Source of the DNA: Azospira oryzae
GTDB taxonomy: Bacteria; Pseudomonadota; Gammaproteobacteria; Burkholderiales; Rhodocyclaceae
Assembly (NCBI RefSeq): GCF_004217225.1
Contig: NZ_SHKM01000001.1
Coordinates: 1,030,137 to 1,094,136, forward strand
DNA length: 64,000 nt
Direction: 5' to 3'
Shown: positions 1 to 64,000 of the stretch, one piece after another
How the letters are laid out: each line of letters begins with the position of its first letter
How positions within the stretch are numbered: the first letter of the stretch is position 1
Notes under the pieces: generated by a model
What the model was told of the DNA's origin: nothing
What the model saw: the letters and a program-made list of their open reading frames with translations, nothing else
Databases searched by the model: none
Position numbers and translations under genes: made by a program

Positions 1-879
1 GCCTGGTGGGCCTGGCAGCAGGCCGGCCAGGACCAGCAGGTGGCCCAGGCCCGGGCCGACAACGCCGCCCGTCTCGCTTCTGATGTGGAACGGCGGATGA
101 AGGCCGGCGACCTTTCCCGGGCCGACCTCAACCAGGCCCAGGGCGCCCAGGCCGCCGCCCAGGCGGCCCTGGCCGAGAGCCGGGTGGCCGCCCTGGCCGC
201 GGCCCGCCGCCTGCAAAGCCTCACCGGCCAGCCCCCCCGGCCGGCCGACGGCCCACCCCAGACCGAACCGGAACCGGCCGCCAACGCCCTGCCCGCGGCC
301 CTCGCGGATGAGGATGGCGCCGACGCCGAAGGCGCCGCTACAGCTATCGGCCACCCCTTGCTGCAGGATCTGGCCCAGCGCAGCACCGTTTCCCGCCGGG
401 CCCTGGAACTGGCCTCCCGCCAGACCCGGGCCAATCCGGAAATTGCCATTTCCACCCGCCGCGACCGCAGCGCCGCCGGCGAGATGACGGACCAGACCTG
501 GGCCCTGGCCCTGCGCCTGCCCTTCTCTTCGACCCCGCGCAACCAGGCCCGCATCGCCGAAGCCAACGCCGACCTGATCGAGGCCGAAACCCAGCTGCGC
601 CTGGAACGGCAGCGCCTGGCCCAGGAAGGCGAGACCGCCCGGGCCCAGCTCGACGCGGCCCGCCTGCAGCTGGCGGCGGCAGAAACCCGGGCCCGGCTGG
701 CGGCGGAAAACCGGGGCTTCTACGACAAGGCCTTCCGCCTCGGCGAAGCCGACCTGCCCACCCGCCTGCGCATCGAGCTGGAAGCCTTCGAGGCCGAACG
801 CCAGGCGGTGCGCTCCCGCATCCAGGCGGCCGCCGCCCTTTCCCAACTGCGCCAGGCCCTGGGCCTGCTGCCGGAGTAA
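1..879 (+). CDS. Outer-membrane efflux protein, TolC/CzcC family (5' truncated)
   Basis: The frame is open from base 1, so the N-terminus, signal peptide and first part of the gene lie outside the window; 292 residues are visible. They are Ala/Glu/Arg/Gln-rich and strongly helical, with long heptad-like stretches near residues 10-75 and 165-285, as expected for the periplasmic helical barrel of a TolC-type outer-membrane channel. The identification rests mainly on context: it is followed by an RND adaptor and an RND pump, the usual order for a tripartite metal-efflux operon. It would be the exit duct of that system. The stop is 4 bases before the next gene. Confidence 0.85.
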   Translation, partial: AWWAWQQAGQDQQVAQARADNAARLASDVERRMKAGDLSRADLNQAQGAQAAAQAALAESRVAALAAARRLQSLTGQPPRPADGPPQTEPEPAANALPAALADEDGADAEGAATAIGHPLLQDLAQRSTVSRRALELASRQTRANPEIAISTRRDRSAAGEMTDQTWALALRLPFSSTPRNQARIAEANADLIEAETQLRLERQRLAQEGETARAQLDAARLQLAAAETRARLAAENRGFYDKAFRLGEADLPTRLRIELEAFEAERQAVRSRIQAAAALSQLRQALGLLPE

Positions 880-883
880 AGCC

Positions 884-1426
884 ATGTTGCGACTGATATC
901 CCCCCTGCTTCTCTGCCTCGCCCTGGCCGCCCCGGCCCGGGCCGACGGCCCCGCCGCCCCTGCCGGCAGCCCCGCCCCCAGCCCCCGGGTGGAGGCCGTC
1001 TCCGACCAGTTCGAACTGGTGGGCCGGCTGCGTCCCGAAGGGCTGGTGCTGTGGCTGGACCGCAGCGCCGACAACGCCCCGGTGCTCAACGCCCGGCTGG
1101 AAGTGGAAAGCGGCGGCCAGAGCGCCGTCGCCGCCTTCCGCCCCGAGCACGGCGACTACCTGCTCGGCGACGCCGCCCTGCTGCCCGCCCTGCAACAGGC
1201 CGGCGAGCACAGCCTGACCTTCACCCTGAGCCTGCCCGCCGCCGAGGGACAGGCGGAAGAAAGCGACCTGCTGCTGGGGGACCTGGACGTGCATGAGGAT
1301 CACGCCCTGGCCTCCGGCCCAATATCCACGGCCCTGCTGGCCGGCCTTGCCCTGGCAGCCGCCCTGCTGCTGGGCCTTGGCCTGGCATGGCGCCGCCGCC
1401 AGCAACGACAAGGAGGTGCCGCATGA
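884..1426 (+). CDS. Small membrane-anchored periplasmic protein of metal-efflux operon
   Basis: 180-residue protein of unknown function. It has an N-terminal signal peptide (about residues 1-20), a Pro/Ala-rich linker, a periplasmic domain of about 100 residues predicted to be beta-rich, and a C-terminal transmembrane helix (about 144-168) followed by an Arg/Gln-rich cytoplasmic tail. It is therefore probably anchored at its C-terminus with the body in the periplasm. It lies between the outer-membrane factor and the adaptor, and its TGA overlaps the adaptor ATG (ATGA), so it is translationally coupled to the efflux machinery. An accessory or metal-sensing role is possible, but no motif shows it. 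Confidence 0.75.
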   Translation: MLRLISPLLLCLALAAPARADGPAAPAGSPAPSPRVEAVSDQFELVGRLRPEGLVLWLDRSADNAPVLNARLEVESGGQSAVAAFRPEHGDYLLGDAALLPALQQAGEHSLTFTLSLPAAEGQAEESDLLLGDLDVHEDHALASGPISTALLAGLALAAALLLGLGLAWRRRQQRQGGAA

Positions 1427-2592
1427 GCGCCCGTAGAATCCCGTCCCGCCTACTGCTGCGGGCATCCCTCGCCGCCTGCCTGGGCGCCGCTCTGGCCCTG
1501 CCGGCCATGCCCCTGCAGGCCCACGAAGGCCACGGCGACGAAGCCGCCGCCCCGGTCTCCGGCGATGCACCCCGGCGCCAGGCCGACGGCAGCGTCTTCC
1601 TGCCCAAGGCCAGCCAGCGCCAGATCGAGATCCGCACCCTGCCGGTCACTCCCGGCCCCCTGCCCCGTACCCTGGAGCTGAACGCCACGGTGATCATGGA
1701 CCCCCACAAGGGCGGCCGCGTCCAGTCCATGCTGGCCGGGCGCCTGGAGCCGGGTCCGGCGGGCCTGCCCAGCGTCGGCCAGAAGGTGCAGAAAGGCCAG
1801 GTACTGGCCTACGTGGTGCCCAGCGCCGGCCAGATCGAGCGCTCCAACCAGAGCGCCCTGCTGGCCGAGCTGCAGGCCGCCCGCAGCCTGGCGGAAAAGC
1901 GCCTGGCCCGGCTGCAGGAGCTGGCCGACACGGTGCCGCGCAAGGACATCGAGGCGGCCGAGAGCGAGGTGAAGAGCCTCAAGGGCCGCATCGCGGCGGT
2001 GGGCGGCGGCCTCTCCAACCGGGACACCCTGGTGGCGCCGGTGACCGGCGTCATCGCCGCCGCCAACGGCATGGCGGGCCAGATCGTGGAGGCCCGGGAC
2101 ATCATCTTCGAGGTGGTGGACCCGGACAGCCTGCACATCGAGGCCATGGCCTACACGCCCCTGGCCGCCGAAGCCATCGAGGCGGCCAGCGTCGCCGTCA
2201 GCGAAGGCGGCGCCGGTGCCGGGCCGGCGGCGCCCCGGGTCATTCCCCTGGAATTCCTCGGTGCCGGGCGGCGCCTCAAGGAGCAGGCCCTGCCGGTGAT
2301 CTTCGACAACCACAGCGCCGGCGTCGGCCAGTGGCTGGCCCTGGGCCAGCCGGTGAAGGTCCAGGTGCGCCTCAAGGGCACCCTGGAGGCGGCCGCCGTG
2401 CCGGCCACGGCCCTGGTGAAGAATCCGAGCAACGAGACCATCCTCTGGGTCAAGCGCAGCCCCGAGCTGTTCGAGCCCCGGGCCATCCGCTACCAGCCCC
2501 TGGACGGGGCCCGGGTGGCGGTGACCCAGGGCCTGGCCCCGGGCGACCGGGTGGTGGTGCAGGGAGCCCCCCTGCTCAACCAGGTGCGCTAG
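1423..2592 (+). CDS. RND efflux periplasmic adaptor subunit (CzcB/CusB type)
   Basis: 389-residue membrane-fusion protein linking the RND pump to the outer-membrane channel. An N-terminal signal peptide (about residues 1-33) is followed at once by a His/Glu-rich stretch (HEGHGDE), a frequent metal-binding feature at the mature end of CzcB-type adaptors. The lipoyl/barrel-sandwich half-motifs flank a short helical hairpin (about 135-195), and a C-terminal beta-barrel and membrane-proximal domain follow. An in-frame ATG exists 36 bases upstream. The start at 1423 was chosen because AAGGAGG lies 7 bases before it, it begins a proper signal peptide, and it gives the 4-bp overlap with the preceding stop. 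Confidence 0.9.
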   Translation: MSARRIPSRLLLRASLAACLGAALALPAMPLQAHEGHGDEAAAPVSGDAPRRQADGSVFLPKASQRQIEIRTLPVTPGPLPRTLELNATVIMDPHKGGRVQSMLAGRLEPGPAGLPSVGQKVQKGQVLAYVVPSAGQIERSNQSALLAELQAARSLAEKRLARLQELADTVPRKDIEAAESEVKSLKGRIAAVGGGLSNRDTLVAPVTGVIAAANGMAGQIVEARDIIFEVVDPDSLHIEAMAYTPLAAEAIEAASVAVSEGGAGAGPAAPRVIPLEFLGAGRRLKEQALPVIFDNHSAGVGQWLALGQPVKVQVRLKGTLEAAAVPATALVKNPSNETILWVKRSPELFEPRAIRYQPLDGARVAVTQGLAPGDRVVVQGAPLLNQVR

Positions 2593-2602
2593 GAGAACCG
2601 GC

Positions 2603-5600
2603 ATGTTCAAGTGGCTCCTGGAAAACAGCCTGGCCAACCGCCTCCTGGTGCTGGCCGCGGCCTTCGCCCTGATGGTCTTCGGCGGCCTGCAATTGTCGCG
2701 CACACCGGTGGACGTCTTTCCCGACCTCAACCGCCCCACCGTCACCCTCATGAGCGAGGCCGGCGGCATGGCCCCGGAGGAGGTGGAGCAGCTGGTCACC
2801 TTCCCCCTGGAAACGGCCATGAACGGCCTGCCCGGGGTGGCGGGCATCCGCTCCGTCTCTTCCGCCGGCCTGTCCATCCTCTACCTCAGCTTCGACTGGG
2901 AGACGGACATCTACCGGGCCCGGCAGATGGTGGCCGAGCGCCTCACCACCCTGGAGGGAGCCCTGCCGCCGGCGGTGACGCCGCGCATGGCGCCGGTCTC
3001 CTCCATCATGGGCGAGATCCTGCTCATCGCCATTCCCATCGACCCGGCCAAGACCACGCCCATGGCGGTGCGGGAATACGCCGACTGGGTGCTGCGGCCC
3101 CGGCTGCTGTCCATCCCCGGGGTAGCCCAGGTGATTCCCATCGGCGGCGAGGTGCGCCAGTTCCAGGTGCAGCCGGACACCCGTCTCATGGGCAGCCTGG
3201 ACATTTCCCTGGAGCAGCTGAAGGCGGCCCTGCAGGGCTACGCCGCCAACACCTCCGGCGGCTTCCTGGAACTCAACGGCCGGGAATACCTGATCCGCCA
3301 CCTGGGCCGCACCTCCCGCCTGGAGGACCTGCAGAACCTAGCCGTCACCGCCAGAAACGGCCAGCCCATCCTGCTGCGGCAGATCGCCAACGTCACCTTC
3401 GCCCCGGCCATCAAGCGCGGCGACGCGGGCTACGACGGCGGTCCGGCGGTGATCCTGTCGGTGCAGAAGCAGCCGGCGGCGGACACCGTGGCCCTGACGC
3501 GCACCGTGGAAGCGGCCCTGGCCGACATGGAGAAGGCCCTGCCGCCGGGCCTGGCGGCGCCCCGGGTGACCTTCCGCCAGGCCAACTTCATCGAGGCCTC
3601 CATCAACAACCTGGAGGTGAAGCTGCTGGCCGCCTCGGTCTTCGTCGCCGCGGTGCTGTTCCTCTTCCTCGGCAACTTCCGCACCACCTTCATCTCCCTC
3701 ACCGCCATCCCCGTCTCGGTGCTGACCACGGCCCTGGTCTTCAAGTACTTCGGCCTCTCCATCAACACCATGACCCTGGGCGGCATCGCCATCGCCATCG
3801 GCGAACTGGTGGACGACGCGGTGGTGGACGTGGAGAACATCCTGCGCCGCCTCAAGCTGGCCCGGGCCCGCCACGAAGCCCTGAGCCCGGCCCGCCTGCT
3901 GACCCTGGTGCGGGATGCCAGCGTCGAGGTGCGCTCGGCGGTGGTCATCGCCACGGTCATCATCGCCCTGGTGTTCGTGCCCCTGTTCGCCCTGCCGGGC
4001 ATCGAGGGCCGGCTGTTCGCCCCCCTGGGCACCGCCTACATTGTCTCCATCCTCGCCTCCTTGGCGGTGGCGGTGACCCTGACCCCGGTGCTGGCCTGGT
4101 ACCTACTGCCGAAGATGAAGCACCTGCACGACGGCGACACCCGCCTGGTGCGCTGGCTCAAGGCGCGCTACCAGACCCTGCTAGAGCGGGTCCTGGCCCG
4201 GCCCCGGCCGGTGCTGGCGGGCACGGCGGCGGCGGTAGTGCTGGCCCTGGCGGCCATTCCCTTCTTTCCCACCACCTTCCTGCCGCCCTTCAACGAGGGC
4301 GCCCTGATCCTCTCCCTGCGCCTCAACCCCGGCGCCACCCTGGCCGAATCGGTGCGCATGGCCAGCCAGGCGGAAAAGCTGGTGCGCCAGGTGCCCGAGG
4401 TGGAACACGTGGGCCGCCGCTCCGGCCGGGCCGAGCTGGACGAGCACGCCGAAGGGGTCCATGTGACCGAACTGGACATCCGCCTGACGCCCTCCAAACG
4501 CAGCAAGGAGGAAGTCTTCGCCGACCTGCGCCAGCGCCTCTCGGTGCTGCCGGCCTCCCTCAACCTGGGCCAGCCCATCTCCCACCGCATCGACCACATG
4601 CTCTCCGGGGTGCGGGCCCAGATCGCCATCAAGATCTTCGGCGACGACCTCGACGTGCTGCGGGCCCAGGCCGGCCCCCTGCAGGAAAGGCTCAAGGCCA
4701 TCCCCGGCCTGGCCGACCTGGAGATCGAAAAGCAAGTGCTCTCGCCCCAGATCCAGGTGCGCATCGACGCGGGGGCGGCGGCCCAGTACGGGCTGTCCAC
4801 GGCCCAGCTGCTGGCCAGCCTGCAGTCCCTGGTGGACGGGGAGCGCATCACCCAGGTGGTGGAAGGCAACCGCCGCTTCGCCCTGGTGCTGCGCCTGCCC
4901 GAAAGCGCCCGGGGCACCACCGGGCTGGAGCAGCTGCTGATCGAGACCCCGGCGGGCCGGGTGCCCCTGGCCAAGGTGGCCCAGATCGAGGAGTCGGACG
5001 GTCCCAACCAGATCTCCCGGGACGACGGCCGGCGCCGCCTGGTGATTTCCGCCAACGCCCAGGGCCGGGCCCTCTCCGACGTGGTGGCGGACATCCGCGC
5101 CGTGGTGGCGGCCCATCCCCTGCCCCAGGGCTACTTCGTCACCCTGGGCGGCCAGTTCCAGGCCCAGGAGGAGGCGGCCCGGCGCATCGGCCTGCTCTCC
5201 CTGGTCTCGGCCCTGATGATCTTCCTGGTGCTCTACAGCCGCTACCGCTCCGGCCTGCTGGCCGGGCTGATTATGGCCAACGTGCCCCTGGCCCTGGTGG
5301 GCAGCGTCATCGGCCTGTGGCTCTCGGGCCAGCCCCTCTCCATCGCCGCCCTCATCGGCTTCATCACCTTGGCCGGCATCGCCACCCGCAACGGCATCCT
5401 CAAGGTCAGCCACTTCCTCAACCTGATGCGCTTCGAGGGCGAGGGCTTCACCAAGGAGATGATCATCCGCGGCTCCCTGGAACGCCTGACACCGGTGCTG
5501 ATGACCGCCCTGGTTGCGGCCTTCGCCCTGGCGCCCCTGCTCTTCGAAGCCGGCGAGCCGGGCACGGAAATCCTGCACCCGGTGGCGGTGGTGATCTTCT

Positions 5601-5716
5601 CCGGCCTCATCAGCTCCACCCTGCTCGACACCTTCCTCACCCCCCTGCTGTTCTGGCGCCATGCCCGGCCGGCGGCGGAACGGCTGCTGGCGGAAGCCGG
5701 CGGCGAAGCCCTGTGA
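2603..5716 (+). CDS. Heavy-metal efflux RND pump, CzcA/CusA (HME) family
   Basis: 1037 residues, full length for the HME-RND family: two repeats of a transmembrane block plus a large periplasmic loop, about 12 TM helices. The N-terminal TM helix and TPVDVFPDLNRP are typical. The pump exports metal cations from periplasm/cytoplasm using the proton gradient. The TM4 motif that usually separates subfamilies reads GELVDDAVVDVEN (about residues 400-412): it has two adjacent Asp and a third Asp later, and differs from the Cu/Ag (CusA) form. The substrate therefore cannot be assigned with confidence; a divalent cation is more likely. It starts 10 bases after the adaptor stop, behind AGGAG. Confidence 0.93.
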   Translation: MFKWLLENSLANRLLVLAAAFALMVFGGLQLSRTPVDVFPDLNRPTVTLMSEAGGMAPEEVEQLVTFPLETAMNGLPGVAGIRSVSSAGLSILYLSFDWETDIYRARQMVAERLTTLEGALPPAVTPRMAPVSSIMGEILLIAIPIDPAKTTPMAVREYADWVLRPRLLSIPGVAQVIPIGGEVRQFQVQPDTRLMGSLDISLEQLKAALQGYAANTSGGFLELNGREYLIRHLGRTSRLEDLQNLAVTARNGQPILLRQIANVTFAPAIKRGDAGYDGGPAVILSVQKQPAADTVALTRTVEAALADMEKALPPGLAAPRVTFRQANFIEASINNLEVKLLAASVFVAAVLFLFLGNFRTTFISLTAIPVSVLTTALVFKYFGLSINTMTLGGIAIAIGELVDDAVVDVENILRRLKLARARHEALSPARLLTLVRDASVEVRSAVVIATVIIALVFVPLFALPGIEGRLFAPLGTAYIVSILASLAVAVTLTPVLAWYLLPKMKHLHDGDTRLVRWLKARYQTLLERVLARPRPVLAGTAAAVVLALAAIPFFPTTFLPPFNEGALILSLRLNPGATLAESVRMASQAEKLVRQVPEVEHVGRRSGRAELDEHAEGVHVTELDIRLTPSKRSKEEVFADLRQRLSVLPASLNLGQPISHRIDHMLSGVRAQIAIKIFGDDLDVLRAQAGPLQERLKAIPGLADLEIEKQVLSPQIQVRIDAGAAAQYGLSTAQLLASLQSLVDGERITQVVEGNRRFALVLRLPESARGTTGLEQLLIETPAGRVPLAKVAQIEESDGPNQISRDDGRRRLVISANAQGRALSDVVADIRAVVAAHPLPQGYFVTLGGQFQAQEEAARRIGLLSLVSALMIFLVLYSRYRSGLLAGLIMANVPLALVGSVIGLWLSGQPLSIAALIGFITLAGIATRNGILKVSHFLNLMRFEGEGFTKEMIIRGSLERLTPVLMTALVAAFALAPLLFEAGEPGTEILHPVAVVIFSGLISSTLLDTFLTPLLFWRHARPAAERLLAEAGGEAL

Positions 5717-5790
5717 GCCGGCCCATGCTGCGCCCGTTTCCCAACCTCCATCCCATACCCATCATTTCCTCTTTGCCAAGGAGCACTGCC

Positions 5791-6174
5791 ATGAAAAAAC
5801 TGCACACCCTCGCCTCCTCCCTGCTGCTGGCCGCCGCCCTGGCCGCCCCCGCCGCCGTGATGGCCCATGCCGAACACGGCCAGCCCCAATACGGCGGCAT
5901 CTTCGCCGAAGCGGGCGAAGCCCAGCTGGAACTGGTAAACCAGGCCGGCAAGGTGGCCCTCTACGTCACCCAGCACGGCGCCCCGGTGCCGGTACAGGGC
6001 GGCAAGGCCCGCCTGACGGTGCTGGAAGGCGGCGCCAAGCGCGAACTGCAACTGGCCCCGGCAGCAGAAAACCGCCTGGAAGCCGCCGCCAGTCTCAAGC
6101 CCGGCGCCAAGGTGGTGGCCGCGGTGGAACTGCCCGGCCGCAAGCCCCTGCAGGCCCGCTTTGAAGTGAAGTAA
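5791..6174 (+). CDS. Small secreted protein, last gene of metal-efflux operon
   Basis: 127 residues with a clear signal peptide (about 1-24, cleaved after AHA or just before it). A His-containing mature start (HAEHGQPQYGG) is followed by a compact, probably all-beta domain of about 100 residues with no cysteines. Function unknown. CAAGGAG sits 10 bases before the ATG. It follows the pump by 74 bases and lies just before a strong terminator, so it is probably the last cistron of the efflux operon. Periplasmic metal binding is a reasonable guess from context and the N-terminal histidines, but is unproven. Confidence 0.75.
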   Translation: MKKLHTLASSLLLAAALAAPAAVMAHAEHGQPQYGGIFAEAGEAQLELVNQAGKVALYVTQHGAPVPVQGGKARLTVLEGGAKRELQLAPAAENRLEAAASLKPGAKVVAAVELPGRKPLQARFEVK

Positions 6175-6190
6175 GGGAGCAAAGCAAAAC

Positions 6191-6226
6191 AAAAGCCCCG
6201 CCGGAGCGATCCGGCGGGGCTTTTTC
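6191..6226 (+). terminator. Rho-independent terminator of the efflux operon
   Basis: Perfect 15-bp inverted repeat (6191-6205 with 6210-6224) around a GCGA tetraloop, GC-rich core, followed by a T-run. It lies 16 bases after the last efflux-operon stop; the A-tract at its foot makes it potentially bidirectional. Confidence 0.93.
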
Positions 6227-6413
6227 TTGCCAGCAACGCCCACCCTGGCCGACGCCGGGCGAACCTGCCCGAGCGGCGGCCCGATGCGCCCCACCCAGGC
6301 CCGTTTCCATACTCAGGCGTAGGGTATCCCCTAATACAGCACCCGCTACCCGAACACCATAATCCCGGGCAAATAAAACAGTTTCATCACTTTGTCTTTG
6401 GGAGAACATCACC

Positions 6414-7541
6414 ATGCCGCTGAACATCGCGGTGGTTCGGGAACGAGCGTCCGGCGAACGCCGGGTGGCGCTGGTGCCTGAAACCGCCAGGAAATTCATG
6501 GCCCTCGGGGCCGCCATCCGCATGGAGCAGAGTGCGGGCAGCGAAAGCCACTTTCTCGACAGCGACTATCCGGAAGTCCAGGCCGTACCCGGCATCGCCG
6601 AGGCCTACGGCGGCGCCGACCTGGTGCTGCGGGTAACGCCCCCCAGCGCCGAGGAAATCGCCGCCATGCCGGAAGGATCGACCCTCATCGGCCTGCTCAA
6701 GCCCTTCGAGGACCCGGCCCGCCTGGCGGCCCTCAACGCACGCCGCATCACTGCCTTCGCCCTGGAGCTGCTGCCCCGCATTTCCCGGGCCCAGAGCATG
6801 GACGCCCTGTCCTCCCAGGCTTCCTGTGCCGGTTACCAGTGCGGCCTCATCGCCGCCGCCCGCTGCACCAAGTTCTTCCCCATGCTGACCACCGCCGCCG
6901 GCACCATCCGCCCGGCCCGGGTGCTGGTCATCGGCGCCGGCGTCGCCGGCCTCCAGGCCATCGCCACCTGCAAGCGCCTCGGCGCCATGGTGGAAGCCTA
7001 CGACGTGCGCGCCGCCGCCAAGGAGCAGATCGAATCCCTGGGCGCCAAGTTCGTGGACACCGGCGTCTCCGCCGACGGCGCCGGCGGCTACGCCCGGGAG
7101 CTGTCGGCCGAAGAGAAGGCACGCCAGGCCGAGCGCCTGGCCAAGGCCGTGGCCCAGGCCGACGTGGTCATCACCACCGCCGCCATCCCCGGCAAGAAGG
7201 CGCCGGTGATCGTCACCACCGACATGATCAAGGGCATGAAGTACGGCGCCGTGATCGTGGACATGGCCGCCGAATCCGGCGGCAACTGCGCCCTGACCCA
7301 GCCGGGGGAACACGTGGTGGCCAACGACGTGAACATCCACGGCCCACTCAACCTGGCTTCCCGCATGCCGACCCACGCCTCGGAGCTGTACGCCAAGAAC
7401 CTCTACAACTTCCTCTCGCCCTGGATCAAGGAAGGCCGCCTGGCCTTCGACTGGGAAGACGAGGTGGTGGCCGGCACCCTGCTGTGCCGCGACGGAAAGA
7501 CGACGCACAACGGCGTCAGACAAGCCATGGGAGAGGCGTAA
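6414..7541 (+). CDS. pntAA: NAD(P) transhydrogenase subunit alpha, part 1
   Basis: 375 residues, the NAD(H)-binding domain I of proton-translocating transhydrogenase. The full enzyme passes hydride from NADH to NADP+ using the proton gradient and is a main NADPH source. It has the typical N-terminus (RERASGERRVALVPE) and a Rossmann loop GAGVAGL near residues 172-180. There is no membrane segment; it is a cytoplasmic peripheral subunit. The alpha chain is split as in Rhodospirillum and many betaproteobacteria, with the membrane part as the next gene, whose ATG overlaps this stop by one base. GGGAGA precedes the start by 8 bases. Confidence 0.96.
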   Translation: MPLNIAVVRERASGERRVALVPETARKFMALGAAIRMEQSAGSESHFLDSDYPEVQAVPGIAEAYGGADLVLRVTPPSAEEIAAMPEGSTLIGLLKPFEDPARLAALNARRITAFALELLPRISRAQSMDALSSQASCAGYQCGLIAAARCTKFFPMLTTAAGTIRPARVLVIGAGVAGLQAIATCKRLGAMVEAYDVRAAAKEQIESLGAKFVDTGVSADGAGGYARELSAEEKARQAERLAKAVAQADVVITTAAIPGKKAPVIVTTDMIKGMKYGAVIVDMAAESGGNCALTQPGEHVVANDVNIHGPLNLASRMPTHASELYAKNLYNFLSPWIKEGRLAFDWEDEVVAGTLLCRDGKTTHNGVRQAMGEA

Positions 7542-7843
7542 TGGACGGCTTTATCGCGATCTACATCTTCATGCTCGCCGCCTTCACCGGCTACGAGATA
7601 ATTGCCCGGGTGCCGGTGATCCTGCACACCCCCCTCATGTCGGGCTCCAACTTCATCCACGGTGTCGTGGTGGTGGGCGCCATGCTGGCCCTGGGCCGGG
7701 CCGAAACGCCCCTGGAGCAGGCCATCGGCTTCTTCGCCGTGGCCCTGGGGGCGGCCAACGCCGCCGGCGGCTACGTCGTCACCGAGCGCATGCTGGCCAT
7801 GTTCCAGCCCGGCAAGCGGGCCGGCGGCAAGGAGGGTGCGTAA
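7541..7843 (+). CDS. pntAB: NAD(P) transhydrogenase subunit alpha, part 2 (membrane)
   Basis: 100 residues with about three hydrophobic helices (roughly 4-22, 37-52 and 58-82) and a basic Lys/Arg/Gly C-terminus. It is the small membrane subunit contributing to domain II, the proton channel, together with PntB. The start codon overlaps the pntAA stop (TAATG) and the stop directly abuts the pntB ATG, so the three chains are translated in a coupled way. The sequence begins with the family's typical MDGF/IYIFMLAAFTGYE region. Confidence 0.95.
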   Translation: MDGFIAIYIFMLAAFTGYEIIARVPVILHTPLMSGSNFIHGVVVVGAMLALGRAETPLEQAIGFFAVALGAANAAGGYVVTERMLAMFQPGKRAGGKEGA

Positions 7844-9214
<1,371 letters not shown>

Positions 9215-9236
9215 GTTGAGGTGGTAGCAGCAAAAG

Positions 9237-9268
9237 AAAAACGCTGGCCTTGGGGCCGGCGTTTTTTT
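9237..9268 (+). terminator. Rho-independent terminator after pntB
   Basis: Stem 9237-9249 with 9254-9266, TTGG loop, one G-T wobble, seven-T tail. The A-tract on the other side could also stop transcription arriving from the minus-strand mcrC. Confidence 0.88.
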
Positions 9269-9269
9269 G

Positions 9270-9601
9270 GGGGGGTGGAACTTTTGGTGGTCCGTTATAA
9301 CCCGGAAGCAGGCGCTCAATAGGACGCTGCTGTAGGTTTGCCTGTCGGCCTTTGCTGACATTCGACAACTAATCGTTGAGTGTCTGGTAGCTGGAGTTCA
9401 GCGGGCCTTTCGGCCCACTGGTTGTTGGTAAAGGTCTGCTTTACCGAAAGACGAACTCGCACTATCAACCTTGAGCCGACATTGGAGCTTTTAGGCCAAA
9501 CGATTGCTCAGTGAACGTAATCGATGTCCGCGTACTGTTGACAAACAGGGGGAAAGGTTGAGGTTTCCCTTCGGTGTGCACAAAAGTGCATACCCCCTTG
9601 C
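9270..9601. other. Non-coding, lower-G+C stretch between pntB and mcrC
   Basis: No convincing gene. It is clearly less G+C-rich than the flanking pnt operon and contains two small hairpins in tandem: GGGCC/GGCCC near 9403-9416 and GGTAAA/TTTACC near 9427-9445. It looks like the edge of an inserted accessory segment. No transposase remnant or clear direct repeat was found. Confidence 0.5.
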
Positions 9602-10897
9602 CTACGCAGCTAAGCGCTTCGGGCGATGCGCCAATCCGAGGTGTTCGGCGCCAAGCAAGCACTCCTGATCCAGATCGAACGGTAGAACCACCAGGCTCAA
9701 GCCACCTCCGAAGTCAAAGCCATCGAGCGGACTCCGGAAGTTTTCCGTTCGCGGGTAGATCAGAGCCATGCGACCATTGCCGCCGAGGTACTTTTGCCCG
9801 TAGGCGAAGAGTTGATAGAAGTCCGATTGGCTCAAGCCGTACTTGTTCGCGCGATTGCTGGCTTCCAGCAGCTTCCACTTGGTGTCCAGAACCCAACGCT
9901 GACTGCCATCAGCAATCAGAATGTCGGGTTCTAATTGAAAGATTGGCTTCTGCTGGTGCACGCACAGTGACTGGCTCCGGGCCGGCGTGCGCACGTCGAC
10001 GCCGGCCGCCAGCGAACCGCGCAGCCATCGTGCGACAAAGCACTCGAAGAGCTTCTCCATCGGGAACAGCAGACTCATGCCTTGGTATTCACCGGCCACG
10101 GCCAAGGGCATGAGCTGGTTCAGGATCAGCTCACACCATGGCCTGATTGGCCGATAGTGGGCCATCAAGCGGTCGTGTCCCCATGCACGGAAGTCTTGCT
10201 TTACCTGTTGGCTGGCCGGTATCTCTGCCAAGCGGAAACTTAGCTCCTGAGCTAGGCGCCAGTGCTTGGCATTTCGTGTGCCCTGCCGCACCCGCTCCAG
10301 AGCCAACTTCAGAAGTCGGTTCTCTGGTCGGTCAGGTAGGTAAACCTCATGCTGCACGTGGAACCGATGCTCGCACCCGGGGGGCTGGCGCAGCTGCTGA
10401 TTGAGGTTAAGCTGCCCCCGGAGGAATGGCAGTTCCTCGCTGACGCGATGATACTCAAAGCGCAGGCCGCAGCTCACCAGCGTGTCCAGCTCCGCCAGAA
10501 ATCGCCCCATCACCCAATCGGACAGGGGCGCGTCAAATAACTGCAGCGAGGCCTCGCCTACGTCGCGTGCGGGCAGATCCAGCAATGCGAGCAACAGTTT
10601 TCGTAGCAGTGCGCGTGCATCGGCCAGACTTCCTCCCTCGGAGTGGTGCTTGGGCACAATCTCCAACACCGTGCCGCAGGGCGTCTCGATCACACCGACG
10701 AAGTTGTCCAGCTTCAGCCGGCGCCGGCCTTCCACCTGCAGCAGCCTCGCCCCACCGCGTGAAATGCGGTCGCTCAGGCGACAAAGGTAGTCGAAAGCCG
10801 ATTCATTCACCTGGGCGCAGTCCAGCGACGCGGGCACGGGCTCGGTGCAGAGCCAGGCGTGTTCGCGAACACTGACCTTGCGCGGAGCCGGCGTCAT
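9602..10897 (-). CDS. mcrC: McrBC restriction system nuclease subunit McrC
   Basis: 431 residues from the chosen start. McrC is the endonuclease partner recruited by the McrB GTPase ring to cut modified (usually methylated) foreign DNA. The C-terminal half carries the PD-(D/E)xK core: LEPDI, then DTKWK about 13 residues later. The N-terminal half is the usual helical/beta McrC domain that contacts McrB. A longer frame exists upstream, but the ATG at 10897 overlaps the mcrB stop (ATGA), giving coupled translation, and follows GGAGG in the end of mcrB. Codon use is less G+C-extreme than in neighbouring housekeeping genes. Confidence 0.92.
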   Translation of the reverse strand: MTPAPRKVSVREHAWLCTEPVPASLDCAQVNESAFDYLCRLSDRISRGGARLLQVEGRRRLKLDNFVGVIETPCGTVLEIVPKHHSEGGSLADARALLRKLLLALLDLPARDVGEASLQLFDAPLSDWVMGRFLAELDTLVSCGLRFEYHRVSEELPFLRGQLNLNQQLRQPPGCEHRFHVQHEVYLPDRPENRLLKLALERVRQGTRNAKHWRLAQELSFRLAEIPASQQVKQDFRAWGHDRLMAHYRPIRPWCELILNQLMPLAVAGEYQGMSLLFPMEKLFECFVARWLRGSLAAGVDVRTPARSQSLCVHQQKPIFQLEPDILIADGSQRWVLDTKWKLLEASNRANKYGLSQSDFYQLFAYGQKYLGGNGRMALIYPRTENFRSPLDGFDFGGGLSLVVLPFDLDQECLLGAEHLGLAHRPKRLAA

Positions 10898-13800
10898 TCG
10901 TCCTCCTGCGCCTGGCGGTGGTCGATCACGCCCAAGTAGCTCTCTATGCACTGGAAAGCTTCTTCGTTGATGCTCCAGGCTTTGGGGCTGTGGCCCACGT
11001 TGGCGTCCGTGCCGAAGATCTCGTCAACGTCAATACCTCGTGCGATTACGAACTGAAATGCCTCAGGCTTGCGATGGTCGTTGAGGACCCATTGGATGCG
11101 CTGCCAGTCGTCGAAGAAGTATTCCTGCAGAAGCGGCAGCACTTGGTTGCTGAAGATCTCGGCCAGCTTGTGCAGCATGGGCGTTTGCCTGAGCGGCATG
11201 AAATAGGCATGACCCAGGCAGTGATCGCGGCCCAGCAGCGCCTCGATCCGCTGATTCAACGCGGCCAACAGATGCTTGATGGGAATGCTATCCACCTCCA
11301 CGCCATCCAGCAGGTTGGGCCGGGGCGGCATGGCCTTGAACACAAAGCGACGACGTAGCGCCACATCCAAGCCGGTAAGTGACCTGTCGGCCGTGTTCAT
11401 GGTACCAATCAGGTGGACGTTTTGCGGCACGCTGAATGACTCCTTGGAGTAGGGCAGCACCACTTCCAACGCTTCGCTAGCTCCGGCGCGCTTGGACGGC
11501 TCGATCAGCGTGATCAACTCTCCAAAGATACGGGAGACGTTGCCGCGGTTGATCTCGTCAATGATGAGCACTCGGGCATCCGGTAGCGCCGGGGAATGGG
11601 CGGAGAGGCTCTGCGAGCTGTCTGCACCAATCAACTGAGCGACCAACGATGCAAGTACGTTGTTGTAGCCGTTGACCAAGTACGGATCCATGCTAGTTTC
11701 CGACAGCTTGTCCATCACGCACTTCTCGCGAATGTCAGTGATGGAGATTTTGCCGGCGCTGACTGCTTGGGCCAATTCCCGGATCAGACTCATGCCGAGA
11801 GACAGCGTACGCCCTTGAGGTTTCCTCAGCTCGACTATATCGGCATTTGCCCGCACGATTTCGTATGTCGAGTCCGCCACCGGGCCTGGAAACAAACCTC
11901 CAGCCGTTGATACACGAGAGGACGTATGCTTAAGCAAACCTTGCAGCTTTTCGAGATCAATGGAGGGTGATCGCAACTCATATAGCGTCATCTGACTGAA
12001 CTGGCTGTTCATCAACTCGCCGTGTGGTAGTGATGGCTCGTAGACACGTAGCCACTTCACTGGGCGCATTTGCGCGTAGTCGTCCGTGTAGTCGCTGTGC
12101 AGCTGGAACTTGTAATCCCCGCTCACCTCGCCGATAGCGCGGAACTTGAAATTCCCATCGCTTATGACCAGCAAGTCACCAGGCTTCATGCGGGTGACAA
12201 AAGCTGCCACGCTGGTCACCGTGTAATCGGTCTGCGGGTTCTCGATTTTCAGCCCATTGGCAATGCAGCGTTCGAGGATCTCGCTGCGTGAGGAGCAGCC
12301 CGAGAAGTCGACGCCACCACCGTAGCCCAGCAACGCATAGCCCTTCTCAATGCACTCGTCGTAGATCGACGCATCGCTGCCAAGCGTGTTGCCAAGGGAC
12401 ATCTTCCAAATGCGACGTCCTCGAATATCGAAGGGGGTCCCCGTCGCTACGGTCGCCTCTTGCGGGAGCGTCACCTTGGCCGCAGCTGCTTCGCATAGAG
12501 ACTTGAAAACTCCGTCAACCACTTCGTAGCGAATTTGACCCGTGTCCTCATTCGTCGTGGCCCGCAGGCCTTCCACGAAGTCTTCATAGCTGAAGCTCTG
12601 GTGGAAAGTCACAAAGCGGATGCGGCGCTCGTGAACCAGCGTATCAAACCTCGCCTTCAGCGCATTTCTATCTGTGAGGTGCTGATGCAGAAAGCCTGGG
12701 TCAAGCACGGCGAGGGCTGCATCAATGGTGGAGTAGGTTTTGCCCGTACCTGGCGGGCCATAGAGAATCTGGTTCAAGGGCTGACTTGGAGCCGGTGCAC
12801 TTGTTGTGGCAGTGGTCTGTCGGCTTTTGGCTTCTTCACCGTCTTGGTCCTGTCGTTCGAAGCGCATCACGTACCGCCGATCTGTCGTTTTTTGAATGCG
12901 CACACGGTCGCCATCTATCACCCCCTGCTTATTGAAGAGGCTGTTGAAACGGGCCTTGATTCGGCCCCGGTTCGCCAGCAAGCAAGTCTGAATCTCGGTA
13001 TCGTCGGGCAATACGAGAGTGAACGACTCGGCTTCCGATTGCTCATCTGCCGCGACGCATTCGCCGGGAAAGAGGTTCTGCGTTTTCGGTATCCGGATAT
13101 AGCCGTTTCTGACCGCACCGCCGGTAAGCACAAAGGAAATCTCATCTTCCGAGTTGATCTCTTCATCTTCATTCTCATCAATTGGCGCGAGCCCGAGTTC
13201 AGGTTTGTAAAGCACACGCATGAATCCCACTGGACTTAGGCCAGGAACGGTTTGCTGAGCCAATCGCAGGTAGTTACGAAGCAGCAGCATGCGTGCTACG
13301 GGCTGGTGCTTTGGTGGGATGTCGGATTCCGGGCAGCCAAGGATTTGTAGGAAATGTCCGAGGTGTGAGGACGACGATATAGGCAGCGTGTCCTCTGGGT
13401 GATAGCACGAGAGCAAGCGGAGTTTTCGACCATGGCCTACCGTCACGCGCGGTTCAACACCAGCGTGTTGATAGAGCTGTTGGTCATCGTCGATCCAGTC
13501 TAGATTGGCATTCATGTCTGCCTTAGCAACAGTAGCCTGTATTCTTAGGGTGTAGGCTAATGCATCTGTGTCGCTCAGGTCTTTTAGACGACGGTGCTTG
13601 TAGACCGAACCATCCTTCTGGAAGTACAGGATGTGCCCGCGTGAAGTGCCCGGCATGTAGCGACCAAGCAGTGGCTGCAGACCACGCTCCAACCACCAGC
13701 AGAAGGAATCGCCATCGCCCTTGCCAACGCAGTATTCCGCCAGACTCAGCTGCGGTAGACGGTCGGCCGGGTAGCGCCGGATGAACTGTTGATAGTGCGA

Positions 13801-13932
13801 GTCGTCGATGGAACGTCGGGTGGCCTCGTCACCGAGCAGATTTAGCTCGTCGAGCACTTTCTTGAAGTTAGAGTTGGTTTGCAAGGTACTGCCAGTTACG
13901 CTTGGATCCTTAACCGAATTGATTACCGCCAT
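10894..13932 (-). CDS. mcrB: McrB-type AAA+ GTPase with extra internal EVE/PUA-like domain
   Basis: 1012 residues from the chosen ATG (GGGAGAG 7 bases upstream), much longer than E. coli McrB (about 460). Residues 1-250 are a helical unknown region and about 265-360 a beta-rich domain, presumably the target-recognition part. The AAA+ module follows: Walker A GPPGTGKT (392-399), Walker B IIDEIN (790-795), the McrB-family MNTADRS signature (845-851) and an arginine cluster RRRF (860-863). Between Walker A and Walker B, about residues 500-660 look like an added EVE/PUA-fold domain (WKMSLGN start, MKPGDLL, FRAIGEVSGDY, VKWL). The canonical AAA+ sequence resumes near 690. Its role, with McrC, is restriction of modified invading DNA. 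Confidence 0.9.
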   Translation of the reverse strand: MAVINSVKDPSVTGSTLQTNSNFKKVLDELNLLGDEATRRSIDDSHYQQFIRRYPADRLPQLSLAEYCVGKGDGDSFCWWLERGLQPLLGRYMPGTSRGHILYFQKDGSVYKHRRLKDLSDTDALAYTLRIQATVAKADMNANLDWIDDDQQLYQHAGVEPRVTVGHGRKLRLLSCYHPEDTLPISSSSHLGHFLQILGCPESDIPPKHQPVARMLLLRNYLRLAQQTVPGLSPVGFMRVLYKPELGLAPIDENEDEEINSEDEISFVLTGGAVRNGYIRIPKTQNLFPGECVAADEQSEAESFTLVLPDDTEIQTCLLANRGRIKARFNSLFNKQGVIDGDRVRIQKTTDRRYVMRFERQDQDGEEAKSRQTTATTSAPAPSQPLNQILYGPPGTGKTYSTIDAALAVLDPGFLHQHLTDRNALKARFDTLVHERRIRFVTFHQSFSYEDFVEGLRATTNEDTGQIRYEVVDGVFKSLCEAAAAKVTLPQEATVATGTPFDIRGRRIWKMSLGNTLGSDASIYDECIEKGYALLGYGGGVDFSGCSSRSEILERCIANGLKIENPQTDYTVTSVAAFVTRMKPGDLLVISDGNFKFRAIGEVSGDYKFQLHSDYTDDYAQMRPVKWLRVYEPSLPHGELMNSQFSQMTLYELRSPSIDLEKLQGLLKHTSSRVSTAGGLFPGPVADSTYEIVRANADIVELRKPQGRTLSLGMSLIRELAQAVSAGKISITDIREKCVMDKLSETSMDPYLVNGYNNVLASLVAQLIGADSSQSLSAHSPALPDARVLIIDEINRGNVSRIFGELITLIEPSKRAGASEALEVVLPYSKESFSVPQNVHLIGTMNTADRSLTGLDVALRRRFVFKAMPPRPNLLDGVEVDSIPIKHLLAALNQRIEALLGRDHCLGHAYFMPLRQTPMLHKLAEIFSNQVLPLLQEYFFDDWQRIQWVLNDHRKPEAFQFVIARGIDVDEIFGTDANVGHSPKAWSINEEAFQCIESYLGVIDHRQAQEDE

Positions 13933-14297
13933 CGAATTTCTCTCCCTGGATTTTTGCTTTGATGATATCCGGCAACGCCCCCCCTCAGTACACCTGAGCA
14001 ACAGTTAAGCTGAATTCCACGTTGAAGGTCGTCTTACATAAAGGTGTAACTCCAACGTTGAACGCCCAATTACCGTTGGGTCGTAAGCCGACGTAGCCAT
14101 GTAGCGATCCCAGTCAAAATATAAATGGCCGGTCTTTAACCAGAATCGGCCACTTTTCATTGGGAAGGTCACAAGCCGCTACGGCCGAAAAACAGGCCTC
14201 TGAAAGCACCTAGGTTAACAACGGCTATTGGCTAGTAGCAGCCCTCCATTCAACCCAACAAATGACCTAAAAACCACCCCATACCCCCACCAATAAG
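13933..14297. other. Non-coding region upstream of mcrB
   Basis: About 365 bases without a believable gene, A+T-richer than the surroundings. It must hold the minus-strand promoter and leader of mcrBC, but no confident -35/-10 pair was seen. It includes a 6-bp inverted repeat with a 15-base loop (TGGCCG 14126-14131 / CGGCCA 14147-14152). It resembles decayed accessory DNA bordering the restriction genes. Confidence 0.45.
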
Positions 14298-14336
14298 AAA
14301 ACCCGGACCGCCGCAAGGCAGTCCGGGGTTTTTTAC
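14298..14336 (-). terminator. Terminator of the copper-storage gene, possibly bidirectional
   Basis: Hairpin with outer stem CCCGGAC/GTCCGGG and inner GCC-GCAA-GGC, flanked by an A-tract on one side and a T-run on the other. On the minus strand it lies 14 bases after the stop of the gene ending at 14350. Confidence 0.8.
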
Positions 14337-14349
14337 GATGACAGACGGC

Positions 14350-14805
14350 TCAGGCTGCCACTGCCTTGCATTCCTTGAGGCAGGCGGCGCAGGAGTCGGC
14401 GCAGGCTTTGCACTCGGCGTGTTTCTTTTCGTGCTTGCGGCATTCCTTTTCGCAGGCGGCGCAGACGTCGGCGGCGACCTTGGCCATGGCCGGGGTGAAC
14501 TTGGAGCCTTGCAGGGCCAGCTTCATCAGGGCGTTGCAGGTGGCCAGCAGTTCGCTGACGGATTGGGCGCAGGCGGCCATTTCCTTGTCGCCCTGGCCCA
14601 GCAGCACCAGACAGTGGGCAAGGCAGGCTTCGCCGGTCTTCTGGCAGTCGCTGCTGCTGTCGATCAGGGCGGCGTAGCTTTTGCCGCCCATGGCGCCGTG
14701 GTCATGGTGGTGATGCTGGTGGTCCTGGGCGGCGGCGGCCGCGGAGGTGGCCATGGCGGCGGCTACGGCGCCGGCGACGGTTTTCAGTACTTCACGTCGT
14801 TGCAT
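14350..14805 (-). CDS. Tat-exported four-helix-bundle copper-storage protein (Csp1-like)
   Basis: 151 residues. The N-terminus has a twin-arginine signal (QRREVLKT then an Ala-rich stretch, about 1-26), followed by a His-rich segment (HQHHHHDH, about 29-36). The rest is helical with 13 cysteines, many in CxxC/CxxxC spacing on the last two helices. Csp1 of methanotrophs is also Tat-exported, a four-helix bundle, and uses 13 Cys to hold many Cu(I) ions, so periplasmic copper storage or detoxification is the best call. AAAGGAG lies 7 bases before the ATG. Monocistronic between its own promoter-like region and a terminator. Confidence 0.88.
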   Translation of the reverse strand: MQRREVLKTVAGAVAAAMATSAAAAAQDHQHHHHDHGAMGGKSYAALIDSSSDCQKTGEACLAHCLVLLGQGDKEMAACAQSVSELLATCNALMKLALQGSKFTPAMAKVAADVCAACEKECRKHEKKHAECKACADSCAACLKECKAVAA

Positions 14806-14866
14806 TGATCGCTCCTTTGCGTGGGGTCGGTGAGGCGGTTCGGCGGGTTTGCCCCGCTGTTTGAAC

Positions 14867-14929
14867 GGGCGCGGTTGCGCCCAAAAGGTGGTGAGGCGGC
14901 CAGCATAACCTGGATGGCCTGCAAGCCAA
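14867..14929 (-). promoter_or_regulatory. Probable promoter and leader hairpin of csp1-like gene
   Basis: On the minus strand, TTGGCT (14929-14924), a 16-base spacer and TATGCT (14907-14902) form a reasonable sigma-70 promoter about 100 bases upstream of the start. A GGGCGC/GCGCCC hairpin (14867-14882) lies in the predicted leader. No metal-regulator operator was recognised. Confidence 0.4.
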
Positions 14930-15006
14930 TAGCCATGGGCATCTCCGGCATGCCTGCCCGGACAGGTCCGTCCTGCCTCGGGTCTGGGCCATCGCCCTGG
15001 CCGGGC

Positions 15007-15483
15007 CTAGCGGGGGTTCTGGGGCGCGGCGGGCATGGCCATGCCCTTGAAGCGGGCCGGGTCCACGTACTTGCCCAGGTTGCCGACACCGGCCATCACG
15101 TCGGGGTTGGAGAAGAGTTCCCGGGCGGCCACCTGGCCCAGCACCTGGAAGCTCTGCTGCACGGTCTGGGGGCCTTCCAGGGTCAGGGCCTGCTGGGTTT
15201 CGCTGCGGCAGGTCTCGGTCATGAGGCGGACGATGAGGTTGGCGGTGTTGCGGTCCAGCCCTTCCCGCTGGGCCGGTTCCACCCGGGCCATGGACTTGAC
15301 GTCGGGGTGCAGGGCCATGGCGCTGAACATCCATTTGACCAGGGAGGCCCGGTCGGCCGGCGTGGTGGAGCGGACCAGGCACTTGGCCATGTCGTCGCTG
15401 TAGATGCCGGCCTGGGCCGGGGCGGTGGAGGCGGCCAGCGCGGCGAGGCCGGCGGCGAAGGCAAGCAGTTTGGCGGGGGCCAT
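15007..15483 (-). CDS. Secreted protein of unknown function
   Basis: 158 residues with a signal peptide (about 1-25, ending APAQA). The mature part is mostly helical, with two cysteines (near residues 35 and 92) that could form a disulfide, and a Pro-rich C-terminus. No family was recognised. It starts 81 bases after the stop of the ABC permease on the same strand and may be its downstream cistron. The ATG at 15483 begins directly with the signal peptide; GATGAC precedes it, without a strong Shine-Dalgarno sequence. Confidence 0.7.
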   Translation of the reverse strand: MAPAKLLAFAAGLAALAASTAPAQAGIYSDDMAKCLVRSTTPADRASLVKWMFSAMALHPDVKSMARVEPAQREGLDRNTANLIVRLMTETCRSETQQALTLEGPQTVQQSFQVLGQVAARELFSNPDVMAGVGNLGKYVDPARFKGMAMPAAPQNPR

Positions 15484-15564
15484 GACGTCATCCTGAGTGA
15501 ATACGGCAGCGTCGATGGTAGCACCCGCCGCCCCGGGGCGTCGCGCAGCGGCGAAGACGGCACC

Positions 15565-17217
15565 TCAGCGCCGGGAGCGGGCGATCTGGCGGGAGATGGC
15601 GATGAGGGGCAGGATGCCGACGGCGACGATGGCCAGGGCGGCGGTGGAGGCTTCGGCCAGGCGTTCGTCGGCGGCCAGGGTGTAGGTCTGGGTGGCCAGG
15701 GTGTCGAAGTTGAAGGGGCGCATCACCAGGGTCGCCGGCAATTCCTTCATCACGTCCACGAACACCAGCAGGCCGGCGGTGAGCAGGCTGCCCTTGAGCA
15801 GGGGCGCATGCACCCGGGCCAGGGTCAGGCCCTGGGAGAGGCCCAGGCTGCGGGCGGCGTCGTCCATGGAAGGGGTGATCTTGCCCAGGCTGGCATCCAC
15901 CGTCTGCAGGGCCACGGCGAGGAAGCGCACCAGGTAGGCATAGACCAGGGCGGCGATGCCGCCGGTGAGGAGTAGCCCCGGATTGGCACCGAACCAGACC
16001 TGCCACTGGGCGGCCAGCCAGTTGTCGAGCCGGGTCACGGGAATGAGCACGCCGACGGCGATGACCGAGCCGGGCACGGCATAGCCCAGGCCCACCAGCC
16101 GGTTCAGGCCCCGGGCCAGCAGGCTGGGCCAGCCGGGCTGGCTGCGGCGGGCCAGGCGCACGCTGTAGGCCAGCACCAGGGCCAGCAGCACGGCCACGGC
16201 GGCGGTGACACCGGCCACGGTGAAGCTGTTGCGGGCGAGGATGAGGAAGCGTTGGCCGAACTGGGCATCGCCCTCGGCCAGGGCCATTTTCAGCAGCAGG
16301 GCGGCGGGCAGGAGAAAGCCGGCGGTGAGGGGCAGCAGGCAGGCCAGGGTGGCCAGGGCGCCCTTCCAGCCGGTGAGGGTGTGGCCCGCCAGGGGCCGGC
16401 TGCGGCCGGTGGTGTTGTGGAAGCGGGCCCGGCCCCGGGAGAGCTTTTCCAGCAGCACCAGCAGGATGACGCAGCCGAGCAGGCTGGCGGCCAGCTGGGC
16501 CGCGGCGATGCGGTCGCCCAAAGAGAACCAGGCCCGGTAGATGCCGGTGGTGAAGGTCTGCACGGCGAAGTAGGCGACGGTGCCGTAGTCGGCCAGGGTT
16601 TCCATCAGGGCCAGGGAAACGCCGACCACGATGGCCGGCCGGGCCAGGGGCAGGGAGACGCGGAAGAAGCTGGCCCAGGGCCCCACACCGAGCATCCGCG
16701 CCGCTTCCAGCATGCCCGAGGCCCGCTCCAGGAAAGCCGCCCGGGCCAGCAGATAGACATAGGCGTAGAGGGTGCACACGAACATGGCGACGGCGCCGCC
16801 CAGGCTGCGCACCTCGGGGAACCAGTAGTCGGCCTTGCTCCAGCCGAAGGTCTCCCGCAGCCAGGTCTGCACCGGGCCAACGAACTGCAGCAGGTCCGTA
16901 TAGACGTAGGCCAGCACATAGGCCGGCACCGCCAGGGGCAGCACCAGGGCCCACTCGAACACGGCCTGGCCGGGAAAGCGGTGCATGGCCGTCAGCCAGG
17001 CCGTGCCCACCCCCACCAGGGCCGTGCCCAGGCCAACCCCCAGGCACAGCCAGAGGGTGTTGCCCACGTATTCGGGCAACACCGTGGCCGCCAGGTGCTG
17101 CCAGGTTTCCCCGGTGCCGCCGGCGAAGAGGTGGGTCAGCACGCTGGCCACGGGCAGGCCCACCAGGGCGGCGATGGCAACGGCGACGGGCAGCAGGGGG
17201 GAGCGCATAGGGATCAT
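15565..17217 (-). CDS. Iron(III)-type ABC transporter permease (FbpB-like)
   Basis: 550 residues from the chosen ATG; about 12 transmembrane helices arranged as two fused copies of the binding-protein-dependent permease domain. Each half has the EAA loop that docks on the ATPase: EAARMLG near residue 172 and DAARSLG near 452. This fused architecture is typical of FbpB/SfuB-type ferric iron (and related thiamine or phosphonate) importers. The longer frame upstream adds a non-hydrophobic, low-quality N-terminus, so ATG 17217 (or 17208) is preferred. The matching ATPase is divergently transcribed. No periplasmic binding protein is nearby, so the substrate is inferred. Confidence 0.87.
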   Translation of the reverse strand: MIPMRSPLLPVAVAIAALVGLPVASVLTHLFAGGTGETWQHLAATVLPEYVGNTLWLCLGVGLGTALVGVGTAWLTAMHRFPGQAVFEWALVLPLAVPAYVLAYVYTDLLQFVGPVQTWLRETFGWSKADYWFPEVRSLGGAVAMFVCTLYAYVYLLARAAFLERASGMLEAARMLGVGPWASFFRVSLPLARPAIVVGVSLALMETLADYGTVAYFAVQTFTTGIYRAWFSLGDRIAAAQLAASLLGCVILLVLLEKLSRGRARFHNTTGRSRPLAGHTLTGWKGALATLACLLPLTAGFLLPAALLLKMALAEGDAQFGQRFLILARNSFTVAGVTAAVAVLLALVLAYSVRLARRSQPGWPSLLARGLNRLVGLGYAVPGSVIAVGVLIPVTRLDNWLAAQWQVWFGANPGLLLTGGIAALVYAYLVRFLAVALQTVDASLGKITPSMDDAARSLGLSQGLTLARVHAPLLKGSLLTAGLLVFVDVMKELPATLVMRPFNFDTLATQTYTLAADERLAEASTAALAIVAVGILPLIAISRQIARSRR

Positions 17218-17269
17218 GGTGGAAGGGTGGCCGGAAGCGGCAAAAGCGGCAGCAAAGGCGCCGCGGCAC

Positions 17270-17277
17270 ATTATAAT
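17270..17277. promoter_or_regulatory. Palindromic -10-like core between divergent ABC genes
   Basis: ATTATAAT reads TATAAT on both strands, so one hexamer could serve both the permease and the ATPase. No good -35 was found on either strand. A near-identical ACATTATAAT core occurs in the divergent region at 40642-40649. Confidence 0.4.
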
Positions 17278-17305
17278 TGCCAATCCTTCTCAACTGACTC
17301 CAAAG

Positions 17306-18376
17306 ATGGCCCATCTGGAACTGGCGGACGTGATGCAGCGCTACGGCGCCCACACGGTGGTGGACGGCATCGGTTTCCACATCGAGGCCGGCGTCATCGC
17401 CTGCCTGCTGGGCCCCTCGGGCTGCGGCAAGACCACCCTGCTGCGCTGTATCGCCGGTTTCGAGGACATCGCCGCCGGCAGCATCGCCCTCGACGGCGAA
17501 CTGGTGAGCCGCCCCGGCTTCAAGCTGGCGCCGGAACAGCGGCGCATCGGCATGGTCTTCCAGGACTACGCCCTCTTCCCCCACCTCACGGTGGCCGACA
17601 ACATCGCCTTCGGCTTGAAGACCAAGGGCGGCGAACGGCAGCAGCGGGTGGCAGCCATGCTTGACCTGGTGGGCCTCTCCGGCCAGGGCGAGAAGTATCC
17701 CCACGAGCTTTCCGGCGGCCAGCAGCAGCGCGTGGCCCTGGCCCGGGCCCTGGCCCCGGCGCCCCGCCTGGTGCTGCTGGACGAGCCCTTCTCCAACCTG
17801 GACGTGGATCTGCGGGAGCGACTCTCCCTGGAAGTGCGGGAGATTCTGAAGAAGGCCGGCACCACCGCCATCCTGGTCACCCACGACCAGCACGAAGCCT
17901 TCGCCATGGCCGACGAGATCGGCGTCATGCACGAGGGCCGCATCCAGCAATGGGATACGCCCTACAACCTCTACCACCAGCCGGCCAACCGCTTCGTCGC
18001 CGACTTCGTCGGCCAGGGCGTGTTCGTCCCCGGCACGGTGCTGGCCGGCAACCGGGTGCAGATGGAACTGGGCATCCTGGAATCCGGCGTACCCGTCGAA
18101 TGCAGCGCCGGCTGCGGCATCTGCGGCAAGGGCTGCGGCGTGGACATCCTGCTGCGTCCCGACGACGTGGTGCACGACGACAAGAGCCCCCTGCAGGCCG
18201 CGGTGGAACACAAGGCCTTCCGCGGCGCCGACATCTTGTACACCCTGCGCCTGGAAAGCGGCGCCCGGGTGCTGTCCCTGGTGCCCTCCCACCACAACCA
18301 CGCCCTCGGCGAAAAAATCGGCATCCGCCTCGACGTGGACCACGTGGTGGCCTTCAAGCGGACTCCGGCGGCCTGA
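17306..18376 (+). CDS. Iron-type ABC transporter ATPase (FbpC-like) with Cys cluster
   Basis: 356 residues. ATPase motifs in order: Walker A GPSGCGKT (about 37-44), Q-loop VFQDYALFPH, signature LSGGQQQ (about 133-139), Walker B LVLLDEP with the D-loop SNLD, and H-loop LVTHD. The C-terminal TOBE-like regulatory domain contains four cysteines in a tight C266-x3-C270-x2-C273-x3-C277 cluster, which could bind a metal or Fe-S centre and sense iron status. It energises the divergent permease. An extended frame upstream runs into the other gene; ATG 17306 starts exactly where the ABC domain's first strand begins. Confidence 0.9.
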   Translation: MAHLELADVMQRYGAHTVVDGIGFHIEAGVIACLLGPSGCGKTTLLRCIAGFEDIAAGSIALDGELVSRPGFKLAPEQRRIGMVFQDYALFPHLTVADNIAFGLKTKGGERQQRVAAMLDLVGLSGQGEKYPHELSGGQQQRVALARALAPAPRLVLLDEPFSNLDVDLRERLSLEVREILKKAGTTAILVTHDQHEAFAMADEIGVMHEGRIQQWDTPYNLYHQPANRFVADFVGQGVFVPGTVLAGNRVQMELGILESGVPVECSAGCGICGKGCGVDILLRPDDVVHDDKSPLQAAVEHKAFRGADILYTLRLESGARVLSLVPSHHNHALGEKIGIRLDVDHVVAFKRTPAA

Positions 18377-18530
18377 AAGAGGTCCGCGCCAGGCGTACCG
18401 ATAGGGAGCCGGACACTCCCGCCACGTTGTGGTTTCCCCCGTCTAGCCGGGCCGCCCGGGTCATGGTCAAATAGGCGCACCCGGGGCCTGCCCCTCCGCC
18501 AACCCCATGCCTGTTGCTGGACAGCAAACC

Positions 18531-20219
18531 ATGACATTCCTGCCGGACAGTTTCCGCAACCGTCTCGCCCTCCTCTTCGTCGGCCTCGCCCTGCTGGTGG
18601 GCCTGCCCACCTATCTCTACCTGGACCACGTCTATGCCGCCCGGCTGATCCGAGACCGGGGGGAAGCCCTGCGGGACCTGGCCTCCGCCGTGGCCGCCGT
18701 GCTCGGCGAAAACCTGCGGGAGCGGCAGCGGGAAATCGAACTGCTGGCCCAGACCCCCCTCTACCGCCGCGCCCCCCTGGACAGCCCCGACTTCCAGGCC
18801 AGCCTGGAGCGGGTGCAGGAATCCTATCCCCAGTATTCCTGGATCGGCCTGGCCGACCCCCAAGGCACGGTGCGGGCCGCCACCGGCAAGCTACTGGTGG
18901 GCAAGAGCGTGGCCCAGCGTCCCTGGTTCATCAACGGCCTGCAGGGTTCCTTCTTCGGCGACCTCCACGAAGCCCTGCTGCTGAGCAAGCTGCTGCCCCA
19001 AGCCGAAGGCCAGGGGCCGGTCCGCTTCATCGACTTCGCCTCGCCGGTATTCGACGAGAGCGGTCGGGTGCGCGGGGTCCTGGCTTCCCATGCCCACTGG
19101 CGCTGGGCCGCCGAAGTGGTCCAGGTGATGACGCCCCACGACGCCGAGAGCAACGCCCTGGACGTCTTCATCGTCAATCAGGACAACGTGGTGATCTACC
19201 CCGAAGGCCAGGAGAAAGCCCTGCTGGCCCCGGACAAGGCAGCCTTCAACTCCCGGGCCTACAGCACCGGCGGCTGGGGCGACGGCGTTTCCTACCTCAG
19301 CGCCACGGCCCAGGTGCGGGAAATCATTCCCGGCCAGCACCTGGGCTGGCGCATCGTCGTGCGCCAGCCCACGGCCCGCACCCTGGCCGATGTGAGGGAC
19401 CTGCAGCGGGTGGTGCTCCTGGCCCTGGTCGGTGCCACCGCCCTGTTCCTGGTGCTGGCCTGGTGGAGCGCCTCCCGTTTCAGCCGTCCCCTGGAACGCC
19501 TGGCCGCGCTGGCCCACCGCATCGAGGCGGGGGATGAAAAGACCCGGCTGGAAGTGACCGACGCGCCCCAGGAAATCCGCGGCCTGGCCGCGGCCCTGCA
19601 GGACATGGCCGACGCCCTGCTCAGCCACCAGGAGGCCCTGGCCCAGAGCAACGCCCAGCTGGAAGAGAAGGTGAGCGAGCGCACCGCCGCCCTGGCCCAG
19701 GCCAATGCGGAACTGCACCAGCTGGCCCGGCGGGACGCCCTCACCAGCCTGGCCAACCGCTTCGCCGCCAACGAGCGCCTGCAGGACGAATTCCTGCGCA
19801 TGAGGCGCCATGGCGGCAGCTACGGCCTGCTGATGCTGGACATCGACTTCTTCAAGCGCATCAACGACACCCTGGGCCATGCCGGCGGCGACGAAGTGCT
19901 GCGCCACGTAGCGGCGACGCTGCGTACCCTGGTGCGGGAGAGCGATTTCATCGCCCGGGTGGGCGGCGAGGAATTCATGGTCCTCCTGCCCGAAAGCAGC
20001 CTGGCCGACGCCGCCCGGGTGGGGGAGAAAATCCGCGCCGGCATCGCCGCCAGCCAGCCCCCCATCGACCGCCAGGTCACAGTCAGCGTCGGCGTCGCCC
20101 TGGCCACGCCGGAGCAGGAAGACATGGACCTGGCGGTGCGCCAGGCCGACACCCAGCTCTACCGGGCCAAGGAGGCAGGGCGCAACCGGGTCGCCGGCGG
20201 GCCGCAAAGCGCCGCCTGA
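18531..20219 (+). CDS. Diguanylate cyclase with dCache sensor and HAMP
   Basis: 562 residues. TM1 (about 8-28), a periplasmic double-Cache sensor region (about 35-290) with PWF and similar Cache hallmarks, TM2 (about 295-317), HAMP (about 318-370), a short coiled coil, then GGDEF. The active-site GGEEF is at 478-482 and the inhibitory I-site RESD lies 5 residues before it, so a catalytically active, product-inhibited c-di-GMP synthase is expected. An in-frame ATG at 18507 would add eight residues; neither start has a clear ribosome site. Ligand unknown; Cache domains often bind small organic acids or amino acids. Confidence 0.92.
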   Translation: MTFLPDSFRNRLALLFVGLALLVGLPTYLYLDHVYAARLIRDRGEALRDLASAVAAVLGENLRERQREIELLAQTPLYRRAPLDSPDFQASLERVQESYPQYSWIGLADPQGTVRAATGKLLVGKSVAQRPWFINGLQGSFFGDLHEALLLSKLLPQAEGQGPVRFIDFASPVFDESGRVRGVLASHAHWRWAAEVVQVMTPHDAESNALDVFIVNQDNVVIYPEGQEKALLAPDKAAFNSRAYSTGGWGDGVSYLSATAQVREIIPGQHLGWRIVVRQPTARTLADVRDLQRVVLLALVGATALFLVLAWWSASRFSRPLERLAALAHRIEAGDEKTRLEVTDAPQEIRGLAAALQDMADALLSHQEALAQSNAQLEEKVSERTAALAQANAELHQLARRDALTSLANRFAANERLQDEFLRMRRHGGSYGLLMLDIDFFKRINDTLGHAGGDEVLRHVAATLRTLVRESDFIARVGGEEFMVLLPESSLADAARVGEKIRAGIAASQPPIDRQVTVSVGVALATPEQEDMDLAVRQADTQLYRAKEAGRNRVAGGPQSAA

Positions 20220-20520
20220 AGCCCTGCCCATCGCGCCAGGGGCCAGGCTGGAAGCGGGCCCTGGCGCTAGCACCCTGCTCCGGGCCAGGGGTGGTCCGCA
20301 GCGGTGGGCATCAGGCCCAGTGCCCGCCCACGCTTCAGTGACAGGGCATGGACCCGGCGGATGCCCGTCCGGCGCGGCCCGGCGGGCAGGTGGTGAGAGA
20401 AGCAGCGCCAATTCCGCCCCGGCCGTCGACCGGCCGATTCGCCCTTTCCCCCGCCAGCCGTTAAACTCTCACCCCCGCCCGGGAACCCCATCGGTCAGCC
20501 CGGCACTGCAAAGGTCCGCC
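20220..20520. other. Intergenic region before the dbpA operon
   Basis: No gene. It contains a GC hairpin (GCGCCAGGG 20233-20241 with CCCTGGCGC 20259-20267) without a T-run, which may end the upstream transcript. A weak -10-like TAAACT (20462-20467) lies about 54 bases before the next ATG. Confidence 0.45.
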
Positions 20521-21009
20521 ATGAAACAGATCCACGACATCGACACCCTCCTCCTGCTCGCCCTGGGCATTGCCGCCAAACGCCGCCCGGCCGAACTGCT
20601 GGAGATCATGGCCGCCATCGATTTCCTGCAGGGCAACATCCCCAGCGAAGCCAAGCTGAGCGAAGCCTTCGCCCGCCTTTCCGGCCTGGGCCTGGTTCTG
20701 GCCGAGGACGGCGGTTTCCGCCTGAGCCCGGCGGCCGAGGAGATGGTCAGCAACCTGCCGAAGAAGGGCGAGGCCGAAGAGCGCCTCTTCCGCGTCAAGG
20801 ACAACCTGTCCACCTTCAAGCCCGAAGGCGAACACGCCGTGGTGACCGTGGCCGCCGACGACATCAAGGCCGCCATCCAGGCCCACCGGGAAGCCGGCAA
20901 GGGCGGCGCCAAGAACCTGCTGATGCCCAAGCCCAAGCCCGTGGAAGACAAGCCCCGCCCCGGCCAGCGCCAGCGCAAGCCGGCCCCCAAGGCCCGGCGC
21001 CGGAGCTGA
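20521..21009 (+). CDS. Unknown small protein with basic tail, paired with dbpA
   Basis: 162 residues, no signal or membrane segment. Residues 1-75 are helical with the rhythm of a winged-helix-like fold (a segment ending GLVLAEDGGFRLSPAAEE resembles recognition helix plus wing); this is pattern recognition only. Residues about 125-162 are a disordered Lys/Arg/Pro-rich tail suited to binding nucleic acid. Its stop lies 7 bases before the dbpA start, so the two are co-transcribed, suggesting a role with RNA or ribosome assembly. No named family recognised. The longer frame upstream has no initiation signals. Confidence 0.78.
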   Translation: MKQIHDIDTLLLLALGIAAKRRPAELLEIMAAIDFLQGNIPSEAKLSEAFARLSGLGLVLAEDGGFRLSPAAEEMVSNLPKKGEAEERLFRVKDNLSTFKPEGEHAVVTVAADDIKAAIQAHREAGKGGAKNLLMPKPKPVEDKPRPGQRQRKPAPKARRRS

Positions 21010-21016
21010 AGCACCC

Positions 21017-22438
21017 ATGAGCGATGCCCCCACTTCCCCCGATGCCGAGCTGAACGCCCCGGCCGACCTGTCCTTCGCCAGCCTGCCCCTTTCCGCCGGC
21101 CTGCTGGCCACCCTGGCACAGCTGGAATACCGCAGCATGACGGCCATCCAGGCCGCCAGCCTGCCCCTGGCCCTGGCCGGCCACGACCTCATCGCCCAGG
21201 GCAAGACCGGCAGCGGCAAGACCGCCGCCTTCGGCCTCACCCTGCTCAGCCGCCTCGACCCGCGCCGCCTGGAAATCCAGGCCCTGGTGCTGTGCCCCAC
21301 GCGGGAACTGTCGGAGCAGGTAACCCAGGAGCTGCGCCGCCTGGCCCGGGGCGAGGAGAACGTGCGCATCCTCACCCTCTGCGGCGGCAGCCCCATGAAG
21401 CCCCAGATCACCAGCCTGGAGAACGGCGCCCACATCGTGGTCGGCACTCCGGGCCGCCTCATGGACCACCTGGAACGGGGCAGCCTGAGCCTGGCCGCCC
21501 TCAACACCCTGGTGCTGGACGAGGCCGACCGCATGCTGGACATGGGCTTCCACGACGCCATCGCCTGGGTTGCCCGGCGCTGCCCGGCGGAACGCCAGAC
21601 CCTGCTCTTCTCCGCCACCTATCCGCCCGGCATCGCCGAACTGGCCCAGCGCTTCCTGCGCCAGCCGAAGGAAGTGAAGCTGGCGGAACAGCACGAAGGC
21701 AGCAAGATCCGCCAGCGCTTCTACGAGGTGAAACACGAGGAACGGCTGCAGGCCGTCTGCACCCTGCTCAAGCACTACCGCCCGGCCAGCACCCTGGCCT
21801 TCTGCAACACCAAGCAGCAGTGCCGGGACCTGGTGCAAGTGCTGCACGGCCAGGGCTTTTCCGCCCTGACCCTGAACGGGGACCTGGAACAACGGGAGCG
21901 GGACCAGGTGCTGATCCAGTTCGCCAACCGCAGCTGTTCCGTGCTGGTGGCCACCGACGTGGCCGCCCGGGGCCTGGACATCGCCCAGCTGGAAGCGGTG
22001 ATCAACGTGGACGTGACGCCGGACCCGGAAATCTACATCCACCGCATCGGCCGCACCGGCCGCGGCGACGAGGACGGCTGGGCCCTGAGCCTGTGCAGCC
22101 CGAGGGACCGGCGCCGGGTGGAGACCATCGCCCAGATGATGGGCATGGAACCGGAATGGCACACCCTGGGCAGCCTGCAGAGCGGCAACGAGGCGCCCCT
22201 GGTGCCGCCCATGGCCACCCTGCTGCTGCTCGGCGGGCGCAAGGACAAGCTGCGTCCCGGCGACGTCCTCGGCGCCCTCACCGGCGAAGCCGGCTTCGCC
22301 AAGGAACAGGTGGGCAAGATCACCGTCACCGAGCAGGTCACCTATGTGGCCGTGGCCCGCAACATCGCCCGGGAGGCGGTGCGCAAGCTGGCCAAGGTCA
22401 AGGGCAAGAGCGTCAAGACCCGCCTGCTGGAAGACTAG
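21017..22438 (+). CDS. dbpA: ATP-dependent RNA helicase DbpA
   Basis: 473 residues. DEAD-box motifs are all present: Q-motif region, GKTGSGKT (about 61-68), PTREL, TPGR, DEAD (about 169-172), SAT, and in the second RecA domain ARGLD and HRIGRTGR. The C-terminal about 75 residues (starting MATLLLLGGRKDKL) match the DbpA RNA-binding domain, which recognises 23S rRNA hairpin 92 during 50S subunit assembly. Its stop codon overlaps the convergent metallopeptidase stop in the palindrome CTAG. Confidence 0.94.
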   Translation: MSDAPTSPDAELNAPADLSFASLPLSAGLLATLAQLEYRSMTAIQAASLPLALAGHDLIAQGKTGSGKTAAFGLTLLSRLDPRRLEIQALVLCPTRELSEQVTQELRRLARGEENVRILTLCGGSPMKPQITSLENGAHIVVGTPGRLMDHLERGSLSLAALNTLVLDEADRMLDMGFHDAIAWVARRCPAERQTLLFSATYPPGIAELAQRFLRQPKEVKLAEQHEGSKIRQRFYEVKHEERLQAVCTLLKHYRPASTLAFCNTKQQCRDLVQVLHGQGFSALTLNGDLEQRERDQVLIQFANRSCSVLVATDVAARGLDIAQLEAVINVDVTPDPEIYIHRIGRTGRGDEDGWALSLCSPRDRRRVETIAQMMGMEPEWHTLGSLQSGNEAPLVPPMATLLLLGGRKDKLRPGDVLGALTGEAGFAKEQVGKITVTEQVTYVAVARNIAREAVRKLAKVKGKSVKTRLLED

Positions 22439-22992
22439 GCCGGCGGGGCTTCCCCCGGCGAGGAGGGCGAGGCGGCGGCCCACAGGGGGGCGCCGCCCTG
22501 CTCCAGGTAGCAGAGGTAGGTGCGCAGGTCGAATTCCAGCTGGTGGTAGTCCGCCTCCATGTGCCGGCACAGCTGGTAGAAGGCCTTGTCGTGCTGCCGC
22601 TCCTTGAGGTGGGCCAGTTCGTGGACCACGATCATGCGCAGAAAGGCCTCCGGCATCTCCCGGAACAGGGCCGAGACCCGGATCTCCCGCTTGGCCTTCA
22701 ACTTGCCGCCCTGGACCCGGGCCACCGTGGTGTGGGTGCCGAGGGCGTTGCGCAGGTCGTGCAGCTTGCTGTCGAAGGCCACCTTGCTCGGCGTTTCCGC
22801 ATTGCGCAGATGGCGCCCCTTCAACTCCAGCACGTAGTCGTACAGCGCCCGGTCGGTGCGCACCTCATGGGCCCGGGGATAGCGCTCCAGCAGCCAGGGC
22901 GCCAGCCGGCCCTGGCCGATCAGGTGCTGCACCCGGGCCGTCAGCTCGGCCGGATAGCCGGCCAGGTAATCCAAGGGTCGCTTGTTGGTCAT
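22435..22992 (-). CDS. YgjP/DUF45-type metallopeptidase domain protein
   Basis: 185 residues. The zinc motif HELAH (124-128) is followed by the KERQHDKAFY region that supplies the third ligand, as in the YgjP family (DUF45). The N-terminal part is a small alpha/beta domain; the C-terminus is a Pro/Ala-rich tail. Substrate unknown; some members have been linked to nucleotide pyrophosphate hydrolysis rather than proteolysis. It is the last gene of a minus-strand run (diguanylate cyclase, porin, this gene), starting 18 bases after the porin stop, and shares its terminal CTAG with dbpA on the other strand. Confidence 0.87.
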   Translation of the reverse strand: MTNKRPLDYLAGYPAELTARVQHLIGQGRLAPWLLERYPRAHEVRTDRALYDYVLELKGRHLRNAETPSKVAFDSKLHDLRNALGTHTTVARVQGGKLKAKREIRVSALFREMPEAFLRMIVVHELAHLKERQHDKAFYQLCRHMEADYHQLEFDLRTYLCYLEQGGAPLWAAASPSSPGEAPPA

Positions 22993-23010
22993 GGTGAAAA
23001 TTGAGGGCCG

Positions 23011-24351
23011 CTAGAAGTCGTAGCGCAGGCCCAGGGTGAGGAAGTGGTTGTCGTAGCGGGAATGGGCCGAGCTGCGCGCTTCCAGGTGCAGCCGGGCCGA
23101 GACCCGGGGCGTCAGCCGGGCCCGGTAGATGAGGCTGTTGGCGATGATGTCGGCGCCGGGCAGGATGGCCTCGTCGATGTCCATGCGGGCGTGGCCCAGC
23201 AGCAGGCTGTGCTCCGGCAGGCCGTAGGGGCCCAGGTCCAGCAGCAGGGTGGCCTTGCGCAGGCGGCTGCGGGCGATGGCCGACATGGCGTCGTTCTCGG
23301 CGTAGAGATAGGGCATCAGCACGAATTCCGGATAGCCGCCCCAGTTGCCGTAGGCCGTCACGGTGCGCTGGTCGCCGCCGAAGCGGTTGGCCATCAGGGC
23401 CAGGCTGAGGCCGCTGGGGGCATGGGCCAGGGTGCCCTTGAGGCCCGCCAGGCCGTAGCTGGCGTTGAGTCCGTGGCGGGCCAGGTAGTCGCGGAAGGCC
23501 CCCACCTCCGACACCCGGTAGGCCTGGCCGTCGATGAGGGCGGTAAAGCCCCGGCCCAGGGGCTGCTTGAAGCGGCCGTCGGCATAGACGGTCTGCAGGG
23601 TGTCGCGGCCGTAGTAGTGCCACAGCTGCAGCTTGTGCTCCGCCTCGTAGGCCACCCCCGTCATCCACACGCCCCGGTGGCCGACCACGGTGGAGGGGTC
23701 CAGGGTCTCGCCGTTGCGCGCATCCGGCCGGCCCCGGCCGTCCACCAGCAGGGAGGTGTAGGTCTGCTGGGACATGCTGCGGAAATCGGAAAAGCTCACC
23801 AGGCCGTCCAGGCCCGACATCTGGCCGACGTAGCCCAGGGTCAGGGTGGTGCCGGGCAGCTCCCGGCTGCTCAGCACGTAGGCGTCGAACAGGTTGGGGA
23901 TGATGCGGTATTCGTAGCTGTTGATGAGGGGCGACTGGATTTCCTGGCGCCCCAGGGTCAGGCGGCTGCGGCCCCGGCTGTAGATGAGCTGGGCCTCGCC
24001 CCACAGGGAATAGGGGCGCTTGTCCAGGCCGAACATGTAGGCGTCGGTCTGGCGCGGATTGTCCCGGGCCAGGCCCAGGTCCTGGGTGGTGTACCAGGCG
24101 GCCCGCAGGCGCCAGCCCCGGTAGTCGCCGCTCTCCAGGCCCAGCTTGCCGCCGAAGCCGGCGGTGTTCTGGTTCGGCCGGCCGCCCTTCTTGTCGTCGA
24201 AGACGTACATGGCCTTGCCGTAGCCGAAGAAGGTGGTGCCCGCCAGGGCCTCCGCCCCATCGTCCCCGGCCCGGCCCTGGACGGAGGCGCCCAGGAGGCA
24301 GGCCAGGCCCAGCAGGCGAAGGCAGCGCCCCACGCCAGCGCCTATTGCCAT
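23011..24351 (-). CDS. Outer-membrane porin, OprD-like
   Basis: 446 residues. A signal peptide (about 1-28) is followed by alternating amphipathic strands with regularly spaced Tyr/Trp and a C-terminal ...LRYDF ending in Phe, the outer-membrane beta-barrel insertion signal. The LTLGRQEI...NSYEYRIIPNLFDAY stretch is typical of OprD-family porins, which pass amino acids, peptides or small acids. The real gene starts at ATG 24351, overlapping the last 10 bases of the diguanylate cyclase gene; the much longer frame reading through that gene is an artefact. Co-transcription with a sensor cyclase suggests both respond to the same nutrient. Confidence 0.85.
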   Translation of the reverse strand: MAIGAGVGRCLRLLGLACLLGASVQGRAGDDGAEALAGTTFFGYGKAMYVFDDKKGGRPNQNTAGFGGKLGLESGDYRGWRLRAAWYTTQDLGLARDNPRQTDAYMFGLDKRPYSLWGEAQLIYSRGRSRLTLGRQEIQSPLINSYEYRIIPNLFDAYVLSSRELPGTTLTLGYVGQMSGLDGLVSFSDFRSMSQQTYTSLLVDGRGRPDARNGETLDPSTVVGHRGVWMTGVAYEAEHKLQLWHYYGRDTLQTVYADGRFKQPLGRGFTALIDGQAYRVSEVGAFRDYLARHGLNASYGLAGLKGTLAHAPSGLSLALMANRFGGDQRTVTAYGNWGGYPEFVLMPYLYAENDAMSAIARSRLRKATLLLDLGPYGLPEHSLLLGHARMDIDEAILPGADIIANSLIYRARLTPRVSARLHLEARSSAHSRYDNHFLTLGLRYDF

Positions 24352-25736
24352 TCCACCCGGTTGCGGCCCAGGTCCTTGGCCCGGTACAGGGCGGCATCGG
24401 CCCGGGCCACGATGTCCTTGGCCTGGTCGTCGGGACGGTAGGTGGCGACCCCGAAGCTGGCGGTCTTCTGCCGCACCACCGGAAACTCGTTGAGCTCGAA
24501 CACCCGGCGCAGGTCCTCGGCCAGCACCCGGGCCCCCGCCTCGTCCGTGTGGGGGCAGACCACCATGAATTCCTCGCCGCCCCAGCGGCCTGCCAGGTCC
24601 GTCTCCCGGGTGTGGCGCTGCAGCAGCCGGGCCACTTCCAGCAGCACCTGGTCTCCCGCCTGGTGGCCGTGGCAATCGTTCACCAGCTTGAAGTGGTCCA
24701 GGTCCAGCAGGATCAGGCTGAAGGGCTGGCCGAAACGCTGGGAGCGCTGGATTTCGCTTTCCAGCACCTCGTCCAGCTTCATGCGGTTGAACAGGCCGGT
24801 CAGCTTGTCGGTGACGGAAAGTCGCTCCAGCTCCCGGTTGAGGGCGCTCAGCTTGCGGTTGGAGTAGATGACCACGGCCAGGACGAAGGCGGCCACGGCC
24901 AGGCTCTTCCACAGCAGGCTGTAGTCGGTGTGCTGCTCCACCTTGATGGCCACGTGCCGGTTGGCGATGGCCTCCCGCTCCTGGGGCGTCACGGTGCGCA
25001 CGCCCTTGTCCAGGATGTCCCGCAGCAGGGGCTCGTCCTTGACCACGCCGATGCGCAGCTGGTTGGTGTAGGCGGGAATCTGGCCGGCGATCTTGAGGTT
25101 GAACAGGCCTTCCTTGCGGATGGCGTAGGCGGCGACGATGAGGGAGCGCACCGTCAGGTCGGCCCTGCGCTCGGAAACCAGGGAGACGGCCTCCGGCTCG
25201 CTGCCGGTGAGGATCACCCGCAGGTTGGGGAAGTCCTTGCGGATGCGCTCCTCCACCATGGTGCCCCGGGGCAGGGCCACGCTCTCGCCGCTGAGGCCGA
25301 GGAGGTCGCCGACGAAGGCGTGCTCCTCCCGGGTGACGATGATGTTGGGGTCGGTGAACACGGGAGCGGTGAAATTCAGCCAGCGGTCCCGTTCCGGACT
25401 CTGGTTGAGAAAGCTCATGAGCTGGCAGCGCCCGGCCTTGGCGGCGGCCAGGCTTTCGTCCCAGGTCCGCACCGGCAGCAGCTCGATGCGCAGGCCGACC
25501 CGCTGGGCCACCAGCTGCACCAGGTCGGCGCCGATACCCTCGTGCCGCCCCTGCTCGTTGATGCGCTCGAAGGGCTCCCAGTCCGGATCGACGCACATCT
25601 TCACCGACTGCACCCTGTCCAGGTAGGCCTGCTCGGCAGCCGTGAAGACGATGGACGCCGGCTCGGAGGCGACGCCGGGCAGCGGACTCAGGGAAAGGCA
25701 GGCGGCGCACAGGGCCAGGGCTGTCTTGAGGGACAT
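24342..25736 (-). CDS. Diguanylate cyclase with amino-acid-binding (SBP_bac_3) sensor
   Basis: 464 residues. Signal peptide/TM (about 1-24); periplasmic solute-binding domain of family 3 (about 30-255), starting VKMCVDPDWEPFE, the strand-loop typical of polar amino-acid binding proteins; TM helix (about 282-298); short linker; GGDEF with GGEEF at 386-390 and I-site RETD 9 residues earlier. The fusion should turn binding of an amino-acid-like ligand into c-di-GMP synthesis. The longer upstream frame is Arg/Ala-rich noise; the ATG at 25736 begins the signal peptide. It heads a three-gene run with the porin and metallopeptidase. Confidence 0.9.
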   Translation of the reverse strand: MSLKTALALCAACLSLSPLPGVASEPASIVFTAAEQAYLDRVQSVKMCVDPDWEPFERINEQGRHEGIGADLVQLVAQRVGLRIELLPVRTWDESLAAAKAGRCQLMSFLNQSPERDRWLNFTAPVFTDPNIIVTREEHAFVGDLLGLSGESVALPRGTMVEERIRKDFPNLRVILTGSEPEAVSLVSERRADLTVRSLIVAAYAIRKEGLFNLKIAGQIPAYTNQLRIGVVKDEPLLRDILDKGVRTVTPQEREAIANRHVAIKVEQHTDYSLLWKSLAVAAFVLAVVIYSNRKLSALNRELERLSVTDKLTGLFNRMKLDEVLESEIQRSQRFGQPFSLILLDLDHFKLVNDCHGHQAGDQVLLEVARLLQRHTRETDLAGRWGGEEFMVVCPHTDEAGARVLAEDLRRVFELNEFPVVRQKTASFGVATYRPDDQAKDIVARADAALYRAKDLGRNRVEWQ

Positions 25737-25993
25737 GGGGACTAGGCAGGTTGGAGGGATCGTCGCTGCCGATGCCCGGGCAGCCTGGGTTGCGGAAGGC
25801 GCCATGCCGATCACGGCACGGGCTCCGGCCCGTCTTCTTCTGTCGGCAGTATAACGGCCCGCCACCGCTGAATTGGCTCGACTATGTCACACCGCGGCGG
25901 GGGGCCGCTGCCCGGCCGGGCAGCCTGCCGCCTGCCGTTCCGGGCCGGAAACCGGGCGCCCGCCCCGGCTCTGGGGCGGGCGAAGGCCGGAGC

Positions 25994-26863
25994 CTAGGCC
26001 AGACGCCGCCCCAGGGGCTGGGGCACGGGCACCGGGCGGCCGTCGTAGCCCACCGCCACCATGATGAAGCGGCCCCGGGTGCACAGCCGGCGCTGGCCGG
26101 TGAGCAGGGCCTCGGCGTGCAGCAGCACTTCCACCGTCATGGAACTGTTGCCGATGGCCACCACCCGGGCCGCCAGGTCGGCGATCTCCCCCTCCAGCAC
26201 CGGCGCATGGAAGTCGATGCGCTCGGAAGCGGCCATCACCACCGGCATGCGGGCCTGGCGGCTGGCCGCCACCATGGCCGCCTTGCCCAGCCAGGCCAGG
26301 GCCTGGCCGCCGAAGAGGCTGCCGTGGTGGTTGGTATGGCCGGGAAAGACCATCTCCACCATGGCCGTCACCGGGCCGATGCCGGGCAGCTGGGCGAAGC
26401 TCTCGTCGTCCTCCTGCAGCGGCGCCCCTGGACCGTCCACCGCCACCAGGGTGAAGTGGGCGGTGGCGCTGGTCTCCCTCAGCCCGGTGGCCAGGTCCTC
26501 CGCCGCCAGGGCCACCTCCACCTGCACCGAGCGCCGGCCCCGCTGCACCACCCGGCCGGACAGTTCCACCAGGCGCCCCTGGGGAATGGGCTTGCGGAAG
26601 TCGATGCGGCCGCTGCTGGCGGTGACCATGGGCCGGCGGGTCTCCCGGGTGGCCACCAGGAAGGCCAGTTTGTCCATCATGGCCATGGCGGAACCGCCGA
26701 AGAGGGTGCCGTGGTGGTTCACCTGTTCGGGGAAGACCACGTCCACCATGAGGGTGGCCTGCTGCTGCCGCGGCGAAGTGGATGAAGTGGGGGCGGGATT
26801 GGCTTCTACGGGCTGGACGGCCGTCCCCACGACGGCGCCGATTTCCATTGCTTCCATGCGCAT
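25994..26863 (-). CDS. Acyl-CoA thioesterase with two hotdog domains
   Basis: 289 residues containing two tandem copies of the YciA/ACOT hotdog fold. Each begins with the characteristic P-x-x-x-N-HHG-x-LFGG pattern (NHHGTLFGG in the first, NHHGSLFGG in the second). Double-hotdog acyl-CoA thioesterases hydrolyse acyl-CoA to free acid and CoA. The ATG at 26863 was chosen because CAAGGAG lies 6 bases upstream; longer versions start in low-quality sequence. It is the first substantial gene downstream of a minus-strand cobalamin riboswitch (27042-27235), an unexpected regulatory context. Confidence 0.88.
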   Translation of the reverse strand: MRMEAMEIGAVVGTAVQPVEANPAPTSSTSPRQQQATLMVDVVFPEQVNHHGTLFGGSAMAMMDKLAFLVATRETRRPMVTASSGRIDFRKPIPQGRLVELSGRVVQRGRRSVQVEVALAAEDLATGLRETSATAHFTLVAVDGPGAPLQEDDESFAQLPGIGPVTAMVEMVFPGHTNHHGSLFGGQALAWLGKAAMVAASRQARMPVVMAASERIDFHAPVLEGEIADLAARVVAIGNSSMTVEVLLHAEALLTGQRRLCTRGRFIMVAVGYDGRPVPVPQPLGRRLA

Positions 26864-26991
26864 GCGCAACTCCTTGGATGAAGCGGAGCGGGAGCATCGG
26901 AGAAGGGCGAACACCCCGGGCCGCGGCAAAGCGGCTCGGAGCGGCAGGCAGCCGAGAGCGGACAACGATGACAGTCAGGGAATGCGCGCAT
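26806..26991 (-). CDS. Possible small Cys-rich protein after cobalamin riboswitch
   Basis: 61-residue frame, the first ATG after the minus-strand riboswitch, preceded by GAGG 7 bases upstream. Its N-terminal half has cysteines at 7, 10, 16, 22 and 27 (CHRCPLSAAC is reminiscent of metal- or Fe-S-binding motifs), with two more at 42 and 44. It overlaps the thioesterase start by 58 bases in another frame, which argues against it. It may be a chance frame; listed because it is the nearest candidate target of the riboswitch. Confidence 0.25.
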   Translation of the reverse strand: MRAFPDCHRCPLSAACRSEPLCRGPGCSPFSDAPAPLHPRSCACAWKQWKSAPSWGRPSSP

Positions 26992-27041
26992 TTACCTTCC
27001 TCAGGGGACACCCCGCCCCAATTAGGATTGATATGAAGTAA

Positions 27042-27235
27042 TGCCGCGGCAGGTCTCCTGACTTGCGGGTCGTCACGTTGCGCCAGCCTTCCCGGCAGTA
27101 TCGCCAGTGGCAAAGAGTGGAGCGCAACGCTCGCCGCCTACAGTTGCGGGGGCAGTTCCGGACTGGAGTCAGGGCGTCGCCGCCCTGTCTCGCACCGGAT
27201 TCCCTTTTCATCCCCTGGAGGGGGGAACCGAAGCG
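27042..27235 (-). promoter_or_regulatory. Cobalamin (B12) riboswitch, minus strand
   Basis: Read on the minus strand, the aptamer landmarks appear in order: GATGAAAAGGGAATCCGGTG near 27215-27195, the CTGCCCCCGCAACTGTA junction core, the GCCACTG B12-box element near 27115, GGGAAGGC, and the closing CAGGAGACCTGCC near 27060-27045. This is the classical AdoCbl aptamer. Downstream on the minus strand lie a small Cys-rich frame (26991) and the acyl-CoA thioesterase (26863), not a usual cobalamin gene. A GGGG-TGT-CCCC hairpin shortly after the aptamer may belong to the expression platform. Confidence 0.92.
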
Positions 27236-27240
27236 GGGCC

Positions 27241-27269
27241 AGTCTAACCCGCCCCGACCGATTCGCCAA
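27241..27269 (-). promoter_or_regulatory. Probable promoter of the minus-strand riboswitch
   Basis: On the minus strand TTGGCG (27269-27264), a 17-base spacer and TAGACT (27246-27241) end a few bases before the aptamer begins, which is the expected distance for a riboswitch transcript. Confidence 0.45.
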
Positions 27270-27291
27270 ACGCCGCGCCTGGCGCGGCGGA

Positions 27292-27321
27292 TTGCCCAGC
27301 CCGGGGGGAGTGGGCTATCAT
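27292..27321 (+). promoter_or_regulatory. Probable promoter of the cobalamin operon
   Basis: TTGCCC (27292-27297), an 18-base spacer and TATCAT (27316-27321), ending 12 bases before the plus-strand aptamer. The same TTGCCC -35 hexamer occurs at the predicted rnf promoter. Confidence 0.45.
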
Positions 27322-27333
27322 CCGCCCCGATTC

Positions 27334-27516
27334 AGGTGCCGTGCCTCGCGCTCTGCGGGGACGGTGAAACGGGAAGCCGGTGACTCCAGGGACCACCCAG
27401 GATAGTCCGGCGCAGCCCCCGCTGCTGTAAGCCAGACGACGCTGCCTCACGCCACTGTGGTTCATCACGGGAAGGCCGGCAGGGAAGGATGAAGGCAAGC
27501 CAGAAGACCGGCCTGA
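27334..27516 (+). promoter_or_regulatory. Cobalamin (B12) riboswitch upstream of cbiM
   Basis: Conserved elements in order: AGGTGCC start, GGTGAAACGGGAAGCCGGTG (27363-27382), the CCGGCGCAGCCCCCGCTGCTGTAA core, GCCACTG (27451-27457), GGGAAGGCC, and the closing AGCCAGAAGACCGGCCTG. It should repress cbiMNQO and the downstream corrin genes when adenosylcobalamin is plentiful. The rest of the leader to 27666 contains no gene; it holds a CCGCCTCCT stretch that could pair with ribosome-site purines. Confidence 0.95.
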
Positions 27517-27666
27517 CATCACAAGTTGCACCATTCCCCGGGGTGACGGGAACGGTTCTGGTGATTTGCCGCCTCCTCGCTGTTCCATCCGCCGCGGCCC
27601 TTTATCCGACCTGCCACAACTCCCCCGCCTGGTGCGCCACCGTCATGCTCGCCGAGGGAGAGACTC

Positions 27667-28344
27667 ATGCACATCATGGAAGGCTTCCTGCCCATCGAAC
27701 ACGCCGTGGGCTGGAGCGTCGCCGCCGCCCCCTTCGTCGCCTGGGGCATCCGTTCCGTGAACCGCCGCATCCGCGAAAATCCCGAGCAGCGCATGCTGCT
27801 GGGAGTGGCCGCCGCCTTCACCTTCGTCCTCTCGGCCCTGAAGCTGCCCTCGGTCACCGGCAGCTGTTCACACCCCACCGGCACCGGCCTGGGCGCCGTG
27901 CTCTTCGGCCCTGCCGCCATGGCCCCCATCGGCGCCGTGGTGCTGCTGTTCCAGGCCCTGCTGCTGGCCCACGGCGGCCTCACCACCCTGGGCGCCAACA
28001 TTTTCTCCATGGCCGTGGTGGGACCCTTCGCCGCCTACGGCATCTTCGCCCTGGCCCGCCGCCTCAAGGCCTCCCTGGCGGTGAGCGTGTTCCTCGCCGC
28101 CAGCCTGGCGGACCTGCTCACCTACGTCACCACCTCGGTGCAACTGGCCTGGGCCTTCCCCGATCCGGTGGGCGGCTTTGGCGCCTCCTTCCTCAAGTTC
28201 GCCGGCATCTTCGCCCTCACCCAGATTCCCCTGGCCATCAGCGAGGGCCTGCTCACCGTGGTCATCTGCAACGCCCTGGCCCGCTTCAACCCGCAGGAAC
28301 TGCAGGACCTGGGCGTGGCCCCGGCGCCGGAGGTGCGGGCATGA
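27667..28344 (+). CDS. cbiM: Cobalt ECF transporter, substrate-capture subunit CbiM
   Basis: 225 residues with about six to seven membrane helices. It starts MHIMEGFLP, the invariant N-terminus of CbiM/NikM in which the amino group and His2 coordinate the metal; the conserved SCSHPTGTG loop is near residue 62. It binds Co2+ for import with CbiN, CbiQ and CbiO. GAGGGAGAG lies 5 bases before the ATG. First cistron after the cobalamin riboswitch; its stop overlaps the cbiN start (ATGA). Confidence 0.96.
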
Positions 28345-28712
28345 AGCGCCACCAGAACCTGCTGCTGCTCATCGCCGTGGTGCTGCTGGCGGCCCTGCCC
28401 CTGTGGCTGGTGGAACGGCCCCTGGGGCCGGACGGCCAGCCGGCGGAAATCTTCGGCGGCGCCGACAGCGAGGCCCAGGCCCTCATCACCCGCATCGCCC
28501 CGGACTACCAGCCCTGGTTCCAGCCCCTGCTGGAGCCGGCCAGCGGCGAGATCGCCTCCCTCCTCTTCGCCCTGCAGGCGGCCCTCGGCGCCGGCTTCAT
28601 CGGCTATTACCTGGGCTGCGCCCGCACCCGGGAAAAGCTGCGCCGGGAACAACGACGCGGTGAAGCGGCAGCCCGGCGCGAAGACGAGGACCAGGAAGGG
28701 CCGGCGTGCTGA
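28341..28712 (+). CDS. cbiN: Cobalt ECF transporter auxiliary subunit CbiN
   Basis: 123 residues: an N-terminal TM helix (about 5-24), a periplasmic loop with the typical GADSEA...P.Y.PWF..L pattern, a second TM helix (about 78-97), and a charged cytoplasmic tail longer than usual. CbiN is the small two-helix protein that helps load Co2+ onto CbiM. It overlaps cbiM by 4 bases and cbiQ by 7 bases. Confidence 0.92.
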
Positions 28713-29437
28713 TCGAGCAGTCGGCCTACGCCAACCGCTGGCGCGGCGTGGCGCCCCAGGCCAAGGGCCTCTTCGCCCTGGGCGGGGTGACGGCCGCCTT
28801 CGTCGCCGCCGCCACCCCGGCCGCCGGGCTCGGCGTGGCCGCCCTGCTGGCGGCCGTGACCATTGGCGGCGCCCGGGTATCGCCCCTGCTCTATCTGCGG
28901 GTAGCGGCCCCGGCCCTCTTCTTCCTCGCCATCAGCGCCCTCTCCCTGGCCGTCTCCGTGGATGGGGGCGGCCTGCAGGCCACCGCCGCCGGCACCCACC
29001 AGGCCGCCGTGGTGGCGACCCGCTCCCTGGGCGCCCTGGCAGCCCTGCTGTTCCTGGTGCTGACCACGCCCCTGAGCGACCTCATCGCCCTGCTGCGCCG
29101 CCTGCGCACCCCCGAGGTGCTGCTGGACATCATGGTGCTGTGCTACCGCACCCTGTTCGTCTTCGCCGCCGCCCTGCAGGACATGCGCGCCGCCCAGGCC
29201 GCCCGCCTCGGCCACCTGGACCGCAGCCGCCTGCTGCGCAGCCTGGGGCAGATGGCCGCCCACCTCACCCTGCAGGTGTGGCAACGTTCCCACGCCCTGC
29301 ACCTGGCGGCCCTGGCCCGCAACAACGACGGCCCCCTGCGCTTCCTCGGCAGCCGCCACCCCCACGCCCGGCGCGATGCCGGCCTGGCCGGCGTGGCCGC
29401 CCTGGCCCTGGTGCTGCTTGCCTGGAGCGGCCGGTGA
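28706..29437 (+). CDS. cbiQ: Cobalt ECF transporter transmembrane (T) subunit CbiQ
   Basis: 243 residues beginning at a GTG codon. N-terminal cytoplasmic segment, about five membrane helices, and a cytoplasmic domain with the Ala-Arg-Gly-like coupling helices of ECF T-components (AAQAARLGH near 167-175, HLAALARN near 198-205). It links CbiM to the ATPase CbiO. It overlaps the end of cbiN and the start of cbiO, consistent with coupled translation of one complex. Confidence 0.92.
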   Translation: MLIEQSAYANRWRGVAPQAKGLFALGGVTAAFVAAATPAAGLGVAALLAAVTIGGARVSPLLYLRVAAPALFFLAISALSLAVSVDGGGLQATAAGTHQAAVVATRSLGALAALLFLVLTTPLSDLIALLRRLRTPEVLLDIMVLCYRTLFVFAAALQDMRAAQAARLGHLDRSRLLRSLGQMAAHLTLQVWQRSHALHLAALARNNDGPLRFLGSRHPHARRDAGLAGVAALALVLLAWSGR

Positions 29438-30273
29438 GCGTGCCCCTGCTGCAGCTGGAGGACGTGCACTACCGCTACCCGGATGGCAGCGCGGGCCTGG
29501 CCGGCTGTTCCCTGAGCGTTTCCCGGGGCAGCCGCAACGCCCTCATCGGCGCCAACGGCTCGGGCAAGACCACCCTCTTCCAGCACTGCAACGGCCTGCT
29601 GCGCCCCGCCACCGGCCGGGTGCACTACGCCGGCACCCCAGTGGACTACGGCCGGGCCGGCCTGCGCGCCCTGCGCAGCAAGGTGGGCCTGGTCTTCCAG
29701 AATCCGGACCGGCAGCTTTTTTCCGCCAGCGTGCGGGAGGACGTCTCCTTCGGCCCCCTCAACCTGGGCCTGAGTGATGCCACCGTCGCCGCCCGGGTGG
29801 AAGCCGCCCTGCAGGCCGTGGGCATGGACGACCTGGCCCACAAGCCGGTGCAGAACCTGAGCTTCGGCCAGAAGAAGCGGGTCTGCATCGCCGGCGTGCT
29901 GGCCATGGAGCCGGAGCTCTTGGTGCTGGACGAACCCATGGCCGGCCTCGACCAGGCCATGCAGGAGGAACTGCTGGCGGTGCTGGACGGCCTGCACCGC
30001 CGGGGCATGACCATCCTCCTGGCCACCCACGACATCCACTTCGCCTACCGCTGGGCCGACCGCATCCACCTCATGGCCGCCGGCCGCTGCTGCGCCAGCT
30101 TCGACGCCCCGGCCCTGGCCGGGCACGAGGCCGAGCTGGCCGCCATCGGCCTGCGCCTGCCCTCGGTGATCGGCCTGGAACGGCAGCTGCGGCAGCGCGG
30201 CCTGCTCCGCGGCGCCCCCCCCATCCACAGCTGCAGCGCCCTCCTGGCCCAGCTGCAACAAGAAGACTGCTGA
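29434..30273 (+). CDS. cbiO: Cobalt ECF transporter ATPase CbiO
   Basis: 279 residues from a GTG that overlaps the cbiQ stop (GTGA). Motifs: Walker A GANGSGKT (about 36-43), Q-loop VFQNPDRQ typical of ECF/CbiO ATPases, a variant signature LSFGQKK (about 142-148), Walker B LLVLDEPMAGLD, and H-loop ATHD. The C-terminal extension contains the ECF-type dimer region. It drives cobalt import. The alternative GTG six bases later is possible. Confidence 0.94.
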   Translation: MSVPLLQLEDVHYRYPDGSAGLAGCSLSVSRGSRNALIGANGSGKTTLFQHCNGLLRPATGRVHYAGTPVDYGRAGLRALRSKVGLVFQNPDRQLFSASVREDVSFGPLNLGLSDATVAARVEAALQAVGMDDLAHKPVQNLSFGQKKRVCIAGVLAMEPELLVLDEPMAGLDQAMQEELLAVLDGLHRRGMTILLATHDIHFAYRWADRIHLMAAGRCCASFDAPALAGHEAELAAIGLRLPSVIGLERQLRQRGLLRGAPPIHSCSALLAQLQQEDC

Positions 30274-30286
30274 GAAGGAACATGCC

Positions 30287-31090
30287 ATGACCCCAGCCAC
30301 CCTCGGCAAGATCTGGTTCGTCGGCGCCGGCCCCGGCGACCCGGACCTCATCACCGTCAAGGGCCGCCGCCTGCTGGAACAGGCCGGCGCCATCCTCTTT
30401 GCCGGCTCCCTGGTGGACCAGGCTGCCACCCTCTACGCCCCGCCGGGCTGCGAGATCCGGGACTCCAAGGACATGACCCTGGAGGAAATGACCTACTGGC
30501 TGCTCCAGGCCAGCCGCCGCCACCAGACCGTGGTGCGACTGCAGACCGGCGACCCGGGCCTCTACGGCGCCCTGGTGGAAATGACCCGGCCCCTGGACGA
30601 GGTGGGCGTACCCTGGGCCGTGGTGCCAGGCGTCTCCTCGGCCCTGGCCTCCGCCGCCGCGGCGGGCGAGACCCTGACCCTGCCGGAAGTGACCCAGACG
30701 GTGATCCTCACCCGGGTCGCCGGCCGCACCCCCATGCCCCCGGGGGAGGAACTGGAGGCCCTGGCCGCCCACCGTTCCACCCTCTGCATCTTCCTTTCCA
30801 TCACCCTGCTGCACGAGGTGCAGCGCGCCCTGCTGGCCGCCGGCTGGCCGGAGGAAGCGCCCATCCTGGTGGTGCAGAAGGCCTCCTGGCCCGGGGAGGA
30901 AAAGATCGTGCGCGGCACCATCGCGGACATCAAGAAAAAGTGCCAGGCGGAAAAGATCGCCGCCCAGGCCATGATCATCGCCAGCCCGGCCCTCGGCGCC
31001 CGGGACTGGGAGGACATCGCCCGCTCCAAGCTCTACGACCCCAGCTTCACCCACCGCTTCCGCAAGGCCAGCGTGGGCGAGGCCTCCTGA
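30287..31090 (+). CDS. cobM: Precorrin-4 C11-methyltransferase
   Basis: 267 residues of the SAM-dependent tetrapyrrole methylase fold (CobM/CbiF). The N-terminal GAGPGDPDLITVKG loop and the GDPGLYGAL motif near residue 88 are characteristic; CbiF/CobM adds the C11 methyl group to (cobalt-)precorrin-4. GAAGGAA lies 8 bases upstream of the ATG. It follows cbiO by 13 bases and opens the corrin-ring part of the operon. In a cobalt-early pathway, as here, the substrate would be cobalt-precorrin-4. Confidence 0.95.
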   Translation: MTPATLGKIWFVGAGPGDPDLITVKGRRLLEQAGAILFAGSLVDQAATLYAPPGCEIRDSKDMTLEEMTYWLLQASRRHQTVVRLQTGDPGLYGALVEMTRPLDEVGVPWAVVPGVSSALASAAAAGETLTLPEVTQTVILTRVAGRTPMPPGEELEALAAHRSTLCIFLSITLLHEVQRALLAAGWPEEAPILVVQKASWPGEEKIVRGTIADIKKKCQAEKIAAQAMIIASPALGARDWEDIARSKLYDPSFTHRFRKASVGEAS

Positions 31091-31093
31091 GAA

Positions 31094-32086
31094 ATGCCCA
31101 TGACCTTCAGTGCCCAAGACACCACCCTGCTCCTGGTCGGCCACGGTTCCCGCAACCGGGACGGCAACAAGGAAATCCTCCATTTCGCCGCCCAGTGGCG
31201 GGAACGCCACCCCGGCTGGCGCATCGAGGTGTGCTTCATCGAGCACGCCGAGGTGCTGCTGGATGAGGGCCTGAACCGGGCCGCCGGCAATGCGAAGAAG
31301 GTGGTGGTGATCCCCTTCATCCTCAACGCCGCCGGCCACGTGAAAATGGAGCTGCCCCACGCCGTGGAAGAGGCACGAGCCCGCCACCCGGGCGTGGACT
31401 TCCAGGTGGTGCGCCACCTGGGCATGGGCCGGGAGATTTTCGAGGTGCTGCAGGGCCAGCTGGACCGGCTGATGAAGCAGCTGGACATGCCCGACCCCTG
31501 CACCACCGGCGTCATCCTGCTGGGTCGCGGTTCGTCGGACGCCGGCGCCAACGGCGAGCTGGCCAAGATGGCCCGCTGGATCTTCGAGGACAACGACCAC
31601 GAGCTGGTGGACATCGCCTTCACCGGCGTCACCTGGCCCCGGCTGGAAACCGCCGTGCAGCGCCAGGTCAAGCTGGGCATGACCCAGGTGGCCATCGTTC
31701 CGGTCTATCTCTTTACCGGCGTGCTCATGGAGCGCATCAAGGCCCAGGCCGAGCGCCTGCAGCGCCAGTATCCCCAGGTGGCCTTCGCCCTGGGCACCCA
31801 CTTCGGCTTCGACAAGGGCATCTTCGACCTGCTGGATGCCAAGGTGGGCGGCGATGAACTGCCCGAAGGCAGCCTGCTCGAATGCGACGGCTGCAAGTAC
31901 CGCCTGGCCGCCGAGGACGAGCACCTGCACGACCACAGCCACACCGCCACCCACGAGCACGGACATGAGCATGGCCACGCCCACGGCGGCTGCGGCCACC
32001 AACATGGGGGCAAACATGATCACGATCATGGTCACGGCCATTGCCATGGGCACAATCACTCCCACGATCATCACTCCCACGGGTAA
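31094..32086 (+). CDS. cbiX: Sirohydrochlorin cobaltochelatase CbiX with His-rich tail
   Basis: 330 residues: two class II chelatase domains (LLVGHGSRNRDGNKE near 11-25 and VILLGRGSSDAGANG near 139-153), so the long CbiX form. A CDGCKYR motif near 260 recalls the CxxC Fe-S site of some CbiX. The last about 55 residues are an extreme His/Asp/Gly tail with over twenty histidines, probably a cobalt store or buffer. The enzyme inserts Co2+ into sirohydrochlorin, committing to the cobalt-early (anaerobic-type) route. Starts 3 bases after cobM; ATG 31100 is an alternative. Confidence 0.95.
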   Translation: MPMTFSAQDTTLLLVGHGSRNRDGNKEILHFAAQWRERHPGWRIEVCFIEHAEVLLDEGLNRAAGNAKKVVVIPFILNAAGHVKMELPHAVEEARARHPGVDFQVVRHLGMGREIFEVLQGQLDRLMKQLDMPDPCTTGVILLGRGSSDAGANGELAKMARWIFEDNDHELVDIAFTGVTWPRLETAVQRQVKLGMTQVAIVPVYLFTGVLMERIKAQAERLQRQYPQVAFALGTHFGFDKGIFDLLDAKVGGDELPEGSLLECDGCKYRLAAEDEHLHDHSHTATHEHGHEHGHAHGGCGHQHGGKHDHDHGHGHCHGHNHSHDHHSHG

Positions 32087-32089
32087 GCC

Positions 32090-32770
32090 ATGAACCACAA
32101 CGCCAACGTCGTCACCGAACAGCTCACCGCCGCCGGCCGCGCCATCGAGCACGATTCCTTCGCCATCATCGATGCCGAAGCCGGCCCCCACGCCTACAGC
32201 GCCGACCAGTGGCCGGTGGTGCGGCGCATGATCCACGCCAATGCCGACTTCGAATTCAACGGCCTCACCGACTTCCATCCGGCAGCGGTGGAAGCGGGCC
32301 TGGCCGCCATCCTCAAGGGCGGCACCCCCATCGTGGCGGACGTGGAAATGATCTGCGTCGGCCTCTCCGCCAGCCGCCTCAAGCACTTCGGCGTCACCAC
32401 CCACCACTTCATTTCCGACGCCGACGTCATCGCCCAGGCCCAGGCCGAGGACACCACCCGGGCCGTGCAGGCCATGCGCAAGGCCCACCGCCAGGGCCTG
32501 CTGGACGGGGCCATCGTCGGCATCGGCAACGCCCCCACGGCCCTCATCGAAGTGGTACGCCTGATCAAGGAAGAAGGGGCCCGCCCGGCCCTGGTCATCG
32601 GCATGCCCGTGGGCTTCGTCTCCGCCGCCGAATCCAAGGACCTGATGGCCGAAGTGCAGGACGTGCCCTGGATCGTCATCCGCGGCCGCAAGGGCGGCTC
32701 CACCCTGGTGGTGGCGGCCATCCACGCCCTCCTCGGCGTCGCCGAAGCCCGCCAGCGCAATGCCGCCTGA
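32090..32770 (+). CDS. cbiC: (Cobalt-)precorrin-8X methylmutase
   Basis: 226 residues of the CobH/CbiC family, which moves the C11 methyl to C12 to give (cob)hydrogenobyrinate. Characteristic features are the N-terminal IDAEAG, the VVRRMIHANADF stretch near residues 42-53, and GIGNAPTAL near 144-152. The gene starts 3 bases after cbiX and overlaps the cbiD start by 11 bases. Confidence 0.95.
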   Translation: MNHNANVVTEQLTAAGRAIEHDSFAIIDAEAGPHAYSADQWPVVRRMIHANADFEFNGLTDFHPAAVEAGLAAILKGGTPIVADVEMICVGLSASRLKHFGVTTHHFISDADVIAQAQAEDTTRAVQAMRKAHRQGLLDGAIVGIGNAPTALIEVVRLIKEEGARPALVIGMPVGFVSAAESKDLMAEVQDVPWIVIRGRKGGSTLVVAAIHALLGVAEARQRNAA

Positions 32771-33956
32771 AGCCGCCAACAGCGCTCCCGTGAACAGCGA
32801 AGCGCCGCCGCCGGCCGAGAAGGTCCGCAAGGGCACGGCCAAGCGGGAACGGGGCAACCGCACCGGTTTCACCACCGGCGCCAACTCGGCGGCGGCGGCG
32901 GTGGCCGCCACCCAGGGCCTGGTCCAGGGCCAAGTGCCAGCCCAGATTTTCTGCCGCCTGCCCAACGGCCAGGAAGTGCCCTTCCAGATCACCGACGGCC
33001 GCGTCGAGGGCGAAGGCATGCCCCTGCGGGCCCACGCCGTCAGCATCAAGGATGCCGGCGACGATCCGGACGCCACCCACGGCGCCCACATGACCGCCGA
33101 CGTGGTGCGCATTCCCGGTGGCGGCGGCCAGGTCATCCTCAAGGGCGGCCCGGGCGTCGGCGTCGTCACCAAGGAAGGCCTGGGCCTGGAAGTGGGCGGC
33201 CCGGCCATCAACCCGGTGCCCCGGCGCAACATCAGCGACAACGTGGCCCGGGCCGGTGCTGCCATCCTGGCCGCCGGCGACAGCCTGGAGGTGACCATTT
33301 CCGTGCCCGGCGGCGAGGAGATGGCGAAGAAGACCCTCAATGCCCGCCTCGGCATCCTGGGCGGCATTTCCATCCTCGGCACCACCGGCATCGTGCGCCC
33401 CTATTCCACCGCCGCCTTCCGCGCCAGCGTGGTCCAGGCGGTGGACGTGGCGGCGCGCCAGGGCCAGACCAGCGTGGTGTTCACCACCGGCGGCCGCACC
33501 GAAAAATTCGCCATGAAGCAGTTGCCGCAGCTGCAGGAAGCCTGTTTCGTGCAGATGGGGGACTTCGTCAAGGCCGCCTTCCAGAGCGCCATCAAGCGCA
33601 AGATGCAGCACGTCTACATCGGCGCCATGGTGGGCAAGCTGACCAAGATGGGCCAGGGCCTGGCCGTGACCCACGCCTGGAAGCAGGAAATTGACCGGGA
33701 CCTGCTGGCCGCCTGCGCCACCGAAGTGGGCGCCCCCGCCGACCTGGTGGAGGAAATCCGCAACGCCGAGACGGCCCGCTTCGCCGCCGAGCGCCTGGCC
33801 CTGCTGGGCCTCACCGTGCCCTTCCACCGGGCCCTGGCCATCCACGCCATGCAGAGCCTGCGGGCCTGCCACCCGGGCCCCTACCAACTCACCGTGCTGG
33901 TCTGCGATTTCGAAGGCCAGTTCATCTGTCGCGTCGAAGAGGGCGAAAGTGTCTAA
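32760..33956 (+). CDS. cbiD: Cobalt-precorrin-5B C1-methyltransferase CbiD
   Basis: 398 residues. After a low-complexity N-terminal about 35 residues, RTGFTTGANSAAAA is the family hallmark; GGPGVGVVT and later VFTTGGRTE also match CbiD. It methylates C1 during ring contraction in the cobalt-early pathway only, so it is a marker of that route. The ATG at 32760 overlaps cbiC; a GTG at 32790 would remove part of the odd N-terminus. It overlaps the following GTG start by 8 bases. Confidence 0.94.
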   Translation: MPPEAANSAPVNSEAPPPAEKVRKGTAKRERGNRTGFTTGANSAAAAVAATQGLVQGQVPAQIFCRLPNGQEVPFQITDGRVEGEGMPLRAHAVSIKDAGDDPDATHGAHMTADVVRIPGGGGQVILKGGPGVGVVTKEGLGLEVGGPAINPVPRRNISDNVARAGAAILAAGDSLEVTISVPGGEEMAKKTLNARLGILGGISILGTTGIVRPYSTAAFRASVVQAVDVAARQGQTSVVFTTGGRTEKFAMKQLPQLQEACFVQMGDFVKAAFQSAIKRKMQHVYIGAMVGKLTKMGQGLAVTHAWKQEIDRDLLAACATEVGAPADLVEEIRNAETARFAAERLALLGLTVPFHRALAIHAMQSLRACHPGPYQLTVLVCDFEGQFICRVEEGESV

Positions 33957-35241
33957 ACAACCCTACTGCACCGTCCTCGGCATCCTGGACGACGGCTGGG
34001 CCGGCCTGCCGGACTCTTCCCGCCACTGCCTGCAATCCGCCGGCCTCATCGTCGGCGCCGGCCGCACCCTGGCCCTGGTACAAGCCCACCTGCCCGCCGG
34101 CGCCTCCCTGAAGGACATGGACGGCAAGCTGGGCCAGGTGCCCGGCTGGATTCAACAAGCTGCCGCTGACGGCCTGCGCACTGTCGTGCTGGCCACCGGC
34201 GACCCCCTCTGCCACGGCATGGCCAGCTATCTGGTGGGCAAGCTGGGGGCCGAATCGGTCACCGTGCTGCCCGCCCCCTCCACCCTGCAACTGGCCTTCG
34301 CCCGCTTCCAGCGGCCCTGGCAGGACTACCGCATTTCCACCTGCCACACCGCCGATGCGGGCGAATGGCAGTTCGGCACCACCCCGGACAACGGCCTCTA
34401 CAAGCTGATCCGGGCCATCGCCGAGTATCCGAAAGTGGCGGCCTTCACCGGCCCGGACAACAACCCGGCCCGCCTGGCCCGGGCCCTGCTGGCCGCGGGC
34501 TACGGTGAAGAGATTCGCCTGTCGGTGGCCGCCAAGCTGGCCCTGCCGGACGAGCAACTGTTCCCCGACCTCTCCCTGGAACAGGCTGCGGCCATGAGCT
34601 TCCCCGACCCCAATGTGGTGCTGGTGGAACGCCAGGTGGCCGACCCGCGCGCCATCTTCGGCTTCGACGACCTGGATTTCGTCCAGCGCCAGCCGGAGAA
34701 GGGTCTCATCACCAAGCTGGAGGCCCGGGCCCTGTCGCTGGCCAAGCTGGGTCTCAAGCCCGACAGCGTGGTGTGGGACATCGGCGCCGGTTCCGGCTCC
34801 GTCGGCCTGGAAGCCAGCCGCCTGTGCCGCCACGGCCACGTCTATGCCATCGAAAAAAACGAGGGCGACGCCGCCAACGCGAAAGAAAACGCCCTGCGTT
34901 TCCAGGCCACCAACTACACCCTGCGCCACGGCAAGGCCCCGGAAGGGCTGGAGACCTGGCCCGATCCGGACGCGGTCTTCGTCGGCGGCTCCGGCGGCGA
35001 ACTGGCGGCCCTCATCGAGCTGATCCTCACCCGCTTGAAGCCCAACGGCCGCCTGGTGATGAACTTCGTCACCCTGGAAAACCTGGCCACCGCCACCACG
35101 GCTTTGGCCGCTGCGGTGGAGAAATTCGGAGCGAACTGGGACGTGACCCAGCTCCAGGCCAGCCGCAGCCAGCCCATCCTGGACATGCACCGCATGGCCG
35201 CCCAGAACCCCATTTGGATAGTGTCAGCAAAGAAGAGCTAA
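33949..35241 (+). CDS. cbiET: Fused precorrin-6Y C5,15-methyltransferase/decarboxylase (CbiE-CbiT)
   Basis: 430 residues. The N-terminal half (about 1-205) is a tetrapyrrole methylase (CbiE part: GDPLCHG, PAPSTLQLAFA). The C-terminal half (about 225-430) is a Rossmann SAM methyltransferase (CbiT part: VWDIGAGSGSVGLEA, IEKN, FVGGSGG). Together they methylate C5 and C15 and decarboxylate C12's acetate, as in CobL. Translation starts at a GTG within the end of cbiD; a longer frame upstream is only cbiD read out of frame. Confidence 0.95.
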   Translation: MSKQPYCTVLGILDDGWAGLPDSSRHCLQSAGLIVGAGRTLALVQAHLPAGASLKDMDGKLGQVPGWIQQAAADGLRTVVLATGDPLCHGMASYLVGKLGAESVTVLPAPSTLQLAFARFQRPWQDYRISTCHTADAGEWQFGTTPDNGLYKLIRAIAEYPKVAAFTGPDNNPARLARALLAAGYGEEIRLSVAAKLALPDEQLFPDLSLEQAAAMSFPDPNVVLVERQVADPRAIFGFDDLDFVQRQPEKGLITKLEARALSLAKLGLKPDSVVWDIGAGSGSVGLEASRLCRHGHVYAIEKNEGDAANAKENALRFQATNYTLRHGKAPEGLETWPDPDAVFVGGSGGELAALIELILTRLKPNGRLVMNFVTLENLATATTALAAAVEKFGANWDVTQLQASRSQPILDMHRMAAQNPIWIVSAKKS

Positions 35242-35244
35242 ACC

Positions 35245-36045
35245 ATGACCGACAAGAAATACGGCCGCCTCATCGGCGCCTCCCTGGGTCCCGGCGACCC
35301 CGAACTGATCACCCGCCGCGCCTGGACCGTGCTCAACGGCGACGCCCGCTGGCTCTATCCGGTGAAGAAGGCCGAGGAAAGCTCCTACGCCCTCTCCATC
35401 GTCACCCGGGGTGGTCTGGAAGTGCCCGCCGACGCCGAGGAACTGGTGTTCCCCATGACCCGGGACGCCGAGATCCTGACCAAGGCCTGGGCCCGGGCCG
35501 CCGCCCGTACCGTGGAACTGCTGGCCGAGGGGCGGGACCTGGTGTTCCTGGTGGAAGGCGATGCCTCCACCTTCGCCACCTTCGGCCACCTGGCCCGGGT
35601 GGTGCGGGAGCTGGTGCCGGAAGTTGAGGTGGAAACCATCCCCGGCGTCTCCTCCTTTGCCGCCGCCGCTGCCACCACCGGCACCACCCTGGCCGAGGAA
35701 GACGAGACCCTGGCGGTGATCCCCGCCGCCTACGGCGTGGAGGTCATCGACCACCTGCTGGACGAGTTCGACACCCTGGTGCTGCTCAAGGTGAAACCCC
35801 TGGTGGATGAAGTGCTGGAACTCCTGGAGCGGCGCGAGCTGCTCAGCACCAGCTGCTTCATCGAGAAGGTGGGTTCCCCCGACGAGCGCATCGTGCGCGA
35901 CGTGGCCTCCCTCAAGGGCGAGAAGGTGAATTACCTCTCCCTCATGCTGGTGCAGAACCCCAAGCGCCAGCGCGGCGAACTGCGCCGGGGCTGCCGCAAG
36001 CGCAAGGCCGAGGCCGAACAGCCCAAAGAAACGGCTGCCGCCTGA
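35245..36045 (+). CDS. cbiL: (Cobalt-)precorrin-2 C20-methyltransferase
   Basis: 266 residues of the CobI/CbiL family: the N-terminal GASLGPGDPELIT loop, LVEGDAS motif near residue 100, and SSYALS, the positions that shape the C20-specific site. It adds the C20 methyl to cobalt-precorrin-2, the step after CbiX. The last about 30 residues (Lys/Arg/Glu-rich) extend beyond the usual fold. Three bases separate it from cbiET. Confidence 0.94.
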   Translation: MTDKKYGRLIGASLGPGDPELITRRAWTVLNGDARWLYPVKKAEESSYALSIVTRGGLEVPADAEELVFPMTRDAEILTKAWARAAARTVELLAEGRDLVFLVEGDASTFATFGHLARVVRELVPEVEVETIPGVSSFAAAAATTGTTLAEEDETLAVIPAAYGVEVIDHLLDEFDTLVLLKVKPLVDEVLELLERRELLSTSCFIEKVGSPDERIVRDVASLKGEKVNYLSLMLVQNPKRQRGELRRGCRKRKAEAEQPKETAAA

Positions 36046-36073
36046 ACAGTTTTGCCCCAACCCAAAAAATAAA

Positions 36074-36859
36074 ATGACTATTCCCCTCCCCTTCCCCAAC
36101 GAGAGAATCGCCGTCGTCTCCATCACCCGCCACGGCATTGCCCTGGCGGGCAAGGTGGTGGCGGCCCTGCCCGGCGCCCGCCTGTTCGCCCCGGAGAAAT
36201 TCCGGGCCGAGGCGGAAGCCGCAGTTGCCAGCACTCCTGGCGCGGCAGCCACCTACAGCGGCAAGACCGGCGACCAGATTCCCGCCCTCTTCGCCAACTT
36301 CGACGGCATCGTCGCCATCGTCTCCCTGGGCGCCCTGGTGCGCCTCATCGCCCCCCACCTCAAGGACAAGGAACAGGACCCGGGGGTGGTGGTGGTGGAC
36401 GAGGCCGGGCGCTTTGCCATTCCCATGCTCTCCGGCCACCTGGGCGGCGCCAACGCCCTGGCCGGCATCCTGGCGGCCAGCCTGGGCGCCACCCCGGTGC
36501 TCACCACCGCCTCCGACTCCCGCCAGACCCTGGGCGTGGACCTGCTGGGCCGGGAGCTGGGCTGGACCTTCGAGGCAACCCACGACGAGGTGGTGAAGGC
36601 CAGCGCCGCCGTGGTGAACGACGAGCCGGTGGCCCTGGTGCAGGAAGCCGGCAGCCCCGACTGGTGGCCGCGCCACGCCAATGGCCGCAGCGGCCCGGTG
36701 CCCGCCAATATCAAGCAGTTCAGCCGCCTGGAAGAGGTGGACCTGGACAGCGTCGCTGCCGTGCTGTGGATCAGCCACCGCCCCCTGCCGCCGGAACTGG
36801 CGCCCCGCCTGGCAGGCCGCCTGGTCACCTACCGGCCGCCCGTGGAGCAAGGCGCTTGA
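36074..36859 (+). CDS. cbiG: Cobalt-precorrin-5A hydrolase (CbiG N-terminal and core)
   Basis: 261 residues covering the CbiG N-terminal and central domains (VSITRHGIALA at the start, then GALVRLIAPHLKDK, DEAGRFAIPMLSGHLGGAN). CbiG opens the delta-lactone of cobalt-precorrin-5A with loss of acetaldehyde, again specific for the cobalt-early route. The CobE-like C-terminal domain that is often fused to it is encoded separately by the next gene, whose TTG start overlaps this stop. Confidence 0.93.
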   Translation: MTIPLPFPNERIAVVSITRHGIALAGKVVAALPGARLFAPEKFRAEAEAAVASTPGAAATYSGKTGDQIPALFANFDGIVAIVSLGALVRLIAPHLKDKEQDPGVVVVDEAGRFAIPMLSGHLGGANALAGILAASLGATPVLTTASDSRQTLGVDLLGRELGWTFEATHDEVVKASAAVVNDEPVALVQEAGSPDWWPRHANGRSGPVPANIKQFSRLEEVDLDSVAAVLWISHRPLPPELAPRLAGRLVTYRPPVEQGA

Positions 36860-37263
36860 GCCTGGGCAGCCGCAGAGTGGCGCTGGGCCTGGGCTGCGAC
36901 CGGGGCACCCCGGAGGCGACCATTGCGCAAGCCGTGCAGGAGGCCCTGGCCGCCGCCGGCCTCGCCCCGGAACAGGTGGCGGCCGGTGCCAGCATCACCC
37001 TGAAGGCGGACGAGGTGGGCCTGCTGGGCTTTGCCGAACGCTTTGGCCTCACCCTCACCTTCTACCCGCCGGAAGTGCTGGCCACCGTGCCCGTGCCCAA
37101 CCCGTCGGAGACGGTGCGCAAGTACACAGGCACCCCGTCGGTGTCGGAAGCCGCCGCCCTGCTGGCCGCCGGCACCGACATGAGCCGGCTGCTGATCGAA
37201 AAACACAAGCTGCGGGGTCCGGACGGGCGTAACGCCACCGTCTCCATCGCCCTGCTGCCCTGA
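36856..37263 (+). CDS. cobE: CobE / CbiG C-terminal-domain protein
   Basis: 135 residues from a proposed TTG that overlaps the cbiG stop (TTGA), matching the 4-bp overlaps used elsewhere in the operon; GGAG lies about 9 bases before. The domain begins ALGLGCDRGTP and ends with the HKLRGPDGRNATVSIALL pattern of CobE/CbiG_C. Its exact role in corrin synthesis is unsettled. A GTG at 36877 is an alternative start that keeps the whole conserved domain. Confidence 0.88.
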   Translation: MSLGSRRVALGLGCDRGTPEATIAQAVQEALAAAGLAPEQVAAGASITLKADEVGLLGFAERFGLTLTFYPPEVLATVPVPNPSETVRKYTGTPSVSEAAALLAAGTDMSRLLIEKHKLRGPDGRNATVSIALLP

Positions 37264-37304
37264 GCCCGACCACTGCATTCACTGAATTTCCGAGGAACGA
37301 TTTC

Positions 37305-38300
37305 ATGACCGACATTCAAACCAACGCCCCGGCCAAGACCGGCAAGATCATGCTGGTGGGCCTGGGCCCCGGCGCCGTGGAACACATGACCGGCCGCGCC
37401 CGGGCCGCCATCGCCGAAGCCGACACCATCATCGGCTACGTCACCTATGTGCGCCTGGTGGCCGACCTGATCGACGGCAAGGAAGTGATCAAGAAGTCCA
37501 TGACCGAAGAGCTGGACCGGGCCATCGAAGCCCTGGACCGGGCCAAGCAGGGCAAGAAGGTGGCCCTGATTTCCTCCGGCGACGCCGGCGTGTACGGCAT
37601 GGCCGGCCCCACTTTCGAGGTGCTGTTCCAGGCCGGCTGGACCCCGGAATCGGACATCGAGGTGGAAATCGTCCCCGGCGCCTCGGCGCTGAACACCTGC
37701 GCCGCCCTGGTGGGCGCGCCCCTGACCCACGACTTCTGCGCCATCTCCCTCTCCGACCTGCTCACCCCCTGGCCCACCATCGCCCGCCGCCTGGATGCGG
37801 TGGCCTACGCCGATTTCGTGGTGGCCCTGTACAACCCCAAGAGCGGCCGCCGTACCCGCCAGATCCAGGAAGCCCAGCGCATTTTCCTGCGCCACCGGGA
37901 CCCCAAGACCCCGGTGGCCATCGTCAAGAGCGCCTTCCGCCCCAAGCAGCGGCTGGAATTCACCACCCTGGAAAAGATGGCCGAGGCCGACATCGGCATG
38001 CTGTCCACCGTGCTCATCGGCAACTCCAACACCTTCATCCGGGATGGCCTGATGGTCACCCCCCGGGGCTATGCCAACAAGTACGACGTGGCCGAGGGTG
38101 AACGTTCCACCAAGGGCGGCGAGCAGGCCGGCCGCTCCCTTTCCACCGGCCTCAACGGCTGGCTGGAAGCCATCCGCGACAGCGGCAAGAGCGCCGCCGA
38201 ACTGGCCGTGGAATACCGCCTGCCGGAGGACTACATCGCCGCCGCCCTGGCCGCCGGCCCGGAAGCGGCGGACGAAACCGAAGCCGAGGCGGAAGCATGA
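37305..38300 (+). CDS. cobJ: (Cobalt-)precorrin-3B C17-methyltransferase with long C-terminus
   Basis: 331 residues. The N-terminal about 255 are the CobJ/CbiH tetrapyrrole methylase (VGLGPGAVEHMTGRA, SSGDAGVYGMA, VPGASALN, ALYNPKSGRR). It methylates C17 and drives ring contraction. The extra about 70 residues at the C-terminus, ending in an Ala/Glu-rich run, are not part of the catalytic fold; they include a helical segment (about 275-315). The stop overlaps the start of the ferredoxin gene, suggesting the two products work together. Confidence 0.93.
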   Translation: MTDIQTNAPAKTGKIMLVGLGPGAVEHMTGRARAAIAEADTIIGYVTYVRLVADLIDGKEVIKKSMTEELDRAIEALDRAKQGKKVALISSGDAGVYGMAGPTFEVLFQAGWTPESDIEVEIVPGASALNTCAALVGAPLTHDFCAISLSDLLTPWPTIARRLDAVAYADFVVALYNPKSGRRTRQIQEAQRIFLRHRDPKTPVAIVKSAFRPKQRLEFTTLEKMAEADIGMLSTVLIGNSNTFIRDGLMVTPRGYANKYDVAEGERSTKGGEQAGRSLSTGLNGWLEAIRDSGKSAAELAVEYRLPEDYIAAALAAGPEAADETEAEAEA

Positions 38301-38635
38301 GCGAAGTCAGCAAGCCCCGCATCGGCGACTACCGCCGCCACCTGCTGGTGTGCACCGGCCCCCGCTGCACCCAGAACGGCGAGGGCCAGGCCCTCTTCGA
38401 CTCCCTGGGCGACAAGCTCAAGGCCGCCGGTCTCACCGAGGGCGAGCTGCGGGTCAAGCGTTCCCGCGTCAATTGCTTCGCCGCCTGCAAGGGCGGCCCG
38501 GTGATGTGCGTGCAGCCCGACGGCACCTGGTACTACAACGTCACCGCCGACAACCTGGAGCGCATCGTCGAGGAGCACCTGAAGCATGGCCGCCCCGTGG
38601 ACGATCTGGTTTTCCACCAGGGGCCCGGCCTGTGA
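38297..38635 (+). CDS. Thioredoxin-fold [2Fe-2S] ferredoxin of the cobalamin operon
   Basis: 112 residues. Cysteines are arranged CTGPRC near 19-24 and NCFAACKGGPVMC near 56-68, the pattern of shethna/thioredoxin-like [2Fe-2S] ferredoxins. It is inserted between cobJ and cobA with 4-bp overlaps on both sides. Similar small ferredoxins occur in other cobalt-early B12 operons near CbiX or CbiH. Likely an electron donor for a reductive step (ring contraction or Fe-S-containing enzymes), by inference from position. Confidence 0.85.
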   Translation: MSEVSKPRIGDYRRHLLVCTGPRCTQNGEGQALFDSLGDKLKAAGLTEGELRVKRSRVNCFAACKGGPVMCVQPDGTWYYNVTADNLERIVEEHLKHGRPVDDLVFHQGPGL

Positions 38636-39399
38636 GCCGGGTCTGGTCGGAACAGGCGCCGGGCAGCGTCTCCCTGGTGGGGGCCGGCCCCGGCGATGCG
38701 GAACTGCTGACCCTGCGTGCCTGGCGGCGCCTGCAGACGGCGGAAGTGCTGGTCTACGACAATCTGGTGGGTCCGGGCATCGTCGATTTCGCCCCGGTGA
38801 CGGCGGAGCGCATCTACGTCGGCAAATCTGCCGGCAACCACACCCTGCCCCAGGAGGACATCTGCCAACTGCTGCTGGAGAAGGCCCGGGAAGGCAAGCG
38901 GGTGGTGCGCCTCAAGGGCGGCGATCCCTTCGTATTCGGCCGCGGCGGCGAGGAGATGGACGTGCTGCTGCAACAGGCGGTGCCGGTGGAAATCGTGCCC
39001 GGCATCACCGCCGCCCTGGGGGCCGGCGCCAGTTTCGGCTTTCCCCTGACCCACCGGGACCATGCCCAGAGCTGCGTCTTCGTCACCGGCCACCTCAAGG
39101 ACCAGGCCCTGGAACTGAACTGGCAGGCCCTGGCCCAGCCCAACCAGACCCTGGTGATCTACATGGGCATCCACGGCCTGGAACGCATCGCCGCCGGCCT
39201 GCAGGGCGCCGGCCTGGCCCCGGAAACGCCGGCGGCCCTGGTCTATCGCGCCACCTGGCCGGAACAGCGGCTCCACGCCTGCACCCTGGCCACCCTGGCG
39301 GCGACGGCCCAGCGCCACGGCATCAAGCCGCCGACCCTGCTGGTCATCGGCAGCGTGGTGGCCCTGGCCGCCCCGGAACGGCCCTCCGCCCTGGTCTGA
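38632..39399 (+). CDS. cobA: Uroporphyrinogen-III C-methyltransferase (SUMT)
   Basis: 255 residues from a GTG overlapping the ferredoxin stop (GTGA). Signature loops: VGAGPGDAELLTLRA near 18-32, YDNLV, GDPFVFGRGGEE near 98-109, and GITAALGAG. It makes precorrin-2 from uroporphyrinogen III, the branch point to sirohaem and B12. Stand-alone SUMT without the CysG reductase/chelatase domains, so the oxidation to sirohydrochlorin needs another enzyme outside this window. Last gene of the operon; only 13 bases separate it from the convergent YkgJ-type gene. Confidence 0.95.
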   Translation: MSRVWSEQAPGSVSLVGAGPGDAELLTLRAWRRLQTAEVLVYDNLVGPGIVDFAPVTAERIYVGKSAGNHTLPQEDICQLLLEKAREGKRVVRLKGGDPFVFGRGGEEMDVLLQQAVPVEIVPGITAALGAGASFGFPLTHRDHAQSCVFVTGHLKDQALELNWQALAQPNQTLVIYMGIHGLERIAAGLQGAGLAPETPAALVYRATWPEQRLHACTLATLAATAQRHGIKPPTLLVIGSVVALAAPERPSALV

Positions 39400-39412
39400 G
39401 GCCGGCCTTGGG

Positions 39413-39703
39413 TCAGGCCGGCAGGCCGGCGGCCCGCTGCTCCAGGCAGTCGTAATCCCCCGCCTGGTAGTCGCGGCAGATGAAGGGACGCTGCTCGTAG
39501 ATGGTGCACAGCATGGTGCGGCGATCCAGGGCGGCGCACCAGCCGTCCTCCAGGCGGTGCATGATCCAGCCGCCCCAGGGGTCCTGCCGGGTCAGGGCTT
39601 CGGGCACCTCGTCGTCGCCCCCCAGCAGCATCACCTCCAGCTTGCAGCAGCAGGCCCGGCAGGTGGCGCAGGTGACGTTCTCCTCGGCGGCCACGGCGCT
39701 CAC
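39413..39703 (-). CDS. YkgJ family cysteine-cluster protein
   Basis: 96 residues, soluble. Cysteines occur as CATCRACCC near 12-20 and then spaced through the rest (WC, LC, FIC, DC), the pattern of the YkgJ/UPF0153 family of predicted zinc or Fe-S binding proteins. Function unknown. Translation is proposed from a GTG at 39703 that overlaps the stop of the patatin gene (GTGA), so the two are coupled. Starting upstream would mean reading through the patatin gene out of frame. Confidence 0.85.
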   Translation of the reverse strand: MSAVAAEENVTCATCRACCCKLEVMLLGGDDEVPEALTRQDPWGGWIMHRLEDGWCAALDRRTMLCTIYEQRPFICRDYQAGDYDCLEQRAAGLPA

Positions 39704-40593
39704 CGGATACCCAGCTTGGCGCGGATCAGGGGCAGGGCCGCCTGGGCCGCCCGTTCCCCTTCCAGGATGGCGTCGTTGCGGGACTTGAAGTCGGTGGAGC
39801 CGATGCCCGGAATGTCGGGGCGGATAACGACGTCGGCCTCCTTCATCTCCGCCTGGCCCAGGTGGCTGCCCATGATGGCGAAGGTCTGCAGGAGCACCTC
39901 CATGAGGCCGGAAACCTTGCCGTTCTTCGGCTTGCTGGAAATGTCCACGGCGATCACCACCTCGCCGCCCATGGCCCGGGCGGCCCGCACCGGCACCGGG
40001 CTGACCAGGCCGCCGTCCACGTACTCGCGGCCGTTGATGGTGACCGGCTGGAAGACGCCGGGCACGCTGCTGGAGGCCCGCACCGCCATGCCCGTGTTGC
40101 CGCTGCGGAAGGTCACCGCCTCGCCGCTCTTGAGATCGGTGGCGACGGCGGCGAAGGGCTTCTTCAGCTTTTCCATGGGCTGCTGCTTCACCGCCTCGTT
40201 GATGAACTTCTGCAGGGCCTCGCCCTTGAGCACGCCCCGATCCGCCAGGGACCAGTCGGTGATGGCCGATTCGTCCAGCTTCATGGCCAGCTTCTGCAAT
40301 TCGTAGCCGGAATAGCCGGCGGCATAGAGGGCGCCGACGACGGAGCCGGCGCTGGTGCCGATCACCATGTCCGGCACGATGCCGTGGGATTCCAGGGTCT
40401 TGATCACCCCCACGTGGGCAAAGCCCCGGGCGGCACCGCCCCCCAGGGCCAGCACCACCTTGGGCGGCGGATGGCCCACCGTCGCCGCAGCCGCCGCCGG
40501 GGCCTCCGTCCGATCCAGGGTGACGCAGGCGCAAAGCAGCAGGGAAGCGGCCCCCAGGAGGGCGCCAAGGCAGGTACGACGGGCAGAATACAT
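39700..40593 (-). CDS. Patatin-like phospholipase, RssA-type lipoprotein
   Basis: 297 residues from the ATG that begins a lipoprotein signal: basic start, hydrophobic stretch, lipobox ending ..LCAC near residue 20. Patatin motifs: oxyanion loop GGGAARG (about 52-58), nucleophile GTSAGS (about 79-84) and the catalytic Asp in DGG (about 197-199). A membrane-tethered lipid acyl hydrolase is expected; substrate unknown. The longer frame upstream runs into the divergent promoter region and is not used. Confidence 0.9.
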
Positions 40594-40641
40594 GGAGGTC
40601 TCGCAGAATTTTCCCGGGCGCTGGCCCGGGGCAAGGGCCAC

Positions 40642-40649
40642 ATTATAAT
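40642..40649. promoter_or_regulatory. Palindromic -10-like core between patatin and aat
   Basis: ATTATAAT reads TATAAT in both directions, between the divergent patatin and aat genes, 48 and 51 bases from their starts. No clear -35 on either strand. Same arrangement as at 17270-17277. Confidence 0.4.
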
Positions 40650-40700
40650 GAGCCCCACCCCGGCCCGCCTTTCCACCTTTGCCTCCAGCTGAAAGCAACC

Positions 40701-41417
40701 ATGCTGCCCTGGCTCACCGCAGCCCACGAATTCCCGCCCCTCGCCACCGCCCTCAGCGAGCCCAACGGCCTGCTGGCCGTGGGCGGCGACCTGGCGCCGG
40801 AACGCCTGCTGGCGGCCTACCGGCGCGGCATCTTCCCCTGGTATTCGCCCGGGGAGCCGATCCTGTGGTGGAGCCCGGACCCGCGCATGGTGCTGTTCCC
40901 CGCCGAATTCAAGGTTTCCCGCTCCCTCGGCCGGACCCTGCGCCGGGGCGGCTACGAGGTGCGCCTGGACACGGCCTTCGCCCGGGTCATCGCCGCCTGC
41001 GCCCAGACGCCGCGGCGGGGCCAGCACGGCACCTGGATCGTGCCGGAGATGCAGGCCGCCTACCGCCACCTGCATGAACTCGGGCTGGCCCATTCGGTCG
41101 AAACCTGGGTGGATGGCGAACTGGTCGGCGGCCTCTACGGCATCGCCCTGGGACGCATGTTCTACGGCGAATCCATGTTCTCCTGGCGCAGCGACGCCTC
41201 CAAGATCGCCGTCGCCCATCTCGCCCGCTACCTGGAAAGGCTCGGATTCGGCATGGTAGATTGCCAGATGCACACCGCCCACCTGGCCTCCCTCGGCGCC
41301 CGGGAAATTCCCCGGGACGATTTCATCGCCCGCCTCGACGCCCTGGTGGCCGCGGGGCCCGCCCCCGGCCCCTGGCCGGCGGCAGATGCAAGCCACCTGT
41401 GGCATAGCGCAGCCTGA
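40701..41417 (+). CDS. aat: Leucyl/phenylalanyl-tRNA--protein transferase
   Basis: 238 residues with the family's N-terminal FP...[13 protein letters not shown] and the central [24 protein letters not shown] region, HGTWI and [16 protein letters not shown] motifs. It adds Leu or Phe from tRNA to proteins with N-terminal Lys/Arg, marking them for ClpS/ClpAP degradation (N-degron pathway). It precedes bpt by 5 bases, so both N-degron transferases form one operon. GAAAG is 8 bases before the ATG. Confidence 0.96.
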
Positions 41418-41422
41418 CCGAC

Positions 41423-42196
41423 ATGTCCCAACTCAACGACTCGTCCCTGCCCTTTTCCCTGCTGCAGTTCTACGCCACCTCGCCCTACGGCTGCAGCTAC
41501 CTGCCGGAGCAGCAGGCCCGTTCCCAGGTGGCCACGCCCACCCACCTGATCAACACGGAAATCTACAGCGAGCTGGTGCGGGCCGGCTTCCGCCGCAGCG
41601 GCGTGTTCACCTACCGTCCCTGGTGCGATGCCTGCCGCGCCTGCGTGCCGGCGCGCATCCCGGTGCAGCGCTTCGCCCCGGACCGGACCCAGCGGCGGGT
41701 GGCCCGCCAGCACGAAAACCTGGTGGCCCGGGAAGTGCCCCTGGAATTCGCCGCCAGCCACTACGAGCTGTACCAGCGCTACCAGGCCAACCGCCACGCC
41801 GGCGGCGGCATGGACCAGGACAGCCACGAGCAGTACGCCCACTTCCTGCTGCAAAGCCGGGTGGACACCCGGCTGGTGGAATTCCTCGAACCCGGGAGCG
41901 GCGCCGTGCGCATGGTCAGCGTCATCGACGTGCTCACCGACGGCCTCTCCTCCGTCTACACCTTCTACGACCCGGACGTGCCCGGCGCCAGCTACGGCAC
42001 CTACAACATCCTGTGGCAGATCCAGCAGTGCCGGGAACTGGGCCTGCCCCACCTGTACCTAGGCTACTGGATCGGCGCCAGCCGCAAGATGGCCTACAAG
42101 ATCCGCTTCAAGCCCCTGGAAGGGCTGGTGGACGGAGAATGGCAGGAACTGGAGGCGATCGCCGCCGCCCAGACTGAGCCAGCCCCCCAGCCCTGA
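41423..42196 (+). CDS. bpt: Aspartate/glutamate leucyltransferase (Bpt)
   Basis: 257 residues of the bacterial ATE1-like family: SPYGCSYLP near 20-28, [16 protein letters not shown] near 64-79 with the conserved Cys cluster, and YLGYWI, the C-terminal acetyltransferase-like motif. It transfers Leu to N-terminal Asp/Glu, complementing Aat in the leucine N-degron pathway. Co-transcribed with aat. Confidence 0.95.
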
Positions 42197-42200
42197 TCCT

Positions 42201-43472
42201 TCAGGCAGGCCCCAGCACTGGCACCTCCTGCTGCAATTCCCGGCGCCGCCGCCCCCGGCGCTTCTTCCACCAGATATAGACCCCGGTCGCCGACAGCACG
42301 GCCACCGCCAGGCCCATCAGGGAAATGAGGATGCGCCCGGGCAGGCCCAGGATGCGGCCGGAGTGGACGGGGAACTGGAGTTGCACGAAGACGTCCGCCG
42401 CCGTTCCCTGCCAGGGCACCCGCTCGCCCAGGATGCGGCCGTCCTGGCCGTCCAGATAGAGGGATTTGACCTTCATGTTGCCGAAGTCGTCCCCAGGCTC
42501 GTTGAACTGGACGCCGTAGATGCCGTATTGCAGGGTGTAGAAGAGGCTGCCGGCAGGCTCCGTCCAGCCCCGGGCCCGGGCCGCCGTCTCGGCCGCGGCG
42601 ATCGCTTCGGCGTAGCTGAGGTGGGGGGCGATGGGCTGCTCCAGGGGACGCATGGGACGCTGGGTGAAGGGGTCCGGCGTCAGGGTGGAGACGGCGGCCA
42701 GCACCGGGCGGAACACTTCCTGGTAGAGGTTGAGGGAGACGGAGGACAGGGCCAGGAGGAACAGCAGGCTCCAGGTCCACAGGCTGCCGGCCCGGTGCAG
42801 GTCGAAGTTGAACTTGTAGGCGCCGGCGCCGCGGCGGATTTTCCAGGAGGTGCTCCAGCGTGCCCACCAGGAGCGGCGTTCGGCCTGTCCTGCCCCGACA
42901 GGCGCATCCAGCCTTCCTTTGCGGCGACCTGCCGGCAGGGTCAGCACCACGGCGACGAAACAGTCCAGCAGCCAGAGCAGGGCGACGCCTCCCATGAACC
43001 AGTAGCCCCAGCGGTTTTTGCCGCCGAAGTCGGGGATGTGCAGGCTGTAGTGCAGCTTGTAGAGAAAGGGCAGCAGGTTTTCCCGGGACAGGGAAAGGCC
43101 GCCCCACTCCCGCCGCCCCCGGATTTCGCCGCTCACCGGGTCGGCAAAGACCTGGTTGTAGCCCGGCGCGAAAAGCTTGCCGGTGGCCGGATCGAGCCGG
43201 GGCCGCACGCCCAGTTGCAGGTTGTGCCCCGGCTCCAACTGCAGAGGCAGGAAGGTGACCTGGATGCGCGGGTCCGCCGCCTCCACCCGCCGCACCACTT
43301 CCAGGGGCGGCAGGGGCTGCCCCGGGGTGACGGCCTCGAACAGGTGGTCGTTGAGCCACTCGTCCAGTTCGTGGTCCCAGGAGATGACGGCCCCGGTGAG
43401 GCCGGCCACGACCAGGAACAGGGCCATGGCCAGGCCGACCCAGCGGTGCAGCAGGGAACAGAAACGCCGCAT
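42201..43472 (-). CDS. PepSY-associated membrane protein (PiuB-type)
   Basis: 423 residues with about four membrane helices: one at the N-terminus (LLHRWVGLAMALFLVVAGLTG, about 7-31), a pair in the middle and one near the C-terminus, separated by two large periplasmic PepSY-like regions. An Arg/Lys-rich cytoplasmic tail follows. Such proteins are commonly next to TonB-dependent siderophore receptors and have been proposed to reduce ferric siderophores in the periplasm. It starts 9 bases after the receptor stop, so it belongs to the same iron-uptake transcript. Confidence 0.9.
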   Translation of the reverse strand: MRRFCSLLHRWVGLAMALFLVVAGLTGAVISWDHELDEWLNDHLFEAVTPGQPLPPLEVVRRVEAADPRIQVTFLPLQLEPGHNLQLGVRPRLDPATGKLFAPGYNQVFADPVSGEIRGRREWGGLSLSRENLLPFLYKLHYSLHIPDFGGKNRWGYWFMGGVALLWLLDCFVAVVLTLPAGRRKGRLDAPVGAGQAERRSWWARWSTSWKIRRGAGAYKFNFDLHRAGSLWTWSLLFLLALSSVSLNLYQEVFRPVLAAVSTLTPDPFTQRPMRPLEQPIAPHLSYAEAIAAAETAARARGWTEPAGSLFYTLQYGIYGVQFNEPGDDFGNMKVKSLYLDGQDGRILGERVPWQGTAADVFVQLQFPVHSGRILGLPGRILISLMGLAVAVLSATGVYIWWKKRRGRRRRELQQEVPVLGPA

Positions 43473-43481
43473 GGAAAGCCC

Positions 43482-45908
43482 TTAGAAATCCACCGTGGCG
43501 GAGAGGGTCAGGGTGCGGGGGGCGCCCAGGGTCAGGTAGCCGCCGGTGGCGGAAGCCCAGTAGTTCTTGTCCGCCAGGTTCTCGATGTTGGCCCGCAGCA
43601 CCACGGCCTGGCTGCCGGCCTGGAAGCCGTAGCGCACGCCGGCGTCGAAGCGGGTCCAGGCCGGCACTTCCTGGGTGTTGGCCGTATCCAGGTACTGCTT
43701 GCCGGTATGCACCATGCGCCCCACCACCGCCAGGCCGGGCACGCCGGGCACGTCGTACTCGCCGCTCAGGTTGGCCAGGAACCTGGCCACGCCGATGGCC
43801 TGCTTGCCCACGTTGGCGGCGCTGGCGGCCTGTTCCAGCTTGGCATCCATGACCGTGATGCCGCCGATGAGGCGCAGGTTGCGGCTGGCTTCGCCGAAGA
43901 GGCTCAGTTCCAGGCCCCGGTTCACCTGCTCGCCGCTGACTTCATAGACATTGGTGCCCGGATTGGTGGCGGCGCTCAGCTGGTTCACCTCGAACAGGGC
44001 GGCGCTGGCGGCGATGCGGCCGAAGTCGGCCTTGGCCCCCACTTCCTTCTGCTTGGAGCGGAAAGGCGCCAGGGCCTGGCCCTGGTTGGCGGTGCCGGTG
44101 GGAGCGACGCCGCCTTGCAGCAGGCCTTCGATGTAGTTGGCGTAGAGGGAGAGATTGTCGGCCGCCTTCACCACCAGGCCGGCGGAGGGGGTGGTGACGG
44201 AAACGTCGTACACCGAACTCTGCACCCCGCTGCCGTAGGCATAGTTGCCCACCAGGGCCTTCTGCTGGCGGGCGCCCAGGGTCAGCAGCACCTTGTCCTG
44301 CAAGAAGCCCAGGGTGTCGGCCACGGCGATGCTGGAGAGGCGGGTGTCGGCGGTGCGCTGGGGATTGTTGAGGTCGCCACCGAAGAAGGCCAGGCCGGGC
44401 TTGGCCAGGTCCGCCGGGTTGTAGATGTTGGTGTTCTGGGCCGGCCAGGACATGGCCCAGGCATTGCGCCCCACCAGGTTGGTGCGGCTGGCGGAAAGGC
44501 TGACCCGGTGGCTGACGCCGCCGGTGACGAATTTGCCGCGCAGGCCGGCCTCGCCGGTGGACACGTCTTCCTCGTGGGGCACTTCGAAGCGGGAAAGGGT
44601 GGCGTTGCCGTTGCTGCTGTTCACCGTCGGCGTGGCGTAGATGCCCAGTTCCTTGTTGTAGCGCACGCCGTAGGCAGCGTAGGCGGTCCAGTCCTGGTTC
44701 AGGTCGTACTCGCCGCGCACGGCGGCGAAGGTGTCCTCGGTGTCGGAATAGCTCCAGGAGGGCGCGAAGTTGCGGCTGGCGTCCGGGGCCGTGGGCACGG
44801 CCACGCCGGCAGCCACCTGCACGTTGGGCCGGCCCTGGCGGATCTTGCTCTTCTGGTAGCCGAAGTCGGCGGAGAGGCGCAGCTTGTCGCCGCGGAAATC
44901 TAGGCCCACGGCCAGCATGTCCAGGCTGCGCTTTTCCCGATCGATGGAACCCTCGCCGTCCCGGCTCAGGGCATTGACCCGCACGCCCACGGACTGGTCC
45001 GGGCCGAAGCGGCGGCCGATATCCACATGGCCGCCGAAGAGGGAATCGCCGTGCAGGGTGCCGGTCACCTGGGTCACCGGCAGCTCGCCGGCCCGCTTGG
45101 GCACCAGGTTGATGCTGCCACCCATGCCGGAATTGCCGGAGGCCATGCCGTTGAGGAAGGCATTGGCGCCGCGGAACACTTCCACCCGCTCCAGCATTTC
45201 CACCGCCACGTACTGCCGCGGCAGCAGGCCGTAGAGGCCGTTGAAGCCCAGGTCGTCGGCGTAGAGGGGCAGGCCGCGCACCGTATAGGCCTCGGCATAG
45301 TTGCCGTAGCCGCGATAGACCCGCACCGCCGGATCGTTGGCCACCACGTCGGCCACGCTCTTGGCGGCCTGGTCCTGCATCAACTGGGAGGTATAGGCGG
45401 CGGTGGCGAAGGGGGTATCCATCATGTCCAGGTCCCCCAGCAGGCCGACCCGGCTGCCCCGGGCCATCTGGCCGCCGGCATAGGGTTTGGGCTGCTGGCC
45501 GGGCTGGCCAGCGCTGTTGGCGGTGACGGCCACCGTGGCCAGGGCCGCCTCCTTGCCGCTGCCGGCGGGCAGGCGGCGCAGGGTATAGCCACCGCTGTTC
45601 TGGGGCACCGCTTCCAGGCCGCTGCCGGCCAGGATGCGCTCCAGCCCCTGGGCGACACCGTAGCTGCCCTGAAGACCGCTGCTCTGCTTGCCTTCGGTGA
45701 GGGCGGCATCAACGGATAGAAGCACCCCGGCCTCGGCGGCGAACTGGCTGAGGACCCGGCTCAAGGTGCCAGCCGCAATGCTGTAGCTGCGTGCCGCCGC
45801 CTGGGCCTGGGCCGCCGGCATCAGGGCGGGCGTCAGCAGGGGGGCGGCGACGAAGGCCAGTTGCAGGGCCAGCACCAGGGGCCGGCGGGAAGGTTGGGCG
45901 AAGGACAT
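43482..45908 (-). CDS. TonB-dependent siderophore receptor with signalling (STN) domain
   Basis: 808 residues. Signal peptide (about 1-36), N-terminal STN domain (about 40-115) as in FecA/FpvA that transmits ligand occupancy to FecR, plug domain (about 160-275) with the VRGLPLYAD...NGLYG and GSINLVPKRA motifs of siderophore receptors, then the 22-strand barrel ending in ..LSATVDF with C-terminal Phe. It imports a ferric siderophore with TonB energy. It lies downstream of the sigma/FecR pair, the classical cell-surface signalling arrangement. No siderophore synthesis genes are nearby, so it may use a foreign siderophore. Confidence 0.94.
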   Translation of the reverse strand: MSFAQPSRRPLVLALQLAFVAAPLLTPALMPAAQAQAAARSYSIAAGTLSRVLSQFAAEAGVLLSVDAALTEGKQSSGLQGSYGVAQGLERILAGSGLEAVPQNSGGYTLRRLPAGSGKEAALATVAVTANSAGQPGQQPKPYAGGQMARGSRVGLLGDLDMMDTPFATAAYTSQLMQDQAAKSVADVVANDPAVRVYRGYGNYAEAYTVRGLPLYADDLGFNGLYGLLPRQYVAVEMLERVEVFRGANAFLNGMASGNSGMGGSINLVPKRAGELPVTQVTGTLHGDSLFGGHVDIGRRFGPDQSVGVRVNALSRDGEGSIDREKRSLDMLAVGLDFRGDKLRLSADFGYQKSKIRQGRPNVQVAAGVAVPTAPDASRNFAPSWSYSDTEDTFAAVRGEYDLNQDWTAYAAYGVRYNKELGIYATPTVNSSNGNATLSRFEVPHEEDVSTGEAGLRGKFVTGGVSHRVSLSASRTNLVGRNAWAMSWPAQNTNIYNPADLAKPGLAFFGGDLNNPQRTADTRLSSIAVADTLGFLQDKVLLTLGARQQKALVGNYAYGSGVQSSVYDVSVTTPSAGLVVKAADNLSLYANYIEGLLQGGVAPTGTANQGQALAPFRSKQKEVGAKADFGRIAASAALFEVNQLSAATNPGTNVYEVSGEQVNRGLELSLFGEASRNLRLIGGITVMDAKLEQAASAANVGKQAIGVARFLANLSGEYDVPGVPGLAVVGRMVHTGKQYLDTANTQEVPAWTRFDAGVRYGFQAGSQAVVLRANIENLADKNYWASATGGYLTLGAPRTLTLSATVDF

Positions 45909-46075
45909 GGGGAAACCTCTATCAATGCGTGGAAGATGTGCGCCGCAGGGGGCTCATCTGCATTGCCGAGGGGGAAACGAAAAAGGGAACCGGGGAGGAA
46001 AAAAATTTCAGGCGCCTGCCCAAAACTGCTCCTTATCTGCGCCAGGAGGCCGGAGTGAACGGCGCCGGAGGAACC
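45909..46075 (-). promoter_or_regulatory. fecR-receptor intergenic region with possible ECF-sigma promoter
   Basis: 167 bases before the receptor. On the minus strand GAAAT (46009-46005) followed 16 bases later by TCCC resembles iron-starvation ECF promoters, placed where the adjacent FecI-type sigma should act. The match is short, so this is tentative. Confidence 0.3.
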
Positions 46076-47095
46076 TCAGCGGGGCTCCACGCTGACCCAC
46101 CAGGGCAGGGTGCGGCGCACCCGCAGGGGCAGGCTTTCCTCCAGGCTGGCCAGGATGCGGTCCGTATCTCCCAGGGGGAAGGCGCCCACCAGGCGCAGCT
46201 CAGCCACCGCCGGGTCCCAGCCCAGGTGGCCGCTGCGGTAGCGGGACAGCTCGGCGAGGAAGTCGCCCAGGCGCATGTCGTCGGCCACCAGCATGCCCCG
46301 GCTCCAGGCCTGGCGTGCCGTCTGGGCCGGCACCGGGGTGGCGACGCCATTCCGGTCGTAGCGCACTTCCTGGCCGGCGGCGATCACCTGCCGGGCCCCG
46401 GGCTGGTCATGGGGCGTGATTTCCACCGCCCCGGCGAACACCGCCAGGGATTCGCCGGCACCGGCGTCTTCGTCCCGGCGCACCAGGAAGCGAGTACCCA
46501 GGGGCCGCAGCAGGCCTTCCGGCGTAGCCAGGCGCAGGGGCCGGAGCGCCGCTTCGTCGTCCACGCCCGGCTCGCCCTTGCCCGTTTCCACCAGCACCTC
46601 ACCGCGCAGCAGGCTCAGGCGGCGCTCGCCGGCTTGGAAGCGCACGCTGATGGCGCTGTCGGTGTTGAGCCAGACCCGGGTACCATCGGCCAGTTGCACT
46701 TCCCGGGTTTCGCCCCGGGCCGTCTCGAAATCTGCCGTTTCGCCGGGCCACAGCCCCAGGCGGCGACCGCCCCAGGCCATGCCGCCGACGGCGGCGAACA
46801 GCACCAGGGCCTTCATTGCCTGGCGCCGCTGCATGCGGCGCTGGCGACTGCCCGCCTCCACCGCCAGCCGGGCCGCTTCGCCGGACTGGCCGGCACGGGG
46901 CAGGCTGGCAAAACTGCGGCTCACCGCCTCCACCTGCTGCCAGGCCCGGCGATGTTCCTCCCGGGCTTCGAGCCAGGCCTGCCAGCGCTGCCGTTCGGCG
47001 GCGCTGACGCCCGGGTCGTGGAGCACGGCAAACCATTCAGCCGCCGCCTGCAGCACCCGGTAGTCGGTGGCCTGAATGCCGGCCCGGGCGCTCAA
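46076..47095 (-). CDS. FecR-type anti-sigma regulator
   Basis: 339 residues from a TTG start overlapping the sigma-factor stop (TTGA), with GGAGG exactly 6 bases upstream; no ATG gives the full domain. The N-terminal cytoplasmic part (about 10-75) contains the DUF4880 pattern (AAEWFAVLHDPGVSAAERQRW), one TM helix follows (about 100-116), and the periplasmic FecR domain has VQLADGTRVWLNTDSAISV. It senses the receptor STN domain and controls the adjacent ECF sigma. Confidence 0.9.
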   Translation of the reverse strand: MSARAGIQATDYRVLQAAAEWFAVLHDPGVSAAERQRWQAWLEAREEHRRAWQQVEAVSRSFASLPRAGQSGEAARLAVEAGSRQRRMQRRQAMKALVLFAAVGGMAWGGRRLGLWPGETADFETARGETREVQLADGTRVWLNTDSAISVRFQAGERRLSLLRGEVLVETGKGEPGVDDEAALRPLRLATPEGLLRPLGTRFLVRRDEDAGAGESLAVFAGAVEITPHDQPGARQVIAAGQEVRYDRNGVATPVPAQTARQAWSRGMLVADDMRLGDFLAELSRYRSGHLGWDPAVAELRLVGAFPLGDTDRILASLEESLPLRVRRTLPWWVSVEPR

Positions 47096-47604
47096 GCGAC
47101 GCCTCCGGCCAACAGGCAGTGGAGCATGGCCCGGGCCATGTACTTCTTCACCATGCGCTCGGAAACACCCAGGCGCTCGCCGATCTCCCGGTAGCCCAGG
47201 CCATCGAGCTGGGCCAGGAGGAAGGCCTGGCGCACCTTTTCCGGCAGGGCCGCGAGCAGGGCCTCGATTTCCAGCAGGGCCTCCAGCACCAGGGCCCGCT
47301 CCTCCGGCGACGGAGCCAGGGCCTCGGGCTGCCAGGCCAGGGCTTCCAGGTAGGCCCGTTCGATCTCCAGGCGCCGCCAGTGGTCCACCACCAGGCCGTG
47401 GGCCACCGTGGTCAGGTAGGCCCGGGGTTCCCGCAGCCCCTCCAGGTTTTCCCGCCGCAGAATGCGGCAGAAGGTGTCCTGGGCCAAATCGGCGGCACTC
47501 TCGGCGCAACCCAGCTTGTGCCGCAGCCAGGAACGCAGCCACCCGCCGTGCTCCCGGTAGAGGGCGGCCACGGCCAGATCGGATTGGGAAAGGACGGCGC
47601 TCAT
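47092..47604 (-). CDS. FecI-type ECF sigma factor
   Basis: 170 residues: sigma region 2 (about 10-75, ending with the promoter-melting stretch RENLEGLREPRAYL) and region 4 (about 105-165) with the helix-turn-helix YREIGERLGVSERMVKKYM. Typical iron-starvation sigma that activates the TonB receptor gene. A perfect Fur-box palindrome ends 18 bases upstream of the ATG. The start codon has no purine-rich ribosome site before it, which may mean weak translation or a very short leader. Confidence 0.93.
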   Translation of the reverse strand: MSAVLSQSDLAVAALYREHGGWLRSWLRHKLGCAESAADLAQDTFCRILRRENLEGLREPRAYLTTVAHGLVVDHWRRLEIERAYLEALAWQPEALAPSPEERALVLEALLEIEALLAALPEKVRQAFLLAQLDGLGYREIGERLGVSERMVKKYMARAMLHCLLAGGVA

Positions 47605-47621
47605 GGCAAAGGAAAGAAACG

Positions 47622-47640
47622 AATAAGAATTATTCTTATT
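47622..47640 (-). promoter_or_regulatory. Fur box upstream of the ECF sigma gene
   Basis: A perfect 9-1-9 inverted repeat, AATAAGAAT-T-ATTCTTATT, 19 bases long like the Fur consensus operator and standing out as A+T-only (except two G/C pairs) in G+C-rich DNA. It should repress the sigma/FecR genes, and through them the receptor, when iron is sufficient. Confidence 0.82.
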
Positions 47641-47713
47641 GTAGAACGGAAAAACCTGTACGAAAAGCCATCCCCACCGGGTTCGATGGCACCGCTATCC
47701 AGACGGCATGGCT

Positions 47714-47771
47714 GCCCTCTCCGCCCTCTCCGCCCTCTCCGCCCTCTCCGCCCTCTCCGCCCTCTCCGCCC
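47714..47771. repeat. Nine-base tandem repeat, six copies plus partial
   Basis: Six exact tandem copies of CCCTCTCCG followed by CCCT. The period is a multiple of three, so it would code Ala-Leu-Ser or Arg-Arg-Gly repeats depending on frame and strand. Perfect short repeats like this slip easily, so copy number may vary between isolates. Confidence 0.9.
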
Positions 47772-47938
47772 TGGAGGCCATGCCAAGTCAGCGGGGCGGC
47801 GCCACCCACACCATGCCGGGCAAATGGCGCTTCACGATACGCAATTCAATCTCGCAGATAGGAATGCTTCTCGGGGTGTGGTAAAACTGCGCCCTTACCT
47901 TTAGTCATATGCCGCAAGACCGGTCCATGGTGCATTGC

Positions 47939-47953
47939 GGTAAAATCGCGCCC
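47939..47953 (+). promoter_or_regulatory. -10-like element directly abutting the pyrD start
   Basis: TAAAAT (47941-47946) lies only 7 bases before the pyrD ATG, so transcription from it would begin at or near the start codon. A 13/15-identical block occurs 59 bases upstream. No good -35. Confidence 0.4.
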
Positions 47954-48988
47954 ATGCTCTATTCACTCGCCCGCAAAATCTTCTTCTCCCTGGATGCGGA
48001 GAAGGCCCACGGCATCGGCCTCAACGGCCTGGCCGCCCTCCACGCTGCCGGTCTGTCCTGCCTCATGGGCAAGAAGGCTCCGGAATGCCCGGTGGAGGTC
48101 ATGGGCCTCCGCTTCCCCAACCCGGTGGGCCTGGCCGCCGGCCTGGACAAGAACGGCGAATGCATCGACGGCATGGCCGCCATGGGTTTCGGCTTCCTCG
48201 AAGTGGGCACCGTCACGCCCCGGCCCCAGCCGGGCAACCCCAAGCCCCGCCTGTTCCGTATCGAGGAGAAGCAGGCCATCATCAACCGCATGGGCTTCAA
48301 CAACGAAGGGGTGGACCACCTGCTGCAGAACGTGGCCCTGGCCCAGTTCCCCAAGTGCGGCGGCATCCTCGGCATCAACATCGGCAAGAACTTCGACACC
48401 CCCATCGAGAAGGCCGCCGACGACTACCTGATCTGCCTGGAGAAGGTGTATGCCGCCGCCAGCTACGTCACGGTCAATATCTCCAGCCCCAACACCAAGA
48501 ACCTGCGCGACCTGCAGCGGGACGACGCCCTGGACGACCTGCTGCGCCAGCTGAAGGCGGCCCAGGCCCGCCTGGCGGAAAAGCACGGCAAGCACACCCC
48601 CCTGGCCCTGAAGATCGCTCCGGACCTGGACGACGCCCAGATCCAGGCCATCGCCGACCTGCTGCGCCAGCACCGCATGGACGGGGTCATCGCCACCAAC
48701 ACCACCCTTTCCCGCAACGGCGTCGAAGGCTGCCGCTACGGCAACGAGGCCGGCGGCCTCTCCGGCGCCCCGGTACGAGAGCTGTCCACCCAGGTGATCC
48801 GCAAGCTGGCCACCGCCCTCCAGGGCGAAGTGCCCATCATCGGCGTCGGCGGCATCCTCTCCGGTGCCGATGCGGCGGAAAAGATCGAGGCCGGCGCCAA
48901 GCTGGTGCAGATCTATTCCGGCTTCATCTACCGGGGGCCGGACCTGGTCCGGGAGGCAGCGGAAACCCTCTGCCGGATGGGCCGCTGA
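47954..48988 (+). CDS. pyrD: Dihydroorotate dehydrogenase (quinone)
   Basis: 344 residues, class 2 membrane-associated enzyme that oxidises dihydroorotate to orotate with quinone in pyrimidine synthesis. The amphipathic N-terminal helix ([20 protein letters not shown]) is the quinone/membrane contact. Motifs: [33 protein letters not shown], and NISSPNT where the catalytic Ser lies; GVGGI and YSGFIYRGP bind FMN phosphate. An upstream in-frame ATG (47909) would add 15 residues not usual for the family. The chosen start has no ribosome site. Confidence 0.95.
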
Positions 48989-48997
48989 GCCCTCCGG

Positions 48998-49030
48998 GGC
49001 GGCCCGGCGGGCAATGCCCCCAGGGCCGCC
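48998..49030 (+). terminator. GC hairpin after pyrD
   Basis: GGCGGCCC (48998-49005) pairs with GGGCCGCC (49023-49030), with an inner GGGC/GCCC stem. No T-run follows, so it is a terminator-like hairpin rather than a canonical terminator. Confidence 0.4.
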
Positions 49031-49034
49031 AAGG

Positions 49035-49063
49035 TTGCCCCTTACGTTGTTCGGCGGGATAAT
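49035..49063 (+). promoter_or_regulatory. Probable promoter of the rnf operon
   Basis: TTGCCC (49035-49040), 17-base spacer, GATAAT (49058-49063), 23 bases before the rnfA ATG; a leader of about 15 bases is implied. Confidence 0.5.
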
Positions 49064-49086
49064 GCACCGCCCCTGAAAATCCGACC

Positions 49087-49674
49087 ATGATCAGCCACTA
49101 TCTCTTCATCGTCATCGGCGCCGTGTTGGTGAACAACGTGGTGCTGGTGAAAATCCTCGGCCTCTGCCCCTTCATGGGCGTTTCCAAGAAACTGGAAACC
49201 GCCTTCGGCATGGGGGCCGCCACCACTTTCGTGCTGACCGTGGCCACCGGGGCCAGCTACATCATCGACCATTACCTCCTGATGCCTTTCGGTCTGGAGT
49301 ACCTGCGCACCCTCTCCTTCATCGTCACCATCGCCGCCATCGTGCAGCTGACCGAAATGGTGATCCAGAAGACCAGCCCGGTGCTGCATCAGGTGCTGGG
49401 CATCTACCTGCCCCTGATCACCACCAACTGCGCCGTGCTCGGCGTGCCCCTGCTCAACGTGGCCAACCACTACGATTTCGTCGAGTCCCTGCTCTTTGGC
49501 ATGGGCTCCGCCGTCGGCTTCTCCCTGGTGCTGGTGCTCTTCGCCGGCATCCGGGAGCGCATCGAGGGGGCCGACGTGCCGGTTCACTTCCGCGGCGTCG
49601 CCATCGCCATGGTCACCGCCGGCCTCATGAGCCTGGCCTTCATGGGCTTCTCCGGCCTGGACAAGTACCAATAA
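49087..49674 (+). CDS. rnfA: Electron transport complex subunit RnfA/RsxA
   Basis: 195 residues with six membrane helices, a core membrane subunit of the Rnf complex that couples ferredoxin/NAD(H) electron flow to ion transport (in this lineage also linked to reducing SoxR). [22 protein letters not shown] near 15-36 and the second-half [17 protein letters not shown] match RnfA, including the Cys residues of the membrane-embedded Fe-S site. Its stop overlaps the rnfB ATG by one base. Confidence 0.96.
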
Positions 49675-50216
49675 TGCTCATCGCCATCGCCATCATGGCC
49701 CTGGGGGCCGTCGTCCTGGGCGCTGCCCTGGGCTTTGCCTCGGTCAAGTTCAAGGTAGACGGCGATCCCCTGGTGGACAAGATCGAAGCCATCCTGCCCC
49801 AGACCCAGTGCGGCCAGTGCGGCTACCCGGGATGCAAGCCCTACGCCGAAGCCATCGCCAAAGGCGAGGCCGACATCAACCTGTGCCCCCCCGGCGGTGC
49901 CGAGGGGGTGGGCAAGCTGGCCGACCTGCTGGGCCGGGAAGCCAAGCCCCTGGACGGGGTGGAGAAGCCGCCCCAGGTGGCCCTCATCGACGAGAACACC
50001 TGCATCGGCTGCACCCTGTGCATCCAGGCCTGCCCGGTGGATGCCATCGTCGGCGCCGCCAAGCAGATGCACACCATCGTCGAATCCCTGTGCACCGGCT
50101 GCGAGCTGTGCCTGCCGCCCTGCCCGGTGGAATGCATCACCATGGAGCCGATCCAGGAAACGGTGGATACGTGGAAGTGGAAATACCCGGTCGTTGAATT
50201 GAAGAGGGTCGCCTAA
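49674..50216 (+). CDS. rnfB: Electron transport complex subunit RnfB/RsxB
   Basis: 180 residues. An N-terminal TM helix (about 1-24), an Fe-S (4Fe-4S, FES) domain with CGQCGYPGC near 44-52, and two ferredoxin-type clusters: [12 protein letters not shown] near 108-119 and [12 protein letters not shown] near 138-149. It receives electrons from soluble ferredoxin and passes them into the Rnf complex. It starts at the ATG overlapping the rnfA stop and precedes rnfC by 3 bases. Confidence 0.96.
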
Positions 50217-50219
50217 GCC

Positions 50220-52001
50220 ATGGGCCTGATGCAGCTGTTCAAGTTCAAGGGAGGCGTCAAGCCGGCCACCAACAAGGCCCAGTCCGTCACCCTGCCTATC
50301 GCCAAGGCGCCCCTGCCCTCCGTGGTGGCCGTGCCCCTGCACCAGAGCATCGGCGGCACACCCCGGCCCCTGGTGCAGGTGGGCGACAAGGTGCTGAAGG
50401 GCCAGATGATCGGCGAGGCCGACGGCTGGATCTCCGCCGCCGTGCACGCCCCCACCTCCGGCACCGTGCGGGAAGTGGGCATGTACGCCGCCGCCCACCC
50501 CTCCGGCCTGCTCACCGACTGCGTCGTCATCGAGCCGGACGGCGAGGACCGCTGGATCGAACGGCAGAGCGTCGACTACAAAACCCTGACCCCGGAACAG
50601 GTGCGCGAACTGCTGCGTGACATGGGCGTGGTGGGTCTGGGCGGGGCCGTGTTCCCCTCCCACGCCAAAACCCAGGCTTCCCGCAGCGTGCCCATGGAAG
50701 AGCTGGTGATCAACGGCGCCGAATGCGAGCCCTACATCACCTGCGACGACCTGCTGATGCGGGAACGGGCGGCCGAGGTGGTCAAGGGCATCGCCATCTT
50801 CCGCGACCTGCTGCAGCCGAAGAAGGTCCTCATCGGCATCGAGGACAACAAGCCGGAAGCCGCCGCCGCCATGGCCCAGGCCGTGCAGGCCGCGGGCGAG
50901 GACTTCCAGGTCGTCAGCGTGCCCACCCTGTACCCGGCCGGCGGCGCCAAGCAGCTGATCCGCGTCCTCACCGGCAAGGAAGTGCCCGCCAACAAGCGCT
51001 CCACCGACATGGGCGTGCAGTGCTTCAACGTGGCCACCGCCTACACCGCCTGGCGCGCCCTGGGCCACGGCGAACCGGTCATCTCCCGCCTGGTGACCCT
51101 CACCGGCAACGTGGCCGAGCCGCGCAACTACGAGGTGCTGATCGGCACCCCCATGGACGAACTGCTGGCCATCGCCGGCCCCAAGGCGGACACCGACGGC
51201 ATCATCATGGGCGGCCCCATGATGGGCTTCCTGGTACCCGAGGCCAAGGCGCCGGTGGTCAAGGCCACCAACTGCCTGATCGCCCATTCGCCGGCCCTGT
51301 TCCCGCCCAAGGCGCCGGAGATGCCCTGCATCCGCTGCGGCTCCTGCGCCCAGGTCTGCCCCCACGAACTGCAGCCCTTCGAGATGTACTGGTTCGCCCG
51401 GGCCAAGAATTTCGGCAAGACCCAGGAATACAACATCTTCGACTGCATCGAGTGCGGCTGCTGCTCCTTCGTCTGCCCTTCCCGCATTCCCCTGGTGCAG
51501 TACTTCCGTTTCGCCAAGAGCGAGATCTGGGCCCGGGAACGGGACAAGAAGGCGGCCGACGGCGCCAAGACCCGTTTCGAATTCAAGCAGCTCCGGGACG
51601 AGCGGGAAAAGCAGGAAAAGGCCGAGAAGCTGGCCAAGGCCGCCGCTGCCCAGGCCGCCAAGAAGGCCGCCGAAGCCGCCGCTGCCGCTGCTGCCGAAGG
51701 CGGCGCCCCGGCCGAAGCCGCTGCGGCGCCGGCCGCCCAGAGTCCGGAAGAGGCCGCCGCTGCCGCCAAGAAGGCCGCCATCGCCGCCGCCATGGAACGG
51801 GCCAAGGCCCAGCGCGCCCAGGCCCAGCCCCAGAATACGGACGACCTGGCCCCCGCCCAGCAGCAGGAAGTGGCCGACATCGAGGCCCGCCGCGCCCGCC
51901 TGCGGGACATCGCCAAGACCGAACTGGCCCACCCCGAAGCCCATCCCGCCGAGGCCGCCCCGGCCGCTCCGGCGGACGACGGCCAAACCCCCAAGAACTG
52001 A
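50220..52001 (+). CDS. rnfC: Electron transport complex subunit RnfC/RsxC with Ala-rich tail
   Basis: 593 residues. The N-terminal part binds FMN/NADH (GLGGAVFPSHAK near 139-150, GAECEPYITCDD near 164-175), and two 4Fe-4S motifs follow (CIRCGSCAQVCP near 371-382, CIECGCCSFVCP near 410-421). From about 440 a Lys/Glu/Ala-rich, coiled-coil-like extension runs for about 150 residues, as in E. coli RsxC. It is the peripheral cytoplasmic NAD(H)-facing subunit. Confidence 0.95.
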   Translation: MGLMQLFKFKGGVKPATNKAQSVTLPIAKAPLPSVVAVPLHQSIGGTPRPLVQVGDKVLKGQMIGEADGWISAAVHAPTSGTVREVGMYAAAHPSGLLTDCVVIEPDGEDRWIERQSVDYKTLTPEQVRELLRDMGVVGLGGAVFPSHAKTQASRSVPMEELVINGAECEPYITCDDLLMRERAAEVVKGIAIFRDLLQPKKVLIGIEDNKPEAAAAMAQAVQAAGEDFQVVSVPTLYPAGGAKQLIRVLTGKEVPANKRSTDMGVQCFNVATAYTAWRALGHGEPVISRLVTLTGNVAEPRNYEVLIGTPMDELLAIAGPKADTDGIIMGGPMMGFLVPEAKAPVVKATNCLIAHSPALFPPKAPEMPCIRCGSCAQVCPHELQPFEMYWFARAKNFGKTQEYNIFDCIECGCCSFVCPSRIPLVQYFRFAKSEIWARERDKKAADGAKTRFEFKQLRDEREKQEKAEKLAKAAAAQAAKKAAEAAAAAAAEGGAPAEAAAAPAAQSPEEAAAAAKKAAIAAAMERAKAQRAQAQPQNTDDLAPAQQQEVADIEARRARLRDIAKTELAHPEAHPAEAAPAAPADDGQTPKN

Positions 52002-52011
52002 CGCCCCGGTA

Positions 52012-53001
52012 ATGGAATTCTCCACCTCCCCCTACCTGCTCAAGGACACCTCGGTGCGCCGGGTCATGACCCAGGTGCTGCTGGCCCTGGTGCCGGGCAT
52101 CGTCGCCTACGCCCTGCTCATCGGCCCGGGCATCCTGGCCCAGATCGCCATCGCCACCCTCACCGCCCTGGCCGCCGAGGCCGCCATGCTGCGCCTGCGG
52201 GACAAGCCCCTGGCCCTCTTCCTCGGCGACGGCTCGGCCGTGGTCACGGCCTGGCTGGTGGCCATCACCTTCCCGCCGGTGGCGCCCTGGTGGCTCACCG
52301 TGGTCGGCGTGCTGTTCGCCATCGTCGTCGCCAAGCACCTCTACGGCGGCCTCGGGCAGAACCCCTTCAACCCGGCCATGATCGCCTTCGCCGTGTGCAT
52401 CGTCTCCTTCCCGGCCCTCATGTCCCAGTGGCCCGGCCCCGGCTCCCACCTGGCGCCGGCCCAGCAGCTGGACTGGATCTTCGGCCTGGCCCCGCGCCTG
52501 GACGGCATGACCAGCGCCACCCCGCTGGATGCGTTGAAGACCGCCCTGCGCGCCGACGAGGGCCACAGCGGGCCCCTGCCCTTCCTGGCCGGCAACGCCC
52601 AGGCGGTGATCGCCCTCTGCTATCTGGCCGGCGGCCTCTTCCTGGTCTGGCGCAAGATCATCACCTGGCACATCCCCACCGCCTTCCTCGGCGCCATGGG
52701 CCTCCTCGCCGGCCTGCTGTGGCTGTGGCAGCCCGCCGGCTTTGCCAATCCCGTCTTCCACCTGCTGGGGGGCGGCGCCATGCTGGGGGCCTTCTTCATC
52801 GCCACCGACCCGGTGTCCGGCGCCACCACGCCCCGGGGCAAGCTCATCTTCGCCGCCGGCGTCGGCCTGCTGGCCTACATCATCCGCGTCTTCGGCGGCT
52901 ATCCGGACGGCATCGCCTTCGCCGTGCTGATCATGAACATCTGCGTGCCCCTGATCGACATGTACACCCAGCCGAAGGTCTTCGGCATGAAGGACCAATG
53001 A
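52012..53001 (+). CDS. rnfD: Electron transport complex subunit RnfD/RsxD
   Basis: 329 residues, about nine to ten membrane helices. The covalent-FMN site SGATT (about residues 269-273, in DPVSGATTPRG) is present, where FMN is attached to Thr by a phosphoester bond. YGGLGQNPFNPAM near 109-121 is family-typical. Membrane core subunit carrying electrons in the periplasmic half. It follows rnfC by 10 bases and precedes rnfG by one. Confidence 0.95.
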   Translation: MEFSTSPYLLKDTSVRRVMTQVLLALVPGIVAYALLIGPGILAQIAIATLTALAAEAAMLRLRDKPLALFLGDGSAVVTAWLVAITFPPVAPWWLTVVGVLFAIVVAKHLYGGLGQNPFNPAMIAFAVCIVSFPALMSQWPGPGSHLAPAQQLDWIFGLAPRLDGMTSATPLDALKTALRADEGHSGPLPFLAGNAQAVIALCYLAGGLFLVWRKIITWHIPTAFLGAMGLLAGLLWLWQPAGFANPVFHLLGGGAMLGAFFIATDPVSGATTPRGKLIFAAGVGLLAYIIRVFGGYPDGIAFAVLIMNICVPLIDMYTQPKVFGMKDQ

Positions 53002-53002
53002 C

Positions 53003-53680
53003 ATGGTGACGGTAAAGGAACCCACGGCCGGCACCATGGCGGCGCGCACCGCCGTCATCCTGTTCGTCTTCGTCATCGTCTTCACCGGCCTCCTGGCGGG
53101 CGCCTACCAGTGGACCCTGCCGGCCATCCAGGCCTCGGCCACGGAAGAGAAGATGAAGCTGGTGAACGAAGTGCTGCCCACCGCCAGCTACGACAACGAC
53201 CTGCTGCACGACACCCTGGCCCTGGCCCCCACCCCGGAACTGGGGCTGGAAGAGCCTTCCACCGTCTTCCGCGCCCGCATGGGCGGCGCCCCGGCGGCCC
53301 TGGTGCTGGAAGCCGTGGCGCCGGACGGCTATGCCGGCAAGATCCGCCTGATCCTGGCGGTGCAGGCCGACGGCCGGGTGGCCGGCGTGCGCGTCACCCA
53401 GCACAAGGAAACCCCGGGCCTGGGCGACTACGTGGAACCGAAGAAGGACAGGAACAAGGAACGGCCCTGGATCACCCAGTTCAACGGCCTCTCCCTCGCC
53501 ACCCTGGCGGAGAAGGAGTGGAAGGTGAAGAAGGACGGCGGCCATTTCGATTCCAACGCCGGCGCCACCGTGACGCCCCGGGCCGTGGTCAAGGCGGTGA
53601 AGAAGGCCGTCGCCTATGTGGACGCCCACCGGGACGAACTGTTCGCCGCGGCCGACAAGAACGCAGCGGACCGGAAATAA
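53003..53680 (+). CDS. rnfG: Electron transport complex subunit RnfG/RsxG
   Basis: 225 residues: one N-terminal TM helix (about 17-36) and a periplasmic FMN-binding domain. The attachment Thr lies in SNAGATVTP near 185-193; GYAGKIRLILAV and TPGLGD are the other family motifs. It takes part in the transmembrane electron path of Rnf with RnfD. The rnfE gene follows after 12 bases. Confidence 0.94.
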   Translation: MVTVKEPTAGTMAARTAVILFVFVIVFTGLLAGAYQWTLPAIQASATEEKMKLVNEVLPTASYDNDLLHDTLALAPTPELGLEEPSTVFRARMGGAPAALVLEAVAPDGYAGKIRLILAVQADGRVAGVRVTQHKETPGLGDYVEPKKDRNKERPWITQFNGLSLATLAEKEWKVKKDGGHFDSNAGATVTPRAVVKAVKKAVAYVDAHRDELFAAADKNAADRK

Positions 53681-53692
53681 GCGAGGCCGACC

Positions 53693-54382
53693 ATGATCAC
53701 CCGCGAGGAATTCAAGCAGATCGCCGGCAACGGCATCTGGAAGCAGAACACCAGCCTGGTGCAGATCCTGGGCCTGTGCCCCCTGCTGGCCGTGACCACC
53801 AACCTGGTGAACGGCGTCATGCTGTCCCTGGCCACCATCATCGTCATGGCCCTCTCCGGCGTGGCCATCGCCAGCCTGCGCAATTTCATCCCCCACGAAA
53901 TCCGCATCCCGGTCTTCATCCTCGTCGTCGCCGCCCTGGTGACGGTGGTGGACCTGCTCTTCAACGCCAACCTGCACGAGCTGTATCTGGTGCTGGGCAT
54001 TTTCATTCCCCTCATCGTCACCAACTGCATCGTGCTGGCCCGGGTGGAAGCCTACGCCGCCAAGAACCCGCCCCTGCAGGCCACCGCCGACGGCGTCTTC
54101 ATGGGCGTCGGCATGCTGTGGACCCTGGGCCTCCTCGGCGGCCTGCGGGAGCTGATCGGCGCCGGCACCCTGTTCTCCGGCATCGACATGGTCTTCCCCG
54201 GCCTGCAGCCCCTGCAGCTGCTGCCCAAGGACTACCCGGGCCTGCTGCTGGCCATCCTGCCCCCCGGCGCCTTCATCCTGCTGGGCTGCCTGATCGCCTG
54301 GAAAAACTGGATCGAAGCCCGGGCCGCCGCCCGCCAGCAGAAGACTCCGCCGGCGCCGGTGGCCGAAGCCGGCTGCCATTGA
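53693..54382 (+). CDS. rnfE: Electron transport complex subunit RnfE/RsxE
   Basis: 229 residues, six membrane helices, paralogue of RnfA in inverted orientation. NTSLVQILGLCPLLAVTTNLVNG near 18-40 and IFIPLIVTNCIVLARVEA near 103-120 match RnfE, with Cys residues for the shared membrane Fe-S centre. The C-terminal tail is Ala/Pro-rich. Last gene of the rnf operon; nth follows after a 233-base gap containing an inverted-repeat element. Confidence 0.95.
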   Translation: MITREEFKQIAGNGIWKQNTSLVQILGLCPLLAVTTNLVNGVMLSLATIIVMALSGVAIASLRNFIPHEIRIPVFILVVAALVTVVDLLFNANLHELYLVLGIFIPLIVTNCIVLARVEAYAAKNPPLQATADGVFMGVGMLWTLGLLGGLRELIGAGTLFSGIDMVFPGLQPLQLLPKDYPGLLLAILPPGAFILLGCLIAWKNWIEARAAARQQKTPPAPVAEAGCH

Positions 54383-54391
54383 AAACCCCTT

Positions 54392-54585
54392 GCCACAGAG
54401 GGCACAGAGGACACCGAGAAAGACGTAGACGCTTGGCCCGGGAGGCAATAGGGACGCCACTCTCCACCCAGGTGCGGCTGAAAATGGCGTCCTGCTTGCT
54501 TTTCCGGTCAGATAAAAATTGAATCCAGCCACCGGCCTCAATCACGAGGCTAGTCACTCTCTGTGATCTCTGTGTTCTCTGTGGC
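54392..54585. repeat. CACAGAG-type terminal-inverted-repeat element (MITE-like)
   Basis: The left arm (about 54392-54422) and the reverse complement of the right arm (about 54555-54585) align over about 30 bases, each made of three CACAGAG units (or near copies) spaced by two variable bases after GC. About 130 bases without coding potential lie between. It has the form of a small non-autonomous mobile or structural repeat inserted between rnfE and nth. No transposase. Confidence 0.6.
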
Positions 54586-54615
54586 TAAAACAAACCTCCA
54601 GCCAAGCCCAAGACC

Positions 54616-55266
54616 ATGAATGCCGCCAAGCGGGCCCAGATTTTCGCCCGGCTCCAAGCCGCCAACCCGGCGCCCCGCACCGAGCTGGAATACGAGACCC
54701 CGTTCCAGCTGCTGATCGCCGTGCTGCTCTCGGCCCAGGCCACCGACGTGGGCGTGAACAAGGCCACGCGCAAGCTCTTCCCCGCCGCCCCGACGCCGGC
54801 CGCCATGCTGGCCCTGGGGGAGGAAGGGCTGATGGACTACATCAAGACCATCGGCCTCTTCCGCACCAAGGCCAAGAACGCCATCGCCACCTGCCGCATC
54901 CTGCTGGAGCAGCACGGCGGCCAGCTGCCGCGGGACAGGGAGGCCCTGGAGGCCCTGCCCGGCGTCGGTCGCAAGACCGCCAACGTGGTCCTCAACACCG
55001 CCTTCGGCGAACCCACCATCGCCGTGGACACCCATATCTTCCGCATCGCCAACCGTACCCGCCTGGCCCCGGGCAAGACGGTGCTGGCGGTGGAGGAAAA
55101 GCTGCTCAAGACCACGCCGCCGGAGTACCGGCTGGACGCCCACCACTGGCTGATCCTGCACGGCCGCTACGTGTGCAAGGCGCGCAAGCCCGAATGCGAA
55201 CGCTGCGTCATCGCCGATCTGTGCGAATATCCGGGCAAGACCTGTTCCGAACCCGCCCACCTGTAG
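54616..55266 (+). CDS. nth: Endonuclease III
   Basis: 216 residues, bifunctional DNA glycosylase/AP lyase for oxidised pyrimidines. The helix-hairpin-helix LPGVGRKTANVV (about 114-125) carries the catalytic Lys, VDTHIFRIANR (about 137-147) the catalytic Asp, and the C-terminal C-x6-C-x2-C-x5-C (about 189-205) binds the 4Fe-4S cluster. It follows rnf as in the E. coli rsxABCDGE-nth order, but a repeat element separates them here, so it may need its own promoter. Confidence 0.96.
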   Translation: MNAAKRAQIFARLQAANPAPRTELEYETPFQLLIAVLLSAQATDVGVNKATRKLFPAAPTPAAMLALGEEGLMDYIKTIGLFRTKAKNAIATCRILLEQHGGQLPRDREALEALPGVGRKTANVVLNTAFGEPTIAVDTHIFRIANRTRLAPGKTVLAVEEKLLKTTPPEYRLDAHHWLILHGRYVCKARKPECERCVIADLCEYPGKTCSEPAHL

Positions 55267-55285
55267 CCCCTCCCGAGGCACTGCC

Positions 55286-56365
55286 ATGACTGTCGCCACC
55301 GCCCTGGTTTCCGGCAACGATCCCCTGCCCCGCCTGGCGGAGGACGCGGTGCGCCAGGCCCTGGACAAACTCCTTGCCGCCGGCGCCAGCCACGCCAACA
55401 GCGTGCTGCTCTACCTGACCCAGGACTTCTCCCGCCAGGTGCAACCGGCCCTGCTCGCCGCCAGCCGTGCCGCCGCCTGCACCCAGGTGGCCGGCAGCGT
55501 GGCCGCCGGCCTGTTCACCGAGGAAGGCTGGGTGCTGGACCGGCCCGCCGCTGCGGCCATGGTTTTCGCCGGCCCCCTGTCCCTGGTGCCGGGCCGTCCC
55601 GGCGCCGCGCCCCTGCTCTCCCTCGCCTCCGCCTCCAGCCTGCCGCCGGAATGGGCGACCCCGGGCAGCCAGCGCTTCGGCGCCCTGCACCTGGACGCCC
55701 TGGCCAGCGAACCGGGGCCCGTGTGGCAACAGGGCCGCCCCTGCGCCGACCACCGCCTGTCCCTGTCCATCGCCGGCAGCCAGGCCAGCGTGGCCCTCTC
55801 CTGCGGCCTGCGCCTGCTCACCGAACCGGCGCCGGTGGTAGAGGTACGGGGACACGACGTGCATACCCTGGGCCAGCAGACGGCCCTGGATTCCCTGCTG
55901 CGGGCCCTGCCCCTGGAACAGCGGGAGCGGCGCCTGCTGCACCACGTCACCGCCGTGGTGGCCGAACCGGGTCACGCCCTGGAACGCCCGGAAGACACCT
56001 ACTGCCGCCTGCTGCCGGTGATCGACACCAGTCCGGAAGGCATCGTCACACTGGCCGACCGGCTGGCACCGGGCCAATCCCTGGCCTGGGCGGTGCGCCA
56101 GCCCCTGGCGGCGGAACAGGAAATGCGCGACACCCTGGTGGCCCTGGGCGATGAGCTGCCCCGGCCCAGCCTGGGCCTGATGTTCTCCTGCATCGGCCGC
56201 GGCCCCTATTTCTACGGCGGCGAGGACCGGGACCTGCTGGTCTTCACCGAACGCTTCCCCGGCGTGCCCCTGCTTGGCCTCTACGGCAGCGGCCAGATCG
56301 CCCCCAGCAACGGCGGACGGCTGCTGCACAACAGCGTCGTCACCGCCCTCTTTTCCGAGATTTAA
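55286..56365 (+). CDS. FIST-domain sensory protein
   Basis: 359 residues, soluble. FIST N-terminal domain (about 20-200) and FIST C-terminal domain (about 215-350), the latter with SLGLMFSCIGRGPYFYG, close to the family's CxGRG signature. FIST domains are predicted to bind small ligands such as amino acids and usually sit in or beside signalling proteins. It stands alone here with a DUF1841 gene 3 bases downstream and is two genes upstream of two chemoreceptors. Confidence 0.88.
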   Translation: MTVATALVSGNDPLPRLAEDAVRQALDKLLAAGASHANSVLLYLTQDFSRQVQPALLAASRAAACTQVAGSVAAGLFTEEGWVLDRPAAAAMVFAGPLSLVPGRPGAAPLLSLASASSLPPEWATPGSQRFGALHLDALASEPGPVWQQGRPCADHRLSLSIAGSQASVALSCGLRLLTEPAPVVEVRGHDVHTLGQQTALDSLLRALPLEQRERRLLHHVTAVVAEPGHALERPEDTYCRLLPVIDTSPEGIVTLADRLAPGQSLAWAVRQPLAAEQEMRDTLVALGDELPRPSLGLMFSCIGRGPYFYGGEDRDLLVFTERFPGVPLLGLYGSGQIAPSNGGRLLHNSVVTALFSEI

Positions 56366-56368
56366 GCC

Positions 56369-56800
56369 ATGTTCAATCCCAGCCGCGACCAGGTGCGCCG
56401 CTTCTTCTGCGACGCCTGGCAAAAGGACCGGCAAGGCCTGCCCCTGGTGGGCGCCGAAACCATCGCCGTGGACCTGATCCGCCTGCATCCCGAATACCAT
56501 GCCCTGCTGGCCGACGTGGAACGGGCCCTGAGCCAGGAATGGACGCCGGAGGAAGGGCAGATGAATCCCTTCCTGCACCTCTCCTTGCATCTGGCGGTGG
56601 AGGAGCAGATTTCCATCGACCATCCCCGGGGCATCCGGGAAGCCTTCCACGCCCTGGCGCGGCGCCTGGACGATCCCCACGCCGCCAAGCACCAGCTGCT
56701 CGAATGCCTGGGCGAAGCCGTCTGGCATGCCCAGCAGGCGGGCAACCAGCTGGACCCGGAAGCCTATCTGGAAGCCGTCAAGCGCGCCGGCCGCGGCTGA
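56369..56800 (+). CDS. DUF1841 family protein
   Basis: 143 residues, helical, no signal. It starts MFNPSRDQVRRFF.DAW, the conserved N-terminus of DUF1841, and includes the NPFLHLSLHLAVEEQISIDHP stretch, rich in conserved His, Asp and Glu. Function unknown; widespread in beta- and gammaproteobacteria. Three bases after the FIST gene, so co-transcribed. Confidence 0.88.
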   Translation: MFNPSRDQVRRFFCDAWQKDRQGLPLVGAETIAVDLIRLHPEYHALLADVERALSQEWTPEEGQMNPFLHLSLHLAVEEQISIDHPRGIREAFHALARRLDDPHAAKHQLLECLGEAVWHAQQAGNQLDPEAYLEAVKRAGRG

Positions 56801-56958
56801 ATCTGACACCTGGCTGACAGAAGCCACCCCCACCCCCTGGAATTCCGCGCCTGTCGCGGACTTTGGCGGGCACTTGTCATTCCCCTACGGACAGGTGCAG
56901 TATTTAGCCACATTAGCCAAAAGTAATAGATAAAAAACCTACACCCTGGGGGAAATCC

Positions 56959-58608
56959 ATGTTTGCGAAACTCTCGCTCAAGACCAAGCTCGTCTTGCTG
57001 CTGGTCATGTCCGTCATCGGCATGGTCCTGCTCACCGGCCTCAGTGCCTGGGGGGTGAAACGGGACCTGACTGACGGCCGCAAGGCGGTGGTCAAGGCCG
57101 CCGTCGAATCGGCCTACAGCATCGCCGCCAACTACCAGGCTCTCGAAGCCGCCGGCAAGATGAGCCGGGAAGAGGCCCAGAAGGCGGCCCGGGAAGCCAT
57201 GCGCCACGGCCGCTACGGCGGCGCCGACGGCAAGTCCGAATACTTCTACGTCTATAGGAGCGACGGCGTCACCGTCATGCACACCACCAAGCCGGAATGG
57301 GAAGGCATCAGCAAGGTGGAAGAGGTGAAGGACGTGCTCGGCCGCTATACCCTGAAAAACATCCTGGCCGCCTCCAAGGCCGCGCCCGAGGGCGCCTTCG
57401 TCGAAACCCTGTTCCCGCGCCCGGGCCAGCCGGCGGACAAGGCGGTGGAGAAGCTACAGTACCTGAAGCTGTTCGCCCCCTGGGAATGGGTCATCGGCAG
57501 CGGCATCTACATGGACGATGTGGCCACGGAAGTGCGGGAGCGGGCCCTTTCCGATACCTTCATCGCCGCCATCATCCTCATCGCCGTGGCGGTGGCCACC
57601 TTCCTGGTGGGCGGCAGCATCCGCCAGCAGGTGGGGGGCGAACCCGCCGACGTCATCAAACTGATGAGCCAGGCCGCCGCCGGCAACCTGGCGGTGGAGG
57701 TGGGCAATGCACCCAAGGGCTCCATGCTCGCCTCCTTCGGCCAGATGGTGAGCGAACTGCGCCAGGTGATCCGGGAAATCGGCAACAGCGCCACCGCCCT
57801 CTCCAACAACGCCGAGCGCATCAACACCGCCTCCCAGGAAGTTTCCACCGCCTCCCAGCACCAGGCCGACGCCACCTCCTCCATGGCCGCCGCCATCGAG
57901 GAACTGACGGTGAGCATCAACCACATTTCCGACAGTTCCCGGGATACGGAGGCCGACTCCCACAATTCCGCCAGTCTGGCGGCCGACGGCGAAACCCGGG
58001 TCACCACCGCCTCCAGCGCCATCAAGAACCTGGCCGGCTCGGTCACCGGCGCCTCGGAAAAGATCCGCCACCTGGAAGGCCGCATCAAGGAAATCTCCGG
58101 CATCGCCGGCGTCATCAAGGAAATCGCCGCCCAGACCAACCTGCTGGCCCTCAATGCCGCCATCGAGGCGGCCCGGGCCGGGGAACAGGGCCGGGGCTTT
58201 GCCGTGGTGGCCGACGAGGTGCGCAAGCTGGCCGAACGCACCGCCTCCGCCACGGTGGAAATCGAGGACATGATCGTCAGCATCCAGACCGAAACCGACG
58301 AGACGGTGCAGGTCATGGATGCGGCCCTGCCCCAAGTGGAAGAAGGCGTTACCCTGGCCGAATCCGCCGCCGACGCCCTGCGGCAGATCCGCGAGGGTTC
58401 GGAAACCACCCTGCACCGCATCCAGGAAGTGGCCGAAGCCACCCGGGAACAGAGCACCGCCAGCACCAGCATCGCCCAGCGGGTGGAGCAGATCGCCCAG
58501 ATGGTGGAAGAGACCTCCGCCGCCATGCGCAACACCGCCGAGACCGCCGAGGCCCTGGACAACATCGCCCGGGAACTGAACACCATGGTGGGCCGCTTCA
58601 CCACCTGA
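56959..58608 (+). CDS. Methyl-accepting chemotaxis protein with single Cache domain
   Basis: 549 residues. TM1 (about 10-30), periplasmic sCache_2 domain (about 35-185: [22 protein letters not shown] and [14 protein letters not shown] are typical), TM2 (about 194-213), HAMP-like linker and MCP signalling domain. The hairpin tip [38 protein letters not shown] (about 390-430) is the CheA/CheW contact. No C-terminal CheR/CheB pentapeptide. sCache_2 domains commonly bind small carboxylates. GGGGGAA is 6 bases upstream; a terminator follows. Confidence 0.94.
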
Positions 58609-58628
58609 TGCCGGCCCGGCACCAATGA

Positions 58629-58662
58629 CAAGGGGCGCCCGCGGGCGCCCCTTTTGTTTTTG
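58629..58662 (+). terminator. Terminator after the sCache chemoreceptor gene
   Basis: AAGGGGCGCCC/GGGCGCCCCTT inverted repeat with minimal loop followed by TTTTGTTTTT. It sits between convergent chemoreceptor genes; the minus-strand side lacks a long T-run. Confidence 0.8.
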
Positions 58663-58683
58663 CCGCTGCCGGCGCCGGCCGGA

Positions 58684-60780
58684 TCAGCGGTACAGGCGGA
58701 AGCTGGCCAGGATGGCGCGCAGCCCCTCGGCCGTGGACACCAGGGCCTCGGTGGCCCGCTGGGCCTCCTGGGCGGTGGCGGTGTTCTGCTCGATGAGCAC
58801 GGAAATGTGTTCCATGCTGCCGTTCACCTCCTGGCTGGCGATGCTCTGCTGCTGGGAGGCTTCGGAAATCTGCCTGGCCATGGCGCTGACCTGCTGGGAA
58901 GCGGCGGTAATGCCCTCCAGCCCGGCCACGCTCTCGCGCATCATGCCGATGCCCTCCTCCACCTCCCGCACCGCCTGCTCCATGCGGCTCACCGCCTCAT
59001 GGGTGGCACCCTGGATGGCGCCGATGTTGCCGGTGATGTCGGCGGTGCTGGTGGTGGTGCGCTCGGCCAGCTTGCGCACCTCGTCGGCCACCACGGCAAA
59101 GCCCCGGCCCGCCTCGCCGGCCCGGGCTGCCTCGATGGCGGCGTTGAGGGCCAGCAGGTTGGTCTGGTCGGCGATCTCCTTGATCACCTGGGTGATCTGG
59201 CCGATCTGGTCGATGGCCGTGTTCAGCTCGTGCAGGGTGGCCGAAGAGCCGGTCACCGCTTCCACCACCCGGTTGGTGACGGCCATGCTGCGGCCAATCT
59301 GGGTGTTGCTTTCCTCCACCAGCCGTTCCGAGTTCTGGGCCGCGCTGGCAGTCTCCCCGGCGTGGCCGGCCACTTCCTGCACCGACTGGGAGAATTCCTC
59401 CGTGGCGGCGGCAACGCTCTGCACGTCGTCCAGCTGCTGCTGGGACTTGGCCGCCACCAGGGCCACCTCGGATTCCAGCTGGCTACAGCGCTGGTCCATC
59501 TGGCGGGAGGCTTCCTGGATCTGGTCCAGCATGGCCTTCAGGGTGGCCTGCATGGTGGCCAGCTGGCACAGCAGCTGGCCGGCCTCGTCGCGCCGGCTGA
59601 TGTCGATGTCGCTGGTGAGGTCGCCCTCGGCGATGAGCTTGAAGGTGTCGATGGCCTGGCGCATGGGATTGACGATGGCCCGCACCAGCAGCCAGCCACC
59701 CACCACCGCCAGGGCCAGGGCCGCCAGGGTGGCCAGGGCCATGGCCCACAGGATGTTCTCGTAACGTGCCTGGGCCCGCTCGAAATCGGCCCGGGCCGAG
59801 GCCTTCAGCTCATCCACCAGGGCCTTGCCGGCCTGCTGCACCTGGCCGTAGATGGGGTTGATCTTGGTCAGCAGCAGCACCGAGGCCTGATGGAAATCCC
59901 CGGCCTTGAGGGACTCCCGGGCCGCATTGACGCCTTCGGCGGAGAATTTCTTGCGCGCCTCCCCCAGCTGCTCCACCAGCTGCCGTTCCTTCTCCGACAG
60001 GGGCAGCTTCTGCAGGGCTTCGAGCTGGGCGTTGATCTGCTGCCGGTTGGCCAGAGTCTTTTCCAGATGCACTTCCAGGCCGTGATCGTGCAGCTTCACC
60101 AGTTCGCTCTTGGGGTCGTGCTGCAGGGCCAGCATGATCTGGGAGCGGTTTTCCCCCAGCAGGGCCAGCACCTCGTTCACCACCGTGGTCGGCTCCAGCT
60201 TGCGCTGGTACTGCTCCTGCAGGCTGGCATTGCCTTCCTGCAGGCCGGAGAGGCCGATGCCGGTCACCACCGCGGTGATGGCGACGAAGGCGGCCATCAT
60301 GGCCCCAAGGCGCCCCTTCACCGAGAGGCGGGACCAGAAGCCGGCAGCGGACTGGGGCAGGGAGGCGTTCTTGTTCTCCCGCAGGCGCTGGTAGAGGGCC
60401 TCGGCCGCCTGCGCCTTGTCCCGGGCCGGCGGCGTGCGCACCGACATGTAGCCTTCGGTATGGCCGTTTTTCACCACCGGCACGACGAAGGCCTCGACCC
60501 AGTAGAAGCCGCCGTCCTTGCTGCGATTCTTCACCAGGCCGCGCCAGGGATTGCCCGACTTCACCGTGCGCCAAAGGTCGGCAAAGGCCTGGGGCGGCAT
60601 GTCCGGATGGCGCACCAGGTTGTGGCTGGCGCCGATCAACTCGTCACGGGAAAAACCGCTGATCTCGACGAAGGCGTCGTTGGCATAGGTGATGACGCCT
60701 TTGAGATCGGTTTTGGAGACCAGATACTGATTCGGGGGAAAGGGAATCTCTTGATTTGTAACCGGAAGATTGATTTTCAT
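58684..60780 (-). CDS. Aer-like chemoreceptor: PAS plus periplasmic helical sensor
   Basis: 698 residues from ATG 60780, which gives the Aer-type start [17 protein letters not shown] domain about 15-125 ([33 protein letters not shown] is typical of Aer-class PAS), TM1 (about 163-183), a periplasmic helical region (about 185-375), TM2 (about 378-398), HAMP (about 400-455), then the MCP signalling domain with the same hairpin tip as the neighbouring receptor. Unlike E. coli Aer it has both a cytoplasmic PAS, likely redox/energy sensing, and a periplasmic domain. No C-terminal pentapeptide. The longer frame upstream is discarded. Confidence 0.93.
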
Positions 60781-61005
60781 CGTTGCTGCCGCGAAAAAGG
60801 GGCTATGCCAGGAGACTAAGGAAAGACGCCATTCTTGGAATGGCATAACTTTTGTAATAGCAATTTTCATCATAGCAAAATGGCCGCCGTGGCAAGCGGC
60901 ACAAATCAACGAATGGTCATTTATTGCTGTCGTTACAATGAGAGATAAAAATCCAGGCGCAGCCACGTTAATCAACGTACGCGCTCAACCTCAGCGGAGC
61001 TCCCC

Positions 61006-61854
61006 ATGACCCCACGTTTCGACGGTTCCGAGCGTTACGTCGCCCCCCGGGAACTGACCCTGGCGGTGAACGCCGCCGTGACCCTGCAACGCCCCCTCCT
61101 GATCAAAGGCGAACCGGGCACCGGCAAGACCCTGCTGGCGGAGGAAGTGGCCCGGGCCCTGGGCCTGCCCCTGTTCCAGTGGCACATCAAATCCACCACC
61201 AAGGCCCAGCAGGGCCTCTACGAATACGATGCGGTGTCCCGCCTGCGCGACGGCCAGCTGGGGGACCCCAAGGTTTCCGACATCGCCAACTACATCGTCA
61301 AGGGCGTGCTGTGGCAGGCCTTCGAGAGCGAAACCCCGGCGGTGGTGCTGATCGACGAGATCGACAAGGCCGACATCGAATTCCCCAACGACCTGCTGCG
61401 GGAGCTGGACCGCATGGAGTTCCACGTCTATGAGACGCGGCAGACCGTGCGGGCCCGGCACCGGCCCCTCATCTTCATCACTTCCAACAACGAAAAGGAA
61501 CTGCCCGACGCCTTCCTGCGCCGCTGCTTCTTCCACTACATCCGCTTCCCCGACCGGGAGACCATGGAGAAAATCGTTGCCGTGCACTACCCGGAACTGA
61601 AGCGGGAACTGCTGCAGGAGGCCCTGGAAGTGTTCTTCGGCCTGCGCGAGATGGCCGGGCTGAAGAAGAAGCCCTCCACCTCGGAACTGCTGGACTGGCT
61701 CAAGCTGCTGCTGGCCGAGGACATTCCGGCCGAGGCCCTGCGCAGCAAGGATGCCCGCACCAGCATTCCGCCCCTGCACGGCGCCCTGCTGAAGAACGAG
61801 CAGGACGTGCATCTCTTCGAAAAGCTCGTCTTCCTCGCCCGACAGGGACGCTGA
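61006..61854 (+). CDS. MoxR-family AAA+ ATPase
   Basis: 282 residues. Walker A GEPGTGKT (about 39-46), the KSTTKAQQGLYEYDAVSRL loop, Walker B VVLIDEIDKA (about 113-122), sensor ITSNNEKELPDAFLRRCFF with the arginine fingers. MoxR ATPases usually act as chaperone-like factors with a VWA-domain partner encoded next door; here the next gene, two bases later, is a sensor cyclase instead. Target protein unknown. The start follows AGCGGAG. Confidence 0.92.
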   Translation: MTPRFDGSERYVAPRELTLAVNAAVTLQRPLLIKGEPGTGKTLLAEEVARALGLPLFQWHIKSTTKAQQGLYEYDAVSRLRDGQLGDPKVSDIANYIVKGVLWQAFESETPAVVLIDEIDKADIEFPNDLLRELDRMEFHVYETRQTVRARHRPLIFITSNNEKELPDAFLRRCFFHYIRFPDRETMEKIVAVHYPELKRELLQEALEVFFGLREMAGLKKKPSTSELLDWLKLLLAEDIPAEALRSKDARTSIPPLHGALLKNEQDVHLFEKLVFLARQGR

Positions 61855-61856
61855 CC

Positions 61857-64000
61857 ATGCCCCCCGGAGCCGCCCACCGCCGCCTGCTGCGCCATCTGCT
61901 GGCGGCCCTGTGCCTGCTGCTGGCGGCAGGTGCGGCCGGCGCCCTGGAAACGGTCACCCTGCAGCTCAAATGGCAGCACCAGTTCCAGTTCGCCGGCTAT
62001 TACATGGCCCAGGCCAGGGGCTATTACCGGGAGGCGGGCCTGGAGGTGCGCATCGTCGAAGGCCGGGCCGACACCGACCCGGTGGCCGAGGTGCTGGCCG
62101 GCCGGGCCCAGTACGGCATCGGCGCCTCCGAACTGCTGCTGGAACGCAGCCGGGGCAAGCCGGTGGTGGCCCTGGCCGCCGTCTTCCAGCACTCGCCCCT
62201 GGTGCTGCTGGCCCGGGCCGGCGGCCCCATCCGCCGCCCGGCCGACCTGGAAGGGCGGCGCCTCATGCTGCTGCCGACGGAGGCCGAGCTGTTCGCCTTC
62301 CTGCGCCGGGAACAGGTCAAGGAGGAACGCCTGCAGCGCGTCCCCCACTCCTTCTCCGCCGCCGACCTCATGGCGGGCAAGGTGGATGCCGTTTCCGGCT
62401 ATCTCACGGACGAGACCTACGAACTGGAAAAGGCCGGCTTCCCCTACCTTTCCTTCTCGCCCCGGGCCGCCAACATCGACTTCTACGGCGACACCCTGTT
62501 CACCGCCGAAGCCCATGCCGTCGCCCATTCGCAGCAGGTGGAGGCCTTCCGCCGCGCCAGCCTGCAGGGCTGGGCCGCCGCTCTGGAAGACCCGGCTGCC
62601 GCCGCCCGGGAGATTCTGCAGCACTACTCCACCCGCCACAGCCTGGAACACCTCCTCTTCGAGGCGGAACGCATGCGTCCCCTGATCGAACCGGACCTGG
62701 TGGAACTGGGCCACATGAGCCCGGCCCGCTGGCGCCACATCGGTGACACCTATGCGGAACTGGGCATGATGCCCCGGGGCTTTCCGGTGGAAACCCTGCT
62801 GTTCCACCCCGCCAGCCCCCAGCCCCTGCCGCCGTGGGCCTGGGGCACCCTGCTCCTGGCCGCCCTGGCCCTGCTCGCCGCCCTCTACATCCACCGCCTC
62901 TACGGCCGCCTGCAGGGACAGATGCGCCAGCGGGACAGCAGCGAACGCAACCTGCGGGCGAGCCGGGAACACCTGGCCCGCATCTTCGAGACGGCGCCCC
63001 TGGCGGCCATCGTCTACGACCAGGAAGCGAGGGTCCTGGAATGGAACCACCGGGCCGAGGAAATTTTCGGCTGGCGCCGGGAGGAAATGCTGGGCCGCAG
63101 CTTCTTCGAGCACATGGTGCCCGAAGAGGCCCGGCAGCAGGTGCAGGGCATCGTGGACAGCATTTTCAGCGGGCCGGAAATCCAGTATTCCCTCAACCGC
63201 AACCTGACCCGGGACGGCCGCGCCATCCTCTGCGAATGGAGCAACGCCATCCTCCGCGACGAGGCCGGCGGGCCGCCCAGCGTCATCGCCCTGGCCGCCG
63301 ACGTCACCGAGCGGGAGCGGGTCCGCGCCGCCCTGCAGGACAGCGAGCAGCGCTACCGCACCCTGCTGGAAACCGCCCCTTTCCCGGTGGTCATCACCCG
63401 GCTCCGGGACAGCCTGGTGACCTACATCAACCAGCGGGCCGCCACCTGCTTCCAGGTGCCCCAGGAGGACGCCGTGGGGCGCCATGCCCCGGACTACTGG
63501 GTGGATATGGGCCAGCGCCAGCGGCTGATCGAGGAACTGCGGCAGAAGCAGGTGGTGACCGACATGGAGGTGCGCCTGCGGGATGCAGCCGGCCAGCCCT
63601 TCTGGGCTCTCCTCTCGGCCCGCATCCTGCTGGAGGAACAGGAACCCCTGGCCTTCGTCTCCTTCAACAACATCAACGAACGCAAGGCGGCGGAAGAGGC
63701 CCTGCAGGCCCTCAACGGCGAGCTCGCCTACCGCCTCCAGGAAATCAACCTGCTGCAGGCACGGCTGCAGGAGCAGGCCACCCGGGACGCCCTCACCGGC
63801 CTCTACAACCGCCGCTACCTGGACGAGACCCTGGAGCGGGAAGTGGCCCGGGCCCAGCGGGAAGGCTATCCCCTGGCCGTGGCCCTGCTCGACATCGACC
63901 ACTTCAAGCAGCTCAACGACACCTACGGCCATCGGGCCGGCGACGAGATGCTGCGCCAGCTCGGCCACTTCCTCCAGGCCCGGGCCCGCAGCGGCGACGT
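61857..64000 (+). CDS. THI5/NMT1-PAS-PAS-GGDEF sensor protein (3' truncated)
   Basis: The frame is open from ATG 61857 to the window end (714 codons), so the C-terminus is missing. Signal peptide (about 1-29); periplasmic THI5/NMT1-type binding domain (about 32-260, starting VTLQLKWQHQFQFAGYYMA); TM helix (about 327-347); PAS1 (about 370-480); PAS2 (about 495-615); short coiled coil; start of a GGDEF domain (RDALTGLYNRRY near 644-655, LLDIDHFKQLND near 679-690). The cut falls before the GGDEF active site, so activity cannot be judged and an EAL domain may follow. THI5-like domains bind thiamine-precursor-like pyrimidines or other small molecules. The gene starts 2 bases after the moxR stop. 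Confidence 0.9.
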   Translation, partial: MPPGAAHRRLLRHLLAALCLLLAAGAAGALETVTLQLKWQHQFQFAGYYMAQARGYYREAGLEVRIVEGRADTDPVAEVLAGRAQYGIGASELLLERSRGKPVVALAAVFQHSPLVLLARAGGPIRRPADLEGRRLMLLPTEAELFAFLRREQVKEERLQRVPHSFSAADLMAGKVDAVSGYLTDETYELEKAGFPYLSFSPRAANIDFYGDTLFTAEAHAVAHSQQVEAFRRASLQGWAAALEDPAAAAREILQHYSTRHSLEHLLFEAERMRPLIEPDLVELGHMSPARWRHIGDTYAELGMMPRGFPVETLLFHPASPQPLPPWAWGTLLLAALALLAALYIHRLYGRLQGQMRQRDSSERNLRASREHLARIFETAPLAAIVYDQEARVLEWNHRAEEIFGWRREEMLGRSFFEHMVPEEARQQVQGIVDSIFSGPEIQYSLNRNLTRDGRAILCEWSNAILRDEAGGPPSVIALAADVTERERVRAALQDSEQRYRTLLETAPFPVVITRLRDSLVTYINQRAATCFQVPQEDAVGRHAPDYWVDMGQRQRLIEELRQKQVVTDMEVRLRDAAGQPFWALLSARILLEEQEPLAFVSFNNINERKAAEEALQALNGELAYRLQEINLLQARLQEQATRDALTGLYNRRYLDETLEREVARAQREGYPLAVALLDIDHFKQLNDTYGHRAGDEMLRQLGHFLQARARSGD

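Follow-up and report, generated by a model that had tools for sequence, protein, structure and literature searches.

What is a cobalamin riboswitch doing in front of an acyl-CoA thioesterase gene? Genes of the cobalamin regulon have been sorted into synthesis, transport of B12 or its precursors, cobalt transport, and isozymes of B12-dependent enzymes (Sun et al. 2013, PMC3766115), and the word "thioesterase" is absent from the main text of that paper. We analyzed a 64,000-nucleotide stretch of the Azospira oryzae genome (contig NZ_SHKM01000001.1, positions 1,030,137 to 1,094,136; here called the window), in which a minus-strand cobalamin riboswitch lies in front of a gene for a double-hotdog acyl-CoA thioesterase (TE). 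Features of the locus are collected in Table 1.

A preliminary description of the window had placed a complete aptamer on the minus strand at 27042-27235. The Rfam covariance model search recovered it over the full length of RF00174 at 27247-27031 (128.2 bits, E 7e-32, cut-off 31.5). The L5 block GCCCCCGC did not vary across 20 aligned riboswitches, and 60 of 61 TE-associated leaders carried an L13 loop of the form CGGGGYGY in a short stem. The inner four pairs of this stem, P13, were retained in 58 to 60 of 60 leaders with G-C/C-G exchanges; the third pair had turned from G-C to C-G in 18 of the 60, and A-U and G-U occurred at other pairs, the exchanges being compensatory. The fold energy of the leader was not unusual (z 1.49). 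The P13 hairpin abuts the Shine-Dalgarno sequence of a small leader open reading frame (ORF), an arrangement also found in Rhodocyclaceae and Parvibaculum. With its full-length aptamer, L5/L13 complementarity, and P13 beside a ribosome-binding site, the window RNA resembles the class I riboswitches of RF00174, which form an L5-L13 kissing loop; it does not itself differ from known cobalamin riboswitches, and only its target gene is unusual.

The riboswitch had also been credited with a promoter-like sequence of its own. A TTGAC-N17/18-TAnnnT motif occupies the corresponding position in most Rhodocyclaceae orthologues, but the window element (27269-27241) fell under the threshold of a generic promoter scan. 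Generic promoter and terminator scans of the minus strand of the window returned no match and no intrinsic terminator-like site.

Table 1. Features of the riboswitch-TE locus (window coordinates)
Feature	Position	Strand	Basis or remark
Promoter-like TTGGCG-N17-TAGACT	27241..27269	-	Sequence; directly upstream of aptamer
Class I cobalamin riboswitch aptamer	27031..27247	-	RF00174, model 1-189 complete
L5 loop CCCCGC	27146..27151	-	Sequence; complementary to L13 GCGGGG (27016-27011)
P13/L13 hairpin GGGG-CGGGGTGT-CCCC, expression platform	27004..27019	-	Leader comparison and predicted fold
Shine-Dalgarno GAGGAAGG of leader ORF	26995..27002	-	Sequence; abuts P13
Leader ORF, 61 codons (Cys-rich frame of the preliminary description)	26806..26991	-	Overlaps TE start
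TE Shine-Dalgarno AAGGAG	26870..26875	-	Sequence
Double-hotdog acyl-CoA thioesterase (TE), 289 aa	25994..26863	-	Pfam 4HBT twice; 2GVH
Second, divergent cobalamin riboswitch	27317..27530	+	RF00174, 108.4 bits; not part of TE unit

The assignment of the first normal-sized gene downstream, starting at 26863, as a double-hotdog acyl-CoA thioesterase agrees with our searches. Pfam PF03061 (4HBT) matches the protein twice (E 3e-30), and a single-sequence phmmer search aligned 254 residues with PDB entry 2GVH (E 2e-60, 207 bits); at the level of a family profile the match to 2GVH reached E 6e-109. The AGGAG preceding the gene is kept in the closest orthologues. 2GVH is the structural genomics structure of Agrobacterium tumefaciens AGR_L_2016p, which matches TE over its full length and yet is a clearly diverged relative; it has been classed as an acyl-CoA thioesterase forming a trimer of double hotdogs, within a fold family of varied specificity (PMC2698920). 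We came across no description of 2GVH as B12 regulated and no test of its function. In Agrobacterium, the gene for an orthologue with 86% identity to 2GVH is found beside mesX/mesD, 165 nt downstream of a cobalamin riboswitch.

TE shares the hotdog fold and an Asp/Asn catalytic pair with ACOT7/BACH and YciA (HI0827), although it scored 72.8 bits against the cut-off of 162 of the YciA equivalog model NF007970. An Asp in the helix of the N-terminal half (Asp64 in the window TE) is invariant in 18 of 18 aligned members, whereas the Asp of the C-terminal half is replaced in all 18 (Gly193 in the window TE); the position of Asn178 in the C-terminal half holds Asn in 16 of the 18 and Ser or Asp in the others. 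ACOT7 pairs Asp213 with Asn24, with one Asp per double hotdog (PMC2698920). By analogy, Asp64 and Asn178 are predicted to form the catalytic pair, which would give one active site per chain, with the halves in the opposite order: the Asp of TE lies in the N-terminal half and the Asn in the C-terminal half, the reverse of ACOT7.

The riboswitch-TE order is conserved well beyond this genome, a point on which the preliminary description had wanted its reading checked. In Azospira sp. I13, kdpABC and kdpDE, a riboswitch, TE, a second riboswitch, and nrdAB follow one another, so that the unit is intact at another chromosomal place, next to kdp and nrd genes and not cbiM. A third Azospira genome had neither the unit nor a TE orthologue. 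A search of 399 genomes of the family added ten double-hotdog orthologues, nine of them with a riboswitch directly upstream; the order thus holds in 11 of the 12 Rhodocyclaceae genomes that have a double-hotdog TE. More distant, plasmid-borne homologues in Azospira sp. I09, Sphingomonas NY01, Sinorhizobium medicae, and Comamonadaceae OS-4 likewise have a riboswitch directly upstream. The Azospira sp. I09 plasmid carries TE-nrdA-nrdD-nrdG-nrdB beside btu genes, and plasmids of Shinella and Ensifer carry riboswitch-metE-TE followed by nrdHIEF, with one riboswitch for metE and TE.

For a wider sample, we scanned one genome per species with an alignment profile (a scan of genome contigs with the single protein gave no relatives, and the alignment was required) and obtained 435 TE relatives; the analysis went on with the best 80. 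Riboswitches at these 80 loci, about 8 of them in genomes already covered by the earlier searches, were sought with a covariance model built from TE riboswitches. These best 80 of 435 homologues, from Alpha- and Betaproteobacteria, were linked to a riboswitch in 67 cases; the profile was built mostly from riboswitch-linked members, and the remaining homologues may be linked less often. In 40 of the 80, a same-strand riboswitch lay directly upstream (18 to 315 nt; median, 189), and in 27 TE stood in an operon behind a riboswitch: 18 with metE, 8 with the DUF1852-core MetE, which is MesX-MesD (Price et al. 2021, PMC7857596), and 1 with nrdAB. One further locus (L162) had a weak riboswitch and metE remnants. 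The other 12 of the 80 had no riboswitch in view; some of them lie on contigs that end early, and one locus (L120) is cut off upstream of metE. By chance, a same-strand riboswitch would fall within 650 nt of about 0.07% of genes. Single-hotdog homologues served as a control, and 0 of 28 were riboswitch-linked; at 13 loci with single-hotdog relatives, mostly propionate operons, three riboswitches were present, all belonging to other genes. The contrast between 67 of the best 80 and 0 of 28 indicates that TE belongs to the B12-starvation regulon, and its neighborhoods include metE, mesX-mesD, nrdAB, nrdDG, nrdHIEF, and btu genes.

Two side observations were made during this search. A small gene for a GNAT-type acetyltransferase directly follows TE at 12 loci (for example, L092, 5731-6204), apparently in one operon. 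Two TE genes of proteobacterial type were found under other names, one with a riboswitch and nrd genes in an assembly titled Thermoflexus MAG and one in Bacillus subtilis SK6B4; these sequences are probably misbinned or contaminated.

Between the hairpin and TE lies the Cys-rich leader ORF, whose 3' end extends 58 nt into the TE gene. Leader starts located 5 to 19 nt after the hairpin loop were found at 17 Rhodocyclaceae and Parvibaculum loci. At 15 of these 17 the frame is open up to the TE start, versus 7.3 expected (P 8e-5), in a statistic whose loci are nonindependent and whose start rules are our own; the count is approximate, since at one locus the frame from the chosen start counts as open only if a different TE start is assumed. 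When each genus was represented by a single locus, 10 of 11 leaders were open (P 0.002). The open leaders use different frames and encode unrelated peptides, and some are fused in frame to TE. Burkholderiales and sphingomonads had no leader start, so that a coupling step involving the leader would be lineage specific and not general.

We propose that the class I riboswitch represses TE under ample B12 and lifts this repression under B12 shortage. The comparative evidence suggests that bound cobalamin would let L5 kiss the L13 hairpin that abuts the leader ribosome-binding site. The leader would then go untranslated, which would keep ribosomes from the overlapping TE start, and Rho-dependent termination within the GC-rich untranslated leader may contribute; when B12 is absent, ribosomes would traverse the leader and start TE. 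On the same comparative grounds, TE would be a regular B12-starvation gene alongside those for MetE, MesD/MesX, NrdAB, NrdDG, and NrdHIEF. As deduced from sequence comparison, the L5-L13 step, membership in this gene set, and repression by B12 are jointly very probable. TE shares its regulation, operons, and neighborhoods in many genomes with the B12-independent isozymes under cobalamin riboswitches (metE, nrdAB, and nrdDG), but it repeats no reaction of a B12 enzyme and would instead relieve a consequence of B12 shortage. A place among the isozymes was considered for TE and rejected; by family match it is a 4HBT thioesterase, and we know of no B12 enzyme that hydrolyzes thioesters.

Strong support for control of TE by the riboswitch, as the preliminary description supposed, comes from conservation of the pairing in different genera and classes and from a unit that stays intact when its genomic place changes. 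Two other accounts of the locus were weighed against this. Back to back with the TE riboswitch, the second riboswitch of Table 1, on which the preliminary description was silent, precedes a cbiM-cbiQ-cbiO-cobM-cbiX-cbiC-cbiD operon (CbiM, CbiQ, CobM/CbiF, and CbiD were identified by NCBIfam), and the minus-strand element might accordingly be an orphan, left over from the divergent cobalamin operon or from a lost B12 gene and beside TE by chance. Yet the pairing persists away from cbiM in Azospira sp. I13 and recurs in 9 of the 10 further orthologues and in most of the best distant homologues, and relatives in which the riboswitch is followed by a B12 gene lost here were sought and not found. 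The TE aptamer is also closer to the Azospira sp. I13 TE aptamer (94.9% identity) than to any other of the seven cobalamin riboswitches (RF00174) of its own genome (66 to 79%). An orphan riboswitch is thus extremely improbable. Scarcely more credible is a functional peptide from the Cys-rich frame (26991-26806) as the real target, which the preliminary description had offered as its alternative. This frame owns the ribosome-binding site abutting P13, and comparable leader starts recur in Rhodocyclaceae and Parvibaculum, but it has no Pfam match and neither its sequence nor its frame is conserved. Between the window and Azospira sp. I13, identity is 94.9% in the aptamer, 96.1% in the platform, and 83% in the TE gene, but 81%, with gaps, in the leader; a one-base deletion shifts the Azospira sp. 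I13 leader frame, so that the two peptides have only MRAFPD in common and the Cys pattern is lost. The unrelated or fused leaders of other loci, and their absence from Burkholderiales and sphingomonads, point the same way. The leader ORF is probably a translational coupling leader and not a conserved or functional peptide.

With TE itself taken as the target, what would the enzyme act on? Propionyl-CoA can be used through the methylcitrate cycle, which is B12 independent, or through methylmalonyl-CoA mutase (MCM), which is B12 dependent. BACH-type thioesterases often take long-chain acyl-CoAs, which weighs against short-chain substrates for TE. The nearest single-domain relatives of the window TE are single-hotdog thioesterases of prpC/prpB methylcitrate operons in Paracoccus, Cereibacter, and Rhodocyclaceae, the closest being 53 to 57% identical to the C-terminal half of TE. 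They head TE-prpD-prpC-prpB operons in Paracoccus and Cereibacter; at six Rhodocyclaceae loci they accompany prpC, prpF, and prpB, and the order TE-prpC-...-prpF-prpB occurs. Magnetospirillum fulvum has a single-hotdog TE-prpB-prpC arrangement with a double-hotdog TE and metE a few genes away. These relatives differ from the window TE in having one domain and no upstream riboswitch, and they are often divergent from a gene for a short-chain acyl-CoA regulator. One locus mixes the B12-independence and methylcitrate neighborhoods (L170, 1-11001): a single-hotdog TE lies between riboswitch-driven nrdAB and metE-metR and adjoins prpB and prpF.

The place of these relatives in methylcitrate operons makes freeing CoA from propionyl- or methylmalonyl-type esters the likeliest role. 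TE may hydrolyze propionyl-CoA, methylmalonyl-CoA, or comparable short, branched acyl-CoAs that build up while AdoCbl-dependent mutases stand idle, and so release CoA during B12 shortage; we give this, read from gene context, a little short of an even chance. The preliminary description had likewise suggested a pathway with a B12-dependent step such as methylmalonyl-CoA metabolism, a possible setting that fits the neighborhoods. Of 48 genomes with TE, 46 encode MCM-family mutases, this one having two copies, but such mutases are about as common in relatives lacking TE (11 of 13), so that co-occurrence does not discriminate and the propionyl-/methylmalonyl-CoA assignment draws on context. Both MCM-less TE genomes are Pseudochrobactrum (L147 and L162); both have a true PrpB, and the TE riboswitch is lost in L147 and weak in L162, possibly decaying after B12 dependence was lost. 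A prpB gene accompanied an absent or decayed TE riboswitch in 5 of 6 cases versus 12 of 42 otherwise (Fisher P 0.017), a post hoc comparison that serves as a lead only. Separation by the prpB model is poor, given the low scores of isocitrate lyases and a PrpB of prpF operons that falls under the cut-off, and the prpD model does not suit these Betaproteobacteria.

TE might instead be B12 controlled for another purpose: broad CoA recycling, adjustment of other acyl-CoA pools, or a step tied to methionine or folate shortage, and not propionyl-CoA. Propionate genes are in fact not its commonest neighbors; methionine synthases and ribonucleotide reductases are. The other pools could be substrates of isobutyryl- or ethylmalonyl-type mutases or membrane acyl-CoAs, and IcmF-type mutases are also common among TE-bearing genomes; specificity varies within the fold family (PMC2698920). 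Against this stand the methylcitrate operons of the nearest single-domain relatives. As for a methionine or deoxynucleotide role, we know of no thioesterase step in either synthesis. Such another purpose is possible, if somewhat doubtful. Returning to hydrolysis of propionyl-type esters, a dedicated B12-starvation thioesterase of Alpha- and Betaproteobacteria that clears methylmalonyl- and propionyl-CoA when B12-dependent mutases stop is a tentative reading that could prove right.

In human B12 deficiency, methylmalonate is released, and TE would, if that reading is true, be a bacterial counterpart of this release. Damage relief would then be a functional class new to the cobalamin regulon, distinct from isozymes, importers, and biosynthesis genes. 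Neither the ordinary riboswitch nor the enzyme family, which has a known structure, is novel; what appears new is their link and its breadth, and the role of TE would be new to the regulon. In the literature searched, which included few subscription journals, we found no report linking a thioesterase to B12 or to a cobalamin riboswitch, although supplementary tables and regulon databases may list one. With this link, a widespread gene outside the synthesis, transport, and isozyme groups joins one of the best-studied riboswitch regulons, and the thioesterase family whose solved structure is 2GVH acquires a physiological setting. The link raises the testable question of how bacteria deal with acyl-CoAs that lie upstream of methylmalonyl-CoA mutase once B12 is exhausted, and it could lead to better annotation of several hundred proteins named "acyl-CoA thioesterase" or "hotdog domain-containing protein."

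The five remaining cobalamin riboswitches of this genome precede nrdA, two TonB receptor genes, bluB, and the radical SAM gene cbpB. The last of these (C2:640152-640352; L007, 1501-3200) stands before the gene for a peptide-modifying radical SAM enzyme, CbpB, which matches TIGR04163 ("rSAM_cobopep") with 656 bits and places a modified-peptide system under B12 control.
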